A DNA stretch of 59,596 nt from an uncultured Cryomorphaceae bacterium. Its GTDB lineage: Bacteria > Bacteroidota > Bacteroidia > Flavobacteriales > Schleiferiaceae. This document shows positions 1-59,596 of the stretch, piece after piece; position 1 is the first letter of the stretch, and every line of letters begins with the position of its first letter. The stretch is taken from NCBI GenBank assembly GCA_913060465.1, contig CAJXTR010000002.1, positions 1 to 59,596 on the forward strand, in the 5' to 3' direction. The position numbers and the translations under genes were made by a program. The notes beneath the pieces are model-generated. The model was not told the origin of the DNA. It was given only the letters and a program-made list of their open reading frames with translations, and searched no databases.

Positions 1-1535
1 CAAAGGTTTTTGATAAAGACACAGAAGTAAAAACCACCTTCAACGAGGTCGCCGGAATGACCGGAGCCAAAGAAGAGGTGCTTGAGATTGTAGACTTCCT
101 TAAAAACCCAAAGAAATACACTGAGCTCGGTGGGCGTATCCCCAAAGGCGTCATGCTTTCAGGGCCTCCGGGAACGGGTAAAACCCTACTTGCAAAAGCT
201 GTTGCCGGTGAGGCAAAAGTTCCATTCTTTTCTTTGAGCGGGTCCGATTTCGTTGAAATGTTCGTAGGTGTAGGTGCATCACGCGTTCGCGACCTTTTCA
301 AACAGGCAAAAGAAAAATCACCTTGTATCATCTTTATCGATGAAATCGACGCCATCGGTCGCGCCCGCGGTAAAAACAACTTTACCGGAGGAAACGACGA
401 ACGTGAGAATACATTGAACCAACTCCTGACCGAAATGGACGGTTTTGGCACCAATGAGCACGTCATCGTCATGGCAGCCACGAACCGTGCAGATATCCTT
501 GACCGTGCATTAATGCGCGCAGGACGTTTTGATCGCATCATATACGTTGATCTTCCTGAGCTCAACGAACGCGAGGACATCTTCAAAGTACACCTCAAAG
601 GCATCAAAACAGATGATACCGTTGATGTAAAACTTTTGAGCAAGCAAACACCAGGTTTCTCTGGTGCCGATATTGCTAATGTTTGTAACGAAGCAGCCCT
701 GATCGCAGCTCGTAAAGGAAACAAGCACGTAGGCAAACAAGATTTCCTCGATGCTGTAGACCGTATCGTTGGTGGTTTGGAAAAGAAAACCAAGATCATT
801 ACTCCGCAAGAGAAAAAAGTCATTGCCTACCACGAAGCAGGGCATGCAGCGGTAAGCTGGTTGCTTGAGCATGCTGCTCCTTTAGTGAAGGTAACTATCG
901 TGCCACGTGGCCGCTCTTTGGGCGCTGCATGGTATTTACCGGACGAGCGTCAAATCACCACAACAGAACAGATGTTGGATGAAATGGCTGCTACTATGGG
1001 TGGACGTGCCGCGGAGCACGTGGTGTTCAACAAAATCTCAACGGGCGCATTGAGTGACTTGGAAAAAGTAACCAAGCAAGCTCGTGCCATGGTAACCATC
1101 TACGGTTTGAACGACGAGCTCGGGAACATCACCTACTACGATAGCCAAGGCCAGAGCGAGTACATGCAGAAGCCGTATTCTGAAAATACCGCTGAGAAAA
1201 TTGATAAAGAGATCTCTAAAATCATCGAGGGCCAGTACCAACGTGCCATTCAATTACTCGAAGACAACAGAGAAAAGCTAGATCAACTTGCACAACTCCT
1301 CCTTGACAAAGAAGTAATCTTCAAAGACAATGTGAAAGAGATCTTTGGTGCCCGTCCTTGGGATAAGGAAGAAGAAACTAAAGCAGAGGAAACTCCTGTT
1401 GAGGAAAAAGCAGCTTCCGAAACAAACACAGAAGGTGGCTCGACTCCGGAAAAGGTGGAAGAATCTAACGATACTTCACCATCCGCCAGCGCGGAAGCAA
1501 CACCGGAAGATTCTTCAGAAAAGTCAGAAGAATAA
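1..1535 (+). CDS. ftsH: ATP-dependent zinc metalloprotease FtsH (5' truncated by the window edge)
   Basis: Membrane-anchored AAA+ protease that extracts and degrades membrane and short-lived cytosolic proteins. The reading frame is open from base 3, before the first in-frame ATG at 57, so the N-terminal membrane segments lie outside the window; about 510 residues remain. Seen: Walker A GPPGTGKT near 162-185, Walker B IIFIDEID, the second region of homology with [19 protein letters not shown], and the zinc-protease motif HEAGH at 831-845. The final 50 residues are a Glu/Ser/Thr/Pro-rich acidic tail, common in Bacteroidota FtsH. It is followed by a terminator and then the LUD-cdsA-psd genes, the usual phylum order. 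Identity is essentially certain; only the start is missing. Confidence 0.97.
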
Positions 1536-1560
1536 CCCTTTTTGATTCGAAATCGAGAAA

Positions 1561-1587
1561 ACCGCGCCCTTGGGCGCGGTTTTTTGT
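1561..1587 (+). terminator. Rho-independent terminator after ftsH
   Basis: The GC-rich stem ACCGCGCC/GGCGCGGT is closed by a short loop and followed directly by a run of T. It starts about 25 bases after the ftsH stop codon, so it separates ftsH from the LUD-cdsA-psd group. Confidence 0.85.
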
Positions 1588-1656
1588 TGATAGCTATGCC
1601 GCGCGGGCATTATTATTTGGAATGCCGTGCTTACTTTTGGAGTAGCACTCGTTTAT

Positions 1657-2271
1657 ATGGCCAATCAAAAAGGTTTTTTCTCAAAGCTGAAAAGCAGCCT
1701 CTTGGGTTCCTCGAAGACAGAAGAAGAGGAGCGCGGAAAGTTTGCACCGAAGGAAGAGCTTCCTTTGGATGAAAAATTTGTTGCGCAATTCACCGAAGGC
1801 GGTGGAAACTTCATGTATTGCTTGAGCAAGGAAGAGGCCGTTGAAGGGTTGCACCAATACATGGATGACCAGGCGTGGAAGGGTGTTTTTATTTCGACAC
1901 CGGCTTTGGCGGGGTTTGAAAACGATCTTAAAATAGGCACCACCTTTGAGAATGATGGCCAGTACCCTGTTGTATTGAGCGGTTGTGAAGCCTTGATTGC
2001 CTTTAACGGTGGAATTATGATTCATTCACACCACACAGGCGGGCGAAAATTGGGCGACCTCCCTAAAAATCATATACTCATTGCCTACACCTCGCAGATT
2101 GTTGCGAACCTCCGTGATGGCATGACCGCAATTAATCAAAAGTACCGCGACGAACGTCCGAGCAATATTTCAGTGATTCGAGCACCGCATGATCAGTCCG
2201 TTGAGCTTGCATCCGCTGATCCAAACAAAGGCAGAACGGTATTTCTCATCCTTATCGAAGACGAAGCCTAA
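1657..2271 (+). CDS. LUD-domain (LutC/YkgG-like) protein
   Basis: A protein of 204 residues resembling the LUD domain of LutC/YkgG, a family linked to lactate utilisation although its biochemical role is poorly defined. Seen: the central block with SGCEALIAFNGGIMIHS and the closing segment ISVIRAPHDQSVELASADPN, followed by a beta-rich end typical of the family. I chose ATG 1657 because GGAGT lies 13 bases upstream; a GTG at 1627 would add ten residues with no better ribosome site. The stop codon overlaps the cdsA start by one base (TAATG), indicating translational coupling. A LUD gene between ftsH and cdsA is a recurrent Bacteroidota arrangement. Its role here is not lactate-specific on present evidence. 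Confidence 0.75.
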   Translation: MANQKGFFSKLKSSLLGSSKTEEEERGKFAPKEELPLDEKFVAQFTEGGGNFMYCLSKEEAVEGLHQYMDDQAWKGVFISTPALAGFENDLKIGTTFENDGQYPVVLSGCEALIAFNGGIMIHSHHTGGRKLGDLPKNHILIAYTSQIVANLRDGMTAINQKYRDERPSNISVIRAPHDQSVELASADPNKGRTVFLILIEDEA

Positions 2272-3035
2272 TGGGTAAGCGTGCACTTTTTGGCATTCTA
2301 TATGCCGGTGGATTGATAGGGATCTTTGGGTTTACACCTTTTGGCACTTACCTACTGGCCATATTCACCTTGTTGCTGCTTAATGAGGTGGCAAAAATCC
2401 TGGATGTTCAAAGTAGATTTCCCCTACTGGCTTTTGCCTCTATCTTTTTGATGTTTGGTGCAGTTGGTAATTGGGGCGGTCCTGAGGAAATTATTAGTTC
2501 AACACTTGCCATTGGCATAATGATGGTGCTCGCACTTTTGCGCGCAGAGCGCCCGGCGCATGAAATGCGCCGTGGCTTGTTTGCACTAGCCTATGTGTTT
2601 CTGCCTATGGCACTCATCATTCAAACGGCCCGGGACTTTTCTGAGTTAATTCTATTCATCTTTACGATGATTTGGGCTTCGGACACCTTTGCTTATTTGG
2701 CTGGGCGATCGTTCGGGAAGCGGCCGTTTGCGCCGAAGTTGAGTCCTAAAAAGACCATTGAGGGCTTTGCTGGAGGCGTCGTGGGAACGATCGCAACTGG
2801 TTTTGGCGTGAACTATTATTGGGACTTGCTCGATATGGATGTGGCGTTGGTATTGGCCGCTGTGGTAGCTGTTGTTGCACCATTCGGGGATTTAGTTGCT
2901 TCGTCCTTAAAACGCGAAGCTGATGTGAAAGATTCCGGTGTATTTTTGCCCGGTCACGGAGGCGCGCTGGATCGATTGGACAGCTTCCTCACCGCGGCAC
3001 CTATAGCGATACTCATTTATCAATACATGATATGA
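2271..3035 (+). CDS. cdsA: Phosphatidate cytidylyltransferase CdsA
   Basis: Integral membrane enzyme making CDP-diacylglycerol from phosphatidate and CTP, the branch point of phospholipid synthesis. The 254-residue protein has about seven to eight hydrophobic segments. It carries the full CTP-transferase signature near its C terminus: SSLKREADVKDSG, then PGHGG, then DRLDS. The start overlaps the LUD stop by one base and the stop overlaps psd by four bases (ATGA), so three genes are translated as a coupled unit. Its product feeds phosphatidylserine synthesis, which in turn supplies the next gene's enzyme. Confidence 0.95.
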   Translation: MGKRALFGILYAGGLIGIFGFTPFGTYLLAIFTLLLLNEVAKILDVQSRFPLLAFASIFLMFGAVGNWGGPEEIISSTLAIGIMMVLALLRAERPAHEMRRGLFALAYVFLPMALIIQTARDFSELILFIFTMIWASDTFAYLAGRSFGKRPFAPKLSPKKTIEGFAGGVVGTIATGFGVNYYWDLLDMDVALVLAAVVAVVAPFGDLVASSLKREADVKDSGVFLPGHGGALDRLDSFLTAAPIAILIYQYMI

Positions 3036-3691
3036 AACTACATAGAGAAGGTAAAGGCACCCTAGCCGTTGTATTTCTTGCACTCCTCCTGATCAATAGC
3101 CTGGTACAATGGGCTACGGATTTGGCATGGTTGGAATTTACGGTGCTCGGCCTGAGCGTTGTTGTTTATGCTATTGTGGTCCAATTTTTCCGCAATCCAA
3201 CACGCACCATCACTATCAATCCGAAAGGCATGCTTTGCCCAGCGGATGGAAAGGTTGTAGTCATTCAGGAAGTTTTTGAAGATGAGATCTTAAAGGACAA
3301 GTGTATTCAAATGTCCATTTTCATGTCGCCGTTCAATGTGCACGTAAACCGCTACCCACTTGGTGGCAAGGTCAAGGAGGCCATTTACCACCCAGGAAAA
3401 TTCTTGGTGGCATGGCACCCAAAAAGCTCAACGTTGAATGAGCGTACTACCGTTGCAGTAGAAAATGAAAACTGGGGAACGGTGGTGTTCCGTCAAATCG
3501 CTGGGGCACTCGCACGTCGCATCGTGATGTACGCAAAGCAAGGTGATATGGCTGCCCAAGGATCAGAATTTGGCTTCATTAAATTCGGATCTCGTGTGGA
3601 TCTATTCTTGCCGCTGGACAGCGACATCAAAGTAAAAGAAGGTGATGTTGTTAAGGGCGGTATTACCGTGCTAGCAACCCGCAACGCCTAA
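3032..3691 (+). CDS. psd: Phosphatidylserine decarboxylase (short pyruvoyl type)
   Basis: Converts phosphatidylserine to phosphatidylethanolamine with a pyruvoyl group formed by self-cleavage. At 219 residues this is the short form of the family. Seen: two N-terminal hydrophobic stretches, CPADGKVV, the segment SIFMSPFNVHVNRYP, and the cleavage region FIKFGSRVDLFLP, where family knowledge places cleavage between the Gly and Ser of FGS. ATGA overlap with cdsA supports the start. It ends only about 14 bases from the convergent cmk gene. Confidence is high from the motif series and the cdsA neighbour. Confidence 0.94.
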   Translation: MKLHREGKGTLAVVFLALLLINSLVQWATDLAWLEFTVLGLSVVVYAIVVQFFRNPTRTITINPKGMLCPADGKVVVIQEVFEDEILKDKCIQMSIFMSPFNVHVNRYPLGGKVKEAIYHPGKFLVAWHPKSSTLNERTTVAVENENWGTVVFRQIAGALARRIVMYAKQGDMAAQGSEFGFIKFGSRVDLFLPLDSDIKVKEGDVVKGGITVLATRNA

Positions 3692-3705
3692 CTTCACTAG
3701 GAACT

Positions 3706-4395
3706 TTAGGACTGAAGGGATTTAACCCAATCAAGAACTAATTCGAATTGTTCGGCCTTGGTGATATCGCTATTGTCTAAGGTGCGTGCATCTTGGGCTG
3801 CAATCAGAGGAGAATCGGCCCGCTCCATATCTGCCTTATCACGAGATTGAAGGTTGTCTAAGACCTCAGCCACCGTCCAATGCTGCCCTTTAGCGGCCAA
3901 TTCCTGTTGGCGACGTTCAGCGCGTACCTGATCCGATGCCGTCATAAAGATTTTCAGTTCCGCATCGGGGAATACAACCGTACCGATATCTCGGCCATCC
4001 ATCACGACACCACCGTTGCGGCCCATGGCCTGTTGGAGTGCCACAAGGTGGCGACGCACAGGAACGAGCTTCGCAACATGACTAACCACATTGCTAACCT
4101 CCATGGTGCGGATTTCCTCTTCTACGCGTTCACCATTTAAATGAGTGGCGTTGATGCCTTGGCCGTCGAGCTCAAAAGAGATGTGTACGTTATCCAATGA
4201 ATCGTTAATCTCAGATTCCTGACATCCCGCCGACGCGCTCACCCAGCCATTGCGCAAGGCATAAAGCGCGACCGCTCTATACATCGCTCCTGAATCCACA
4301 TAGATGTATCCCAAAGCTTTGGCCAATTCCTTGGCTAAGGTGCTTTTTCCAGTGGAACTGTGACCGTCAATGGCGATGGTAAGTGGTTTAGACAT
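3706..4395 (-). CDS. cmk: Cytidylate kinase
   Basis: Phosphorylates CMP and dCMP, salvaging CMP released during lipid and nucleic acid turnover. 229 residues, the normal length. Seen: P-loop GHSSTGKST at residues 11-19, the following YVDSGAMYRAVALYALRNG, and MDGRDIGTVVFPDA, all diagnostic of Cmk. It is the last gene of a minus-strand group lon-porQ-cmk, with only four bases between porQ and its start. The pairing of cmk with porQ is conserved in Bacteroidota although no functional tie is evident. Confidence 0.95.
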   Translation of the reverse strand: MSKPLTIAIDGHSSTGKSTLAKELAKALGYIYVDSGAMYRAVALYALRNGWVSASAGCQESEINDSLDNVHISFELDGQGINATHLNGERVEEEIRTMEVSNVVSHVAKLVPVRRHLVALQQAMGRNGGVVMDGRDIGTVVFPDAELKIFMTASDQVRAERRQQELAAKGQHWTVAEVLDNLQSRDKADMERADSPLIAAQDARTLDNSDITKAEQFELVLDWVKSLQS

Positions 4396-4399
4396 GAGG

Positions 4400-5428
4400 C
4401 TATAGGTTGAGCCCCAAAGATAGGGTATTCATGCGGCCTGCGACGCTGCGGAGCTCATTTGCAAAGTGCAATTGGAACTTATTGAAATACAGACCCGCAC
4501 CTAATGTAAAACCACCGGAAGTACGACGCTCCGGCAGGCTCATCTCGAATTGTCTTCTAAAATTATAGCCTAGCATTAGGTGCAAACGCTGCGTCGGGGT
4601 GAATTCTAATGAACCGCTCACATGACGCATGGCGAGATTGAGCAGAGACATGTCCAATTGCGTGGTTGCGCCTGTGACTGGGTCAACCGTTACAAAGTTT
4701 GGATCGTCGTAGCCCAAGTTTGGGCGTTGGAGCTGGTCGAATACAAAAGTCCATCGGAATGGAGCGTGGGCCAATTTATCCCCAACAGCAATGAGTACAT
4801 TCGTTGGCAAGGGCTCATATGTACCCCCAAAAGTAGTTAGCTGCGTACCTAAATTCTTAACCATCAAAGCAACCTTTGGCCCAGCCTCGCCTTCATACAT
4901 CGCAACTGCATCAGTGGCAACGGCCCAGCTTTGATAACTCTCATAAGTACCATTGACCAATTTTGCCGTTGCCCCGATACGCACAGGACCTAAGCGCACC
5001 ACCTCTGTTCCAGCGGTAAAAGCAATATCACCTGCGTAAAATGTTCCTTGCGGATTTCCCCACTGGTCTGTTCCGCCAAAAACACCGTATTGGATGGTTT
5101 GCGCGCCTACGATTACGTGGCGGCCTTTGATATCAAAACTGTAACTGCCCTGAAGTAGCTGAATGCCTTGTCCAAGCGACCCGGAACTCATTTCGAGCTG
5201 GTGGCGCGAAGAATCGGTCAATAGCAAGGGATTTTGAACAGCAAAAGCAGCGACTTTCCCTTCGTGCAGGTAGGCCGCATTGCCCAAAGCCGAAGCCCCC
5301 GCAAAGACCGAACGGTCAAGGAAAGTAAAAACGCTTGTACCTCCACTTTGCGCAAACAACGCAGAGGTCCAAAACAATGCTATGAATAAAGATCTAATCA
5401 ACGCTTTACCGGTGCAGGAAATTCCCAT
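4400..5428 (-). CDS. porQ: Type IX secretion system protein PorQ
   Basis: Outer-membrane barrel protein of the type IX secretion system; in this family it is associated with the attachment complex that handles secreted C-terminal-domain proteins. 342 residues from ATG 5428. Seen: a signal peptide ending at FAQ, then GGTSVFTFLDRS, an ALGN..YLHEG segment, AVQNPLLL, and GVFGGTDQWGNPQGTFYAGD, which match the PorQ pattern in order. The start is ambiguous: ATG 5428 gives a basic N region, while an in-frame TTG at 5401 overlaps the lon stop (TTGA) and gives a shorter signal peptide beginning LIRSLF. Either start makes it translationally coupled to lon. It sits between lon and cmk as in other Bacteroidota. 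Confidence 0.85.
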   Translation of the reverse strand: MGISCTGKALIRSLFIALFWTSALFAQSGGTSVFTFLDRSVFAGASALGNAAYLHEGKVAAFAVQNPLLLTDSSRHQLEMSSGSLGQGIQLLQGSYSFDIKGRHVIVGAQTIQYGVFGGTDQWGNPQGTFYAGDIAFTAGTEVVRLGPVRIGATAKLVNGTYESYQSWAVATDAVAMYEGEAGPKVALMVKNLGTQLTTFGGTYEPLPTNVLIAVGDKLAHAPFRWTFVFDQLQRPNLGYDDPNFVTVDPVTGATTQLDMSLLNLAMRHVSGSLEFTPTQRLHLMLGYNFRRQFEMSLPERRTSGGFTLGAGLYFNKFQLHFANELRSVAGRMNTLSLGLNL

Positions 5429-7848
5429 TTCTTGGGAGACTTCACCTTCTGGTCTAAGATAGCCAAATCCAACACTTCTTCCATAGCACTCACATAATGG
5501 AAGGTCATGCCTTTTACATAATGTGCTTCGATCTCCTCAATGTCTTTGCGGTTCTTTTCACAAAGAATAATAGTGTTGATTTTCGCTCGCTTCGCTGCAA
5601 GAATCTTTTCCTTGATACCTCCTACCGGTAAAACCTTTCCTCTCAAAGTTATCTCACCCGTCATCGCGAGTTTCGGCGCGACTTTCTTTTGGGTGAACAA
5701 ACTCACCAAGGCTGTCAACAAAGTAATCCCTGCAGATGGCCCGTCCTTAGGAATGGCACCTTGCGGTACGTGAATGTTGATATCATAAGAGGTAAAGAGT
5801 CTTGCATCTATGCCCAAAGCATCCGCATTACTCTTGATATAGGCCATAGCAATGGTGGCACTCTCTTTCATCACATCACCAAGATTACCGGTGATGATCA
5901 CTTTTCCATTTCCTTTACTCGCCGAGGTTTCGATGAACAGGATATCACCACCAACGGGAGTCCAAGCTAAACCGGTAACTACACCAGCATGTACATTGCC
6001 TTCATAAGCATCACGCTCGCGAGATGGGCCTAGAATGGTTCCCAAATCTTCTGGAGCGATGGTCATATGTTCAACCGTCTCCATCGCAATGTCTTTAGCG
6101 GTGTGGCGCACAAGCTTAGCAACTTTCTTGTCGAGGTTACGGACACCGCTTTCACGTGTATATCCTTCTACCAGAGATTTCAATACGGGCTTGCCGATAG
6201 CAAATTGCTCCTTCGTTAACCCGTGGTTTTCTAGCTGCTTAGGAACCAAGTGACGCTTCGCGATTTCAACTTTTTCTTCCGTGGTATACCCGGTAACATC
6301 AATAATCTCCATACGGTCCAAAAGTGCTGGCTGAATAGCACCTAGATTATTTGCCGTAGCGATGAAGAATACCTTGCTTAGGTCATACCCCATTTCAAGG
6401 TAGTTGTCGTAAAAGCTATCGTTCTGCTCAGGATCCAATACCTCAAGCATCGAAGACGATGGATCCCCTCCTACGCCGTAGCTCAACTTATCAATCTCAT
6501 CAAGAATGAAAACCGGATCGTTAGTGCCCGCCTTCTTCATGTTTTGCAACACTCGACCTGGCATAGCGCCGATGTAGGTTTTTCTGTGGCCTCGAATCTC
6601 AGCCTCATCACGCAATCCTCCCAAAGACATGCGAACATATGGACGCCCCAAAGCTTCAGCAACAGATTTACCCAATGAGGTTTTACCAACCCCGGGAGGA
6701 CCTGCAAGACAGAGAATAGGACTCTTCATATCACCCTTCAACTTGAGAACAGCCAAGTGCTCCAAAATGCGCTCCTTGACTTTCTCTAGACCATAATGAT
6801 CACGGTCCAATACTTTTTGGGCCTTCTTCAGGTCGATGGTATCATTGCCCGATCCAGCAAATGGAAGGTCGAGCATGAATTCAAGGTAATTTCTTTGAAT
6901 GGCAAACTCAGGCATTTGCGGGTTCAATCGTTGCAACTTTCTCAACTCTTTATCGAAATGCTCAGCAGATTCTTTACTCCATTTTTTGGCTTTTGCCTTG
7001 GCACGCATCTCCTCCACCTCTGTTTCAGAGCTATTTCCTCCCAATTCCTCTTGGATGGTTCTCATCTGCTGGTGCAAGAAATATTCACGTTGTTGCTGAT
7101 CAAACTCGTGCTTGACCTTGTCTTGAATCTCATTTTTCACCTCGAGCATCTTCAACTCAAGATTCAAACCTTCGAGGACTTTAACCGCACGATCTTTCAA
7201 GGACTCAAGTTCTAAGACTTCCTGTTTTTTAGGAAGCTTCATACTGCTATTTGAAGCGATGAAGTTCAACAAGAACGTGTTGCTCCGGATGTTGTCTAGG
7301 GCAGCCTGTGCCTCACTCGGGATGTGCGGGCTTTCTTGGATTAATCGCGCCGCAATGTCCTTTATTGAATCTACTAGAATTGGAAACTCAACATCCTCAT
7401 CCCCAGGTACGAATTCAGGTAAGAATTCCACCTTAGCAATGTTAAATGGCTCGGTTTGTACCCACTCCAAAATACGGAAACGCTTCTTTCCTTGGATAAT
7501 GATGGTGGTATTTCCATCGGGCATCTTGAAGCTCTTGACGATCTGCGCTAAGGTTCCAATCTGGTACACTTCACTCTGGCTCGGATCCTCCGTATCACCT
7601 TCCATCTGGGCCACCATCCCGACGAATTTATCCTTTTCTGAAACGCTCTTGATTAAGCGCAAACTCTTGTCGCGACCTGCAGTTATAGGCGCAACAACGC
7701 CTGGAAAGATGACCGTGTTTCTCAACGGAAGAATGGGGAGCAATTCCGGCAGTTGGTCATCATTGATCTCAACTTCTTCGTCCGAAGTCATCAACGGAAT
7801 AAATTCCGTGTTTTCATCCATTATATCGCTAAGTGACAATCTGTCCAT
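5398..7848 (-). CDS. lon: ATP-dependent protease Lon
   Basis: Soluble AAA+ serine protease that degrades misfolded and regulatory proteins. 816 residues, close to the family norm. Domains in order: N-terminal LON substrate domain (about 35-230), coiled-coil linker (about 235-320), AAA+ module with Walker A GPPGVGKTS and Walker B VFILDEIDK, and the protease domain with the catalytic Ser705 in KDGPSAG and Lys748 in GGIKEK. All catalytic residues are present. First gene of a minus-strand group with porQ and cmk. No strong Shine-Dalgarno precedes ATG 7848, which is normal in this phylum. Confidence 0.97.
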   Translation of the reverse strand: MDRLSLSDIMDENTEFIPLMTSDEEVEINDDQLPELLPILPLRNTVIFPGVVAPITAGRDKSLRLIKSVSEKDKFVGMVAQMEGDTEDPSQSEVYQIGTLAQIVKSFKMPDGNTTIIIQGKKRFRILEWVQTEPFNIAKVEFLPEFVPGDEDVEFPILVDSIKDIAARLIQESPHIPSEAQAALDNIRSNTFLLNFIASNSSMKLPKKQEVLELESLKDRAVKVLEGLNLELKMLEVKNEIQDKVKHEFDQQQREYFLHQQMRTIQEELGGNSSETEVEEMRAKAKAKKWSKESAEHFDKELRKLQRLNPQMPEFAIQRNYLEFMLDLPFAGSGNDTIDLKKAQKVLDRDHYGLEKVKERILEHLAVLKLKGDMKSPILCLAGPPGVGKTSLGKSVAEALGRPYVRMSLGGLRDEAEIRGHRKTYIGAMPGRVLQNMKKAGTNDPVFILDEIDKLSYGVGGDPSSSMLEVLDPEQNDSFYDNYLEMGYDLSKVFFIATANNLGAIQPALLDRMEIIDVTGYTTEEKVEIAKRHLVPKQLENHGLTKEQFAIGKPVLKSLVEGYTRESGVRNLDKKVAKLVRHTAKDIAMETVEHMTIAPEDLGTILGPSRERDAYEGNVHAGVVTGLAWTPVGGDILFIETSASKGNGKVIITGNLGDVMKESATIAMAYIKSNADALGIDARLFTSYDINIHVPQGAIPKDGPSAGITLLTALVSLFTQKKVAPKLAMTGEITLRGKVLPVGGIKEKILAAKRAKINTIILCEKNRKDIEEIEAHYVKGMTFHYVSAMEEVLDLAILDQKVKSPKKWEFPAPVKR

Positions 7849-7906
7849 AAGTCTATATCAAAACGTGGTTAGGGGCCAATTTCTGCGACATGCTGTCATT
7901 ATTGGC

Positions 7907-7936
7907 CAAAAAAAGGCCGCTCCGTAGGAGGGCCTT
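7907..7936 (-). terminator. Terminator for the yaaA-OMP pair
   Basis: Read on the minus strand, AAGGCC with inner CTCC pairs with GGAG and GGCCTT around a short loop, with one unpaired C, and is followed by seven T. It lies about 28 bases past the stop of the barrel gene and before the lon start. Confidence 0.8.
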
Positions 7937-7963
7937 ATATATGGTTCAAAGGCTGTGCCGAAA

Positions 7964-8668
7964 TTATTGCTCGAAGAATCCGAAGCTCATTCCGAACTTA
8001 AACGTTACACTGCCGTCCATGTAGTTGCTCAACGCAGGATTATCAGCTAAATAATCCGCTTCATAGTTGAAGCCTTCAATGTTAGACGCACCGAAACCGT
8101 TGTAGTAGATACCTAGGTTGTAAAATGATTTTAGCGAACGACGAATACGCCACCCAAAACCGACTGCGTACGTATAGGTATGTCCAGTCCCGGGATACAA
8201 AGCAATGCCATCCGGGTATTGTGCGTTCGTATTCAAATGTGGCTGGTAGGTCAATGCACCAATTCCTGCATGGATAAAAGGCGTGTGGTGGTTGCGCTGG
8301 TTGTACTTACCGAACGGAATGAAGTGCACGTTCGTGAATACGTTCACGTTTAATAGATCCGTATCAACTTGATAGTCGCGGTCTGGATTTCCATGCAAAT
8401 TATCATGGCTGTATACACTTCCGTAGTTCACATCAGCACCGACACTTAATAAACTGCTGAAGTTGTATTTAAGCTGGGTACCCAGGCCAAAACGCGCTTC
8501 TTGGGTGAGCGCACTCAAGCTATTGCCATTAACATCACCAAGGTAATTCTGTGTCATCCCGTAGCCACCCAATTCTAAGAAGGCTGTAACTCTTTGGGCA
8601 TTTGCTGCCGTTCCAAATCCAACTAGTGCCGCAAGTGCAAGGATGTATTTTATCTTCTTCATAATCAT
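7964..8668 (-). CDS. Outer-membrane beta-barrel protein, small porin type
   Basis: A 234-residue exported protein with a clear signal peptide (MKKIKYILALAALVGF...ANAQ) and alternating hydrophobic/aromatic strands ending in an aromatic residue near the terminus (FGMSFGFFEQ), as in small eight-stranded Bacteroidota barrels. Function unknown. The first ATG at 8668 overlaps the yaaA stop (ATGA); a second ATG two codons later (8662) also gives a normal signal peptide. Translational coupling to yaaA suggests co-expression, but I see no functional link. It might be a general porin-like or adhesin-like surface protein. Confidence 0.7.
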   Translation of the reverse strand: MIMKKIKYILALAALVGFGTAANAQRVTAFLELGGYGMTQNYLGDVNGNSLSALTQEARFGLGTQLKYNFSSLLSVGADVNYGSVYSHDNLHGNPDRDYQVDTDLLNVNVFTNVHFIPFGKYNQRNHHTPFIHAGIGALTYQPHLNTNAQYPDGIALYPGTGHTYTYAVGFGWRIRRSLKSFYNLGIYYNGFGASNIEGFNYEADYLADNPALSNYMDGSVTFKFGMSFGFFEQ

Positions 8669-9432
8669 TGTGAATCCCTCAAAAATACCAATTTATTATC
8701 GTTGTTGCTATGCAATTCATATCCCATTTCATCAAACGTATACAAATCAGAAATGGTATGAATATCATGCTCTAAAACCCATCGTGCAAAAGCACCCCGA
8801 GCCTGCTTTGAAAACGCTGAAACAGATTTCATCTGTCCGTTTTTCAGTTGTTTAAAGTCCACCTGAACTACCGGCTTTTCGATATGCTTCCAATCCACCG
8901 CCTTACTGTATTCACCACTGCAAGCATCAATTATAAAGCCCGATTTATGCTCATTCAACCACTTTGTTAGCTTCGGTTTCCAGAGTGCATAAAGCGACTT
9001 ATGATCACCCACCTCTAATTTCATCTGCATCTCAAGCCGGTACGGCCGAATGCAAGAATTGGCCTCAACTACACCATAAAGAGCACTTAAAACCACCAAT
9101 TGCTGAATAGATTTACCTTTCGCTTTTTCGCTCAAATTTTGCGCATCCAAAAACTTGAAGGCTTCTCCATTATAGGCATACAGTCCCTGAATCCCGTGAG
9201 ATGGCGATACGAATTCAGACCCCGAGGGTTTCCACAACTCTTCAACATCTGGCCACATTTTATCGCTCACCTTAAAACGCTTTTTTGCCTCAACGTCATT
9301 GAGCGATTTAACGGCATTCACTACTGCTTTTGTTACACCAGGAAATTGAGGCTTAGCTGCGGAAACACGTACATCGGCAAGTTCAGTGGACATGCCTTTC
9401 GATGGCGACAAGAGAATCAATGGTTCATTCAT
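8665..9432 (-). CDS. yaaA: Peroxide-stress protein YaaA (DUF328)
   Basis: Member of the YaaA family, which in E. coli limits free iron and oxidative DNA damage during peroxide stress. 255 residues from ATG 9432, matching the usual 250-260. Seen: the N-terminal ILLSPSKGM, LSALYGVVEANSCIRPYRLEM in the middle, IIDACSGEYSKAVDW, and VDFKQLKNGQMKSVSAFSKQARG, a well-conserved block. An upstream ATG at 9447 would add five residues; I prefer 9432 because family members start right before the LISPSK strand. Its stop overlaps the downstream barrel gene. Confidence 0.9.
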   Translation of the reverse strand: MNEPLILLSPSKGMSTELADVRVSAAKPQFPGVTKAVVNAVKSLNDVEAKKRFKVSDKMWPDVEELWKPSGSEFVSPSHGIQGLYAYNGEAFKFLDAQNLSEKAKGKSIQQLVVLSALYGVVEANSCIRPYRLEMQMKLEVGDHKSLYALWKPKLTKWLNEHKSGFIIDACSGEYSKAVDWKHIEKPVVQVDFKQLKNGQMKSVSAFSKQARGAFARWVLEHDIHTISDLYTFDEMGYELHSNNDNKLVFLRDSQ

Positions 9433-9487
9433 AGGATAAAAATACATCGTACCCTACCTTTAAGCCGTAAGGCACGGCTTTTGTTTT

Positions 9488-10870
9488 ATGGGAATTATGA
9501 GATTGATAGTAAGAATAAGTTTGTTGGTTGGAGTTGTGCTGCTATTGACCAATTGCCATGGCGCCAAATACCACTACAAAAACGGCAAACGCTATGCAGA
9601 TGCTCGAATGCTAAAGGAGAGCGTGACCTCATATAAACAAGCCATTGACCGCAAGCCGAACAGAACAAAATACCGCATTGCCATGGACCAAGCGGGCACT
9701 GCGCTTTTGGAGGAGTTGTACACCAACTACCGGTTCGCCGACGGAGATGATAGTGTTTCCGTTTATAAATTTTTGGAAGCAGAAAAGTGGCGTACCTACC
9801 TCCAACCCTATATCAACACTTCAACCTTTGAAGGTTTTTATGAGCGTGACTACCAAGAGCAATTAGCTCGATTCTTGGAAACAAAATATAATCGGTCCCA
9901 AAAGTGGATTCGCACACGTCAATTTGAACGCGCACAAAAAAACTTGGAAGAGATAAAATCGCTTTCGCCGAATTACAAGGAAGTCCAATCATTACTTGAA
10001 TTCAGTGAAGTGGAACCCATTTACGTAAGTGCTCTAGCGCTCTTTGAAAACAATGAGTTCCGCGAGGTTTACAACATGCTCCAGCCTACCTTAAAAAAGT
10101 ATCCAAAACAGGAAATGCTGCTAAAGCTCGAGGAACAAGCAATAGAACGCGGAAAATATAGACTGGGCATTATTTCCGACCCAAATATCACGGGAAGTGA
10201 AGCGACCATGTCCGCAGCTCTTCAAAGCGCCACCATCTCACTCATCCAACGCAACCGCGATCCGTTCTTAGAACTCCTCGACCGGACTAACTTTGATATG
10301 TTGCGCCAAGAACAAGAGGCAATCATTCAAGGAGCAACAAATGAAGCGGCCGTGACACAAGAAATCTTGGCGGCCGATGCCTACCTGAAAGTTGTTATCA
10401 CGCATGTGTATGAGCATGAAGGAACCCTGAATAGATCCACAAAGAAAGGTTGGGAACAGTACTTCATTACCGTCAAAAATGACGAAGGAGAGGAAGAGAA
10501 AAAGGCTGCCTACAAAAAAGTCACCTACACAGAATTTGATAAACAGAATGAAGCGAGCTACGACATGCAACTTGCATTAGTTGAACGTGCCACTTCCAAA
10601 ATTTTATGGTCGGAAAGCTTCCACCATGAAGAAAAAGATGAGATTCACTACATCGAATTTTCTGGTACTGGGAATTTGTATTCTGGTGATTGGAAATACC
10701 AAAGTAAGAAGCATGCAAGCGACCGTAGAAGAAATGATAGCGGGACAATGAACCGATTAAAAAGGTCAAGCAAGCGCATAAAAAGCACCTCTGCCATGCG
10801 AAAAGATGCTGTGAGCACTCTAGCGCAAAAAGCTGCTGACTACGTGAATCAACAGAAACTATCAAAGTAA
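9488..10870 (+). CDS. Lipoprotein with TPR-like N-terminal region and a CsgG-like domain (tentative)
   Basis: 460 residues. The N terminus is a lipoprotein signal with lipobox LLTNC (Cys23). Residues about 30-220 are helical with TPR-like spacing (ADARMLKESVTSYKQAIDRKPN; LALFENNEFREVYNMLQPTLKKYP). From about 225, the run DPFLELLDRTNFDMLRQEQ followed by ADAYLKVVITHVYEH resembles the CsgG/LpoB-type fold pattern, in which a DR...L...EQ helix is followed by a GADyii strand. I infer this from pattern alone. The C terminus is basic (KRSSKRIKS). The stop overlaps the next lipoprotein gene (TAATG), so the two products probably act together at the envelope. No specific function is claimed. ATG 9497 is an alternative start. 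Confidence 0.6.
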   Translation: MGIMRLIVRISLLVGVVLLLTNCHGAKYHYKNGKRYADARMLKESVTSYKQAIDRKPNRTKYRIAMDQAGTALLEELYTNYRFADGDDSVSVYKFLEAEKWRTYLQPYINTSTFEGFYERDYQEQLARFLETKYNRSQKWIRTRQFERAQKNLEEIKSLSPNYKEVQSLLEFSEVEPIYVSALALFENNEFREVYNMLQPTLKKYPKQEMLLKLEEQAIERGKYRLGIISDPNITGSEATMSAALQSATISLIQRNRDPFLELLDRTNFDMLRQEQEAIIQGATNEAAVTQEILAADAYLKVVITHVYEHEGTLNRSTKKGWEQYFITVKNDEGEEEKKAAYKKVTYTEFDKQNEASYDMQLALVERATSKILWSESFHHEEKDEIHYIEFSGTGNLYSGDWKYQSKKHASDRRRNDSGTMNRLKRSSKRIKSTSAMRKDAVSTLAQKAADYVNQQKLSK

Positions 10871-12123
10871 TGAGATACGCCCTCGCCCTTTTATCAGCAT
10901 GCTTTCTTTTCGCCTGCGGCACGAAGAAAAATGTTGCGCCAGAATGGATAAATGGAAAACCAATTGATGCTACAGGGGCATATGTATACGGTTTAGGCAG
11001 CACATTTATTAATCCAAACACTGCCTACCAACAAGCGGCAAGATCAAATGCATTAGCCGACCTAGCCCAGGAGGTTCAGAGCGAAATCTATGATGAAACC
11101 CGCCTTTTACAAAAAGAGGATGCTAATGGTTTTAATAGTGCTTTTGAATCTAATACTACGGCTACCTCAGCACTTCGCTTGGAAGATTATGAGTTGGTAG
11201 ATACTTACGCAGACGAACTCAGGTATTACACTCTGTACCGTCTCGACCTTCAATCCTTCTTAAGGAAGAAGGCTATCCAAGATGCGGAAGCCATGGATTG
11301 GATTAACAGGAAAATTCTAGAATCCAAAGATGTTCAACTTTCCTCGCCAACTCGATTAAGCGCTCTTGTGGATGCTCTGGATAAAGCTCATGATTATCAA
11401 CTGATGAGCGATATTCAATTCAAGACCAAATTAAACGCAAGTGCTACAGAAGCCTTGCGTGCTTTAGAGCAATCTATGCTAGTTTATTTGATTATTCCTG
11501 AAGAGTTGGCTTATCTGGGATTGCCTGAAACCTTCAGGGCGCAATGGCAATACGTTGGTCCTGATCAAATCCCTATGTCTATTGAATCAACTTCAGGACA
11601 ATTCATTGTTCAAGAACAACAAATCCAATGTCTACACACAGGCTCGGAATCGTTGGTTCAGCTCAGCATCTTGTGGGATTGGGATAAAATCCAAACAGGC
11701 CATCCTACAACAAAGCAATGGCTGAAAAACAAAAGCCAATGGAGTCTAAGTGAGACCGTTCATTTTCAAAAACCTACACTTCGACTCACATGTCCCGAAG
11801 AATTAAGAGAGGCGTTAGCACAAAGTCTCTCCCAATATTTCGCTGTTCAACCCAATGAAGGTGCAAGACTGGGATTAGATTCTCGCATCGACCTATTCAC
11901 TGAAACGTCTTCTCAAGGCACCTACAAAGTCATTATTGAAGGAACATTTATTCTGACCCAAGTAGGCGAATATGTCGATTTAAAATGGAAAAGTTCGAAT
12001 GTGATCGAGGGTACTGCAATTTCAAGTTCCAAAGAACGCGCCATGCAAAGTGCTAAAAATGCATTTATGGAGGACTTTAACTACTTCGTCCTCCCCCAAC
12101 TCCATAGAAGTTTGGACTACTAA
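10870..12123 (+). CDS. LPP20-family lipoprotein
   Basis: 417 residues with a lipoprotein signal ending in LFAC (Cys16). Just after the lipobox comes APEWINGKP...YVYGLGS, then AARSNALADLAQEVQSEI, the hallmark of LPP20-like envelope lipoproteins, a family that includes flagellar and adhesion-associated members but has no single known function. The second half (from about 150) is unrecognised apart from VIEGTFILTQVGE, which looks like a repeat of the same fold. It is coupled by a one-base overlap to the preceding lipoprotein gene. The pair is flanked by yaaA on the opposite strand and a marR gene downstream. Confidence 0.75.
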   Translation: MRYALALLSACFLFACGTKKNVAPEWINGKPIDATGAYVYGLGSTFINPNTAYQQAARSNALADLAQEVQSEIYDETRLLQKEDANGFNSAFESNTTATSALRLEDYELVDTYADELRYYTLYRLDLQSFLRKKAIQDAEAMDWINRKILESKDVQLSSPTRLSALVDALDKAHDYQLMSDIQFKTKLNASATEALRALEQSMLVYLIIPEELAYLGLPETFRAQWQYVGPDQIPMSIESTSGQFIVQEQQIQCLHTGSESLVQLSILWDWDKIQTGHPTTKQWLKNKSQWSLSETVHFQKPTLRLTCPEELREALAQSLSQYFAVQPNEGARLGLDSRIDLFTETSSQGTYKVIIEGTFILTQVGEYVDLKWKSSNVIEGTAISSSKERAMQSAKNAFMEDFNYFVLPQLHRSLDY

Positions 12124-12129
12124 AATATT

Positions 12130-12147
12130 TACTATGCACGCATAGTA
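12130..12147. promoter_or_regulatory. Perfect inverted repeat, likely MarR operator
   Basis: TACTATGC-AC-GCATAGTA: arms of eight bases with a two-base centre, 36 bases upstream of the marR start. Short perfect palindromes of this size are typical operators for dimeric MarR proteins, so autoregulation is the simplest reading. Confidence 0.7.
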
Positions 12148-12183
12148 TTATTTTCTATATTAGAGCCTCGAGAAGAAAGAGTA

Positions 12184-12630
12184 ATGAGGCCCGAAGAAAC
12201 CTTTGATTTTCGCATTCGCCGTAGTTGGATCTCAATGTCCAAGATGTACAATGACCTGGTGAGCAGCAGTGGAATAACTGTTTCTGTGGGTTTTGCATTA
12301 CTTAATATTGATGTTAAGAAGGGCACCCCTTCTACGGCCTTGGGGCCAATGATGGGTATGGAGAGCACTTCATTAAGTCGCATCTTAAAAAACATGGAAC
12401 GCGACGGATTGATCTTTAAAGAAGCGCATCCCCAAGACAAACGAAGTGTGCTTCTAAAACTCACCTCGTTGGGCATTGAAAAGCGTAACGCAAGTAAAGA
12501 CGCCGTACTCACGTTCAACGAAACGGTATTGGCTACGCTTGGTGAAGCACGCACGGAAGAATTCTTCAACGCGATGAACGCTATTGACCGAATTATTGAG
12601 GAAGTTCGAATGAATGCTGTAACGCCGTAG
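12184..12630 (+). CDS. MarR-family transcriptional regulator
   Basis: 148-residue winged-helix regulator. Seen: MYNDLVSSSGITVSVGFALLNID in the dimerisation helices, the recognition-helix region GPMMGMESTSLSRILKNMERDGLI and the wing HPQDKRSVLLKLT. The sequence resembles the Bacteroidota MarR group that usually heads fatty-acid beta-oxidation operons (fadB/fadA-like genes), with the same PSTALGP.MGME core. Here no fad gene follows; downstream is a 340-base gene-free stretch. An AAGAAAGAG ribosome site precedes ATG 12184, and a perfect palindrome lies at 12130-12147. Targets are probably elsewhere in the genome, or the operon has been broken up. Family call certain, ligand unknown. Confidence 0.88.
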   Translation: MRPEETFDFRIRRSWISMSKMYNDLVSSSGITVSVGFALLNIDVKKGTPSTALGPMMGMESTSLSRILKNMERDGLIFKEAHPQDKRSVLLKLTSLGIEKRNASKDAVLTFNETVLATLGEARTEEFFNAMNAIDRIIEEVRMNAVTP

Positions 12631-12778
12631 ACCTTATGAATTTTCTATACATACTTACCAAGTCAGCAAATAAGCGTTTATACGCCCTTTTAATTGCGCT
12701 ATACACTCTATTGCGCCTTTGCACACACCGTAAACCCTTTTTATTGTATCAAAATTTCACCATAAATACCCCGAGCAT

Positions 12779-12890
12779 TTAGCGTTCCAAATCGCTAATT
12801 AAATCGCGCCTTAGCGCAAATACACAGGCTTTCCCAAGAGCCGTCACAGAGTGAACGAAAAATCGCTACCCGTTGGTGGCGATTTTTTTT
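12779..12890 (+). ncRNA. Candidate structured RNA: five successive hairpins ending in a terminator
   Basis: The gene-free stretch 12631-12976 contains, in series: TTAGCG/CGCTAA (12779-12798), GCGC-CTTA-GCGC (12806-12817), GGCTTT-CCCA-AGAGCC with one G-T pair (12827-12842), TCAC-AGA-GTGA (12844-12854), and a strong terminator hairpin with a T run (12858-12890). No coding frame explains them. Dense local pairing ending in an intrinsic terminator is what a small RNA or a long 3' UTR of marR would look like. No known RNA family is recognised. The part before it (12631-12778) holds only a weak GCGT-TTAT-ACGC hairpin and AT-rich sequence. Confidence 0.4.
12858..12890 (+). terminator. Intrinsic terminator
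   Basis: AAAAATCGCTACC and GGTGGCGATTTTT pair around a CGTT loop with one internal T-G position, and run into eight T. It ends the transcript from marR, or from a separate RNA in the gap, and isolates the locus that follows. Confidence 0.88.
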
Positions 12891-12923
12891 ATATTGAAAT
12901 GTAAACTATCGTAGAACTATATG

Positions 12924-12954
12924 TTGCTAAATAGATATTGTTTTGCTTAAATAG
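12924..12954 (+). repeat. Two direct repeats upstream of the HTH gene, possible regulator sites
   Basis: TTGCTAAATAG (12924-12934) and TTGCTTAAATAG (12943-12954) lie 19 bases apart, about two helical turns, within an AT-rich promoter region 23-53 bases before ATG 12977. Such phasing suits cooperative binding by one protein on one DNA face. Extra ACTAT half-sites occur at 12904 and 12916. Confidence 0.4.
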
Positions 12955-12976
12955 TATATACACACCTAAACACGCC

Positions 12977-13405
12977 ATGCCACAAGAACAATTCTGCCCA
13001 AAATGCCAAAGCGAAGACCATGTCAAGAGCGGCATTATCAAAAACCGCCAGCGCTTTAAATGCAAGGCCTGCGGCTACTATTTCACGGTTCAAAAATTAG
13101 GAAAACGCATTGATGACTACTACGTGACCAAAGCGCTCCAACTCTATGTCGAAGGCGTAAGCTATCGCGAGATTGAGCGCCTACTAGGCATCTCTCATGT
13201 CAGTGTCATGAATTGGGTGAAGACCTATGGAATAAAGCGTCCACAGCACAATGATAACTACCACCCTACCTATAAAATCCTAACCTTTGAAGAGCTGGCC
13301 AAATTCATGGCTAGTAAAGAAAACGTCAAGGGTTCCGGAATGATTATTACCGAAATTGGCGACAAATTCATGCTTATTAAATGGGAACGCTTTAAGCGAT
13401 CGTAA
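12977..13405 (+). CDS. Zinc-ribbon/HTH protein of IS1-transposase (InsA-like) origin, no catalytic domain
   Basis: 142 residues from ATG 12977 (an in-frame upstream ATG at 12938 would add thirteen poorly conserved residues). An N-terminal zinc ribbon has CPKC (Cys7, Cys10) and CKAC (Cys29, Cys32); a helix-turn-helix follows at about 55-82 (YVEGVSYREIERLLGISHVS). This matches the DNA-binding half of IS1/IS1595-type transposases. There is no DDE catalytic domain, no InsB-like frame, no terminal inverted repeats and no target duplication, so it is not an active element. The C terminus (100-142) is an unrecognised extension with MIITEIGDKFMLIKWERF. At the head of the acetate locus, it is best read as a domesticated DNA-binding regulator; its target is unknown. 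Confidence 0.75.
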   Translation: MPQEQFCPKCQSEDHVKSGIIKNRQRFKCKACGYYFTVQKLGKRIDDYYVTKALQLYVEGVSYREIERLLGISHVSVMNWVKTYGIKRPQHNDNYHPTYKILTFEELAKFMASKENVKGSGMIITEIGDKFMLIKWERFKRS

Positions 13406-13423
13406 GATTTGGATAAAAGGGTA

Positions 13424-13451
13424 ACTATACCTCTTTACTCAAATGTATAGT
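13424..13451. promoter_or_regulatory. Inverted repeat ACTATAC-N14-GTATAGT upstream of the porin
   Basis: Two seven-base arms (13424-13430 and 13445-13451) are perfectly complementary with a 14-base spacer, in the gap between the HTH gene and the porin. The half-site resembles the ACTAT boxes upstream of the HTH gene. It may bind the HTH protein or another dimeric regulator. Confidence 0.45.
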
Positions 13452-13468
13452 CCATTTTCAAAAGAAAA

Positions 13469-13534
13469 GGGTTTTTGGAACATTTGAATTGGGAGACCGT
13501 AGCAAGTAGCCCAACTCGTTTAATCCAAAAACCC
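13469..13534 (+). promoter_or_regulatory. Structured 5' leader of the porin mRNA
   Basis: GGGTTTTTGGA (13469-13479) is the exact complement of TCCAAAAACCC (13524-13534): eleven-base arms around 44 bases, with a nested TTGGG/CCCAA pair inside. The closing arm ends six bases before ATG 13541, so the stem would cover the ribosome-entry region. This could gate translation or stabilise the transcript. No known riboswitch class is recognised. Confidence 0.5.
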
Positions 13535-13540
13535 AATTTT

Positions 13541-14773
13541 ATGAGGACAAAATTACTAGCCGTCTTTGTTCTAACAATCGCCACCCTGGGATTGTTTGCA
13601 CAAAAAAATGCGGCGCCTTATGGTTCAGGCTTAAAGGTGAGTCTGAACGAAGATGGTTCCAAGTATTATCGCTTAATTACTTGGCACCAAGCATGGCTCC
13701 AATCGGACCTCGGCGCAGATCAGTTTAGTGTAACACCATCATTACGTCGTTCGAGAATGTTGATGTTCGCTCAAATTAATGACCGATTCTTGATTCTTAC
13801 CCATTTCGGTTTGAACAGTTTGAACCCTGCCAAAATGGACCCAACAGGTCAAAGCTCAGGTGCTCAGTTGTTTATGCACGACGCATGGGCCGAATGGAAA
13901 GTGAATGATCACGTCTATGTAGGTTCAGGTTTGCATTATTGGAACGGCATTAGCCGTTTGAACAACCAGAGTACCCTGAATTTCTTGCCTTTAGACAATG
14001 CACGTCATGCATGGGCTACGATCGGTACTTCAGATCAATTCGCAAGACACATGGGCGTTTATGCCAAAGGAAAGTTTGGTAAGCTCGATTATCGTGTCGC
14101 ATGGAATTCACCCATCGTTAATTCAATCGATGCAAATGCAGGTTTAGCGGCAAGCACAGACAAAGCCATATACACTGGACGTCGTGATTTGGGTGCATCT
14201 GCATCTAATATTTTCGCAGGTTACGTGAACTACCAACTTTGGGACCAAGAAAGCAATAAGCTTCCCTTCTTCGTTGGATCCTACTTCGGTGCAAAGGACA
14301 TCCTTAACATAGGAGCAGGATTTTTCAACCATGCGAATGGTTCCGTTACCCTAGATGCATCTGGCAACCTTGTTGGTCATAATGTCAACATTTTCGCAGT
14401 AGATGTTTTCATGGAAAAAGGATTGAGCGATAACGGAAGTGCGGTAACGGCCTATGCACAATACCAGATGAATGACTTTGGAGACAACTACCAACTTGGC
14501 GGTGGCTCCGAAGAGGTCTTTACTGGTAATATATTCTACACCCAAGCCGGCTATGTATTGCCCGACTTCAACGACAACTATCGTCTACAACCGTACTTCA
14601 CCTATACTAGCAAAGACATCCAAGCAGCGGGTATGGCCAGTACAGTAGGTGTGGGTGCAAACTTTTTAATGAATGGTCACAATAGCAAGTTCACCGTTGA
14701 ACTGAAAAGCACCGGTAAAACGGACGGCACCAGCGGTACCATGTTGACCACTCAAGCAGTAATCTTCTTATAA
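13541..14773 (+). CDS. Outer-membrane porin of the acetate locus
   Basis: 410 residues from ATG 13541, which begins a clean signal peptide (MRTKLLAVFVLTIATLGLFAQ); the frame extends upstream to 13475 but the extra residues do not look like a leader. The mature protein has amphipathic strands throughout and ends in a hydrophobic strand (LTTQAVIFL), as in 16-18-stranded porins. Seen: LRRSRMLMFAQINDRFLILTHFGLNSLNP and MHDAWAEWKVNDHVYVGSGLHYW, reminiscent of Bacteroidota phosphate-selective-type porins. Located eleven bases before the DUF4212/symporter genes, it probably admits short-chain carboxylates across the outer membrane. The substrate is inferred from context only. Confidence 0.75.
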   Translation: MRTKLLAVFVLTIATLGLFAQKNAAPYGSGLKVSLNEDGSKYYRLITWHQAWLQSDLGADQFSVTPSLRRSRMLMFAQINDRFLILTHFGLNSLNPAKMDPTGQSSGAQLFMHDAWAEWKVNDHVYVGSGLHYWNGISRLNNQSTLNFLPLDNARHAWATIGTSDQFARHMGVYAKGKFGKLDYRVAWNSPIVNSIDANAGLAASTDKAIYTGRRDLGASASNIFAGYVNYQLWDQESNKLPFFVGSYFGAKDILNIGAGFFNHANGSVTLDASGNLVGHNVNIFAVDVFMEKGLSDNGSAVTAYAQYQMNDFGDNYQLGGGSEEVFTGNIFYTQAGYVLPDFNDNYRLQPYFTYTSKDIQAAGMASTVGVGANFLMNGHNSKFTVELKSTGKTDGTSGTMLTTQAVIFL

Positions 14774-14784
14774 TTTCTATCGTC

Positions 14785-15039
14785 ATGAGTAAAAAAAACA
14801 TGAAAGAGTACTGGTCAAAGAACATCGCAAAGGTGTTGACCCTACTCGGCATTTGGTTCCTAGTTTCCTATGTGTTTGGGATTCTATTAGTCGACACCCT
14901 TAATACCATCCCATTGGGCGGTTTCAAACTCGGCTTTTGGTTCGCACAACAGGGTTCAATCTACACTTTTGTTGCACTGATTTGGATTTACGTACGCCAG
15001 ATGAACAAGCTGGACGAAGAATACGGAGTTAACGAATAA
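14785..15039 (+). CDS. DUF4212 small subunit of a sodium:solute symporter
   Basis: 84 residues with two membrane helices (about 17-37 and 55-75). Seen: EYWSKNIAKVLTLLGIWFLVSY and the conserved GFWFAQQGSIYTFVALIWIY, which define the DUF4212 family, proteins found beside SLC5-type acetate symporters. Fourteen bases separate it from the symporter gene. It is likely a small subunit or assembly partner of the transporter; the family's mechanism is not established. Confidence 0.88.
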   Translation: MSKKNMKEYWSKNIAKVLTLLGIWFLVSYVFGILLVDTLNTIPLGGFKLGFWFAQQGSIYTFVALIWIYVRQMNKLDEEYGVNE

Positions 15040-15053
15040 TAAAACATATTATC

Positions 15054-16748
15054 ATGGATATTCAAACTTGGACCTACATACTGGTCGGTATCACATTCGC
15101 CCTTTACATCGGGATCGCTATTTGGTCGCGTGCGGGCTCTACGAAAGATTTTTATGTTGCAGGCGGTGGTGTTAGTCCCCTAGCCAATGGTCTTGCAACA
15201 GCAGCCGACTGGATGTCGGCCGCCTCATTCATCTCTATGGCAGGACTCATCTCCTTCATGGGATACGACGGATCTGTGTTCTTGATGGGCTGGACCGGTG
15301 GCTATGTACTGCTAGCATTATTGTTAGCTCCCTATTTACGTAAGTTCGGAAAGTTCACGGTGCCTGATTTTATTGGCGACCGATACTATTCAAACACTGC
15401 GCGTACAGTAGCTGTTATTTGTGCACTGTTCGTTTCATTCACATATGTTGCAGGCCAAATGCGTGGTGTTGGTGTTGTATTTTCTCGCTTCCTTGAAGTA
15501 GATATCAATACCGGCGTATATATAGGTATGGCAATTGTATTCTTCTACGCTGTTCTCGGCGGGATGAAAGGAATTACCTACACTCAGGTAGCACAATACT
15601 GTGTATTGATCTTCGCCTTCATGGTGCCAGCAATTTTCATTTCTATTCAAATGACTGGAAATCCAATTCCACAATTAGGTTTTGGTGGCAACTACGATGG
15701 CATGCCAATATTGGATAAGTTGGACGGACTTCACAGGGAACTAGGCTTTGCTGAATACACTGATGGCAGCAAAAGCATGATTGATGTGTTCTTCATCACT
15801 GCTGCGTTGATGGTAGGTACAGCAGGTCTTCCACATGTTATTGTACGATTCTTCACTACTCCTAAAGTAAGTGGTGCCCGTAAATCTGCAGGATACGCCT
15901 TACTTTTCATTGCAATCCTGTACACTACTGCTCCTGCCGTTGCCGTGTTTGCACGCGTAAACTTGATCGAAACCATTTCAAATCAACCCCGCACGGAATT
16001 GCCTGCATGGGTAGATAACTGGGAAGAAACAGGACTTCTTTCTTGGGAAGATAAAAACGGTGATGGACTCGTACAGTATGTCGCAGACGCTGAAGCAAAC
16101 GAATTCAATGTAGACCGTGACATCATGGTACTCGCAAACCCTGAAATAGCCGGCCTTCCTAACTGGGTAGTTGCGCTCGTAGGTGCAGGTGGTCTTGCTG
16201 CAGCTCTTTCAACAGCGGCTGGACTCCTATTGGTAATTTCTACCTCAGTATCTCACGATTTATTGAAGAAGCAAATTGCACCAAACATTTCTGATAAACA
16301 GGAATTAATGTGGGCGCGTATTGCAGCAGTGATTGCAGTTGTTGTTGCTGGTTACTTTGGTATTCACCCTCCTGGGTTCGTTGCCTCAGTAGTAGCTCTC
16401 TCTTTTGGTTTGGCAGCAGCTTCTTTCTTCCCAGCGATCCTATTGGGGATTTTTACCAAAAAGATGAACAAGGAAGGTGCTATCTCTGGTATGATCAGTG
16501 GTCTATTAATTACCATGTATTATATCGCTCGTTTCAAATTACACTGGATCGGTGATGAAGCCACATCAACTTCGGCAGATTGGTGGTGGGGCATTTCACC
16601 AGAAGGTTTTGGAACTGTAGGTATGATGGTCAACTTCGCAGTAGCTTTCATCGTAAATAGATTTACGCCTGAAACGCCTCAAGAGGTACAAGATCTTGTA
16701 GAAACCATCCGTATTCCATCAGGAGCGGGTGACGCACACGCACATTAA
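15054..16748 (+). CDS. Cation:acetate symporter-like SLC5 transporter
   Basis: 564 residues with about thirteen membrane segments; related to ActP and the VC_2705-type symporters that pair with DUF4212. Seen: GGGVSPLANGLATAADWMSAASFISMAG near the start, the SLC5 core GDRYYSNTARTVAVICA, GTAGLPHVIVRFFT, and SLALSFGLAAASFFPAIL-like segments toward the end. It lacks a classic cleavable signal. A hydrophilic loop (about residues 300-360) between membrane helices carries DKNGDGLVQY at 333-342, an EF-hand-like calcium loop. Context (porin, acyl-CoA synthetases, SLC5 kinase) supports acetate or propionate uptake. A powerful terminator follows. Confidence 0.88.
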   Translation: MDIQTWTYILVGITFALYIGIAIWSRAGSTKDFYVAGGGVSPLANGLATAADWMSAASFISMAGLISFMGYDGSVFLMGWTGGYVLLALLLAPYLRKFGKFTVPDFIGDRYYSNTARTVAVICALFVSFTYVAGQMRGVGVVFSRFLEVDINTGVYIGMAIVFFYAVLGGMKGITYTQVAQYCVLIFAFMVPAIFISIQMTGNPIPQLGFGGNYDGMPILDKLDGLHRELGFAEYTDGSKSMIDVFFITAALMVGTAGLPHVIVRFFTTPKVSGARKSAGYALLFIAILYTTAPAVAVFARVNLIETISNQPRTELPAWVDNWEETGLLSWEDKNGDGLVQYVADAEANEFNVDRDIMVLANPEIAGLPNWVVALVGAGGLAAALSTAAGLLLVISTSVSHDLLKKQIAPNISDKQELMWARIAAVIAVVVAGYFGIHPPGFVASVVALSFGLAAASFFPAILLGIFTKKMNKEGAISGMISGLLITMYYIARFKLHWIGDEATSTSADWWWGISPEGFGTVGMMVNFAVAFIVNRFTPETPQEVQDLVETIRIPSGAGDAHAH

Positions 16749-16760
16749 GCGAAACTTCAA

Positions 16761-16792
16761 CCCCTCGGCGGCGCCGCCGCCGAGGGGTTTTT
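16761..16792 (+). terminator. Strong terminator after the symporter gene
   Basis: CCCCTCGGCGGC (16761-16772) pairs perfectly with GCCGCCGAGGGG (16776-16787) around a three-base loop and is followed by TTTTT. A twelve-base GC-rich stem of this quality should end the porin-DUF4212-symporter transcript. Confidence 0.92.
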
Positions 16793-16796
16793 ATAC

Positions 16797-16814
16797 ACCG
16801 GCCCGGCGGCCGGT
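16797..16814 (+). repeat. Second GC-rich hairpin before the kinase operon
   Basis: ACCGGCC-CGGC-GGCCGGT forms a perfect seven-base stem with a four-base loop, directly after the terminator and 16 bases before the next gene. The T run is weak (TTT). It may be a second terminator, an mRNA 5' stabiliser, or part of the ribosome-entry structure for the next gene. Confidence 0.5.
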
Positions 16815-16830
16815 TTGATGGTTTAATAGA

Positions 16831-17028
16831 ATGAACAAAAGGACAAATATTAGTACGGTATTCACGCTACTTATTGCAATAGCAGTCAGTATGCCAATTC
16901 TAGGGCTCTACAACATTAAGGGCCTTATAAATGGCATCCCTACCGTATTAATTGTACTTCTTTTGATTTGGCTCGGCGTTATTGGCTACGGGATATTTTC
17001 TGATCAGAAAAGTCAAGAAGAAGAATGA
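16831..17028 (+). CDS. Small two-helix membrane protein coupled to the SLC5 kinase (CbrX-like position)
   Basis: 65 residues, two predicted membrane helices (about 9-27 and 36-54) and an acidic tail (SQEEE). No family is recognised from sequence. Its stop overlaps the kinase start (ATGA), implying translational coupling. In Pseudomonas a small gene, cbrX, occupies the same position ahead of cbrA; I infer positional and perhaps functional analogy. It also mirrors the DUF4212-symporter pairing just upstream: a small two-helix protein encoded directly before an SLC5-type protein. It could be a subunit of the sensor. Confidence 0.7.
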   Translation: MNKRTNISTVFTLLIAIAVSMPILGLYNIKGLINGIPTVLIVLLLIWLGVIGYGIFSDQKSQEEE

Positions 17029-19640
17029 GTGCTGTTTCCATCATAGCGATCACCGGTTTATACCTGTTTGTGCTGTTTTTAGTGGCGCAATGGGGTAAAG
17101 GTGTCGGTCGAACTTTCATTGAAAAACACAGTGGCCATTTTTACGCACTTGGCCTAGCCGTATATGCCACAGCATGGACCTTTTACGGCAGCATAGGCCG
17201 CGCGGCTACCCACGGCCTTGATTTCCTAGCAATCTATCTAGGTCCTGTTGCGATAATGCCAGTTTGGTGGATTTTGATGAAGAAAATGGTACGCATTTCA
17301 AAGGCGCAACACCTGAATTCATTATCAGATTTCATCACCGCTCGCTATGGAAAGAGCTGGTCCCTCGGAGTGGTTGTCACACTATTAGTAGTATTGGCCA
17401 TCACCCCCTATCTAGCATTACAGATTAAAGCCATTAGTTCGAGCGCTAACGTCCTTCTTTCAGATTTAAGCGTTCCACAGATTGACTTGGACCTTCTCAG
17501 CACACTATTGCTGCTCACCTTCACTATGATTTATGGGTTGCGCTTCGCTTTTGGAGAAGGAGAACGTTACGGACTCATCGCTGCCATCGGTTTTGAAAGT
17601 TTGGTCAAGCTCGTCGGTGCGTTTGTCGCTGGTTGGGTATTGGTGGGCGGATACCTTGGCGGGGTTAAAAAAATATACACAGATGCCTTTGAGGCGGGCC
17701 TTGATCAGTTAATGGTCATCCAAGATACTCGCAGTTGGTGGTGGCTTATGCTTATTAGCGCCTTTTCATTCATATTACTTCCCCGTCAATACCAGATGGG
17801 TGTAGTATCAAATAAAAATGAGAAGGATATCAAACGTGCGCTTTGGCTGATGCCGCTGTATTTACTCCTTATGAACTGGTGGGTTGTTCCCATTGCATTA
17901 AGTGGGAACATGCTATTAGACAACAGCATCAGTGCTGATTACCACTTTCTCCGCTTAGCACTACAATCTGGGAATCCCATACTTCCAGCAATGATCTTTA
18001 TTGGTGGCTTAGCAGCCTGTACATCAATGATCATCGTTAGCTCCTCCGCTCTTGGTGCCATGGTAAGTTCAAACATCTTGATACCGCTCGCTCTTAAAAA
18101 AAATGGCAGTCCCCGGTTCCAACTAAACCCGGTCATTACCAAAAGAATTGCCTTAATAATCATCTTCTCCCTGGCCTATTTATACTACACAAAGTTTGTG
18201 CAAAGCGAAGCGCTAGTGAGTATTGGAATTGTATCATTTATTGGAATTGCACAGCTCGCACCTGGTTTTTTTGCTGCATTATTTTGGCGTCGAGCAACGG
18301 CGCAAGGCGTGCTCGCCGGGCTTCTGGGAGGAATGGCTATATGGTTGATTACACTTGCACTTCCGCAATGGTCGACCATAAGCAGCTCAGGCATTCATAT
18401 CATCAACCTCTTTGAAGGCTGGTCGCCTGTGGCCACCATTGTCTTCCTTTCTCTAGCTATAAATTCGATACTCATGATCGTTGTTAGCGCTTTCAGTACC
18501 CAAAATGCTGTAGAGAAAAATCAGGCTGAAATATTCTACAACATTCTCCAAATCTCTCGAAACCGTTACGACCAAAGTCCCGTGACTACTGGGAAAATCA
18601 CCTTTGACCGGCTGGAGAAGATGTTGAACAAGTTTGTTCCGAATAGCATGCTTAGCGAAACCCTTTACAAACGCTATACGATCGACCGTATTCAGGCCGA
18701 TCCATATAAGGAGGTGCCTAGTGCGTTGGTAAGCTACGCAGAACGACTTCTGACTCAAGTCATAGGTACTGTAGCAGCGCGAATCGTACTTAGTCGAGAG
18801 ATCGAAAGTGACACCATCAATATCTTAGATGTCCAGGACATCATTGCCGAAACCAAGCAGACTCAACGGCTAAATATCGAGTTGAAGGAAAAAACCGAAA
18901 AGCTCGCGAACACCACCGCTCAACTTGTGGCGGCAAATGACCAACTCAAGGCGATGAGTCAACTCAAGGATGATTTCTTGTATACGGTCACACATGAATT
19001 GCGCAGCCCTTTGACTGCCATCCGAGCACAAATTGAGATCATTCGTGACGACCACGATATGCCTGAGGAGGTTAGGGACCAATTCCTCGATGCCACCATA
19101 TCAGAGAGTGAGCGCCTCACCCATTTGATTTCAAACATTCTAGACATTGAAAAATTTGAAAGTGGGAATCAACAGCTTCAATTCGGCGCTATTGACCTTT
19201 TCCAAGTTGCCCAACGAGTAGTAGATAACAATGAAGCATTGGCAAAAAAGAAAGGATTGAATATATCCCTAGAGGGCCCTAGTATGGCGATCGTCCATGC
19301 AGATGAAGATCGAATTCAGCAGGTCTTTGTCAACCTCGTGTCGAATGCCATCAAATATGCAGCGACTGAGATCCGTATTCGTGTATTGGACGGTTCAGAA
19401 ACCTCATTTTGTGTCCAAGTTGTTGATGACGGCCCTGGCGTAAAGGAATCGGACATCCCGCATTTATTTGAGAAATTCTACCAAAGCCAAGATCAAACCG
19501 TTAAAAAGCGCCTAGGAACGGGCCTAGGATTGGCCATTAGCTACAACATTATCAAAGCCCACAAAGGCATTCTTCATTTAGAGCACAACTCCAAAACCAC
19601 TGGAACAGTGTTCTCCTTCCAACTTCCAAAAACCCATTGA
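17025..19640 (+). CDS. SLC5-domain sensor histidine kinase (CbrA/CrbS type)
   Basis: 871 residues. The N-terminal half (about 1-500) is a sodium:solute-symporter-like domain with about thirteen membrane segments, including YATAWTFYGSIGRAATHG and the long ILLPRQYQMGVVSNKNEKD loop. Then come a linker (STAC-like, about 510-590), a coiled coil (about 600-645), and a kinase core with His657 in THELRSPLTAIRAQ, N-box VFVNLVSNAIKYA, and G-boxes DDGPGV and GTGLGL. All catalytic motifs are intact; there is no obvious PAS domain. CrbS-type kinases in gamma-proteobacteria control acs and acetate use, so acetate sensing is the likely role. Start coupled to the small upstream gene; stop one base before the response regulator. 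Confidence 0.92.
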   Translation: MSAVSIIAITGLYLFVLFLVAQWGKGVGRTFIEKHSGHFYALGLAVYATAWTFYGSIGRAATHGLDFLAIYLGPVAIMPVWWILMKKMVRISKAQHLNSLSDFITARYGKSWSLGVVVTLLVVLAITPYLALQIKAISSSANVLLSDLSVPQIDLDLLSTLLLLTFTMIYGLRFAFGEGERYGLIAAIGFESLVKLVGAFVAGWVLVGGYLGGVKKIYTDAFEAGLDQLMVIQDTRSWWWLMLISAFSFILLPRQYQMGVVSNKNEKDIKRALWLMPLYLLLMNWWVVPIALSGNMLLDNSISADYHFLRLALQSGNPILPAMIFIGGLAACTSMIIVSSSALGAMVSSNILIPLALKKNGSPRFQLNPVITKRIALIIIFSLAYLYYTKFVQSEALVSIGIVSFIGIAQLAPGFFAALFWRRATAQGVLAGLLGGMAIWLITLALPQWSTISSSGIHIINLFEGWSPVATIVFLSLAINSILMIVVSAFSTQNAVEKNQAEIFYNILQISRNRYDQSPVTTGKITFDRLEKMLNKFVPNSMLSETLYKRYTIDRIQADPYKEVPSALVSYAERLLTQVIGTVAARIVLSREIESDTINILDVQDIIAETKQTQRLNIELKEKTEKLANTTAQLVAANDQLKAMSQLKDDFLYTVTHELRSPLTAIRAQIEIIRDDHDMPEEVRDQFLDATISESERLTHLISNILDIEKFESGNQQLQFGAIDLFQVAQRVVDNNEALAKKKGLNISLEGPSMAIVHADEDRIQQVFVNLVSNAIKYAATEIRIRVLDGSETSFCVQVVDDGPGVKESDIPHLFEKFYQSQDQTVKKRLGTGLGLAISYNIIKAHKGILHLEHNSKTTGTVFSFQLPKTH

Positions 19641-19641
19641 T

Positions 19642-20007
19642 ATGAAACGCATTTTAATTGTCGACGACGAACCCAACATCGTACTATCCCTAGAATACCT
19701 CATGCGTTCTAAAGGCCTAGATGTCCGCATTGGACGAAATGGCAAGGAAGCACTAGAGCAACTCGAACAGGAGCGCTTCGATCTGATCCTGCTGGACATT
19801 ACTATGCCCGAAGTAGATGGGTATGAAATCTGCAAAATCGTCAAGAGCCATCCGGTATGGAAGGACACCCATGTGGTCTTCTTGAGTGCAAAAAGCAAGC
19901 AAAGTGATATTGAGAAAGGCATGAGTTTGGGCGCGTCCGATTATGTCGTAAAGCCCTTTTCTACGCGCGCTTTGAGCCAAAAAGTACTGGAACTGATCAA
20001 CCACTAA
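19642..20007 (+). CDS. Single-domain response regulator (receiver only)
   Basis: 121 residues, a complete receiver domain and nothing else. Seen: acidic pair Asp8-Asp9, phospho-acceptor Asp52 in LLDITMPEVDG, Ser82 in LSAKS, and Lys104 in VKPFS, so phosphorylation should work. There is no DNA-binding or enzymatic output domain, unlike CbrB or CrbR. It starts one base after the kinase stop, so it is the cognate partner. Output must pass through protein contact, perhaps with another regulator encoded nearby. Domain call certain, partner unknown. Confidence 0.93.
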   Translation: MKRILIVDDEPNIVLSLEYLMRSKGLDVRIGRNGKEALEQLEQERFDLILLDITMPEVDGYEICKIVKSHPVWKDTHVVFLSAKSKQSDIEKGMSLGASDYVVKPFSTRALSQKVLELINH

Positions 20008-20022
20008 TCAACCTAGACCGCC

Positions 20023-21912
20023 ATGAATACCTCCTACCGAAACGCCTTTAACAAAAGCATTGAAAACCCTGCCAATTTCTGGCTGGAGCAGGCGTATAAA
20101 CTGAATTGGACCAAACCTCCAACAGAAGCCTTACGCTTTAATGACAATGGTTCATCGATGTGGTTTCCAGACGGCAAACTCAACACGTCGGCCCTTTGCT
20201 TGGACTTTCACATTGATCAAGGCCGAGGCCATGAATGTGCACTTATTTACGACAGTCCAGTAACCAATACGAAAGCATCCTATACCTATATCGCGCTTTT
20301 GGAAGAGGTCAATGCTTTGGCGAAAGGCATGCAAGAAATGGGGCTCAAAAAAGGTGATACAGCTATTATTTATCTGCCCATGATTCCACAGGCAGCCATC
20401 GCAATGCTAGCCTGTGCAAGACTTGGCGTCGTCCACAGCGTAGTTTTTGGTGGCTTCGCTCCTCGAGAATTGGCCATTCGTATGGATGATGCAAAACCTA
20501 AAATCATCATCACCGCAGATGCCGGCATAGAAGTCAATAAGATTATTGACTACAAGCCCATGGTCGACGAGGGTATAAAATTGGCCGAGCACAAGCCCGA
20601 AAAAGTCATCGTTTACAACCGAAAAATATCGAATAACTGCCCAATGGGCAGTACGGATATGTGGTGGCAGGATTTTCATAAACCACATCATTGGGTAAAC
20701 CCTACGCCCGTGCTTTCAAACGACCCATTATACATCCTATACACCTCAGGAACTACGGGACTTCCAAAAGGAATTGTTAGAGAAAACGGTGGTCACGCTG
20801 TTGCCTTGCGGTACAGCATGGAGCACATTTATGGCATGAAACCAGGAGAGGTATTCTGGGCGGCTTCGGACGTAGGTTGGGTGGTTGGGCACAGCTACAT
20901 TATTTATGCACCGATGCTACTAGGCTGTACAACCGTATTATTCGAGGGCAAACCCATTAAAACGCCGGACGCTTCAACATTTTGGAGAATTATAGAAGAG
21001 CACAAGGTTAACACTATGTTCACCGCTCCAACCGCAATTCGCGCGATTCGAAAAGAAGATCCGGACGGCAACTTTATAAAACAACACGATTTATCACACT
21101 TCCGGGCGCAATTCTTAGCCGGCGAGCGCTGTGATGCAGATACTCTAAAATGGACGCAGGAACAACTTGGCGTTCCTGTTATAGACCACTGGTGGCAAAC
21201 CGAGAGTGGCTGGCCAATGATAGGCCAATGCCTTGGGTATGGGACCGATCCTGTCAAACCCGGATCTGCAAGCTTTCCTATTCCGGGCTATAATGTGCAG
21301 ATCATAAAAGAAGACGGCACAGTGGCCGGGGCCAATGAAGAAGGGCTCGTTTGTGTAAAACTGCCTTTACCTCCAGGCGCTTTGGCTGATCTATGGAATG
21401 ATACAGCTCGCTTTACAAGAGGATATCTCGAACCCGTTCCAGGATATTATTTCTCTGGAGATGGCGGTTATCAAGATGAAGAAGGCTATCTGTTTATCAC
21501 TGGACGTGTTGATGATGTTATAAATGTTGCTGGACACCGATTAAGTACCGCCGAAATGGAGGAAGTCATCGCTGCGCACCCCATGGTAGCTGAATGTGCG
21601 TGCTTTGGTATTCACGACGATTTGAAAGGTCAAGTTCCCATGGCCATGATTGTAACCACCCATGATGCAACGGAAAGCGAAGCATTAGAACAAGAACTAA
21701 AAACACAGATTCGCAGTGCCATAGGCGCTATAGCGAGTCTAAAAACCATCGTACGCGTTGAACGATTACCCAAAACAAGAAGCGGTAAGATTCTAAGGAA
21801 AACTTTGCGCGCTATCGTCGATGGCACTCCTTACACCATGCCTTCAACTATTGACGACCCCACCATCTTAAAAGAAATAGAACATCTATTCGAAACTCAT
21901 ATTAACCAGTAA
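20023..21912 (+). CDS. prpE: Propionyl-CoA synthetase-type acyl-CoA ligase (PrpE/ACSS3-like)
   Basis: 629 residues; forms acyl-CoA from a short carboxylate, ATP and CoA through an acyl-adenylate. Seen: P-loop YTSGTTGLPKGIVRENGGHAVAL (given here only as its positions, about 240-262), where the GIVRENGGH form is typical of propionyl-CoA synthetases rather than AcsA; the TAPTAIRAIR motif; DHWWQTESGWPM in the acyl pocket; and PKTRSGKIL with catalytic Lys589. Preference for propionate is inferred from the RENGGHA signature. It lies between the two-component genes and acsA, likely in one transcript. Confidence 0.85.
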   Translation: MNTSYRNAFNKSIENPANFWLEQAYKLNWTKPPTEALRFNDNGSSMWFPDGKLNTSALCLDFHIDQGRGHECALIYDSPVTNTKASYTYIALLEEVNALAKGMQEMGLKKGDTAIIYLPMIPQAAIAMLACARLGVVHSVVFGGFAPRELAIRMDDAKPKIIITADAGIEVNKIIDYKPMVDEGIKLAEHKPEKVIVYNRKISNNCPMGSTDMWWQDFHKPHHWVNPTPVLSNDPLYILYTSGTTGLPKGIVRENGGHAVALRYSMEHIYGMKPGEVFWAASDVGWVVGHSYIIYAPMLLGCTTVLFEGKPIKTPDASTFWRIIEEHKVNTMFTAPTAIRAIRKEDPDGNFIKQHDLSHFRAQFLAGERCDADTLKWTQEQLGVPVIDHWWQTESGWPMIGQCLGYGTDPVKPGSASFPIPGYNVQIIKEDGTVAGANEEGLVCVKLPLPPGALADLWNDTARFTRGYLEPVPGYYFSGDGGYQDEEGYLFITGRVDDVINVAGHRLSTAEMEEVIAAHPMVAECACFGIHDDLKGQVPMAMIVTTHDATESEALEQELKTQIRSAIGAIASLKTIVRVERLPKTRSGKILRKTLRAIVDGTPYTMPSTIDDPTILKEIEHLFETHINQ

Positions 21913-21925
21913 AAAAGAACGTATC

Positions 21926-23833
21926 ATGAATTTCTACGACATCGATTCATTTGAAAAATACCAAGCCGCATACAGTGCTTCTGTTGAAAATCCATCCGAA
22001 TTCTGGAACGGAATTGCACAGAACTACCAGTGGCAAAAACCGTGGAGTAACACACTCGATTGGAATTTCTCTGAGCCCAATATTAAATGGTTTGAAGATG
22101 GAAAATTGAACATCACGGAGAACTGCCTTGACCGTCATTTACCTGAACATGGCGATGATATCGCACTTATTTGGGAACCTAATGACCCTAATGAAAAGGA
22201 AGTTCGAATGACCTTCAAGGAGCTTCATGCCGAAGTTTGCAGGTTCGCTAACGTTTTGAAATCACGTGGCATTGGCAAAGGCGATCGCGTCGCTGTATAT
22301 ATGCCCATGGTACCTGAACTTACCATAGGCGTACTGGCTTGTGCTAGAATTGGAGCCGTGCATAGCGTAGTCTTTGCAGGTTTCTCTGCGAGTGCATTGG
22401 CAGATCGAATCAACGATTCCTCTTGTAAAGCAGTTCTGACTTCGGACGGTATGTACAGAGGTGCCAAAGCCCTTCCCGTTAAAACAACCGTTGACGATGC
22501 GCTTGAAAATTGTACAAGTGTTGAAACAGTCATTGTGGTAAAACGAGACGGCAGAGATGTTACCATGGTAGAAGGGCGTGATTTATGGTATGATGAGGCC
22601 GCGGCTGCTGTAGGGACCGATTGCCCCGCTGAGACTATGGATGCGGAGGATATGCTATTTATTCTCTACACTTCAGGATCTACCGGTAAACCGAAAGGGG
22701 TCGTACACACCTGTGGAGGCTACATGGTCTACGCTGGTTATAGCTTTAAAAATGTATTCCAATACAAGCGTGGCGATGTTTATTGGTGTACCGCGGATGT
22801 TGGCTGGATTACAGGACATAGCTACATCATTTACGGACCATTATTAAACGGGGCTACAACTATTATGTTTGAAGGCGTGCCTACATGGCCTGATGCTGGC
22901 CGATTCTGGGACGTTTGTGACAAATACCAAGTGAACCAATTCTACACCGCCCCTACCGCAATTCGCGCCTTGATGGCACTGGGAGACTCTTTTGTTGATC
23001 GGGCAAACCTCAGCAGTTTAAAGGTTATCGGATCAGTAGGCGAACCTATTAATGCTGAGGCTTGGAATTGGTACCATGAAAAAGTAGGGAAAGGACATTG
23101 TCCTATTGTAGATACATGGTGGCAGACGGAAACCGGCGGGATAATGATCTCGGGGCTAGGTGGACTCAGTCCACAACGTGCGACTTTTGCAGGCCTTCCT
23201 CTTCCTGGAATTCAACCAGAACTTTTAGATAGTGATGGAAATGAGATTCAAGGCGATGGTGTCGAAGGCTACCTCGTAGTCAAACACCCATGGCCTTCAA
23301 TGCTCCGTACTACATACGGCGATCACGAGCGTTGTAGAACCACTTATTTCAGTCATTACGATGGTTACTACTTTACTGGCGATGGTGCTCGTCGTGAGGA
23401 TGGAATGTTCCGAATCATTGGACGAGTAGATGATGTAATCAATGTCAGCGGTCACAGGTTTGGAACCGCCGAGATTGAAAACGCAATCAACTCAAGTTCT
23501 GTGGTTACGGAAAGTGCAGTAGTTGGCTACCCCCATGACATTAAGGGTCAAGGCATCTATGCCTATGTTATTTTGGAAGGTGGAGATCACGATGCTGCAG
23601 AAGTACGAAAAGCCATCATCAGTACCATAGTGGATGAGATCGGACCTATTGCTAAGCCCGATGTCATTCAAATAGTTCCTGGACTTCCAAAAACAAGGTC
23701 AGGTAAAATCATGCGTAGAATCTTAAGAAAAGTAGCAGAAGGTGATACTAGTAATCTTGGCGACACTTCGACATTACTTGATCCAAGTGTTGTTGAGACG
23801 ATAAAAGAAGATGCACTTAAATTAAGAGGTTAA
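21926..23833 (+). CDS. acsA: Acetyl-CoA synthetase
   Basis: 635 residues, the family length. Activates acetate to acetyl-CoA. Seen: FADVLK-like N region, LYTSGSTGKPKGVVHTCGG, the TADVGWITGHSYIIYGPL block, DTWWQTETGG in the acetate pocket, and PKTRSGKIMRRILRK with catalytic Lys594 (the residue that is acetylated in regulated homologues). Only 13 bases separate it from the preceding PrpE-type gene. The two proteins share an N-terminal pattern (ENP..FW, W, K.FEDGKLN), indicating an old duplication. Context supports regulated acetate assimilation. Confidence 0.95.
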   Translation: MNFYDIDSFEKYQAAYSASVENPSEFWNGIAQNYQWQKPWSNTLDWNFSEPNIKWFEDGKLNITENCLDRHLPEHGDDIALIWEPNDPNEKEVRMTFKELHAEVCRFANVLKSRGIGKGDRVAVYMPMVPELTIGVLACARIGAVHSVVFAGFSASALADRINDSSCKAVLTSDGMYRGAKALPVKTTVDDALENCTSVETVIVVKRDGRDVTMVEGRDLWYDEAAAAVGTDCPAETMDAEDMLFILYTSGSTGKPKGVVHTCGGYMVYAGYSFKNVFQYKRGDVYWCTADVGWITGHSYIIYGPLLNGATTIMFEGVPTWPDAGRFWDVCDKYQVNQFYTAPTAIRALMALGDSFVDRANLSSLKVIGSVGEPINAEAWNWYHEKVGKGHCPIVDTWWQTETGGIMISGLGGLSPQRATFAGLPLPGIQPELLDSDGNEIQGDGVEGYLVVKHPWPSMLRTTYGDHERCRTTYFSHYDGYYFTGDGARREDGMFRIIGRVDDVINVSGHRFGTAEIENAINSSSVVTESAVVGYPHDIKGQGIYAYVILEGGDHDAAEVRKAIISTIVDEIGPIAKPDVIQIVPGLPKTRSGKIMRRILRKVAEGDTSNLGDTSTLLDPSVVETIKEDALKLRG

Positions 23834-23840
23834 GCATCAA

Positions 23841-25709
23841 ATGGCTCCCGAACTTTTTCTCCACAAGCGGGTAGCTGAGGAATTAAAGCACCATCCCCCA
23901 TTCTCGGAATTGGAGGACGGTGCTTTATTGATTCTCGCTGAAAACACTGAGGTGATTTACGTGAATCGATCAGAAGCACTCTTCAACTTCAGCGATGCAT
24001 TAGCGCCTTACATTTATGTGGTGGCCGAAGGCACCATAGAATTATGGCGGGACGACCTGCTTATTGACCAGGTGGACCGTGGCGAAATGCTGGGACTTCG
24101 AACCATTTTTGAATCCGGCACGTACAAGGCAACGGCAAAACCTAAAGCCGGGCATGATGCACTGGTCTACGCCTTTCCTAAATCATTAGCGAAATCCGTC
24201 TTGGTAGACAACCCGTTAACGGAGCATTTTTTCCAGCTGGATTGGAAAGGAGATCGCGACGGCTTCATCCCCTCCGGCACTTCCCTTCGACGGTTAATGA
24301 AGCGAAAAGGCCAAGCCTTCGAACTCCCCATATCGGACGAACAACGCCTCTTAGAGGTACGTGAAGCAATAACCATTGCCGCTGATCAGTCTATTCAGGA
24401 GGCGGCACGTAGAATGAATGAGGCGAAAACCGACGCTATCGTGGTTACCGACCCGCACAACATTCCCTTAGGTATCATTACCGATAGTGATTTACGCAAG
24501 CACGTTGCCCTTCCTCATTTCCACCAAGGAATGCTATCAGACGAGGTCATGACGCACCCTCTGCACACCTTTTCCCAGCAACTAAGCTACACGGATGCCC
24601 TGGTCGCCATGGTGGAGCACCGGTTCCACCATCTAGTAATTACGGAAAATGGTGGCGTAAACGAACCGCTGGTGGGAATAATCAGTGACCACGACATCTT
24701 GCTTGAACAAGCGCTGAACCCCACCATCATTATAAAGAAGATGGACAAAGCCCCATCGCTTGCGGCGTTGGAGAAAACACTCGGAAAGGTGGAGCAACTT
24801 CGTGCAAACTATGTGGAAGCCAATACCAACAGTGCCATTGTTCAAAAAGTAATGACACAATGTTATTCCGGCCTTTACCGCAACGCTATTCGACTGGTTC
24901 AAAAAGAAATAGGTCCTCCCCCCTGCGCTTACACATGGATTGCCTTGGGTTCGTTGGGCCGCGGGGAACAACTCATCATTACCGATCAAGATCATGCCTT
25001 AGTGTACGAACAAGATGCTTGTGCGCCCTACATGGCAGATATGGCGGAAAAGGTGAGCGGCATTATGACCGCTTTGGGGTTTGAGGAAGATCACTATGGT
25101 GTGAGCGCTAGTAACCCGCAGTGGCGAGGCACACCGACACAATGGAAAAAAAGATTCGTGCAGTGGTGCACAGAAGGTGAAGGGGATGCGCTTTTGGCCC
25201 TGGGCATCATTTTGGATGCAACCGTCATAGATGGAGACCTTAATCTGTCTCTGCCGGTATTCAATGCGCTGTATCAACAAATACAATTGGACGAGGTTTT
25301 GATGAAAACCATGGCAGCGGATGCGCTTAGAAACCCAAGTCCATTGAATTTCTTCAAGCAGTTGAAGCTAGAATCGACGGGGGTATTTGATCTAAAACTT
25401 CGAGGCATTTTGCCTTTTATCGATGCCTCAAAAGTATTGGCGCTTAAGTTTGGAAAAGGTCACATTGCGGGAACCTCAGCGCGCCTGGAAGCCATCAAAA
25501 ACGAGGGAAACAAAGACCTCATTACCAGTGCCATTCATGCCTATGAAATCACACTATACTTGCGAGTAAAGTTTAGTAAAGCTAATAATAATGACGGCCG
25601 TTACATCAATCCCAACGCTTTGGACTCTTTGGACAGGCAGCTTTTGCGCAACGTACTTAAAACTTTGGAAGCCTTGCAGGATCATGTGAAACTTCAATTT
25701 TCACTGTGA
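23841..25709 (+). CDS. cNMP-binding-like / CBS pair / DUF294 nucleotidyltransferase protein
   Basis: 622 residues. In order: a cyclic-nucleotide-binding-like domain (about 1-130) whose cassette (RGEMLGLRTIF...TYKATAKP) lacks the usual GE and Arg positions, so cAMP binding is doubtful; two CBS motifs (about 165-300) that typically bind adenylates; a GlnD-like nucleotidyltransferase domain with ALGSLGRGEQLIITDQDHAL, whose Gly-Ser and Asp-x-Asp residues are intact (about 365-395); and a helical C-terminal domain. The DUF294 family often sits with SLC5 acetate transporters in diverse bacteria; a regulatory role is likely but the target is not known. Its stop overlaps the exonuclease start (TGATG). 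Confidence 0.88.
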   Translation: MAPELFLHKRVAEELKHHPPFSELEDGALLILAENTEVIYVNRSEALFNFSDALAPYIYVVAEGTIELWRDDLLIDQVDRGEMLGLRTIFESGTYKATAKPKAGHDALVYAFPKSLAKSVLVDNPLTEHFFQLDWKGDRDGFIPSGTSLRRLMKRKGQAFELPISDEQRLLEVREAITIAADQSIQEAARRMNEAKTDAIVVTDPHNIPLGIITDSDLRKHVALPHFHQGMLSDEVMTHPLHTFSQQLSYTDALVAMVEHRFHHLVITENGGVNEPLVGIISDHDILLEQALNPTIIIKKMDKAPSLAALEKTLGKVEQLRANYVEANTNSAIVQKVMTQCYSGLYRNAIRLVQKEIGPPPCAYTWIALGSLGRGEQLIITDQDHALVYEQDACAPYMADMAEKVSGIMTALGFEEDHYGVSASNPQWRGTPTQWKKRFVQWCTEGEGDALLALGIILDATVIDGDLNLSLPVFNALYQQIQLDEVLMKTMAADALRNPSPLNFFKQLKLESTGVFDLKLRGILPFIDASKVLALKFGKGHIAGTSARLEAIKNEGNKDLITSAIHAYEITLYLRVKFSKANNNDGRYINPNALDSLDRQLLRNVLKTLEALQDHVKLQFSL

Positions 25710-26329
25710 TGTTTTACCGAAGAAATCGAACGGCTAAAGCCTATGACTTACACCGCGCAAACTACACGGTATTGGATACGGAAACGACGGGGTTTGAACC
25801 CGGTAAGGACCGCATTTTGAGCATAGGGCTTGTCAAGATGCAGAATGGAAAGATTCTGCTGAAAAGTGCGCTTGAACTTTTTATACAATATGAGGGAAAC
25901 TTGGGACATAGTCCAACCATTCACGGCATCACCATGAATGCCTTGGAAGGCGGAATGCCAGCAGAAGAGGCCTTACGGCATACCCTTGATTTCATCGGTA
26001 CCGATACAGTCGTAGCTCATTATGCCTCCTTTGACAGACGAATGCTTGAAGAGCTGGCCCGAATGTATAATGTGCCTTGGCCGGAGTTACGATGGCTGGA
26101 CACCATGGATGTAGAAGTAGGGTTGAATCCTTCGGCGCATCGACAAGCGCATTTATTAAAATTGGACCAACTACTAGCGGACTATCAAATCCCCGCCTTG
26201 GACAGGCATACGGCTTTAGGCGACGCTTATGCGACTGCTAGAGTGCTCCAAAAACAATTGGCACTGTGTAGAACTCAAGGCATTCAGTATTCCTCATCTT
26301 TGCAGCCACCACGAACTGGTTTGTTATAA
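25709..26329 (+). CDS. DEDDh-family 3'-5' exonuclease (DnaQ-like)
   Basis: 206 residues. Seen: DTETTGFEPGKDRIL (first Asp and Glu), HYASFDRRML (second Asp), and DRHTALGDAYATARV (His and last Asp), giving a complete DEDDh set. The fold matches the DNA polymerase III epsilon group, but there is no polymerase-binding tail evident and no replication neighbour. It begins within the DUF294 stop codon (ATG 25709; a GTG one codon earlier is possible), so the two are translated together. The DUF294-exonuclease pair recurs in acetate-locus contexts; the substrate here could be nucleic acid or an oligonucleotide. Confidence 0.85.
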   Translation: MFYRRNRTAKAYDLHRANYTVLDTETTGFEPGKDRILSIGLVKMQNGKILLKSALELFIQYEGNLGHSPTIHGITMNALEGGMPAEEALRHTLDFIGTDTVVAHYASFDRRMLEELARMYNVPWPELRWLDTMDVEVGLNPSAHRQAHLLKLDQLLADYQIPALDRHTALGDAYATARVLQKQLALCRTQGIQYSSSLQPPRTGLL

Positions 26330-26368
26330 ATTTAACATCCTGTAATTTTTGAGACTAATCTTATTCAC

Positions 26369-26403
26369 TTTGGATTAGGCGGCAGCGTCAACCCCTACTT
26401 TTG
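26369..26403 (+). promoter_or_regulatory. Predicted Bacteroidota-type promoter of lysA
   Basis: TTTG (26369-26372), a 23-base spacer, then TACTTTTG (26396-26403), which matches the TTTG/N17-23/TAnnTTTG consensus exactly. Transcription would start near 26410, about 15 bases before ATG 26425. The interval 26330-26424 otherwise shows no strong terminator. Confidence 0.6.
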
Positions 26404-26424
26404 CCACCCTAATTTATAAGTGCT

Positions 26425-27693
26425 ATGACCACCTTTCCCTTAGATCAAGCAACGCAATGGGTTCAAGATTTTGGATCCCCGCTCTACGTTTATGATGCTG
26501 CGACTATTGAGCGCCAGTACCACAGAATAACCGGAGCCTTTGATACCTCCATAGATTTAGGTATTCACTATGCTTGCAAGGCCTTGAACAACATCAACGT
26601 GCTAAAGCTGATGAAATCGCTTGGTGCAGGTCTTGATGCCGTGAGCATGGGAGAGGTGCATTTGGGACTGCGTGCAGGATTTTCTCCAGAGGAAATTCTG
26701 TTTACACCCAACGGTGTTGGCATGAGTGAGATCCGCGAGGCCGCGCAAATTGGAGTTCAAATCAACATCGACAACCTGGAAACTTTAGAAGAGTTTGCCA
26801 ATGAGTTTGGGAACTCCATTCCGGTCTGTGTGCGCATTAATCCACACATTATGGCCGGCGGAAATGCAAAAATCTCTGTGGGTCACATCGACTCTAAGTT
26901 TGGGATTTCCATTCACCAAGTACGCCACCTCCACCGTATCGTAAATAATATGGGACTTCACGTTCATGGATTGCACATGCATACGGGAAGTGATATTCTT
27001 GATATTGATGCCTTCATGCGCGGGGCTAGTCTGTTGATGGACCTTGCGCACGACTTTAAAGAGTTAACCTATATCGACTTCGGCTCCGGATTCAAGGTGG
27101 GGTATCGTCCCGATGAAAGCACAACGGATATTGAAACCTTTGGTACCAAAATGAGTGCCCGATTCCAAGATTTCTGCCTCGAATACGGCCGTGACCTCAA
27201 GCTGATATTCGAACCTGGCAAATTCTTGGTATCGGAAAGTGGTATTTTCTTAACGACTGTAAACAGCACCAAGACCACGCCTTCAACCGTGTTCGCCCAA
27301 GTAAATAGTGGGTTCAATCACTTCCCGCGCCCAATGCTGTACGATGCGTATCACCACATTGAAAATGTAAGTAATCCAGAAGGTGAGCAGCGTATTTATA
27401 CGGTGGTCGGTTACATCTGCGAAACTGATACGTTCGGTTACGACCGCAAGATCGCTGAGGTAAGGTCTGGGGATGTTTTGGCCTTTCACAATGCTGGCGC
27501 GTATTGCAGTTCTATGGCATCCAACTACAACAGCCGCGTACGCCCGGCGGAAGTCATGATTATCGATGGCCATGCACAGCTCATTAAGGCACGTGAGACT
27601 TTTGAGGATTTGATGGTTGGTCAAATAGAATTGGACGCCTTTAGTCAAGAAAAGCCAGAGGCCGAGGCATTACTCGTCCCAAGCGAGGTTTAG
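26425..27693 (+). CDS. lysA: Diaminopimelate decarboxylase
   Basis: PLP enzyme for the last step of lysine synthesis. 422 residues. Seen: YACKALNN with the PLP lysine, VRINPHIMAGGNAKISVGH, SKFGIS, LHMHTGSDI, FEPGKFLV, and YICETDTFGYDRKI with the active-site Cys, all in family order. It opens a lysine-related group with lysC. A clear phylum-type promoter is upstream. High confidence. Confidence 0.95.
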   Translation: MTTFPLDQATQWVQDFGSPLYVYDAATIERQYHRITGAFDTSIDLGIHYACKALNNINVLKLMKSLGAGLDAVSMGEVHLGLRAGFSPEEILFTPNGVGMSEIREAAQIGVQINIDNLETLEEFANEFGNSIPVCVRINPHIMAGGNAKISVGHIDSKFGISIHQVRHLHRIVNNMGLHVHGLHMHTGSDILDIDAFMRGASLLMDLAHDFKELTYIDFGSGFKVGYRPDESTTDIETFGTKMSARFQDFCLEYGRDLKLIFEPGKFLVSESGIFLTTVNSTKTTPSTVFAQVNSGFNHFPRPMLYDAYHHIENVSNPEGEQRIYTVVGYICETDTFGYDRKIAEVRSGDVLAFHNAGAYCSSMASNYNSRVRPAEVMIIDGHAQLIKARETFEDLMVGQIELDAFSQEKPEAEALLVPSEV

Positions 27694-27711
27694 AATACGT
27701 AACTTCGCTGC

Positions 27712-28182
27712 ATGATTTCTTACAGAACAGCCACAGCCCAAGATATGGAACAAGTGCACGGCCTCATTATGGAGCTCGCCGTGTACGAAAGAGAGCCAGA
27801 TGCGGTGATCATTACACCAGCAGACCTTGTACAGCACGGCTTTGTGGACGGTAAGTTTGATTGTTTCGTGGCCGAAGATTCTGAAACGAATAGGCTCGTC
27901 GGAATGGCGCTTTATTACGAACGGTACTCCACATGGAAGGGCCCGACATTGCACCTTGAGGATCTCTACATTCAGCCAAATATGCGCGGAAGAGGTATTG
28001 GCGACGAACTCTTTAAACGCGTTGCGAAGGTTGCTGCAGAACGGAATGTCGGCCGAATGGAATGGACAGTCCTTGAATGGAATGAACCCGCGATTCACTT
28101 TTATAACAAACATGAGGCTTCCTTAGACCCCGAATGGCATTTGGGAACTTTAAGCCGTGAAGCATTGCAAAAATACCTATGA
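27712..28182 (+). CDS. GNAT-family N-acetyltransferase (SSAT-like)
   Basis: 156 residues; transfers an acetyl group from acetyl-CoA to an amine. Seen: the N-terminal ATAQDMEQVHGLIMELAVYE, LEDLYIQPNMRGRGIGDELF with the RGRGIG acetyl-CoA loop, and WNEPAIHFYNK. The layout is that of spermidine/diamine acetyltransferases, but the acceptor is uncertain. It overlaps the lysC start by four bases (ATGA), so it belongs to the lysine group by expression; a function in lysine metabolism is not shown. Confidence 0.82.
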   Translation: MISYRTATAQDMEQVHGLIMELAVYEREPDAVIITPADLVQHGFVDGKFDCFVAEDSETNRLVGMALYYERYSTWKGPTLHLEDLYIQPNMRGRGIGDELFKRVAKVAAERNVGRMEWTVLEWNEPAIHFYNKHEASLDPEWHLGTLSREALQKYL

Positions 28183-29438
28183 ATACTCCCCTAGTTTTCA
28201 AATTTGGTGGTGCGTCTGTAAAGGATGCTGAGAGCGTACGAAATGTGGCTACAATAATTGCACGATTCCCTGATCGTCCAATGGTTGTCGTGGTGAGTGC
28301 GATGGGTAAAATGACCAATGCATTCGAAAGTGTTGTAGCTCATTGGGAGCAGCAGAATGTATCCGAAGCACAGCAGGAACTGAATAATATTCGTGCCTTT
28401 CACCAAGGTATTATTGACCAATTATTCGAGCCCCTACCGCAAAGTTTATTGACCGACCTTGAGTTTTGGTATAACCATTTATCAGAGCAACTAAGCAATA
28501 CATCACGCAGCTACAGCGAACAGTACGACAACATCGTTCACCACGGCGAACTCATCTCTACGCGTATCGTTCAAGAATATGTGAACCTGAATACACCCGC
28601 CATCTGGCAGGACACTCGAAAGCTAGTACGCACAGATTCTCAATTCCGTCGCGCCACCGTTCAGTGGCACGAAACCGCAGCGCGAATCACAAAAGCAATC
28701 AACGACGACCGCGTACATTTTGTACAAGGCTTCATTGGAAGTGATGCGGACGGACGTCCTACCACCTTAGGACGTGAAGGATCCGACTACACAGGAGCTG
28801 TATTCGCTTACTGCCTCGGTGCGAACAGCCTTACCATCTGGAAGGATGTACCTGGCATGCTCAACGGAGACCCTAAAACCTTCACAAATACCACCTTAAT
28901 ACACCAGCTACCTTTTGCAGAGGCCATTGAACTTGCCTTCTACGGGGCATCAATCATTCACCCTAAAACCATTCAGCCACTTCAAAAAAAGGGCATCCCG
29001 CTACACATCAAGAGTTTTGTAGACCCTTCTGCTGAAGGCACAGTGATTTTAGAGTCCGAAGCTGCCGTTCCACAGGTGCCAAACTTCATTTTGAAGCGCA
29101 ATCAAGCACTCTTGGAATTGCGCACCAAGGATTTAGCTTTTATCGCTGAACACCATTTGAGCGCAGTATATCAGCTTTTTGCAGAGCTCGGCGTGGTGGT
29201 AAACTTGATGAGAAATACAGCGACAAAAGCTACATTCTGTATTAACAACGATGCCATTATTGTTCCGCGTGTCGTGCAGGCCTTATCCGACAATTTCGAG
29301 CTTACCTTGGTGCCTGATGTTGAATTATTGACCATCCGTCACTACACGGAAGAAGATGTCGCCCGGGAAACAGAAGGAATGACCATTCTTCAGGAGCAAC
29401 GCACACCTGAGACTGTGCAGTTTGTATTCAAATCTTAA
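28179..29438 (+). CDS. lysC: Aspartate kinase
   Basis: Phosphorylates aspartate, the committed step toward lysine, threonine and methionine. 419 residues. Seen: KFGGASVKDAESVRNVA at the N terminus, GREGSDYTGAVFAYCLGA, and IWKDVPGMLNGDP. The ACT-type C-terminal regulatory region is present but short and unlike the canonical LysC ACT pair, as in several Bacteroidota monofunctional kinases. With lysA two genes upstream it forms a lysine module. The stop overlaps a hairpin. Confidence 0.92.
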   Translation: MNTPLVFKFGGASVKDAESVRNVATIIARFPDRPMVVVVSAMGKMTNAFESVVAHWEQQNVSEAQQELNNIRAFHQGIIDQLFEPLPQSLLTDLEFWYNHLSEQLSNTSRSYSEQYDNIVHHGELISTRIVQEYVNLNTPAIWQDTRKLVRTDSQFRRATVQWHETAARITKAINDDRVHFVQGFIGSDADGRPTTLGREGSDYTGAVFAYCLGANSLTIWKDVPGMLNGDPKTFTNTTLIHQLPFAEAIELAFYGASIIHPKTIQPLQKKGIPLHIKSFVDPSAEGTVILESEAAVPQVPNFILKRNQALLELRTKDLAFIAEHHLSAVYQLFAELGVVVNLMRNTATKATFCINNDAIIVPRVVQALSDNFELTLVPDVELLTIRHYTEEDVARETEGMTILQEQRTPETVQFVFKS

Positions 29439-29460
29439 CTCGAGTTTTATCTTGAGTTAA
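29435..29460 (+). terminator. Hairpin overlapping the lysC stop codon
   Basis: TTAACTCGAG pairs with CTTGAGTTAA around TTTTAT, ten pairs with one G-T. The left arm contains the lysC TAA. The T run after it is weak (TTTG), so termination may be partial, letting some transcription continue into the acyltransferase gene. Confidence 0.5.
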
Positions 29461-29484
29461 TTTGAGGAGAATACTATTGTAGTC

Positions 29485-30444
29485 ATGATTAAACGTGGCT
29501 CCATAAAATTTCCTCTCCAGCGTTCTTTGGACGTTATCGCAGATGCACTTCCCCAGATGCTCTTAGCCAATGACCTTCGAGAAGCCGAAAGGAAGAACCC
29601 AACGGGCAAGATTATCACTACTCGCGACTACAATGTTTATCTCTTTCATGCCAAGGAGATACCAAACCTCCTTTTGGAAATAGGCCGATTGCGCGAAATC
29701 ACGTTCAGAGAAATTGGTGAAGGAACAGGAAAAACAAGAGACCTTGATATTTTCGACCAACGCTATCACCACTTAATACTTTGGGATAATCAAAAAGATT
29801 GCATCGCAGGCGCTTATCGCATGGGCATCGGTCCCGAACTATTCTCTGAATACGGCATGCGCGGATTTTATTTGAGAAGCCTTTTCAAAATCAAAAAAGA
29901 AGGCAGGTATCTTTTTGAAAATGGAATCGAACTCGGTAGAGCCTTTATTACTCAGTCGTACCAAATGAGACCTTTACCGCTATTTCTATTATGGAAAGCC
30001 ATCATCCATATCATCTTACGAAGAACTGATATCAAATACATTCTTGGCTCCGTTTCTATTTCCTCAAGATTCTCAAAAACCTCACGAAGCCTGATTGTCA
30101 AATACATCAAAAAGTATTACTACGATGCGGAATTTGCTGAATACGTTAAACCAAAAAAAGACTTCAAGCCAAAGTTGAACGAAGCGAGTAATGACATCTT
30201 GCTTCAAGCAGGTCCGACGGATTTAAAAAGGATAGATAAAATCATCGCGCAACTAGAACCCGATGGCATACGGTTCCCCATCCTTTTAAAAAAGTACCTT
30301 ACCCAAAATGCACGAGTGGTCGGTTTCAATGTTGACCCCCTTTTTGGAAATTCATTAGACGGTTTTATGTATATAAATACCTCCCACCTGCCGAAATCTA
30401 CAATAGATCCGGTTTTAGAGGAATTGGGACAAATTATTAATTAA
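29485..30444 (+). CDS. GNAT-fold lipid N-acyltransferase (GlsB/OlsB-like)
   Basis: 319 residues of the hemolysin-like acyltransferase family. Seen: YLFHAKEIPNLLLEIGRLREITFREIGEGTG, then DLDIFDQRYHHLILWD, AGAYRMGIG, and ENGIELGRAFIT. This pattern matches OlsB (ornithine lipids) and the Bacteroidota GlsB, which N-acylates glycine for glycine lipids. Such lipids are prominent in Flavobacteria. No partner O-acyltransferase gene is in the window. The amino acid accepted cannot be read from sequence. It follows lysC by 46 bases with a hairpin between. Confidence 0.8.
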   Translation: MIKRGSIKFPLQRSLDVIADALPQMLLANDLREAERKNPTGKIITTRDYNVYLFHAKEIPNLLLEIGRLREITFREIGEGTGKTRDLDIFDQRYHHLILWDNQKDCIAGAYRMGIGPELFSEYGMRGFYLRSLFKIKKEGRYLFENGIELGRAFITQSYQMRPLPLFLLWKAIIHIILRRTDIKYILGSVSISSRFSKTSRSLIVKYIKKYYYDAEFAEYVKPKKDFKPKLNEASNDILLQAGPTDLKRIDKIIAQLEPDGIRFPILLKKYLTQNARVVGFNVDPLFGNSLDGFMYINTSHLPKSTIDPVLEELGQIIN

Positions 30445-30450
30445 GGGATT

Positions 30451-31386
30451 TCAAAGGGCTTTAACTACTTTCTTTGCTAAGTCAGTACCCATCTTTTCGA
30501 AACTCTCCTTCGTCCATCCAGCGATATGTGGAGTAATGATCACATTATCCTGTTCTAGTAAATAGCCCAATGCTTCGGGCATGGCGCCATCGAACAAGCT
30601 GGTGAAGCTTCGCTTCTCGTATTCAAGCACATCTAGGCCAGCGCCAAGTACTTTGCCTTGCTGCAATGCCTCTACCAATGCCGCTGTTTCGAGTACAGGG
30701 CCACGTGCCGTGTTAATGAAATAGATAGGATTAGTGCAGGATTGGAAAAATGCACGATCCGCATAGTAACGCGTTTCCTCAGTTAAGGGAAGGTGTAAAC
30801 TTATGCAATGACACTCGCGTTGTAGTTCTTCTAATGAAGCCTCCTTAAAGGTCCCGTCTGAGAAGTTTGACTTGTACTTATCGTGTACTAGAACTTGAAT
30901 CCCCAACTGCGTTAAGAGCTGAACAAATCTACTGCCCATAACCCCATATCCGATGATTCCGACGGTCATCGAATGCAATTCACGGCCTTTATTTTCCTCG
31001 CGCTTCCATTGTCCTTCGCGCACCTCTCGCTGCGCTCGAGGCATATGGTTGATGAGACTGAGCAGCATCCCCAATGCGTGCTCCGCTACTGCTTGGGCAT
31101 TGCCTTCGGGCACGCGCAAACAAGCAATGTTTTTCGAGGAAGCGTGGTCCGTATCTATATTTTCCAAGCCAGCGCCAAGACGACCTATGGCCTTAAGGTT
31201 GGGAAATTTGTTGATGAATGCCGCGTCTACAGGAACCCTGGAACGTATGATGATGACCTCAACCTCAAAGTGCGATGCTGGAAACGCTTCGACTGGTGCA
31301 CTGTATTCACGCACTAATTCAAGCCCACCTCTTTCGAGACCTTGCTCAAGAAGCTCATGGGTATAGTCCAGCAGCAGTGCTTTCAT
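30451..31386 (-). CDS. D-isomer-specific 2-hydroxyacid dehydrogenase (SerA/PdxB-like)
   Basis: 311 residues; NAD-dependent oxidoreductase. Seen: catalytic-fold segment AIGRLGAGLENID, the nucleotide motif VGIIGYGVMGSRF, NTARGPVL with the active Arg, and ITPHIAGWT with the active His. It is shorter than SerA and has no ACT domain. Phosphoglycerate dehydrogenase is plausible, but other hydroxyacids are possible. It ends convergent with the acyltransferase gene and directly abuts mgtE, whose stop codon shares base 31386 with this start. Confidence 0.88.
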   Translation of the reverse strand: MKALLLDYTHELLEQGLERGGLELVREYSAPVEAFPASHFEVEVIIIRSRVPVDAAFINKFPNLKAIGRLGAGLENIDTDHASSKNIACLRVPEGNAQAVAEHALGMLLSLINHMPRAQREVREGQWKREENKGRELHSMTVGIIGYGVMGSRFVQLLTQLGIQVLVHDKYKSNFSDGTFKEASLEELQRECHCISLHLPLTEETRYYADRAFFQSCTNPIYFINTARGPVLETAALVEALQQGKVLGAGLDVLEYEKRSFTSLFDGAMPEALGYLLEQDNVIITPHIAGWTKESFEKMGTDLAKKVVKAL

Positions 31387-32735
31387 TAGTAGCCAATGAT
31401 TAATCGGCCAATCTGGAAATAAATGATCAAGCCGATGACATCGTTTGCCGTCGTGATAAAAGGACCTGTTGCTAAGGCCGCATCGATGTTGAATCTATTG
31501 AGCATCAACGGGATGAACGTCCCGAAAAGGGAGGCAAAAATGATGACGGTGAGTAGCGATACGGATACAGTCATGGTTACTTGTTGGCCATAGCCTAATA
31601 AAAGACCGGCAGCAAGCATCACCGCTGCGAGAATCAAACCGTTGACCAATCCAACCGACAACTCTTTAATAAGTTTCTTCGTCATGTTGTGGTCTGCACG
31701 GTTGCTCGCCAAGGCTTGCACCACGATCGCGGAGGATTGGACCCCGACGTTTCCCGCCATCGCTGCAATCAGGGGCATAAAGAGGGCAAGTGCTGGAACA
31801 CTTTTAATATCTCCTTCGTTTTCACCGAGCATCAATGCCACGATCAGGCCGCCGAACAACCCGATAAGCAACCATGGAATGCGTGCTCTAGTAATATGAA
31901 GAACGGTATCGTCACTTTCCACCTCATCGGTCAAACCCGAAGCAAGCTGGTAATCACGCTCGGCTTCTTCACGGATGAAATCCACGACATCATCCAGGGT
32001 AATACGACCGAGCAATTCACCGACTGCATTGACTACCGGAATTACAAAAAGATCATATTTCTGCATCATGTTCGCTACATCCTCAGCCGGTGTAGTCGAC
32101 AAAACTGTATGTTGAATAGGGGTATAGAGTTCCGAGATGTTCTCTGTACGCTTGGCCGTCAGCAGCTTTTTCAAACTCAATGTTCCTACCAAGATATCGT
32201 CTTCATTGACGACATAGACAGCGTGCACTCGGTCTACGTTTTCAGCCTGCGTTCTCATCGCAGCAACGCATCGCAGCGCCGTTAAACCCTCTTGAACTTT
32301 CACATATTCCGTGGCCATTAACGCCCCGGCGGTATCCTCCTCGTGAGTAAGTAGCTGGGCAATTTTCTTCGCCTGCTCCACATCATCCACCTTGGAAAGC
32401 ACCTCCTTAGTCAGCTCTTCCGAGAGCTCAGAAAGCATGTCCGCCGCATCATCACTGTCCATGTTCTCCACGAGCTCATGGGCGATATCTTCAGAGGTAT
32501 AGGTCTTTAGAAGTTCCGAACGAACGTCCTCATCAATCTCAACGAGAATATCGGCAACAAGCTCTGCATCTAAGCGCTCGAGGAAAAACTCAATCTCCTC
32601 AATCTCTCGGGACTCCAAGGCTTCAGCAATATCAGCAGCATGCAAGTCCATGGTATATTCCACAAACTCAGCCCAATCAATGGCGTTAATTGCACGCTCG
32701 ATCCGTTCTTTTACACTAAGCTCTTCCATCTTCAA
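31386..32735 (-). CDS. mgtE: Magnesium transporter MgtE
   Basis: 449 residues. Seen: an N-terminal helical domain with repeated [11 protein letters not shown] and [18 protein letters not shown], two CBS domains (about 135-255), and five C-terminal membrane helices including the signature [15 protein letters not shown]. The cytosolic domains gate the channel by magnesium level. ATG 32735 gives MKMEELS; a second ATG at 32729 is possible. It overlaps the ksgA stop (32716) by up to 20 bases, and the dehydrogenase start downstream, so ksgA-mgtE-dehydrogenase is one coupled group. Confidence 0.95.
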
Positions 32736-33501
32736 TGGCTATTATCAGTTCTACAAACTGTTCGTGGCCGAGTTGTTCCGCTCGCTGGCTAAGGTAAGGG
32801 TGCTCAAAGCCTTGTGGCAAGTTAAGGGTTTTCAACGCATTCCTTAGGGTTTTTCTTCGTTGCCCAAAGGCCGCCTTGACATAGGTTTTTAGCTGTTTGA
32901 AGGGGATGGCTGGATCTTCCGCTTTACGCACCATGTGCATCACCCCACTGTCCACTTTGGGTGGTGGGTTAAATACACTCGGCGGTACGGTAAAGTCATA
33001 GGACAAATCATAGTAGGCTTGACATAACACGGATAAGATTCCATAGGTCTTGCTTCCGGGAGGCGCGCAGAGTCGTTCAGCTACTTCTTTTTGGAACATG
33101 CCTCCAAAAACCGGGATCTGATCACGCATGTCCAGTACTCTAAAAACAATCTGAGAGCTAATGTTGTATGGGAAATTACCCACCAAGGCGAATGGTGTGT
33201 CCTCAAACACTTGCTTGGGGTTCCATTTGAGAAAGTCCGTTTCTAGGATTCTCGCACTTAGGGTATTGTAGTTCGCTTGCAAATAGCTCACACTTTCAGA
33301 ATCAATCTCAATGACCCAAGTTTCAAGATCAGGAATCTGCAGTAGGTATTTTGTCATGACGCCCATACCCGGACCAATCTCCAAAACCTTAGTAATTCCC
33401 TCATACGGCACGACGTTCGCAATGCGCTGCGCAATATGCTCGTCTTTGAGGAAGTGTTGCCCCAAATGCTTCTTAGCTCGTACCTGTCCGTGATCTCTCA
33501 T
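32716..33501 (-). CDS. ksgA: 16S rRNA dimethyladenosine transferase KsgA (RsmA)
   Basis: 261 residues. Dimethylates two adjacent adenines near the 3' end of 16S rRNA. Seen: [11 protein letters not shown] at the N terminus, [16 protein letters not shown] in the SAM site, and the catalytic VGNFPYNIS. The frame extends upstream to 33633, but only ATG 33501 ([15 protein letters not shown]) gives a family-like N terminus. A TACCTTTG element lies six bases upstream, so the mRNA may be nearly leaderless. Confidence 0.95.
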
Positions 33502-33506
33502 GTTCG

Positions 33507-33526
33507 CAAAGGTAGGCTTTCCTACC
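33507..33526 (-). promoter_or_regulatory. Predicted -7 element of ksgA and a small hairpin in the divergent gap
   Basis: On the minus strand TACCTTTG (33514 to 33507) matches TAnnTTTG exactly and would place the start of transcription at or next to the ksgA ATG. A perfect hairpin GGTAGG-CTTT-CCTACC (33511-33526) overlaps it. No good TTG -33 box is visible. Confidence 0.45.
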
Positions 33527-33588
33527 ACGGGAATCCACCTAAAAAGACTAACTTGCACGTACCTATTACAACCAAAGAACCACTGACC

Positions 33589-34599
33589 ATGGTACAACCC
33601 ACTACGCTCGGCGAATTCATCGTCGAGAACCAAAAGGATTTCCCCTTTGCAACCGGGGAATTATCCCAGCTACTCACTTCCATTCGTTTGGCCGCTAAGG
33701 TGGTCAACCGAGAAATCAACAAGGCTGGATTAGCCGATATTCTTGGCGCCATGGGTAGCGAGAACATTCAAGGTGAAGCCCAGCAAAAACTCGACGTCAT
33801 TGCAAACGACACCTTTATGCGTGCATTGCGCAGCATGGGTCAAGTATGTGGTGTTGCAAGCGAAGAAGAAGAACATTTCGTCGGCTTCGACGATGAGATT
33901 CACAGCGACGCACGATATGTCGTATTGATGGACCCGTTGGATGGCTCCTCGAACATTGATGTGAACGTGAGTGTGGGAACTATTTTCTCCATTTACCGCC
34001 GCATCACCCCCGCCGGAAGTCCGGTAGAAATGAAAGATTTCTTGCAGCCCGGCGATGCACAAATAGCAGCAGGATATGTGGTCTATGGTTCCTCAACCAT
34101 GCTTGTTTACACAACGGGCAATGGGGTCAATGGCTTCACATTGGATCCTTCCATAGGGGTGTTTTGCCTTTCTCATCCGGATATGCAGATTCCTAAGGAC
34201 GGTAAAATTTACAGCGTCAACGAAGGGAACTACGTGCATTTCCCTGAAGGAGTGAAGCGCTATATCAAGTATTGTCAAGAGTACGACGAGGCCACTAATA
34301 GGCCATATACCTCGCGCTACATAGGCTCATTAGTTTCCGATTTTCACCGCAATCTTATCAAAGGCGGGGTGTATCTTTACCCCACAGGAACCATGGCCCC
34401 GAAAGGCAAGCTTAGGCTTCTGTACGAGTGCAACCCACTCGCCTTTATTGTTGAACAAGCCGGCGGCATGGCCACGGACGGAACCCGACGAATCATGGAG
34501 ATTGCACCTGATGAATTGCATCAGCGTGTGCCGTGTTTTATTGGGTCGCCGCGTATGGTCGAAACCGCCCACGCGTTTTTGCGGAAATACGAAAACTAA
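33589..34599 (+). CDS. fbp: Class I fructose-1,6-bisphosphatase
   Basis: 336 residues from ATG 33589; an open upstream extension to 33436 has no family features. Gluconeogenic enzyme. Seen: metal site [23 protein letters not shown] split over residues about 110-132, [20 protein letters not shown], and [20 protein letters not shown], the full class I set. It would allow growth on acetate through gluconeogenesis, fitting the acetate locus earlier in the window. Mfd follows after three bases. Confidence 0.95.
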
Positions 34600-34602
34600 C
34601 CT

Positions 34603-37600
34603 TTGGAATTAGCGGATTTACTCTCGCATTACTCAGACCACCCCTTAGTTGATGCCCTCGCCTCAGCGGCAACTTCGCAGCAGATTCAATCTATTGGATA
34701 CCGCACAGCGGGTAGTTCGCACACGGCCCTTTTAGCCGCAGCTGCCTATGTTCGAACGGGCACTACCCAATTACTCATTGCAGAAAGTAAAGAGCAGGCC
34801 GCCTACCTTCAAAACGACCTTGAGAAGCTTCTAGGCAAGACGCCGTGTTACTTCTACCCTGCCTCTTACCGTCGTCCCTACGAGGTCGAGCAAACCGACA
34901 ACGCGAATGTATTGCTGCGCGCAGAGGTGCTGAACCATTTATCGAGTCGACGCAAAGCACCGCTGGTCATTACGTTCACCGAGGCCTTATTTGAAAAGGT
35001 GGTGACCAAAAAGGAATTGGAAACCAACACCCTCAAACTTCACGTCGGCGAGAAAATCAGCATTGACTTCCTCAACGAGACGCTTTTCGAATACCGTTTT
35101 GAACGTGTAGATTTTGTCACTTCACCGGGCCAATTCTCCGTGCGCGGCGGCATCGTCGACATCTTCTCGTTCTCCAAGGAAAACCCATACCGCATCGAAT
35201 TCTTTGATGATGAGGTCGAAAGCATACGTTACTTTGATATCGAAACCCAACGCACCATAGGCAAAGCATCTAAAATGAGCATCGTGCCTAACGTTGAGAA
35301 TAAAACCTTCCTCGAAGCACGTGCCCCCTTCCTTTCCTACCTCCCAAAAGACACACAACTCTGGATCAACACCCCGTCGCTTTTAGTCGCCGGTCTGGAC
35401 CGATTAATGGACCTCGCCGAGCAAGCTTACAGCAATCTCGCCGATAACATCACCCGTGCCACCCCCGAAGAACTATTCGTTTCGGGCGATGCCTTCAAAC
35501 GACTGTTAATGGAATACAGCCGTGTGGAATACGGTAAGGCAGAATGGCATACAACTACTATTGAGAGTACTGCGCTGCCACAAAGAGCCTTCAACAAGGA
35601 CTTCCATCTGCTCGCACAGACCCTTATCGATGCCAACGACCGCAACATCCTACCAGTATTGATGTGCGCCAACGAAAAGCAGGTGAACCGCTTTGAAACC
35701 ATTTTCGAAGACCTCCAACTGCAGCCCAATTACAAGACTACAGAGATTGCTTTGCACGAAGGGTTTGAAGACCCTCAATCAGGACTCTACCTCTATACAG
35801 ATCATCAGATTTTTGATCGCTACCAACGCTTTACCATTAAAAATGGTGCTCAGAAAAAGCAAGCCATTACCCTCGAGCAACTCAACGCACTTGAGTTCGG
35901 CGACTTTGTTACCCACGTCGATCACGGAGTCGGCAAATTTGGCGGTCTGCAAAAAATAGACAACAATGGCACCATACAAGAAGCCATCAAACTGATCTAC
36001 CGCGACAACGATATCCTGTATGTGAGCATTCACAGCTTGCATAAAATCAGCAAATACAACGGTAAAGACGGTACCGCGCCATCGCTGAATAAACTTGGCA
36101 GCCCGCAATGGCAAAACCTCAAGAAGAAAACTAAGGCCCGCGTCAAGCAGATTGCCTTTGATTTGATTCAGCTCTATGCCAAGCGCCGCGAAGCCGTAGG
36201 ATTTCAATGTGCACCAGACGGCTACCTACAGCACGAGCTCGAAGCGAGCTTCCTCTACGAGGACACGCCTGACCAACTTACCGCAACCGAGGCCGTTAAA
36301 AAAGATATGGAGGGCACCATTCCTATGGACCGCCTCATCTGTGGCGATGTGGGTTTTGGAAAAACAGAAATAGCCATTCGCGCGGCATTTAAAGCCGTAG
36401 CTAATGGAAAGCAAGTGGCCATTCTTGTCCCAACCACCGTATTGGCCTTCCAACACTTCAAGACCTTCAGCAAGCGCCTCGAAGGCTTCCCCGTAACAGT
36501 AGATTATATCAATAGATTCCGCACAGCTAAGCAACAGCGCGAGACCTTAGCCGGTCTGAAATCTGGAAAAATTGACATCGTCATAGGAACGCACAAACTG
36601 GTTAGCAGCAGCGTAGAATACAAGGATCTTGGACTACTCATTATTGATGAGGAGCAGAAATTCGGCGTTGCCGTGAAAGATAAAATCAAGACGCTCAAGG
36701 TCAATATTGACACGCTTACCTTGACCGCCACTCCTATTCCGCGCACTTTGCAGTTCTCTCTCATGGCCGCTCGCGATTTAAGTGTGATGACCACGCCACC
36801 ACCGAACCGACAGCCCATCGAAACGGAAATAATCGGCTTCAATGAGGAGGCCATTCGCGATTCCATTAGTTATGAAATCCAACGTGGTGGGCAGGTGTTT
36901 TTCATTAATAACAGAGTCAGCAACATTCAGGAGGTAGCTGGCATGATTCAACGCTTGGTTCCTGATGCCAATATTGCTATTGGCCACGGACAAATGGACG
37001 GCAAAAAGCTGGAAAAAATCATGCTTGACTTCATGGATGGCAAATACGACGTGCTCGTTGCTACCTCCATTATTGAAAGCGGACTGGATGTTCCAAACGC
37101 CAACACCATTATCATTAATAACGCCAACCATTTCGGCATGAGTGACTTGCACCAAATGCGCGGTCGCGTAGGCCGTTCTAACAAAAAGGCATTCTGTAAA
37201 CTCATCAGTCCTCCGCTGCATTCGTTAACTGATGAAGCCCGTAAACGCCTACAAGCGCTAGAGCAATTCACGGATCTTGGTAGTGGATTTAAAATCGCCA
37301 TGAAAGACCTCGAGATTCGCGGCGCAGGGGATTTGCTTGGCGGCGAACAAAGTGGATTTATTTCCGAGATGGGCTTTGACACCTATCAAAAGATCTTAGC
37401 AGAAGCGGTTAAAGAACTCAAGGAGAATGAATTTAAAGAGCTCTATGACAACCCGGATAAGAGCAAAGGGTCCGATTTTGTGGACGATGTCCAGATAGAT
37501 ACCGACATGGCCATTCACATCCCGGACCACTATGTAAACAACATCGAGGAACGCCTCAAACTATACCAACGCCTTGGCTCTTTAGAGCAAGAGGACGAGC

Positions 37601-37950
37601 TCTTGGCCTTCGAAATGGAATTAGAAGATCGCTTTGGCCCGCTTCCCAAGCAAGTCATGGACCTTATCTACAGTGTTAGAATCAAGTGGACTGCTAAACA
37701 CATTGGGTTCTCAAAACTCATTATCAAAAGCGGTAAACTGATCGGTCATTTTGCAGCCGAGAACAACAGTGAATACTACCAGCTGCCAATCTTCTCCGCC
37801 CTATTGAGTTATTTAAAGACGCAACCAAGAACCGTTCAAGTCAAGCAGAAAAACGACAAACTCACCTTTGTCGTGCAGAACATTTCGTCCTTGAGCGCCG
37901 TTTATGACGTATTGCAAAACATTACCCAACTCGAATCAACCTCTGCATGA
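34603..37950 (+). CDS. mfd: Transcription-repair coupling factor Mfd
   Basis: 1115 residues. Removes stalled RNA polymerase and recruits excision repair. Domains: UvrB-like N-terminal region (about 1-400), RNA polymerase-interaction domain with FGDFVTHVDHGVGKFGG (about 425-490), translocase with Walker A GDVGFGKTEIA and LLIIDEEQKFGV, helicase motifs TLTATPIPRTL and RGRVGRS, and TRCF C-terminal domain (about 980-1080). The start is TTG 34603, three bases after fbp; no in-frame ATG occurs near the family N terminus. Confident. Confidence 0.95.
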   Translation: MELADLLSHYSDHPLVDALASAATSQQIQSIGYRTAGSSHTALLAAAAYVRTGTTQLLIAESKEQAAYLQNDLEKLLGKTPCYFYPASYRRPYEVEQTDNANVLLRAEVLNHLSSRRKAPLVITFTEALFEKVVTKKELETNTLKLHVGEKISIDFLNETLFEYRFERVDFVTSPGQFSVRGGIVDIFSFSKENPYRIEFFDDEVESIRYFDIETQRTIGKASKMSIVPNVENKTFLEARAPFLSYLPKDTQLWINTPSLLVAGLDRLMDLAEQAYSNLADNITRATPEELFVSGDAFKRLLMEYSRVEYGKAEWHTTTIESTALPQRAFNKDFHLLAQTLIDANDRNILPVLMCANEKQVNRFETIFEDLQLQPNYKTTEIALHEGFEDPQSGLYLYTDHQIFDRYQRFTIKNGAQKKQAITLEQLNALEFGDFVTHVDHGVGKFGGLQKIDNNGTIQEAIKLIYRDNDILYVSIHSLHKISKYNGKDGTAPSLNKLGSPQWQNLKKKTKARVKQIAFDLIQLYAKRREAVGFQCAPDGYLQHELEASFLYEDTPDQLTATEAVKKDMEGTIPMDRLICGDVGFGKTEIAIRAAFKAVANGKQVAILVPTTVLAFQHFKTFSKRLEGFPVTVDYINRFRTAKQQRETLAGLKSGKIDIVIGTHKLVSSSVEYKDLGLLIIDEEQKFGVAVKDKIKTLKVNIDTLTLTATPIPRTLQFSLMAARDLSVMTTPPPNRQPIETEIIGFNEEAIRDSISYEIQRGGQVFFINNRVSNIQEVAGMIQRLVPDANIAIGHGQMDGKKLEKIMLDFMDGKYDVLVATSIIESGLDVPNANTIIINNANHFGMSDLHQMRGRVGRSNKKAFCKLISPPLHSLTDEARKRLQALEQFTDLGSGFKIAMKDLEIRGAGDLLGGEQSGFISEMGFDTYQKILAEAVKELKENEFKELYDNPDKSKGSDFVDDVQIDTDMAIHIPDHYVNNIEERLKLYQRLGSLEQEDELLAFEMELEDRFGPLPKQVMDLIYSVRIKWTAKHIGFSKLIIKSGKLIGHFAAENNSEYYQLPIFSALLSYLKTQPRTVQVKQKNDKLTFVVQNISSLSAVYDVLQNITQLESTSA

Positions 37951-38591
37951 GTACCACTGTAAGCACATACGTAGATGCTAAACTGAATGAATTGGCCAAT
38001 AGCCGTAGCCATTTTGAAAAGCTCTTTTATTTCCTTGAAGACGAGGAGCTACTCTTCATCCCGGAAGGGGAGCTGTGGTCAGCCATAGAATGCATTGAAC
38101 ACATCAATAATGTGAATGAGGTTTACCTGCCTCAGCTCACCAAGATTTGTCAGCTTGAAAATGCCAAGGAACGTGAATCATTAACCCTATCAGGATTTCA
38201 AAAATGGGTAGGCAATAAGATGGCACCACTCTCTTCGGCCGGTTCCAAGGTGCCAGCACCTAAGTCAATTCAGCCGAGACGGCTTCGAAACCCAGACCTT
38301 AAGATTGCCCCACAAAAGGTCATGGAAAACTTCATTAGCGACCTCAGCCAGCTTGAGAAAATCATTCGCATCATTCCACACAGTAAAGAACTTAGCAATG
38401 CACGTGTTCAATCGGTCGTTCCTGCGGTCAAACTCAAAGCGCTTACTGCCATTGAGATCTTAGTGCCACATATTCAGCGACACATGGAACAAGCCCAACG
38501 CATCCTAGAAGGCGGCCGTAATGCAAAGCTCGAGGCGGAAGCCAACAAGAATCCAGATCTAATCTACCCCACCGCTCCAACGAAGGAGTAA
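37947..38591 (+). CDS. DinB-like (DinB_2) four-helix protein
   Basis: 214 residues. Seen: LWSAIECIEHINNVNEVYLPQL, the helix carrying the WS...EHI pattern of the DinB/YfiT superfamily, and a later helix with ILVPHIQRHMEQAQRIL, giving the three-His-type metal positions partly (His and Glu visible). These proteins are thiol-dependent transferases or metal-binding enzymes of unclear substrates. ATGA overlap with mfd suggests co-expression, but a repair role is not implied. The bidirectional terminator follows. Confidence 0.72.
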   Translation: MSTTVSTYVDAKLNELANSRSHFEKLFYFLEDEELLFIPEGELWSAIECIEHINNVNEVYLPQLTKICQLENAKERESLTLSGFQKWVGNKMAPLSSAGSKVPAPKSIQPRRLRNPDLKIAPQKVMENFISDLSQLEKIIRIIPHSKELSNARVQSVVPAVKLKALTAIEILVPHIQRHMEQAQRILEGGRNAKLEAEANKNPDLIYPTAPTKE

Positions 38592-38610
38592 GGAAAATTT
38601 TCAACCCATA

Positions 38611-38645
38611 AAAAACCCCCTGCGGCTGCGCCGCAGGGGGTTTTT
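38611..38645. terminator. Bidirectional terminator between dinB-like and porP genes
   Basis: AAAAACCCCCTGCGGC and GCCGCAGGGGGTTTTT form a perfect sixteen-base stem with loop TGC. A/T flanks give T runs on both strands, so it ends the converging fbp-mfd-dinB and porP transcripts. Confidence 0.93.
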
Positions 38646-38665
38646 AGTGCCGTAATTTTTTCGGC

Positions 38666-40189
38666 TTACATCACCTTGATCCACAACTTGCCGTTGTATT
38701 GACCATTGAAACCAGTCTCTTGCGCATATTTAGCTGCTTCGTAGTTGTCAAACTTCAAGAGGAATACATAGTACATGTTATTCTTTGGGTCTTGGAAAAT
38801 ATCAGAAGCAATGCCTTGCTGCTTGAGCTTGTTTTGAAGCTTAGCCGCATTGTTGCTTGAACCAAAAACACCTGCTGTAACATAGTAACCCGAAGATCCG
38901 GCTTGTACATTACCTGCATACTGGTTAGGGTCGTACCCTTTAATGTTGCTCTTCACATTACCACCTTGAGGAGTAGTTGGGAAGTTTGACGCAGAATTAT
39001 TGTCATTTCCAGAATTTGGAAGACGAATGTTCATACCGTTACCAGAACCATTACCGCCCATAGCACCGCCATTCTGGCCATTGCTAGCAGATGCATCTGC
39101 TGCTGCTTGGGCTGCTGCTTCCGTAAGCTCGCCTTTCATTGCATCTTTCTCCGCATCGAACATCTCTTTCTGTTGTGCTGAGATTTCGTCTTTGAATTCA
39201 TCTAGACGGTCGTTCAAAAGATCTTCTAAATCTTCTGTTGAACGGCGTTGACGGTCTTTCAACTTTTTCAACTCATTCTCAAGACGTTTGTCCTTTTTAC
39301 TTTCACCAAAGGTGTAACGCAACATGAATTCATGAGAATTACCCAAAGCAAAACCATAGGTATTCAGAGAGAAGTCATAGGCGTATCCCATGGTGATATT
39401 CTCTGTCAAGTGAAGACCTGTATTCGCCGTAACCGCATACGATGAGCGGTATGCTGCACCGATGTAGAAATATTCTTTATGGTTGAACATCAACCCTGCA
39501 TCCACTTGCGGGATGGTCACCTCGTTTGCACGTACAGTTACGAAAGGACTCAACGTCATCAAACCTTTCTGCAATTGAACATCGTACTGTGTGTTCACCA
39601 CATAGTGACGCATGTAGTGGTACTGCATTGGCCCTAGGTAGTTGTCTGAGAAATCAACTTTCGGCGCAAGTAAGTTAGGTACAGCAGCACCGAAGCTGAA
39701 ATCGCCAAACTGTAGATTGAAACCGAAGTTCAGGTCAAACTTACCCGTGTTCATTGCGCTAAAAAGCACCGGGTCCAATTCATCCGGTACGCGAATCCCC
39801 GCAACATTGATATTGTTGTTCACGTAACCAGCACCCAAACCTAAGCTAAGGCTGTTCTTATCCGTGAACTTCACGTGCCAAGCATACGAGCCATAGAAAC
39901 CAGAACGTGCTACGATGTCCGTTTGATCATTGAAGGCATAGCCGCTATATCCAAACTTCAGATCATCACGGTTACCATTAAACGCCATAAACTGTGTTTC
40001 CGGCGCACCCTGGATATCTGTCCATTGGCGGCGGTTCAACACAGAGATTTCTGTTTTCCCTTCAATCCCGCTATAGGCAGGGTTAAAGAGATATGCAGTA
40101 TTCAAATAGTTCGAAATAAGCGGGAGCTGCTGGGCTTGTGCTGTCCATCCACCCAATACTACTGCGCTAAGTACAAATAACTTTTTCAT
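38666..40189 (-). CDS. PorP/SprF-type outer-membrane protein fused to a C-terminal SPOR domain
   Basis: 507 residues. Signal peptide MKKLFVLSAVVLGGWTAQAQ, then the PorP/SprF hallmark YLFNPAYSGIEGKTEISVLNRRQWTDIQGAP and barrel strands to about residue 295. A charged coiled coil (about 300-355), an Asn/Gly/Ser-rich linker (about 365-430) and a C-terminal SPOR-like domain with GYYVTAGVFGSSNNAAKLQNKL follow. PorP-like proteins serve type IX secretion by anchoring or displaying partner proteins with type B sorting domains. The SPOR domain would bind glycan strands and tether it to the wall. Paired two bases upstream with its likely client gene. Confidence 0.85.
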   Translation of the reverse strand: MKKLFVLSAVVLGGWTAQAQQLPLISNYLNTAYLFNPAYSGIEGKTEISVLNRRQWTDIQGAPETQFMAFNGNRDDLKFGYSGYAFNDQTDIVARSGFYGSYAWHVKFTDKNSLSLGLGAGYVNNNINVAGIRVPDELDPVLFSAMNTGKFDLNFGFNLQFGDFSFGAAVPNLLAPKVDFSDNYLGPMQYHYMRHYVVNTQYDVQLQKGLMTLSPFVTVRANEVTIPQVDAGLMFNHKEYFYIGAAYRSSYAVTANTGLHLTENITMGYAYDFSLNTYGFALGNSHEFMLRYTFGESKKDKRLENELKKLKDRQRRSTEDLEDLLNDRLDEFKDEISAQQKEMFDAEKDAMKGELTEAAAQAAADASASNGQNGGAMGGNGSGNGMNIRLPNSGNDNNSASNFPTTPQGGNVKSNIKGYDPNQYAGNVQAGSSGYYVTAGVFGSSNNAAKLQNKLKQQGIASDIFQDPKNNMYYVFLLKFDNYEAAKYAQETGFNGQYNGKLWIKVM

Positions 40190-40191
40190 GA

Positions 40192-42192
40192 TTAGATGTT
40201 GTTTAAGACAGTCACTGCCGATTTAACTCTGATTTCATTATTGTGGGTCAATACGAAGTAGTACGTTCCATCATCTAGTTTAGCACCACCATCGGTCGTA
40301 CCGCCCCAGGCGTTGTTGTACACTTCCTGATTGTATACCGGAGTTCCCCAACGGGTATATACGGTAAACTCACATGGATCACCATTGGTGATGCCGCTTA
40401 GGTCAAGCACATCGTTCATACCATCACCGTTAGGAGTAATGACGTTCTGAATATTGCCGTATGTGTTCGCGTAGATTACAACAGAATCAAGCTCTTTAAC
40501 AAAGACCTGAATGCTAGCTGTATCAGTACATCCGTTGATGTCCTCTACTTGGATATAGTATGTAGTAGTATCTGCGGTTGGTAGAGCCAAGGTAGAAGCA
40601 CCATGTTGATTGCTAAAGGTCGATGGCGCGTCCGCAAACCAGTAAAAGGATGTCCCTCCAGTAGCAGAAAGCGTAGTATTATCACCAGGGCTGATGATCT
40701 GTGGTGAGGCCGTGGCTGTTGCAACTACCGCGTAGTTGTAAATGTCCAAGGTATCGTAGGTCTTACAAGAATTTATGCCTGTAGCTTCGATAATATATTG
40801 TCCAGGTTGAGAAAGATAGTTTTGGCCTCCAACCCAAAGACCACCGTTCCAAGAATAGGATAAGGCATTACTCACCACACTCACTAAAACACTATCATAC
40901 ACACATATACCCAATGAATCCCCTGGCTGAATAGCCAAGGTCGGGAAGTTCACAAATTCAACAGTCGTTTCATTCGTTATGTATGTACAAGTTTCATTAG
41001 TAAGTACCAAACGGTAATCCGCAGTATCCGCCACAATAGAGGTATCAACTGTCAACCACGGCATGGTATCGTTTGCCAAGTTCAACCAGCTACCGCTACC
41101 TGAAGGATAGGCAACTTGCCATTGGTATTCCCAAGTCGAGTTTAAAACAGTATCCGTAGCAGTTAAACGTGTTGAATCTGTCAAACACAATGTAGTCTTT
41201 GGCAACACCTGCCAAGCCCATGGCTGAACCACTACATTCGTTGCTGGCACAGTATCCACAATTACCGTGAACACATCACTAGTATCCGCACAACCACCTG
41301 GATCAGAGGTCACGACCAAGTACCAAGTACCAGTAGTGTCCACATCAATAGTTGGAAGCGTATCCCCAATTAGTGGGTACATCACTGGCTGACCGAAGAT
41401 GTTTAAACTATCATCCTTCAACCATTGGTATTTGTAATCATTGATACCAGGAGAAAGGAAACTGAAGTGCTCCAAGGTCGCGATTGTACCCTTACACATG
41501 CGAATGCTATCCATTCCAACATAGTTGATACCTGCTCCACCATTTGCGAATACATCAGCCGGTGGAAGATAGGAATTTGCAATGGTATCGGTCGATGTTG
41601 CATCACATAAGTTCGAGCTTACCTCAACTGCGTACGCACCACTTGCAATCACGAATAAACTATCATCCGTCTCACCAGCCATCGGCGCGCCACCTTGCAA
41701 CCACTGATAAGTGTAGGATTGACCTGCAGGTGGAGCATTGGCTACAAGAATTGCAGTATCCCCTTCACAAAAGGTAATCTCTCCGTTTTTATCAAACCAC
41801 TGAAATGCGGTAATGGATGTATTAGGGTTAGCTCCGATAATCACATTTGAGATGGTATCTGAAATGCGTACTGGGTTCGATGAAACTAAACGGAAGCTAT
41901 ACACACCTTGTGTTGCGGTGGCTGGAACAAGGACATCTATGTTGTTTCCAGTGCTTACACCGTAAGCGAGAAGGGATGTAGTATTGACGAAATTTCCTGT
42001 GAAAGCCCCGCTGCTGTTACTCATTTCCACAGAGAACGTATTGCCTACGTTATAGGGAGAGGTAATGTCAAAGGAAAATACAATGGTATCCTCTTGACAG
42101 GCTTGCAAACTGAGCGATGCATTGCTTGTGCTTTGTGCCACGGCAGTTGCCGCGAAGAACAAGGATGCAAATGAGAGTAAAAGTTTTCTCAT
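40192..42192 (-). CDS. Secreted protein with type IX type B (gliding-motility) C-terminal sorting domain
   Basis: 666 residues from ATG 42192 (signal peptide MRKLLLSFASLFFAATAVAQ); the frame reaches 42261 but without a leader-like start. The body has beta-sandwich, Ig/PKD-like repeats with Cys pairs and Thr/Asp-rich strands. The last about 85 residues contain NVITPNGDGMNDVLDL and RWGTPVYN...NAWGGTTDGG...LDDGTYYFVL, the CHU_C/gliding C-terminal domain. Type B clients are usually encoded next to a PorP/SprF gene, as here (two bases apart). Likely a cell-surface adhesin or display protein; ligand unknown. Confidence 0.88.
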   Translation of the reverse strand: MRKLLLSFASLFFAATAVAQSTSNASLSLQACQEDTIVFSFDITSPYNVGNTFSVEMSNSSGAFTGNFVNTTSLLAYGVSTGNNIDVLVPATATQGVYSFRLVSSNPVRISDTISNVIIGANPNTSITAFQWFDKNGEITFCEGDTAILVANAPPAGQSYTYQWLQGGAPMAGETDDSLFVIASGAYAVEVSSNLCDATSTDTIANSYLPPADVFANGGAGINYVGMDSIRMCKGTIATLEHFSFLSPGINDYKYQWLKDDSLNIFGQPVMYPLIGDTLPTIDVDTTGTWYLVVTSDPGGCADTSDVFTVIVDTVPATNVVVQPWAWQVLPKTTLCLTDSTRLTATDTVLNSTWEYQWQVAYPSGSGSWLNLANDTMPWLTVDTSIVADTADYRLVLTNETCTYITNETTVEFVNFPTLAIQPGDSLGICVYDSVLVSVVSNALSYSWNGGLWVGGQNYLSQPGQYIIEATGINSCKTYDTLDIYNYAVVATATASPQIISPGDNTTLSATGGTSFYWFADAPSTFSNQHGASTLALPTADTTTYYIQVEDINGCTDTASIQVFVKELDSVVIYANTYGNIQNVITPNGDGMNDVLDLSGITNGDPCEFTVYTRWGTPVYNQEVYNNAWGGTTDGGAKLDDGTYYFVLTHNNEIRVKSAVTVLNNI

Positions 42193-42216
42193 GTTACTGT
42201 TTTGTGTTAAACCATA

Positions 42217-42231
42217 GCGCAGTAAATGCGC
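42217..42231. repeat. Short perfect hairpin in the divergent gap
   Basis: GCGCA-GTAAA-TGCGC, five-base arms, between the type B secreted protein gene (minus) and the GAF gene (plus). It may act in either 5' leader or as an operator. Confidence 0.35.
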
Positions 42232-42316
42232 ATTGTTGCTAATTTCGCCATTGCACAGCAATTACCGTGCTACGTTTACTCATTAAAAAGAGGATTCTAT
42301 CAACAATTCAAGCATT

Positions 42317-42775
42317 ATGACCCAAAATCAAGTCGAAAGCATCCAATCAGCGATTTCAGCGCTGCAAAATTTGAGCGGAAAAGCCCTCCAAGAGGCGGTG
42401 GTTCAGGTGTTGGATCGCGAGGTGAAATATTACAATTGGACGGGATTTTATTTCATGAATGATGAGAAGCAGCAATTGGAGATTGGACCCTATGTAGGCG
42501 CCTACACCGACCATACCGTTATTCCTTATGGACGCGGCATATGTGGGCAAGTTGCCGTGAGCGGAAAGACCTTCGAAGTGCCGGATGTTCATGCGCAAGA
42601 CAACTACCTAGCATGCAGTTTAGAGACGAAAAGCGAGATTGTTGTGCCCATGTACGCAGGAGATAAACTGGTCGGGCAACTGGATATAGATTCGCACGAA
42701 TTGGACCCGTTTACAAAGGAGGATCATGTATTGCTAGACTGGGTCGTTGCTTTTGTTGCGGACCGATTAAGCTAA
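42317..42775 (+). CDS. GAF-domain protein, free methionine-(R)-sulfoxide reductase-like
   Basis: 152 residues, a single GAF domain. Seen: NWTGFYFMND, IPYGRGICGQVAVSGKTFEVPDV with Cys76, and YLACSLETKSEIVVPM with Cys100. In fRMsr (E. coli YebR) the matching cysteines are 94 and 118, with identical spacing of 24. The third family Cys (84 in YebR) is absent here. It probably reduces free methionine-R-sulfoxide, with Cys100 catalytic and Cys76 resolving. It converges on the ABC permease gene, two bases away. Confidence 0.8.
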   Translation: MTQNQVESIQSAISALQNLSGKALQEAVVQVLDREVKYYNWTGFYFMNDEKQQLEIGPYVGAYTDHTVIPYGRGICGQVAVSGKTFEVPDVHAQDNYLACSLETKSEIVVPMYAGDKLVGQLDIDSHELDPFTKEDHVLLDWVVAFVADRLS

Positions 42776-42777
42776 GC

Positions 42778-44052
42778 CTAACTCTGCATTCGAATCGCGT
42801 CCACAGGGTTTAATCGGGCTGCCATCCAAGCAGGAACCAGGCCTGAAACCAGGCCAATACTGGCACTTAAACCAAGGCCCAGTGCGATGTTGTACAGGCT
42901 TAGGAATATCTCGAGATCGAAAGCCTTAGCTGCGATATAGGCCGCTGCACCCACGAGAACCAATCCGGCCGCACCACCCAGTAAACAAAGCACAACGGAT
43001 TCAGTAAGGAATTGGGCCAAAATGATGAAGTCCTTCGCACCCAAGGCCTTTTGTATCCCAATCTCGTTAGTTCGCTCGCGAACACTCACGAACATGATGT
43101 TCGCAATCCCGAATCCACCGACCAAAATGGAAAACATACCAATAATGGTCCCCATTACGCCCAATGCTCCAAAAAGGCTATCCAACTGATTTGAAATGAG
43201 CGATGGATCATTCAACGCGAAGTTATCATCCGCACCCGGACGCAATCTTCTGATGGAACGCATGATTCCGGTTAATTCATCTTTTAATTGGGCAATGGAA
43301 ACTCCTTCTTTGGCGCTAACCATGATCACATTGCTGTCGCTTTTATCCGTATTCACAACCATACGAACTTTCTTAAATGGCACTATAACCATCTTGTCGT
43401 AACTCTGCCCAACGAGACTTTCGCCTACTTTTTCGAATACTCCAATGACCGTTAACTTTTGACCGCTGATCGTGATTCGCTGGCCAATTATTTCCTCTCC
43501 AGGTAAAAAAACCCCCTCGGCAATAGAAGCTCCAATAATACAATAAGGACGACCTGCACTCATCTCGGCCTCCGTGAAATACCTGCCTTGGGCCAATTCA
43601 AAATTCCAAATCTTATTGTACTCAAAAGTTGTCCCTAATACATCCACTCCCGAAGCTGAAAATCCATCGCGCTTCACCGTGGCACCTCCCAAGGAACTTC
43701 CGAAGGCAATGTTCTCCGCGTACTGACTTCTCCTGCGCAAGAGTTCTACCTCACTGTTCAAGGGAACCGGTCGATTCAGGTATTTCCACCAAGCGTATTC
43801 GCCGCCTCCACCCCAAGGCCATTTTTGGACGTAAACCACATTATCACCGAACTGACTAACACTATCTCGGATGTTTTTCTCCAACGAGTCAACGATGCTG
43901 TACACCAAGATGATTGCGAAGATGCCTATGGTAATTCCAAGCAAGGATAAAAACGTGCGTAACTTATTAGTTGCCAATGATATAAAGGCAAATACAAAGC
44001 TCTCTTTTAACAATCGAAGATAGGTGCGCAAAGGGGGATTTATTTCCTTCAA
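42778..44052 (-). CDS. MacB/FtsX-type ABC transporter permease
   Basis: 424 residues. Seen: KESFVFAFISLATNKLRTFLSLLGITIGIFAIILV (first helix, residues about 15-45), a large periplasmic MacB-like domain (about 60-290), and the FtsX core with three helices including NIMFVSVRERTNEIGIQKALGA and LVPAWMAARLNPVDAIR. No ATPase gene is adjacent in the window. Such permeases act in export or mechanotransmission. The longest frame begins with TTG at 44052, but TAATTTTG, a -7 promoter element, overlaps that codon; the true start may be a nearby TTG such as 44031. Confidence 0.88.
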   Translation of the reverse strand: MKEINPPLRTYLRLLKESFVFAFISLATNKLRTFLSLLGITIGIFAIILVYSIVDSLEKNIRDSVSQFGDNVVYVQKWPWGGGGEYAWWKYLNRPVPLNSEVELLRRRSQYAENIAFGSSLGGATVKRDGFSASGVDVLGTTFEYNKIWNFELAQGRYFTEAEMSAGRPYCIIGASIAEGVFLPGEEIIGQRITISGQKLTVIGVFEKVGESLVGQSYDKMVIVPFKKVRMVVNTDKSDSNVIMVSAKEGVSIAQLKDELTGIMRSIRRLRPGADDNFALNDPSLISNQLDSLFGALGVMGTIIGMFSILVGGFGIANIMFVSVRERTNEIGIQKALGAKDFIILAQFLTESVVLCLLGGAAGLVLVGAAAYIAAKAFDLEIFLSLYNIALGLGLSASIGLVSGLVPAWMAARLNPVDAIRMQS

Positions 44053-44057
44053 AATTA
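44050..44057 (-). promoter_or_regulatory. Predicted -7 element for the ABC permease gene
   Basis: On the minus strand TAATTTTG fits TAnnTTTG exactly. It lies over the first possible start codon (TTG 44052), which would then not be transcribed. An inverted repeat AGCGCA-N14-TGCGCT (44057-44082) spans the adjacent divergent gap. Confidence 0.4.
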
Positions 44058-44092
44058 GCGCATTTAATACAGAATCTGCGCTGCGAAAACCT

Positions 44093-44100
44093 TACTTTTG
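44093..44100 (+). promoter_or_regulatory. Predicted -7 element of purH
   Basis: TACTTTTG matches TAnnTTTG exactly, 37 bases before ATG 44138, leaving a leader of about 30 bases. The -33 region is not obvious; an inverted repeat AGCGCA-N14-TGCGCT lies just upstream. Confidence 0.5.
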
Positions 44101-44137
44101 CTCTTTCGCAAAATTTCCATTTAAAACCCTCTGCTTC

Positions 44138-45643
44138 ATGCGCATTAAAAACGCCTTGATTTCTGTTTTCCACAAGGACGGTTTAGGTCCTATCGTTGAC
44201 GCCCTAAATGCTATGGGCACCACCATTTATTCTACAGGCGGTACACAAGCATTTATCGAAGAACGCGGCATTGCCGTTGAACGCGTTGAGGATCTTACCT
44301 CATACCCATCAATCTTAGGAGGACGTGTAAAAACTCTACACCCAAAGGTTTTCGGTGGAATCTTAGCGCGCAGATCACATGAAGGCGACCAAGCGCAGAT
44401 GGCGGAATACGAAATCCCATACATGGATTTAGTGATTGTTGACCTTTACCCGTTTGAGGCAACAGTTGCTTCTGGAGCTTCAGAGGCAGATATTATCGAA
44501 AAAATTGACATTGGTGGCATTTCACTCATTCGCGCTGCGGCCAAAAACTTCAACGATTGTTGGATCATTTCAAACATGGGGCAATACGAAGATGCCCTAA
44601 ATGTCCTCACAAGTGATGAGGGCGCTACCCTCGAGGTGCGTCGTCGTTATGCACTTGAAGCGTTTGATGAAAGCTCAAACTACGACACGGCCATCTACCG
44701 CTACTTTGCAGGTGACCGTCTGGATTTAAAAATGAGCGGTCGTCAGAAGCAAACACTACGCTACGGGGAAAACCCACACCAAGAGGCTGCGTACTACGGC
44801 AACCTTGATGAGGCATTGGAACAAATCCATGGAAAAGCATTGAGCTACAACAACCTGCTCGATATCGACGCAACCGTCAACTTGATTCGTGAATTTGAGG
44901 ATACCACCATTGCCATCATCAAGCACAACAACGCTTGTGGTCTAGCCACCCGCCCTAGCCTTGCACAAGCCTGGGACGACGCCCTAGCCGGGGATCCAGT
45001 AAGCGCCTTTGGTGGAGTCATTGCCGCGAACAGAACCATTGATGCGGCGACCGCAGAAAAGATGAACAGTCTCTTTTTCGAAGTACTCATTGCACCTGCC
45101 TATGATGCCGATGCACTCGAGATTTTGAAATCTAAAAAGAACCGCGTGCTTCTGCTATTGAAAGACTACGAAGTACCCGCCTTCAATGTTCGCACAGTAT
45201 TGAACGGAACGCTAGTACAAGCTCGTGATGCCAAAACTGAAGGTGCTGCTGATATGGAAACCGTCACTAAAGTAGCGCCAAATGCTACTCAGGTTGAAGA
45301 CATGATTTTTGCAGCGAAGATTTGCAAGCACACAAAAAGCAATACTATTGTTTTAGCTAAAAATGGTCAACTTCTAGGCTCAGGAACAGGCCAAACTTCT
45401 CGAGTGGACGCTTTGAACCAAGCTGTAGAAAAGGCACAGAGATTTGGATTCGATCTTCATGGAGCGGCAATGGCCTCAGATGCATTCTTCCCATTCCCTG
45501 ATTGTGTTGAGATTGCGGATAATGCTGGAATCACCTGTGTCATTCAACCTGGCGGATCGATCAGAGACAAAGAAAGTATTGACTATTGCGACGCGCACGG
45601 AATGACCATGGTTACCACAGGAATCCGTCACTTCAAACACTAA
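44138..45643 (+). CDS. purH: Bifunctional AICAR transformylase/IMP cyclohydrolase
   Basis: 501 residues from ATG 44138; the frame runs upstream to 44024 but the family begins at MRIKNALISVFHKDG. Makes IMP by formylation of AICAR and ring closure. Seen: N-terminal cyclohydrolase with STGGTQAFIEERGI and GGRVKTLHPKVFGGILARR, and the transformylase with IIKHNNACG (catalytic Lys-His), and SDAFFPFPDCVEIADNAGI. Full length and intact. Stands alone upstream of mreB. Confidence 0.97.
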   Translation: MRIKNALISVFHKDGLGPIVDALNAMGTTIYSTGGTQAFIEERGIAVERVEDLTSYPSILGGRVKTLHPKVFGGILARRSHEGDQAQMAEYEIPYMDLVIVDLYPFEATVASGASEADIIEKIDIGGISLIRAAAKNFNDCWIISNMGQYEDALNVLTSDEGATLEVRRRYALEAFDESSNYDTAIYRYFAGDRLDLKMSGRQKQTLRYGENPHQEAAYYGNLDEALEQIHGKALSYNNLLDIDATVNLIREFEDTTIAIIKHNNACGLATRPSLAQAWDDALAGDPVSAFGGVIAANRTIDAATAEKMNSLFFEVLIAPAYDADALEILKSKKNRVLLLLKDYEVPAFNVRTVLNGTLVQARDAKTEGAADMETVTKVAPNATQVEDMIFAAKICKHTKSNTIVLAKNGQLLGSGTGQTSRVDALNQAVEKAQRFGFDLHGAAMASDAFFPFPDCVEIADNAGITCVIQPGGSIRDKESIDYCDAHGMTMVTTGIRHFKH

Positions 45644-45664
45644 TTTTTATTACCTTGTATTCCT

Positions 45665-46693
45665 ATGGGTTGGTTTAATTTCATGACAGAGGACATCGCT
45701 ATTGACCTGGGTACGGCCAATACGCTGATCACCTACCAAGATAAGGTAGTAGTGGACTCTCCTTCTATTGTAGCGCAAGACCGAAGAACTGGTCAAATCA
45801 TTGCTGTTGGGCAGGATGCTCGACAGATGCACGGTAAAACGCACGAAAACATCAAGACCATTCGTCCTTTGAAGGATGGTGTGATTGCAGATTTCGAGGC
45901 ATCGGAGCACATGATTCGCGAAATGATCAAGAGTATTCCGTCATTCAAAAAGCGCTTATTCCCTCCCAGCCTTCGCATGGTAATCTGTATTCCTTCAGGC
46001 ATTACTGAAGTAGAAAAACGTGCGGTAAAAGACAGTGCGGAGCGTGCAAATGCAAAGGAAGTTTACTTAATCCATGAACCAATGGCAGCAGCCATTGGAA
46101 TCGGGGTAAACGTGCTTGAACCAAAAGGAAATATGATCATTGATATCGGCGGTGGTACTACTGAGATTGCAGTATTGGCCATGGGCGGTATCGTTTGTGA
46201 TAAAAGTGTAAAGGTTGCTGGTGATGTTTTCACTAACGACATTGCACTATGGATGCGCTCTCAACACAACCTTTACGTTGGGGAACGCACTGCTGAAAAC
46301 ATTAAAATTGCAGTAGGTGCTGCTCAAGAAGAACTTGATGAAACTCCGGAACCTTTCTCGGTTCAAGGTCGAGACCTTCTAACCGGTAAACCTAAGCAAG
46401 TGAGCGTAACACACTCGGAGGTAAGCAGAGCTTTGGAGAAAAGTATTACGCGTGTTGAAGACGCAGTTATGGAAGCGCTTTCTAACACTCCGCCAGAATT
46501 AGCTGCAGATATCTACAACTCGGGGATCTACCTTGCAGGTGGTGGTTCCATGTTGCGCGGTCTCGACAAACGAATTTCTGCAAAAACTGACCTTCCAGTA
46601 TATGTTGCTGAAGATCCGTTGCGCGCGGTAGTTCGTGGTACGGGCATTGTATTGAAAAATCTCGAGCATTTTAAGACCATCCTTCAGAGCTAA
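45665..46693 (+). CDS. mreB: Cell-shape actin homologue MreB
   Basis: 342 residues, the standard length. Forms membrane filaments that guide the elongasome. Seen: phosphate-1 AIDLGTANTLI, connect-1 IHEPMAAAIGIG, phosphate-2 MIIDIGGGTTEIAV and adenosine motif LAGGGSMLRGL. First gene of mreB-mreC-mreD-mrdA-rodA, spaced or overlapped throughout. No strong promoter match was recognised in the 21-base gap from purH, so read-through from purH is possible. Confidence 0.97.
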   Translation: MGWFNFMTEDIAIDLGTANTLITYQDKVVVDSPSIVAQDRRTGQIIAVGQDARQMHGKTHENIKTIRPLKDGVIADFEASEHMIREMIKSIPSFKKRLFPPSLRMVICIPSGITEVEKRAVKDSAERANAKEVYLIHEPMAAAIGIGVNVLEPKGNMIIDIGGGTTEIAVLAMGGIVCDKSVKVAGDVFTNDIALWMRSQHNLYVGERTAENIKIAVGAAQEELDETPEPFSVQGRDLLTGKPKQVSVTHSEVSRALEKSITRVEDAVMEALSNTPPELAADIYNSGIYLAGGGSMLRGLDKRISAKTDLPVYVAEDPLRAVVRGTGIVLKNLEHFKTILQS

Positions 46694-46702
46694 TAATCGA
46701 CC

Positions 46703-47494
46703 ATGAGGCAACTGATACTTTTTCTCTCAAAGTATCGTAACACTTTGTTGCTCATTGTGTTGGTGGCTTTTTCGTTGCTTCGACACGCCTTTAAGAATCC
46801 GGTCGCAGAGCACCGTATTAATCGCGTTGGATTTAGCACCATAGCGAGTGTACAGAACACGCTCTTCGGATGGAAGCAATATTGGAATTTAAGTGCCGTG
46901 AATGAAGAATTGGCTCGAGAAAATGCAGCTCTACGTGCCGGCAGCTATCTGAATAAAGCGCCTGCCTTCGCAAATGCACCTGGCTATGATTACCTTCCCG
47001 TGCAGGTCATCGAGTTTAGCTTCAATAAGAGTAACAACCACCTACTACTAAATGCTGGATCGCAGGATGGCATCGAACCTGGAATGGGCTTAGTTTCTAG
47101 TGAGGGCTGGGTAGGTACTGTGGTTGAGACTAGCGCAAATTTCAGTTCAGCAATCCCGCTATTGCATAAGAAAGGTAGTATTGGCGCACGCATCCCTGGC
47201 AAAGGCTTAGGGGAACTACGTTGGGATGGTAACAATTACCAACAAGCCAAACTTTTTGATATTCAAAGAGAACATGAGCCCGCGGTCGGAGACACTGTAT
47301 TCAGTTTTACACGAGCAAGTGTAGCCCCACCAACAATAGTCGGTTGGGTAGAAAGTGCACGGCAAAATGAGGAAGATCTGAGTTGGGTAGCTACTATTAG
47401 ATTGGCCCATGATTTTTCAAATATGAGTTGGTTGTATGCCTGCAGAATCATCCACAAAGAAGATTTAGAGACATTAAGCACTTCGGAACAATGA
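46703..47494 (+). CDS. mreC: Rod shape-determining protein MreC
   Basis: 263 residues. One N-terminal membrane helix (about 14-30), a coiled-coil stretch (about 60-80, ELARENAALRA), then the periplasmic beta domain with NHLLLNAGSQDGIEPGMGLVSSEGWVGTV and IPLLHKKGSIGARI, the MreC core. It links MreB to the periplasmic synthases. ATGA overlap with mreD. Confidence 0.95.
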   Translation: MRQLILFLSKYRNTLLLIVLVAFSLLRHAFKNPVAEHRINRVGFSTIASVQNTLFGWKQYWNLSAVNEELARENAALRAGSYLNKAPAFANAPGYDYLPVQVIEFSFNKSNNHLLLNAGSQDGIEPGMGLVSSEGWVGTVVETSANFSSAIPLLHKKGSIGARIPGKGLGELRWDGNNYQQAKLFDIQREHEPAVGDTVFSFTRASVAPPTIVGWVESARQNEEDLSWVATIRLAHDFSNMSWLYACRIIHKEDLETLSTSEQ

Positions 47495-47997
47495 AAGGAC
47501 TTCGAATCATAGCATCGGGCATCGGCATCGTGCTCTTTCAATGGGCCTTCATTCAAGGACTTCCTTTGACGAGCTATGGCAACCCCTACATGTATCTGTG
47601 GTTTCTGCTCATACTTCCTTATCAGACCAGTGTACCATTGCAATATTTCCTCGCTTTTCTCATAGGGAGCCTCATGGACAGCTTTGAGCAAAGTGGCGGC
47701 GCGCATACTATCGCTTGCCTTACCTTGATTGTTTTGAAACCAATTGTAGAAAGTGCTTTGCTGGGCTTCCGCAAACCCGAGGAAGATGAAGGTCTGGCTT
47801 CACTAAGTCTTGGACCATTCATCACTACTGCTTCTATTCTAGTGATTCTGCACCACCTGATGCTGTTCACTATGGAGAACTATGGTTTCGAGCACTATGA
47901 CCAAGTGCTCATTAGAACGTTCTTCTCTTCCCTTCTTTCGCTTTTATTGCTCCTTATACTTCACGCATTAATTGGGAAGCGTTATGCGAAGAAGTAG
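47491..47997 (+). CDS. mreD: Rod shape-determining protein MreD
   Basis: 168 residues from ATG 47491, with about five membrane helices (LPYQTSVPLQYFLAFLIGSLMDSFEQ). Sequence is weakly conserved, as usual for MreD; the position between mreC and mrdA decides the call. Starts within the mreC stop (ATGA) and overlaps the mrdA start by 14 bases. Confidence 0.9.
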   Translation: MKGLRIIASGIGIVLFQWAFIQGLPLTSYGNPYMYLWFLLILPYQTSVPLQYFLAFLIGSLMDSFEQSGGAHTIACLTLIVLKPIVESALLGFRKPEEDEGLASLSLGPFITTASILVILHHLMLFTMENYGFEHYDQVLIRTFFSSLLSLLLLLILHALIGKRYAKK

Positions 47998-49837
47998 TGC
48001 CTTTTACATTGGAATCACGTTGATTCTTTTGGTTTTTTTGGGCCGATTATTCCAAGTCCAAATCCTAAACGACGATTATGCCGCGCGCGCAGAGCGAAAC
48101 GCTACGGCAGCTGAAAAACTATATGCACCAAGGGGATACGTGTATGACCGCAATGGCGAGCTCATGGTAGGAAACTCGCCAGCCTATGACCTCATGGTAA
48201 GCCCATATTTAGTCAAGAATTTGGATACTGTGGCTTTAGGAAACCTTTTAAAACTAGAGGTGGCAGATATCAAAGAACTCCTCGAAGCCGCCAAGCGATA
48301 TAGCTACTTCCGCAGCAGCATGTTCATGAAGATGCTCTCCAAAGAGGAATACACCAAAATCAACAATGAACTAAAAACCTTCGCAGGGTTCCACGTCCAA
48401 AAACGTATTCTCCGCTATTACCCAAAGCCCGGTGCTGCAAATGTGGTGGGTTTTATCGGCGAGGTAAATACCGACTTCATCCGCTCAAACCCAGAGTATT
48501 CTATGGGCGACCTCGTTGGCAAAAGCGGCATTGACAAAAGTTATGAGGACGCGTTGAAAGGAAAGCACGGGAAGCGATTCTATATAGTAGACCACCGCAA
48601 CCGGAAATTGGGCAGTTGGAAAAACGGAGCCTTTGATGAACTTCCAGAACCAGGGATTGACATCACCAGTAGCATTGACCTTGACCTGCAACTGTACGGC
48701 GAGAAACTCATGCACGGTAAGCGCGGATCCATTGTCGCCATCGAACCCAGTACAGGCGAAATTCTCGCCATGATCACCTCACCGAACTACGACCCCAATG
48801 ACCTTGTTGGCCGTATACGAAGTCAGAACTACACCACGCTCTATTACGACTCTATCAACAAGCCCTTATTTGACCGTGGGATTCTAGCCGAATATCCACC
48901 GGGATCACCATTTAAACTGATCGGCGCATTAGTTGGTCTTCAGGAAGGGGTTATTACTCCTCGTACTACCATGACATGCTACGACGGATTTCATTTTGGC
49001 AAACTCCATGTGGCTTGCCATTGCAAGGGAGGACCTCTTGATTTGAAAAAAGCCATCTCCGAAAGCTGCAACAACTATTTCTGTAGCGTGTACCAACGCA
49101 CAGTGGATCACTCTGGGAATTCACGCGAAGGCCTCGAACGCTGGAGCGAACATGTAAAAAGTTTTGGGCTTGGCACATTTTTAGGAAACGACTTGCCCAC
49201 CGGAAAACGGGGCAATGTACCTGATGTAGCATTTTATGACAGGTTTCTAGGGTATACGGGCTGGCGCGGAGCAACAAGTGTAAGTAATGGCATCGGCCAA
49301 GGTGAATTAGTAGCCACACCTATACAGATGGCAAATATGGTAGCCGCCATCGCAAATCACGGCTATTATTATACGCCGCACATCATAAAATCCATCGGAG
49401 ATGGCCGCACTATAGATAGCAACTACACTACTCGAAAATACACCACTGTTGACTCAATTCATTTCCCAGTGGTCATTGACGGTATGTTTGAAGTATTCGA
49501 GAGTGGAACCGCTCGAGGAGCAAGAATGCCTCATATTACACAATGCGGAAAAACGGGAACCGCTCAGAATCCTCACGGACAGGACCACAGTATTTTTGTG
49601 AGCTTTGCCCCCAAAGAGCAGCCTAAGATAGCGCTTGCTGTTATTATTGAAAACGGATATTGGGGATCTCGATGGGCCGCACCCATAGCGAGTCTAATGA
49701 CGGAGTATTATTTGACAGATACCATTACAAGACCCCAGTTGGAGGCTAGAATGTTCGAAGGCAACCTACACGAGGAATACAAGCTGCAGCACAAGGCCAT
49801 TTATGGAGAAGACACCACATATATTCCGAATTTCTAA
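47984..49837 (+). CDS. mrdA: Penicillin-binding protein 2, elongasome transpeptidase
   Basis: 617 residues from ATG 47984 (a TTG at 47972 would add four residues). Cross-links peptidoglycan during elongation. Seen: N-terminal helix (FYIGITLILLVFLGRLFQVQIL), pedestal APRGYVYDRNGELMV, and transpeptidase motifs SPFK (Ser308), SCN in ISESCNNYF, and KTGTAQNPHG. Class B, no glycosyltransferase domain. Cys-rich segment CYDGFHFGKLHVACHCKGG just before the SCN motif is seen in Bacteroidota homologues. Its stop overlaps rodA (TAATG). Confidence 0.96.
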   Translation: MRRSSAFYIGITLILLVFLGRLFQVQILNDDYAARAERNATAAEKLYAPRGYVYDRNGELMVGNSPAYDLMVSPYLVKNLDTVALGNLLKLEVADIKELLEAAKRYSYFRSSMFMKMLSKEEYTKINNELKTFAGFHVQKRILRYYPKPGAANVVGFIGEVNTDFIRSNPEYSMGDLVGKSGIDKSYEDALKGKHGKRFYIVDHRNRKLGSWKNGAFDELPEPGIDITSSIDLDLQLYGEKLMHGKRGSIVAIEPSTGEILAMITSPNYDPNDLVGRIRSQNYTTLYYDSINKPLFDRGILAEYPPGSPFKLIGALVGLQEGVITPRTTMTCYDGFHFGKLHVACHCKGGPLDLKKAISESCNNYFCSVYQRTVDHSGNSREGLERWSEHVKSFGLGTFLGNDLPTGKRGNVPDVAFYDRFLGYTGWRGATSVSNGIGQGELVATPIQMANMVAAIANHGYYYTPHIIKSIGDGRTIDSNYTTRKYTTVDSIHFPVVIDGMFEVFESGTARGARMPHITQCGKTGTAQNPHGQDHSIFVSFAPKEQPKIALAVIIENGYWGSRWAAPIASLMTEYYLTDTITRPQLEARMFEGNLHEEYKLQHKAIYGEDTTYIPNF

Positions 49838-51102
49838 TGGCACGAAGTAGTAGCAGAAATAGGATTAAGGTTGATTGGGTTGTAGTACTACTCTACGCGA
49901 TCCTCGTATTGTGGGGTTGGATCAGTATTTACGCCGCCGTATTTAATGAAGAGGCCGTAAGTATTTTGAACCTCACCCAAGAATACGGGAAGCAGCTCAT
50001 TTTCATGCTTACCAGCCTGGTGATCATCGGCGCTATCCTCATATCCAATTATCGCTTGTGGACAAACTTCGCTCCCTTATGGTATTTCCTCACAATGCTA
50101 TTGCTGGTGGGTGTACTGTTCGTGGGCAAAAAGATAGGTGGTGCTCGGAGTTGGTATGGCATTGGTAGTTTTTCACTACAACCATCGGAACTTGCAAAGT
50201 TCGCCACTGCTTTGATGATGGGCTATTACATGAGCTTACCTCGAACGGATGTTCGAAAGTGGCCCAATAGGATTGTGGCCGGATCCATTTTCTTCTTGCC
50301 AGCCCTATTAATTGGCCTGCAGCCGGATGTCGGATCTAGTCTCGTATTTATAAGTCTTATCCTAGTCTTGTATCGCGAAGGCATGCCCGGCTATTATATA
50401 GGTATTGCACTTGCAGGAATTGCTTTAAGCGTCATAGGACTAATGTTTCCGCTAAAATGGGCGCTACTAGGCCTGCTCACCACAAGTATTTTAGTTTTCT
50501 TACTACTCCCGAAAAGACGTGGATTCTTCTTAATGAATGGCTTCGGACTACTCTCGGCTAGTGCCGTGGTATTCGCAGTTGGCCAAATCATGGAAAACCT
50601 TCTCGCCCCACACCAGCAAGTGCGTATTCGTGTGCTTCTCGGGCTTGAAAACGATCCTAGTGGTGCTGGATACAACACCCTTCAGAGTTTGATTGCCATA
50701 GGTTCAGGTGGATGGACAGGAAAAGGATTCCTCGACGGTACACAGACAAAATTGAACTTCGTTCCAGCGCAAAGCACCGATTACATCTTTTGTACCATCG
50801 GTGAAGAATGGGGGTTCTTAGGATCTGCTTTATTGATGTTGCTATTCGCGCTCCTCATTGGCCGAATAATCTGGCTCTCGGACAGGCAAAAAGATGCGTT
50901 TTCAAGAGTATATGGTTATGCCGTTGCAAGCATCCTATTCACGCACTGGATCATCAACATTGGAATGACTATCGGTCTTGTACCGACCATCGGCATCCCT
51001 CTCCCCTTCTTCAGCTACGGCGGCTCTTCACTTTGGGGCTTTACCATTTTGCTCTTCATCTTCGTGAAATTAGATGCTGAGCGGTGGAACCGACTCTCCT
51101 AA
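49837..51102 (+). CDS. rodA: SEDS peptidoglycan glycosyltransferase RodA
   Basis: 421 residues with about ten membrane helices. Polymerises glycan strands with PBP2. Seen: IGGARSWYGIGSFSLQPSELAKF, LIGLQPDVGSSLVF with the essential Asp, and IGIPLPFFSYGGSSLWG near the C terminus, all SEDS signatures. Last gene of the elongasome operon, one base overlap with mrdA. A perfect inverted repeat follows. Confidence 0.96.
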   Translation: MARSSSRNRIKVDWVVVLLYAILVLWGWISIYAAVFNEEAVSILNLTQEYGKQLIFMLTSLVIIGAILISNYRLWTNFAPLWYFLTMLLLVGVLFVGKKIGGARSWYGIGSFSLQPSELAKFATALMMGYYMSLPRTDVRKWPNRIVAGSIFFLPALLIGLQPDVGSSLVFISLILVLYREGMPGYYIGIALAGIALSVIGLMFPLKWALLGLLTTSILVFLLLPKRRGFFLMNGFGLLSASAVVFAVGQIMENLLAPHQQVRIRVLLGLENDPSGAGYNTLQSLIAIGSGGWTGKGFLDGTQTKLNFVPAQSTDYIFCTIGEEWGFLGSALLMLLFALLIGRIIWLSDRQKDAFSRVYGYAVASILFTHWIINIGMTIGLVPTIGIPLPFFSYGGSSLWGFTILLFIFVKLDAERWNRLS

Positions 51103-51141
51103 AAAAACACTCCCCCCGAGGCTGCGCCTCGGGGGGAGTGT
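51101..51141. terminator. Bidirectional-looking terminator between rodA and ppiD
   Basis: ACACTCCCCCCGAGGC (51107-51122) pairs perfectly with GCCTCGGGGGGAGTGT (51126-51141) around TGC: sixteen pairs. A run of seven A on its left becomes a T run on the minus strand, so it best serves the ppiD transcript; the plus side lacks an immediate T run but the stem would still block rodA read-through. Confidence 0.9.
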
Positions 51142-51167
51142 GGACAATTAATTTTTTCGCTCTTCTA

Positions 51168-53288
51168 CTAGAACATTAGGTAACGTTGATCTTCAACATC
51201 CGCCTTGTCTTGAAGTGCTTTGAATGCTTGTACATTCACAAGGCTTCTTAGACTACGCTCAAGGTTTTGTGCTTGATTGGTGTAGTCGATCGCTGGTGCA
51301 GGTTCTGCAGGAGAAGTCACTGCTACAAACGCACCATTATCTCCGTAGATTGCTTCACTGATCTCACCTGCCTCAAGGCCACAGATCGTTCCTACAACTT
51401 CTGCTTCATTACCGATACCTGCGATGTTCGCAGAACCGATACGGAAGTTTAAACTACGTACTTCTTTACCCAATGCAGCTGCCACATCTTGGATGCTTGA
51501 AGACGAAGCAAGTGCTGCTTCTATCTGATCTGCTACTAGGGCTTTCTTAGCTTCTTTTTTAGCTCCTTCCATACATTGGTCGGCAACCAATTCAAAAGGT
51601 GTAGTACCTTCTTCAAGGATATCAGTAAGGATTACTACAACATAACCTTTACCATCGTTTTCTAGAAGGCCAATGTTACCTGCTTCACGCTCTTCATCCC
51701 AAGCCCAACGTACTACACGTCTGCTTTGACCTAGCCCAGGAACATTTTCTTCAAAACGACCCAAGTTCTTAGCTGGACGCAAGAAGTGATTACGCTCTGA
51801 TGCCAATGCACGGTAATCTTCTGCTGTCTGCGCATCTGCAGCATAAGAAGATGCTGCGCCATAGATGGCTTGAATAGTTTCATCAGACGGCAGGATATTA
51901 CGAGTGATTTGACCCACTTTGTAAGCCTCAGTACCACCTTTCTGATCGGTAATCTCAATGATGTGGAAACCAAACTGTGTTGGAACCACGCCTAGTTTAC
52001 CTTCTTCATTGAAGAAACAGAAGTTCTCAAATGGCTTGGCCATCATGCCACGCTTGAAGTAGCCTAGGCTACCACCTTTACCTTTTGCAACAACATCAGA
52101 AGAAAATTCATTGCTGATATCTTCAAATGCAGCGCGGTTGCCGCTCAAATAATCGAACAAGCTATCCGCTAAAGCCTTCGCTTCCATTGGTGAACGAGTA
52201 ACGCTAGGATCAACACGAGTTGCTCCGGCAAAAGGAATTAAAATGTGACGTGCCTCAACACTGTCCGCAATCATTTTCTTGTCGACAAGTTTCAAGATTG
52301 AGTACGCTGAACCTAGATCGATAGGGCCTTTCTGGTAACCTACGCTTTGACCAGCGATAAGGGTATCTAGACCAGTACCTACTAACTCTACTTCAGTAAA
52401 GTATTCTGAAACGAAACGGTCGTCACTGTGTAGGTTTACAAAAACGCTATCGTCTTCTACATTGAACCACTCCAATGCAAGTCCTGCGAGCTCTGCTTTT
52501 ACCGCGTCACGGTCAGCATCAGAAGGAACAAGCTGGAAGTTTACAAATTCGATATTGCGAACCGCCTTTTGCTTGAACAGATCTTGGTTGTTTTTGTAGT
52601 ATTTCTTTGCATCCGCTTCACTAACCTCGATATCATCTTCGTTGATGTCGATATATGGTACATACACGTACTGTGCAGGGTGCTGTGCATCGCTGCGACG
52701 AACTTGTGCTTCTACCAATCCCTTAGGCATGAAAAGCGCCTTTTCAAGAGCATTGTTGAATTTGAAGTTCTGCGCCTGGTTGCTAACTGCATTTTCGAAG
52801 GCCAACCACTGTGTCCACATCTCTGCCATTTGATCGTTCTGATCACGGTTCGCACGAACCTGGCTTAGGTATGAATTAAAAAGGTTGCGGTCAAACTGCC
52901 CTTGCTCATTTGCAAAGTTTTGACGCACGTTAGGGTTGTTCATGATGTCCAAAGCAATCTCTTCAGGACTCACTGTCATTCCAGCAGCCTCTAGCTCAGC
53001 TGAAAGAATCTCGTCTGAAAGGATGCTGTTCCATACGAAGTTTGCAAGTTGTACACTTGAGGTGTTTGCATACTGCTCTGGGTTACCTGCACGTAGCTCT
53101 TCCATTTTTTGGCTGAGCTCTTGACGTGAAATATCGCGTCCATTTACAGATCCCACCACATTTGGGTCACCAAAAAGTTTTGATCCACCTGAGCGGAACA
53201 AATCACCAAGTACAAATGCCATCAATGCTACAAACACGATGACTATCAATAATCCTGAGCGCTGTCTAATGCGTTCGATTGTTGCCAT
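51168..53288 (-). CDS. PpiD/SurA-type membrane-anchored peptidyl-prolyl isomerase
   Basis: 706 residues. An N-terminal membrane helix (GLLIVIVFVALMAFVLGDLF, about 12-32), a SurA-like chaperone region (about 40-330), and a parvulin domain (about 340-445) with VEARHILIPF, KGKGGSLGYFKRGMM and PTQFGFHIIEI. A second C-terminal region follows without clear catalytic residues. Folds outer-membrane and secreted proteins in the periplasm. At the end of a coaX-to-ppiD group; a possible TATATTCG -7 element is upstream of ATG 53288. Confidence 0.9.
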   Translation of the reverse strand: MATIERIRQRSGLLIVIVFVALMAFVLGDLFRSGGSKLFGDPNVVGSVNGRDISRQELSQKMEELRAGNPEQYANTSSVQLANFVWNSILSDEILSAELEAAGMTVSPEEIALDIMNNPNVRQNFANEQGQFDRNLFNSYLSQVRANRDQNDQMAEMWTQWLAFENAVSNQAQNFKFNNALEKALFMPKGLVEAQVRRSDAQHPAQYVYVPYIDINEDDIEVSEADAKKYYKNNQDLFKQKAVRNIEFVNFQLVPSDADRDAVKAELAGLALEWFNVEDDSVFVNLHSDDRFVSEYFTEVELVGTGLDTLIAGQSVGYQKGPIDLGSAYSILKLVDKKMIADSVEARHILIPFAGATRVDPSVTRSPMEAKALADSLFDYLSGNRAAFEDISNEFSSDVVAKGKGGSLGYFKRGMMAKPFENFCFFNEEGKLGVVPTQFGFHIIEITDQKGGTEAYKVGQITRNILPSDETIQAIYGAASSYAADAQTAEDYRALASERNHFLRPAKNLGRFEENVPGLGQSRRVVRWAWDEEREAGNIGLLENDGKGYVVVILTDILEEGTTPFELVADQCMEGAKKEAKKALVADQIEAALASSSSIQDVAAALGKEVRSLNFRIGSANIAGIGNEAEVVGTICGLEAGEISEAIYGDNGAFVAVTSPAEPAPAIDYTNQAQNLERSLRSLVNVQAFKALQDKADVEDQRYLMF

Positions 53289-53337
53289 GTTGCTTCAATT
53301 AAATGAATAAGTCTGCGAATATAAGCAATGAGCGCGA

Positions 53338-54591
53338 CTAAATCGCCCTTACAAGCACCTCTTCGAGGCGATTAGATTTGGTTTTTTGTACCACAAACAA
53401 AAATTGATTTGTACGCAATACGGTACCCTTCTCCGGAATGCTTTGATGAAGGTCTAAAAGATAGCCACCCAAGGTGTTATAGTTTTCACTTTCCGGCAGG
53501 TCTAAATTCCATTTTTCATTGAGGTAAGACAATTCTAATCTGGCAGAGAAGAGCCATTCACTTTCGCTCATTTTGCGTTCTAGAAGATCCTCACTATCGT
53601 GTTCATCCTCGATCTCCCCAAAGATTTCCTCGATTACATCCTCTAGGGTAATGATTCCACTAGTACCACCATGTTCGTCTAATACTACCGCGATATTTCG
53701 CTTTTCCCGCGTGAATAGATTTAAGATTTCATCGGCGCGCATGCTCTCGGGTATAAAGCTCACTGGGCGCAATACGCGTTGAATGTTTTCAGGCTTTTTG
53801 AAAAGTTCGAAAGCGTGAACGTATCCAATGATTTTATCGATGTTCTCTTCAAAAACGAGCAACTTGCTATAGCCGGAATGGATGAATAGCTCGCGCACCT
53901 TTTCAGGGCTTGTACCTACTTCAATACCTTCGATTTCTGTCCTAGGAATCATGAATTCACGAGCCTTGGTCTCGGGAAATTCAAGGGCATTTTTGAAGAT
54001 TTCAAGCTCCGGATCGACATCGGTTTCACCTTCTGTATTGTTTGGAACTCGTTCGCGAACGAAATGATCGAGCTCTACTCGGCCAAAGGCAACATTTTCT
54101 TCTGCGATCTCTAAACGGAATATGTATTTCAAGAAGAATTGGCTAATACCTAACATCAATGCACTAGGTATGCGCAAGATCCAATACAGCAAAAATGCCG
54201 GAATACTCAACCAACTCATTAACCCCTCCGCATTCTGACGAAAAACGGCTTTTGGCAAAAGCTCGGCAAGCATTAAAATGATGATGGTTGATACGGATGT
54301 TTCAAGTAATAGAGCGAGGTACTCCCAAGCGCCCCAAGACTCAAAAACGGGCTCCATCCATTGATGCATGTAGTTTCCATACAGCACTAAAGCAACATTA
54401 TTACCGACTAAGATCGCTGCAATAAACGGCGCCGGACGGTCGACCAGATAGCCTAGGCTCTTATATGCAAGTCGGCCTTTCTGTCGCTCGAGTTCTACGT
54501 GCAGTTTGTTGATGCTTAAGTAAGCCATTTCTAGACCTGAAAACAGGGCTGAAAAGAAAACGGCGAGAACTATGGGAATAAAAATGCTCAC
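53338..54591 (-). CDS. CNNM/CorC-type transporter (DUF21-CBS-HlyC/CorC)
   Basis: 417 residues. Seen: DUF21 membrane domain (about 1-190; FSALFSGLEMAYLS), CBS pair (about 205-325; FMIPRTEIEGIEV and LDEHGGTSGIITLEDVIEEIFGEIEDEHD), and the C-terminal CorC_HlyC domain (about 340-415). This family exports magnesium or related ions; gliding protein GldE belongs to it too, but the neighbours here (lptC side) suggest the house-keeping copy. Two bases separate it from the small membrane gene upstream. Confidence 0.9.
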   Translation of the reverse strand: MSIFIPIVLAVFFSALFSGLEMAYLSINKLHVELERQKGRLAYKSLGYLVDRPAPFIAAILVGNNVALVLYGNYMHQWMEPVFESWGAWEYLALLLETSVSTIIILMLAELLPKAVFRQNAEGLMSWLSIPAFLLYWILRIPSALMLGISQFFLKYIFRLEIAEENVAFGRVELDHFVRERVPNNTEGETDVDPELEIFKNALEFPETKAREFMIPRTEIEGIEVGTSPEKVRELFIHSGYSKLLVFEENIDKIIGYVHAFELFKKPENIQRVLRPVSFIPESMRADEILNLFTREKRNIAVVLDEHGGTSGIITLEDVIEEIFGEIEDEHDSEDLLERKMSESEWLFSARLELSYLNEKWNLDLPESENYNTLGGYLLDLHQSIPEKGTVLRTNQFLFVVQKTKSNRLEEVLVRAI

Positions 54592-54593
54592 AG

Positions 54594-54776
54594 TTATTTA
54601 TTCATGGCGCGCAAACGCGATCTACGCCTCAAGAAATACATAAAAATTGCAGCACCCAGAAATAAGGTGAATTGAATGGTTCGTGTCCAATTCCCCCACG
54701 CCATGTAGATCTCTACAGCACTTACTGCTGCTACACCTAACCATAATATCTCAACTAAGCGTAATGCTCTATTCAT
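54594..54776 (-). CDS. Small conserved-position membrane protein
   Basis: 60 residues, two membrane helices (about 10-27 and 34-50) and a strongly basic tail (RRRSRLRAMNK). It overlaps the lptC stop by eight bases and precedes the CNNM gene by two bases, so it is translated with both. A similarly small membrane protein sits between lptC and the CNNM gene in other Bacteroidota. No family function is recognised. Confidence 0.75.
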   Translation of the reverse strand: MNRALRLVEILWLGVAAVSAVEIYMAWGNWTRTIQFTLFLGAAIFMYFLRRRSRLRAMNK

Positions 54777-55317
54777 CGTCTATTAGTATTTCACCTTGTA
54801 CCTTAAAGATACGATAGGTATTGAATTCTTGGTCCGCCTCAAAGCCTTTTCCGGTAATGAGTTGTCCATCCGTGCGTATCTGCACTTTGGCATCGCTATA
54901 CAAACGCTCCTCCTTCTTGTTCCAATACAGACGCTCACTACTCATGCGTTCGCCTTTACCATTGGTTAAAACTACATTACCGCCAATGGCCCATAGGTCA
55001 TCGTTCTTTAACTGTCTTGCAGTATCCGCTTCTAAGACGGTGGAGGTTAATGATTTGCCATTGTAAAATTGGACCTTAATACGTTTTCCAAAAAACACAT
55101 ATGGCGGATCTTGGTTGCCAAAATCTTGGACTAAACCCGCCTGGATCTCCAATACCTTATGCCCTGAGTCGCTATAGGTAATAGTCGCTCCAAGCTGCTC
55201 GTTCAATGGATAGAATTTCGGGGCGTCGCTTACCACATTCACCTCTTTAACATCGTTCGCACAACCCACGAGAAATGCTGTGAACAATGATAGAAGTAAA
55301 AAGCGATTAAGTAGCAT
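54769..55317 (-). CDS. lptC: LPS export protein LptC (lipoprotein form)
   Basis: 182 residues. Signal with lipobox FLVGC (Cys19), so it is a lipoprotein rather than membrane-helix anchored. Beta-jellyroll pattern: GKRIKVQFYNGKSLTSTVLEADTARQLKNDDLWAIGGNVVLTNGKGERMSSERLYWNKKEERLYSD, typical of LptC in Bacteroidota (residues about 75-140). It bridges the inner-membrane LPS transporter and the periplasmic LptA bridge. Starts after the TPR-gene terminator, so it needs its own promoter in the roughly 15-base gap or read-through. Confidence 0.88.
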   Translation of the reverse strand: MLLNRFLLLSLFTAFLVGCANDVKEVNVVSDAPKFYPLNEQLGATITYSDSGHKVLEIQAGLVQDFGNQDPPYVFFGKRIKVQFYNGKSLTSTVLEADTARQLKNDDLWAIGGNVVLTNGKGERMSSERLYWNKKEERLYSDAKVQIRTDGQLITGKGFEADQEFNTYRIFKVQGEILIDDE

Positions 55318-55333
55318 AGGCCTAAGTTCGGAA

Positions 55334-55369
55334 AAAAGAAAATCCCCTGAACAAAACGCTCAGGGGACT
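55334..55369 (-). terminator. Terminator of the TPR gene
   Basis: On the minus strand AGTCCCCTGA pairs with TCAGGGGATT around a nine-base loop (one G-T) and leads into TTTTCTTTTTT. It lies 26 bases beyond the TPR stop and just before lptC. Confidence 0.85.
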
Positions 55370-55391
55370 CCATTTATTTTGGATGTACTAT

Positions 55392-57062
55392 TTAGTAAAA
55401 CTTAACAGTAACCTTTTCGTTGATCCAACAGCCGATGTTTACTACATCGCCTTCTTTGTATCCAAGTTGGAAAGCTACCCCTTTATCAGGTACAGCTTGA
55501 GAGTAAGCGCTGATCAACTTAGAAGCCTTAGTCGCAACTTCTGGATCAATGCTGCGCGCGTACGTCAACTTATTGATCGCCGCCCAGTACACTGCATTCT
55601 TTTCAACCGCATTGCTACCACAGCTACCCGCAGCTTCAGCATAGATCGTTGCCAAGTACAGGTAAGGATTACCCCAGTCTTTGCGCAATTGACCAGCTTT
55701 CAAACAGCTAGTTTTTGCAGCGCTTAGTTGGCCCATCTTTTGGTTAACATATGCAAGTCCCATGTAATCATTGGCCTTACGACGCAGATCTTCTTCCTGT
55801 TCGATGGCTTCCGTATAGTACTTCTTAGCCATTGCCCAGTCGCCCTTGTTCACACCGAGTTTCGCCATGTTACGTGCCGCTGCAGCGCTTGGCTCAAGTC
55901 CATAAAGGGTCTCTGCAATCATAATGAACACCGGGTTATCGGTACAAGAAGTTACCTCACCGTTATCATCTACACGCTCTTTTTGCAACATGTTACCGGC
56001 GCGCTTCAACCATTCAATATTATCCTTGTTTGCAATAAAGGCTTCCTCGTTGTAGATGCGACCTAGCTTATCACAAGTCAATAGTGGGCTAAGAATTTTC
56101 TCGATGTTGCGTTGTACTGCTTCGATGTTACGCAAGCGAATCTCATTGTTCGAAATCTTACGCTTATCTACTGAAGTATAGCCTTCTTCGTCGAGCTGGT
56201 ATTTTGTTTTTAGCTCTTCCGCCTTATCTAGAACCGCTACCAATTCTGCCGTAGCCGCATCCATTTCAGGCTTTACCAATGGAGGTAATTTCGCAGCCTT
56301 CTTCATGCGTTTCTTAGAAGAATTATTGTAGGCATTAATTGAGTCGTATACTGCAACTTCTTTAGCAAAAGCCGCTTTAGCTACTTGTGCATAAGGAGTA
56401 ACACTATCCGCATAGGCAATCCATTCAACCACAGAATCCGCCTTCAAAGAAATATTGTAGCTCTCAACGTTAAAGGTGTTGAAGTTGTATTCCAATGCCA
56501 TCAAAGCTGAGTTGTACACTTCAAAAAGACGCTCAACATCTTTATTCTTATTGAACTCTTTAACGTTTGCTTGGAAGTAACGATCTATGTGAGCAACAGA
56601 CATGTTGTCGCCCAACATATCCTTTGCTTCTTCAAACATCACTACTGCCTTCGAAACGCTATCCGCATTTTTCTTGTAGTAGTTGTAGAAGTGATAAGCC
56701 TTAGATGATAAGGCATTGGCTTTTTCTTCCGGGAAGTGGGTAGCAAAAGAATCGAACATGCCTAACAATTCTTGAATGTAGCCATTTTTCGATGCTTCAT
56801 CCGGTGCGCTCTTGATCATAGCTTCCAATATATTATCACCATAGGTGTAAATACGGATGTTCGCCTGTGGACAAGTAGTGTACAAAGCATTCCAAGATTC
56901 ATAAGCATCTTCGTAGTTCTTGCCTTGGTAGTAAGAACCCATGATGTTATAATTCTCGTAACACGATACTGAATCGGCAACAGAATTACCCCATTTGCCA
57001 CTTTGCGCTTGGAGGCCAGTTGCCATAAAAACAATCCCTAATACGAAGAGAATTCGCTTCAT
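55392..57062 (-). CDS. Periplasmic tetratricopeptide-repeat protein
   Basis: 556 residues from ATG 57062 (signal peptide MKRILFVLGIVFMATGLQAQ); the frame begins earlier at 57110 without leader character. TPR-like helices run through most of the protein: YYQGKNYEDAYESWNALYTTCP near the start and KGDWAMAKKYYTEAIEQEEDLRRKANDYMGLAYVNQKMGQLSAAK near the end. A Lys-rich helical region (SSKKRMKKAAKLP) is in the middle. In Bacteroidota this gene lies between coaX/OMP and lptC, suggesting an envelope-assembly scaffold; no function is proven. It starts 13 bases after the OMP stop. Confidence 0.85.
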   Translation of the reverse strand: MKRILFVLGIVFMATGLQAQSGKWGNSVADSVSCYENYNIMGSYYQGKNYEDAYESWNALYTTCPQANIRIYTYGDNILEAMIKSAPDEASKNGYIQELLGMFDSFATHFPEEKANALSSKAYHFYNYYKKNADSVSKAVVMFEEAKDMLGDNMSVAHIDRYFQANVKEFNKNKDVERLFEVYNSALMALEYNFNTFNVESYNISLKADSVVEWIAYADSVTPYAQVAKAAFAKEVAVYDSINAYNNSSKKRMKKAAKLPPLVKPEMDAATAELVAVLDKAEELKTKYQLDEEGYTSVDKRKISNNEIRLRNIEAVQRNIEKILSPLLTCDKLGRIYNEEAFIANKDNIEWLKRAGNMLQKERVDDNGEVTSCTDNPVFIMIAETLYGLEPSAAAARNMAKLGVNKGDWAMAKKYYTEAIEQEEDLRRKANDYMGLAYVNQKMGQLSAAKTSCLKAGQLRKDWGNPYLYLATIYAEAAGSCGSNAVEKNAVYWAAINKLTYARSIDPEVATKASKLISAYSQAVPDKGVAFQLGYKEGDVVNIGCWINEKVTVKFY

Positions 57063-57075
57063 AATACTCTGATTT

Positions 57076-58446
57076 TTATCTATATCTAAATTTCTGGAAC
57101 CACTTATCATTCAACGTGATTCCTAGGTTAATGTTCCAATATTCTTCTTTTAAGTGACTATCGACACCGTCCCAACGTTGCCCTAGTCCCATACTTAAGT
57201 TCAAAAAGCTTGCCTTTTGTTCGCCCGGAGCCAAAGATCTGTAGATCAGAGGTAGGCTCATGCCGAAGTTCACCTCCCTAGTGACATAGCTTTGAGCGTC
57301 CCAGTGGTACTGTCCTATTTCTCTAGACATACCTAGGCGGTATCTTGAAATTGCAAGAAGGTTTGTCGCACGGCTCCATTGCGGAACAACATAGGCTGGA
57401 ACAAAAACCAGCCCTGCACTTGCACGTTCGCTTGAGGTGAATTGTGTTTGTGGTGCCACCTCACCTGTTGGTGCAAATCCGCGGTATTCATGCCAGTTTG
57501 TGATGCGGTAATCGGCCACGAAGTCCCAAGCGTTAACTGGAACGTCTTGAACTTTTTTACTAATACCTATTCCGAAGCCCGTGAATGTAGGAAGGATCAT
57601 TGTTCCGCCAGCAGTTAAGTTGTAGTACAATGTATCCACTGGAGTTTCTACGATACCGCTATTGATGAATGAATACTGAGTGGTGATTTGACGCGCGTTC
57701 ATATCCCCACCCAAACCATAGACCGCACCGGCTACGAGGTGGTAGTTCTTAAGATCACCTTGCAACTGAATCCCTCCATCGAAGGTGAAATCACTTATAC
57801 CTGTTTTGGTCGTCTTGCTCACCGATAGGTAGCGAGAGTCGGCGATGATGGTTTTGTTGCTACTTACCTCCTCGCCGAAAATATATTTTGCGTTACCACC
57901 TATGCTGATCCATTTCAAGGGTTGGACTGCGAGGCCGATGGTGAATTGGTCGTACCCCCCTTCACCTAAGGAACGGTATTCATACAAACCGAAATCATCT
58001 GAAGTATCGGCCACACTGACATTATATCCTTTAGCTGCGTATGGGCTGAGCGTAAGTGCGCCTCCAATCCAATCCGCAAACTTGAATCCAAAACCAAAGA
58101 AATCGAAATATGTATTGAAGTTCGATTGATCCAGCCCTTCACTCGGAATTTGGTGACGGAAACTGCGATGCGCACCACTCATTTCCAGGGTTGAATATTC
58201 CATGTTGGTGTAACCCGCCGGATTCAATACATTAATGGTGAATCTGTCGGTGTAACCTATTCCAGTGGCCCCCATTCCAAGGTAAGAAGGACCAATGCCA
58301 AAAGTGGTTTCACCAATGCCCTGAATGCTCAATGGACTTACTGAATTTGTCTGGGCTTGAAGGTTTGCACCTATTAATACACCCAAGGCAAGGGCCACGG
58401 AAAACCCCGCGGACCTAACTAAGTCCTTGATTTTTAAAATATTCAT
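57076..58446 (-). CDS. Outer-membrane beta-barrel protein, FadL/OmpP1-like
   Basis: 456 residues from ATG 58446 (a long signal MNILKIKDLVRSAGFSVALALGVLIGANLQAQ). Seen: SPLSIQGIGETTFGIGPSYLGMGATGIGYTDRFTINVLNPAGYTN, a pattern of Bacteroidota barrel proteins with resemblance to the FadL/OmpP1 N-terminal region (positions about 35-80), and many amphipathic strands ending in FRYR. The start lies 32 bases inside coaX, so the two are coupled. Likely an outer-membrane transporter or structural barrel; no ligand can be assigned. Confidence 0.78.
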   Translation of the reverse strand: MNILKIKDLVRSAGFSVALALGVLIGANLQAQTNSVSPLSIQGIGETTFGIGPSYLGMGATGIGYTDRFTINVLNPAGYTNMEYSTLEMSGAHRSFRHQIPSEGLDQSNFNTYFDFFGFGFKFADWIGGALTLSPYAAKGYNVSVADTSDDFGLYEYRSLGEGGYDQFTIGLAVQPLKWISIGGNAKYIFGEEVSSNKTIIADSRYLSVSKTTKTGISDFTFDGGIQLQGDLKNYHLVAGAVYGLGGDMNARQITTQYSFINSGIVETPVDTLYYNLTAGGTMILPTFTGFGIGISKKVQDVPVNAWDFVADYRITNWHEYRGFAPTGEVAPQTQFTSSERASAGLVFVPAYVVPQWSRATNLLAISRYRLGMSREIGQYHWDAQSYVTREVNFGMSLPLIYRSLAPGEQKASFLNLSMGLGQRWDGVDSHLKEEYWNINLGITLNDKWFQKFRYR

Positions 58447-59137
58447 GAAGCTGCTTAAGGGCATGTAGTTCATAATTCGAGGGTGCAAATATGTGCTTTT
58501 TTAAGGGGTTTCGCAAAGCATTTCTATCGCCTCCGCAAATGACCACCTTTTCAAGGTTAAATTCTTCGCAATACCGGGCGATCATCGACTCAACCTCTAA
58601 GGGTAAAGCAACATTCACGCCAGCTTGTAAATTTGATATTGTGTCCGTTCCTAAAAGCGCTGCTGCAGGGTCCGATTCTACATTTGGCAACGCCACCGTA
58701 AAAGAATGCATAGCCTGAAATCTCATGTTCAATCCTGGGCTGATTGCACCGCCTTTAAACTCACCTGCTACGACCACGTTGTAGGTAATGCATGTCCCTG
58801 CGGTTACAGCTAATACATTGGGACCGTATTCCAAAAACGCTGCGCTTGCAGCTAACAATCTGTCCACACCCAAGGATTTCGGACTGCTGTAGTCTATCCG
58901 TATAGGCCAATTAGATTCTACATCCAACCACTGAATACGTTCCGGTAAACCTTTGGGTCGCTCGCCACTGCTCACACCCATGGCTTTTAATGATGGAAAA
59001 TCCGAAAAGCAATCTTGCACACGGAGGACGAAGTTCTCTGCTTCATCCTTAGCATAGTTCCACGAAGCGACTTGCTCCATTTTATTGTAGAGCGCAGCTT
59101 TTAAGCGTGAATTTCCTATGTCAAGGGCTAAGAACAT
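58415..59137 (-). CDS. coaX: Type III pantothenate kinase
   Basis: 240 residues. First step of CoA synthesis. Seen: LALDIGNSRLKAAL (phosphate-binding), SLGVDRLLAASAAF (GVDR), VTAGTCITYNVV and GGAISPGLNMRFQAMHSFT, the CoaX set. Type III kinases do not depend on CoA feedback. First gene of the coaX-to-ppiD series on the minus strand. A near -7 element (GATTTTTG, one mismatch) lies five bases upstream, so the mRNA leader may be very short. Confidence 0.95.
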   Translation of the reverse strand: MFLALDIGNSRLKAALYNKMEQVASWNYAKDEAENFVLRVQDCFSDFPSLKAMGVSSGERPKGLPERIQWLDVESNWPIRIDYSSPKSLGVDRLLAASAAFLEYGPNVLAVTAGTCITYNVVVAGEFKGGAISPGLNMRFQAMHSFTVALPNVESDPAAALLGTDTISNLQAGVNVALPLEVESMIARYCEEFNLEKVVICGGDRNALRNPLKKHIFAPSNYELHALKQLHEYFKNQGLS

Positions 59138-59230
59138 CAGACAAAAATCGGTTTTAAAAGGGATATAAGGCGCGAATGCTTTGTTAAAGTGGCTTTTAGA
59201 TATTCATTGAACTTTTTTCAATTCCTATTT

Positions 59231-59258
59231 CCACAATTGAATTGTGGGTGTATATTTG
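59231..59258 (+). promoter_or_regulatory. Predicted tRNA-Phe promoter with overlapping palindrome
   Basis: TATATTTG (59251-59258) matches TAnnTTTG exactly, 16 bases before the tRNA. A perfect inverted repeat CCACAATT-G-AATTGTGG (59231-59247) sits directly upstream, where a -33 box would lie. It may be an operator or a cruciform. A further ATTGAA/TTCAAT hairpin (59206-59222) is upstream. Confidence 0.5.
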
Positions 59259-59273
59259 CCGTCCTCTTACGGA

Positions 59274-59349
59274 GGTGATGTAGCTCAGTTGGTAGAGCAA
59301 AGGATTGAAAATCCTTGTGTCGGCGGTTCGATTCCGTCCATCACCACCA
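59274..59349 (+). tRNA. tRNA-Phe (anticodon GAA), CCA encoded
   Basis: Acceptor GGTGATG pairs with CATCACC; D arm GCTC/GAGC around AGTTGGTA; anticodon stem AAGGA/TCCTT with loop TTGAAAA, anticodon GAA; T loop TTCGATT. Discriminator A and CCA are encoded (59347-59349). 76 bases. All canonical features are present. Confidence 0.97.
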
Positions 59350-59353
59350 CCTC

Positions 59354-59386
59354 AAAGCCCTTCAGTGTGACTGGAGGGCTTTTTTT
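59354..59386 (+). terminator. Terminator of tRNA-Phe
   Basis: AAAGCCCTTCAG pairs with CTGGAGGGCTTT (one T-G) around TGTGA and is followed by a T run. It starts five bases after the tRNA. Confidence 0.92.
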
Positions 59387-59419
59387 ATTCCCCAACACCC
59401 GAAAACACTGGGGCAATTA

Positions 59420-59453
59420 AAAAGGCCGGAACATCGAAATATTCCCGCCTTTT
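59420..59453 (+). repeat. Hairpin downstream of tRNA-Phe
   Basis: AAAAGGC and GCCTTTT pair, with GGAA/TTCC inside a single C-C mismatch and a ten-base loop. T residues at its right edge make it terminator-like on the plus strand, but no gene precedes it after the tRNA terminator. Nothing codes in 59390-59596. Confidence 0.4.
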
Positions 59454-59463
59454 CGCACCAAAG

Positions 59464-59490
59464 TGGTAACCACAAAAATTCTGGTTACCA
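59464..59490. repeat. Inverted repeat TGGTAACCA-N9-TGGTTACCA
   Basis: Nine-base arms are perfectly complementary, and each arm is itself nearly palindromic. It lies in the gene-free right edge; the gene it might control is outside the window. Confidence 0.4.
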
Positions 59491-59596
59491 GTTTTCTGTG
59501 AATAACTCGGAATGAGCACCTGCGCAACCTATTATTAATGAGTGAACTTTGTAGCAAACCATAATTGGAACGTAAAAACAGTTATGCATCCGCTTA

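Follow-up and report, generated by a model that had tools for sequence, protein, structure and literature searches.

An IS1-type zinc-ribbon/HTH protein as a candidate regulator of an acetate/propionate operon in Bacteroidota

What is the DNA-binding half of a transposase doing in front of an operon for the uptake and activation of acids? The question is raised by a 59,596-nt stretch of DNA (the whole of which is referred to below as the window) from contig CAJXTR010000002.1 in the metagenome-assembled genome (MAG) of an uncultured Cryomorphaceae bacterium (GCA_913060465.1; 1.74 Mb, 84% complete). An open reading frame at 12977-13405 (+ strand; ATG at 12977, TAA at 13405) encodes a protein of 142 aa, here called the solo protein, with a zinc ribbon and a helix-turn-helix (HTH) of the IS1 type. 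A preliminary description, made from the letters of the sequence without database searches, proposed that such a DNA-binding half had been recruited as a transcription factor. From sequence comparisons we regard it as quite probable that this domesticated IS1-type DNA-binding protein is the dedicated regulator of one operon, acting via two elements, O1 and O2.

An IS1-type protein without a catalytic domain

The zinc ribbon (C7-x2-C10 and C29-x2-C32; 12995-13072, + strand), whose four Cys residues are found in 126 of 126 distinct orthologues, is matched above the cut-off by the NCBIfam models NF050000 (IS1_IS1595_Zn; 38.9 bits, cut-off 28) and NF048018 (38 bits, cut-off 27); the former, for the N-terminal zinc-binding domain of IS1/IS1595, is a domain model only and is silent on function. 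The HTH (residues 47-84; 13115-13228, + strand) consists of three helices in the AlphaFold2 model (47-58, 63-70 and 74-84). PF06056 (Terminase_5; residues 52-86, 21.1 bits vs. cut-off 20.3) is the only Pfam model of the HTH type to exceed its cut-off, HTH_23 (23.3 vs. 24.6) and the remaining ones staying below theirs. The InsA-like combination of zinc ribbon and HTH has been retained, as the preliminary description had it.

The IS1 transposase model NF033558 aligns residues 7-125 with its positions 1-121 of 199, at 81.6 bits and under the cut-off of 100. The protein is the only IS1-type match and the only copy in its genome (an 84% complete MAG). A DDE catalytic domain was found neither in frame nor in the -1 frame, the only IS1 match of the genome covering positions 1-124 of the 199 in the profile, and the gene that comes next encodes a porin, not an insB' frame. 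No pair of inverted repeats flanks 12977-13405 within 12600-13560, where the only two inverted repeats are hairpins, one terminator-like (12858-12887) and one in the porin leader (13469-13534). The protein falls outside the NF033558 transposases on all four points considered, i.e. score, DDE domain, inverted repeats, and several copies or mobility. The missing catalytic domain, the missing inverted-repeat ends and the single copy in place of many near-identical ones agree with what the preliminary description had expected of a recruited protein. With a view to a possible origin of the upstream element O1 (see below) from an IS1 terminal repeat, 18 longer IS1 ORFs were tested, and around them none of the terminal repeats was convincing.

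Profile-profile comparison of the family with 17 Bacteroidota IS1 transposases confidently identified the relationship (Prob 99.4, E-value 3.4e-21), and the alignment extends into the 'DEL' motif of IS1, which we take to contain the first catalytic Asp. This Asp is not conserved: the equivalent position 105 is Glu in the window protein and Asp in only 12 of 126 distinct orthologues (E 30, S 21, N 13, D 12, K 11, T 9, the rest others), while its neighbours are kept (E106 in 119 of 126, L107 in 126 of 126). Other solo relatives also align across the C-terminal part. However, when the C-terminal part alone is compared with IS1, its score of 13.9 stays under the highest reached by 150 column shuffles (18.4), and the similarity is not significant. 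The idea that this part is a truncated remainder of the beginning of the DDE domain of IS1 is therefore suggestive only.

In the AlphaFold2 model the C-terminal part (13268-13387, + strand) forms a beta-alpha-beta-beta module, with a pLDDT of 85 for the module alone and 77 for the whole protein; from the IS1 alignment it is a possible DDE-domain stump without the D1-equivalent Asp. A fold search with the whole-protein model reported HTH-type matches on top (Z up to 6.2) and no Foldseek match at E 0.001; with the C-terminal model the best match was KCTD5 (Z 4.8), a clear relative not being found, and a sequence search against solved structures gave a best E-value of 0.009. The absence of a fold or structure match proves nothing. 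The module is conserved and probably serves dimerisation or signal input.

Gene neighbourhood, orthologues and selection

A terminator-like hairpin followed by a T run (12858-12887, + strand; 13-nt arms, 92% complementary) divides the upstream unit, on the side of a MarR-type regulator, from the unit of the solo gene. The MarR-type gene (12184-12630) stands beside the solo gene in same-genus relatives too. Downstream, all on the + strand, follow genes for a porin-like outer-membrane protein (13541-14773; no Pfam or NCBIfam match, the label resting on its sequence and on the preliminary description), a DUF4212/TIGR03647 sodium-substrate symporter small subunit (14785-15039; 113 bits, cut-off 26), a TIGR03648 sodium/solute symporter of the VC_2705 family (15054-16748; 878.7 bits, cut-off 320.75), an SSS-domain histidine kinase (17025-19640; SSF, HisKA and HATPase_c), and a receiver-only response regulator of 121 aa (19642-20007), in which Response_reg (residues 4-115) is the sole Pfam match at E-value up to 1e-5 and which has no DNA-binding domain. 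They are followed by an acyl-CoA ligase (20023-21912), nearest to propionate-CoA ligase but under that cut-off, an acetate-CoA ligase (21926-23833; above the cut-off of the TIGR02188 equivalog), a CBS/DUF294 nucleotidyltransferase (23841-25709) and an RNase_T/DnaQ-like exonuclease (25706-26329). The porin-symporter operon immediately downstream, with its porin, DUF4212 and SSS genes on the same strand, is as previously described. The hairpin in the porin leader (13469-13534, + strand) is strong (fold z -4.27) and clade-specific; as a conserved RNA element it was rejected, since z is below -3 in only 4 of 28 loci, three of which are the window (L001) and its nearest relatives L002 and L003.

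Orthologues 53-87% identical to the 142-aa protein occur across the class. A scan of named genomes found at least 572 stretches encoding relatives, of which the best 80 (64-87% identical) were examined; the solo gene is probably present in many more than 80 named records. Among these best 80 of at least 572, 77 have a porin match no more than 900 bp downstream in the same orientation, and DUF4212, SSS and the SSS-kinase follow in 75, 75 and 72, respectively. Of the other three, L090 and L094 have a porin-like ORF downstream by reading, and in L061 the acetate-CoA ligase comes directly next. L061 is also the one locus without the SSS-kinase among the 71 that have at least 4.6 kb of downstream sequence. 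In the phylum sample a porin match follows in 23 of 29 loci and a porin-like ORF, by reading, in four more, the rest being L138, with an MFS-type ORF, and L139, with a short flank lacking a porin and with a divergent acs gene. Orthologues are thus found in the same position, as had been anticipated, and because this place is kept in nearly all of the best 80 named records (of at least 572), the solo gene looks old. An MFS-type transporter replaces DUF4212/SSS behind the regulator in L090, L138 and L200 (by reading), and the orthologue in L267, without the operon neighbours and without O1, is a decayed or re-used case.

The coding sequence is under purifying selection, a further expectation of the preliminary description (median dN/dS 0.09, range 0-0.30; Nei-Gojobori, 36 independent pairs with dS of 0.1-1.5 among loci L001-L110), and its N-terminal and C-terminal parts are similarly constrained (0.083 vs. 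0.099, 35 pairs). The C-terminal extension claimed earlier as the protein's own is present and constrained, but it may be a shortened start of the IS1 DDE domain. All 126 distinct orthologues share, besides the four Cys residues, R64, E65, E67, R68, S73, H74, W80, G121, K130 and W136. These results bear on the simplest alternative, that of a recent truncated IS1 remnant lying before the operon by chance. An IS1-type zinc ribbon and HTH, and a profile match that ends before most of the catalytic domain, are what such a remnant would have; yet it would hardly have class-wide orthologues in the same place and in single copy, a dN/dS of this size with an equally constrained C-terminal part, or a place in a group of 50 solo proteins that splits from 17 IS1 transposases with 100/100 support (see below), and we consider this explanation extremely improbable. 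Position, selection and single copy support instead the recruitment of a transposase DNA-binding half as a candidate transcription factor.

Within the family of the window, 40 of 88 genomes carry the gene (41 tallied, one weak match in G004, E-value 2.7e-4, being excluded), in one copy each. Exceptions are G017, where a stretch is duplicated, and G013, whose two matches lie at the ends of contigs; the copy count disregards further, weak matches in G015 and G017. The solo gene is found in 20 of 21 family genomes with the SSS-kinase (in the exception, G010, 689 bases separate the kinase from the end of the contig) and in 19 of 21 with the symporter (exceptions G033 and G037). In 20 congeners with a trimmed locus the gene is kept directly before the acetate-CoA ligase in 20 of 20 (19 by gene coordinates, G081 by its locus), and symporter and kinase were undetected at an E-value of 1e-60 in these MAGs, which are 58-99% complete. 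Within the class, a phylum sample of 395 genomes has the solo gene in each of the 28 genomes with the SSS-kinase, and the kinase in 28 of the 29 with the solo gene. Outside the class, 13 genomes carry the SSS-kinase without the solo gene, one (G377) has a 4-kb contig that carries the gene along with porin, DUF4212 and SSS, and G267 and G279 have weaker matches interrupted by stop codons.

The prediction that an HTH response regulator would be found where the kinase lacks the solo gene failed, a short receiver being present in 12 of the 13 outside-class loci. Judged by length, the receivers after the kinase outside the class have 122-164 aa (none was detected in L219), and those adjoining the kinase in loci with the solo gene 107-148 aa. 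Of the genes after the outside-class receivers, the one in L213, which was scanned, matched PAS models only, and the others have no evident HTH by reading. An ArsR-like gene precedes the SSS-kinase/receiver pair in the outside-class loci L213, L217 and L218 (by reading), where it is perhaps a local counterpart of the solo regulator.

Given the co-occurrence, coupling of the solo protein to the SSS-kinase and receiver is plausible, though dispensable: in 20 congeners the gene is present and no kinase was detected. A stronger form of coupling is an alternative of its own: the protein could be a zinc-ribbon adaptor for the receiver-only response regulator, with O1 bound by another factor. The 28 of 28 class genomes would fit it, as would the window receiver without a DNA-binding domain and the short receivers on the kinase side elsewhere (107-148 aa). 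On the other hand, the HTH residues R64, E65, E67, R68, S73, H74 and W80 are invariant in all 126 orthologues, the gene is kept in the 20 congeners without detected kinase and symporter, and a similar upstream site accompanies 2 of 13 solo relatives outside the acetate operon (see below). An adaptor therefore seems to us unlikely, and we prefer to regard the solo protein as a DNA-binding regulator.

Conserved elements on both sides of the gene

Just upstream of the start codon, at 12924-12960 (+ strand), the window contains the candidate operator O1, a tandem direct repeat with a 19 bp period (TTGCTAAATAGATAT / TTTGCTTAAATAGTATATA; in short, tandem TGCTAAATnnnTATAT), with a matrix match of 32.8 bits. 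Nothing else in the 59.6 kb window scores more than 16 bits, and the first half of O1 is the sole 0-mismatch match of its pattern there. The motif comes from plain word counts: from 133 upstream and 135 gap regions, de-duplication kept 117 and 100, respectively, and GCTAA-N5-TATAT was present in 91 of the 117 upstream regions (up to 200 bp), and the top word in the 100 gap regions reached 25. In the alignment the tandem direct repeat reads TTGCTAAATTgaTATATttaTGCTAAAttaaTATAt, with the 19 bp period in 29 of 35 sequences. The distance from O1 to the ATG is 30-39 nt in 74 of the 91 aligned cases and varies in other clades. The preliminary description had singled out 12891-12976 for a gel-shift experiment, and this region contains the strongly conserved tandem repeat.

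The O1 matrix was made from 35 of the sequences that it later finds. Run on both strands of 80 loci plus the window (843,503 bp), it reported 80 matches above 16 bits, all before the solo gene (the window O1 at 12924-12960 and 79 sites in relatives), and on shuffled sequence (40 loci, one strand) it gave no match. Of the nine orthologue loci outside the matrix set (L238, L243, L245, L247, L249, L256, L258, L259 and L260), eight have O1 at 24.1-43.3 bits and L256 (G795) has none. In 30 whole genomes picked for having the gene, 27 carry an O1 site at up to one mismatch, and 26 of 28 such sites are directly before the solo gene, with one (G277) just after the gene, before the porin, and one (G229) elsewhere; the reversed-pattern control found one site. 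The 88-genome family has 17 sites at up to one mismatch (16 genomes), 17 of 17 before the solo gene, and at two mismatches, the number that separates the window O1 from the search pattern, three more before the gene (G000, G021 and G036) and ten elsewhere, against five in total for the reversed control. The upstream site is thus nearly unique in the genome.

The site follows the fate of the operon. Of the 20 family genomes that have both the kinase and the gene, 19 have O1 before the gene (the gene match in G077 is partial), against 0 of the 20 trimmed congeners, which still keep the solo gene; O1 has been lost together with the operon. Family genomes without the solo gene have no O1 site at up to one mismatch.

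Could O1 be a conserved promoter or mRNA-start element, and not the operator of the solo protein? The preferred distance of 30-39 nt from the ATG in 74 of 91 aligned cases speaks for it. TAnnTTTG, the -7 promoter consensus, also occurs inside O1, in 19 of 97 sequences; a fixed -7/-33 promoter spacing was not found, so that repression via promoter overlap is no more than a possibility. However, the distance varies in other clades and the site of G277 lies after the gene, in the porin gap; O1 is nearly unique in the genome, unlike a general promoter; and two loci in which a solo relative stands before a C39 exporter have a similar site. A promoter element is, in our judgement, improbable, and O1 is treated here as a putative operator of the solo protein.

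A second element, O2, lies after the stop codon (13424-13451, no strand assigned; ACTATAC-N14-GTATAGT here), the motif being found in the gap of relatives and the window version by reading. In relatives it reads aTTAaCAaAaAaaTATAttaatTTTT, as derived by expectation-maximisation from the 100 nt that follow the stop codon (occupancy 0.74 over 100 regions; log-likelihood 803 vs. 102-106 in three shuffled sets; 60 starts vs. 20 for the shuffles). Of the 100 gap regions, 62 contain TATA-N15..18-TATA, vs. a shuffled mean of 7.5 and maximum of 16, and the support for O2 consists of this count and the expectation-maximisation motif. A stricter pattern, badly chosen, matched 4 of 100 gap regions and, in 80 loci, 5 sites in the gap vs. 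25 elsewhere; because of this failure O2 is less sure than O1. The other region proposed for a gel-shift, 13406-13540, contains O2.

The solo protein has lost its catalytic domain or retains no more than a stump of it. Its targets are probably the tandem TGCTAAATnnnTATAT repeat before its own start codon (12924-12960) and the related element after its own stop codon (13424-13451). Bound there, the protein would control its own gene together with the porin, the Na+/acid symporter, the SSS-kinase/receiver pair and the acetate/propionate-CoA ligases, and the regulator of the acetate/propionate operon is probably autoregulatory. Several observations weigh against this reading: the matrix comes from 35 of its own targets, the window O1 deviates from the search pattern at two positions, the 20 trimmed congeners and L267 have the gene and no recognisable O1, 11 of 13 other solo relatives show no such site (see below), and the kinase occurs without the gene in 13 genomes outside the class. 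In most relatives O1 directly adjoins the start codon, and IS1 itself has an autorepressor in InsA; autorepression would therefore be the likelier sign of regulation. The InsA precedent is described in passages of PMC12428005, according to which InsA binds the inverted repeats of IS1 and represses itself, its promoter partly overlapping the IRL before its own gene.

Related solo proteins and known regulatory systems

InsA of IS1 (E. coli) resembles the solo protein in its zinc finger and HTH, and in a site before its own gene, as with the conserved O1. In contrast to InsA, the solo protein is single copy, without an insertion sequence or a downstream insB' frame; it is held before a metabolic operon and has its own distinct conserved C-terminal module.

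Other IS1-type proteins without a catalytic domain (126-149 aa) were found in the class. In one genome (G522; L171-L180), nine of ten examined solo proteins stand directly before ORFs of at least 1100 aa, most of them cut by the end of the stretch, and eight of these nine large ORFs begin alike by eye and may be RHS-like; of two scanned, one gave a DUF6531 match below cut-off and one no match. The ORF behind the tenth solo protein has 158 aa and matches DUF6531, again below cut-off, and one further solo IS1-type protein of the same genome is located on contig C8. The solo proteins of G522 are perhaps dedicated regulators of secreted giants. In L187, L197 and L265 the solo protein precedes a C39-peptidase ABC exporter (L187 and L265 scanned, L197 by reading), followed in L187 by an HlyD-like gene (Pfam), and in L181 and L264 it precedes an M43/fn3 protein and a MAM protein, respectively.

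O1-like sites, starting 41-42 nt before the ATG, were identified upstream of L187 and L197 (19.4 and 18.1 bits), the remaining 11 of 13 scanned solo relatives scoring below -7 bits upstream, within background; L265 has one O1 half-site by eye. Over 356 upstream regions used as a null, scores above 10 occur only at the sites of the solo gene or of these relatives, the next being 9.8 and 6.9. In an unrooted maximum likelihood tree (first 135 aa), 50 solo proteins are split from 17 IS1 transposases with support of 100/100, which sets the proposed group of 'solo IS1-type regulators' apart from the transposases and is compatible with a single origin; 35 acetate-type rows form one group (100/99).

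CrbR is a response regulator with a DNA-binding output. According to PMC5715377, CrbR activates acs transcription, and the CrbS/CrbR system (MxtR/ErdR; Vibrio, Pseudomonas), in which an SSS-type kinase is tied to acetyl-CoA synthetase expression, recalls the SSS-kinase near acs in the window. Here, too, an SSS-linked kinase lies beside acs; a DNA-binding response regulator was not found at the locus, where, in contrast to CrbS/CrbR, the receiver has no DNA-binding domain and the DNA-binding protein heading the cluster is IS1-derived. CrbS/CrbR is the functional parallel in proteobacteria.

Transcription factors derived from transposases are familiar in eukaryotes, and the bacterial regulator TldR derives from TnpB, an RNA-guided nuclease. 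PMC13418256 presents TldR as a mobile-element protein co-opted for regulation, and passages of PMC8987985 describe co-opted prokaryotic regulators of the Xre/RHH antitoxin or phage type. The cases described there stem from phage repressors or antitoxins or, for TldR, from an RNA-guided nuclease, and none from the DNA-binding half of IS1. Among the matches listed for open-access PMC text there was no bacterial regulator built from an IS1 transposase.

We tentatively propose, as a possibility short of an expectation, that Bacteroidota harbour a family of transcription factors made from the IS1 DNA-binding half, each serving one operon (acetate/propionate uptake, C39-peptidase exporters, RHS-like giants, or MAM- and M43-type secreted proteins). 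A self-regulating site before the regulator gene, like that of InsA at the left end of IS1, would be kept in the acetate and C39 branches at least, and the regulator of the acetate branch would be the missing DNA-binding output of the SSS-kinase/receiver-only pair. For the acetate uptake and activation operon of Bacteroidota, the solo protein provides a candidate regulator with a probable operator, and its history would outline a route from selfish autoregulation to host regulation.
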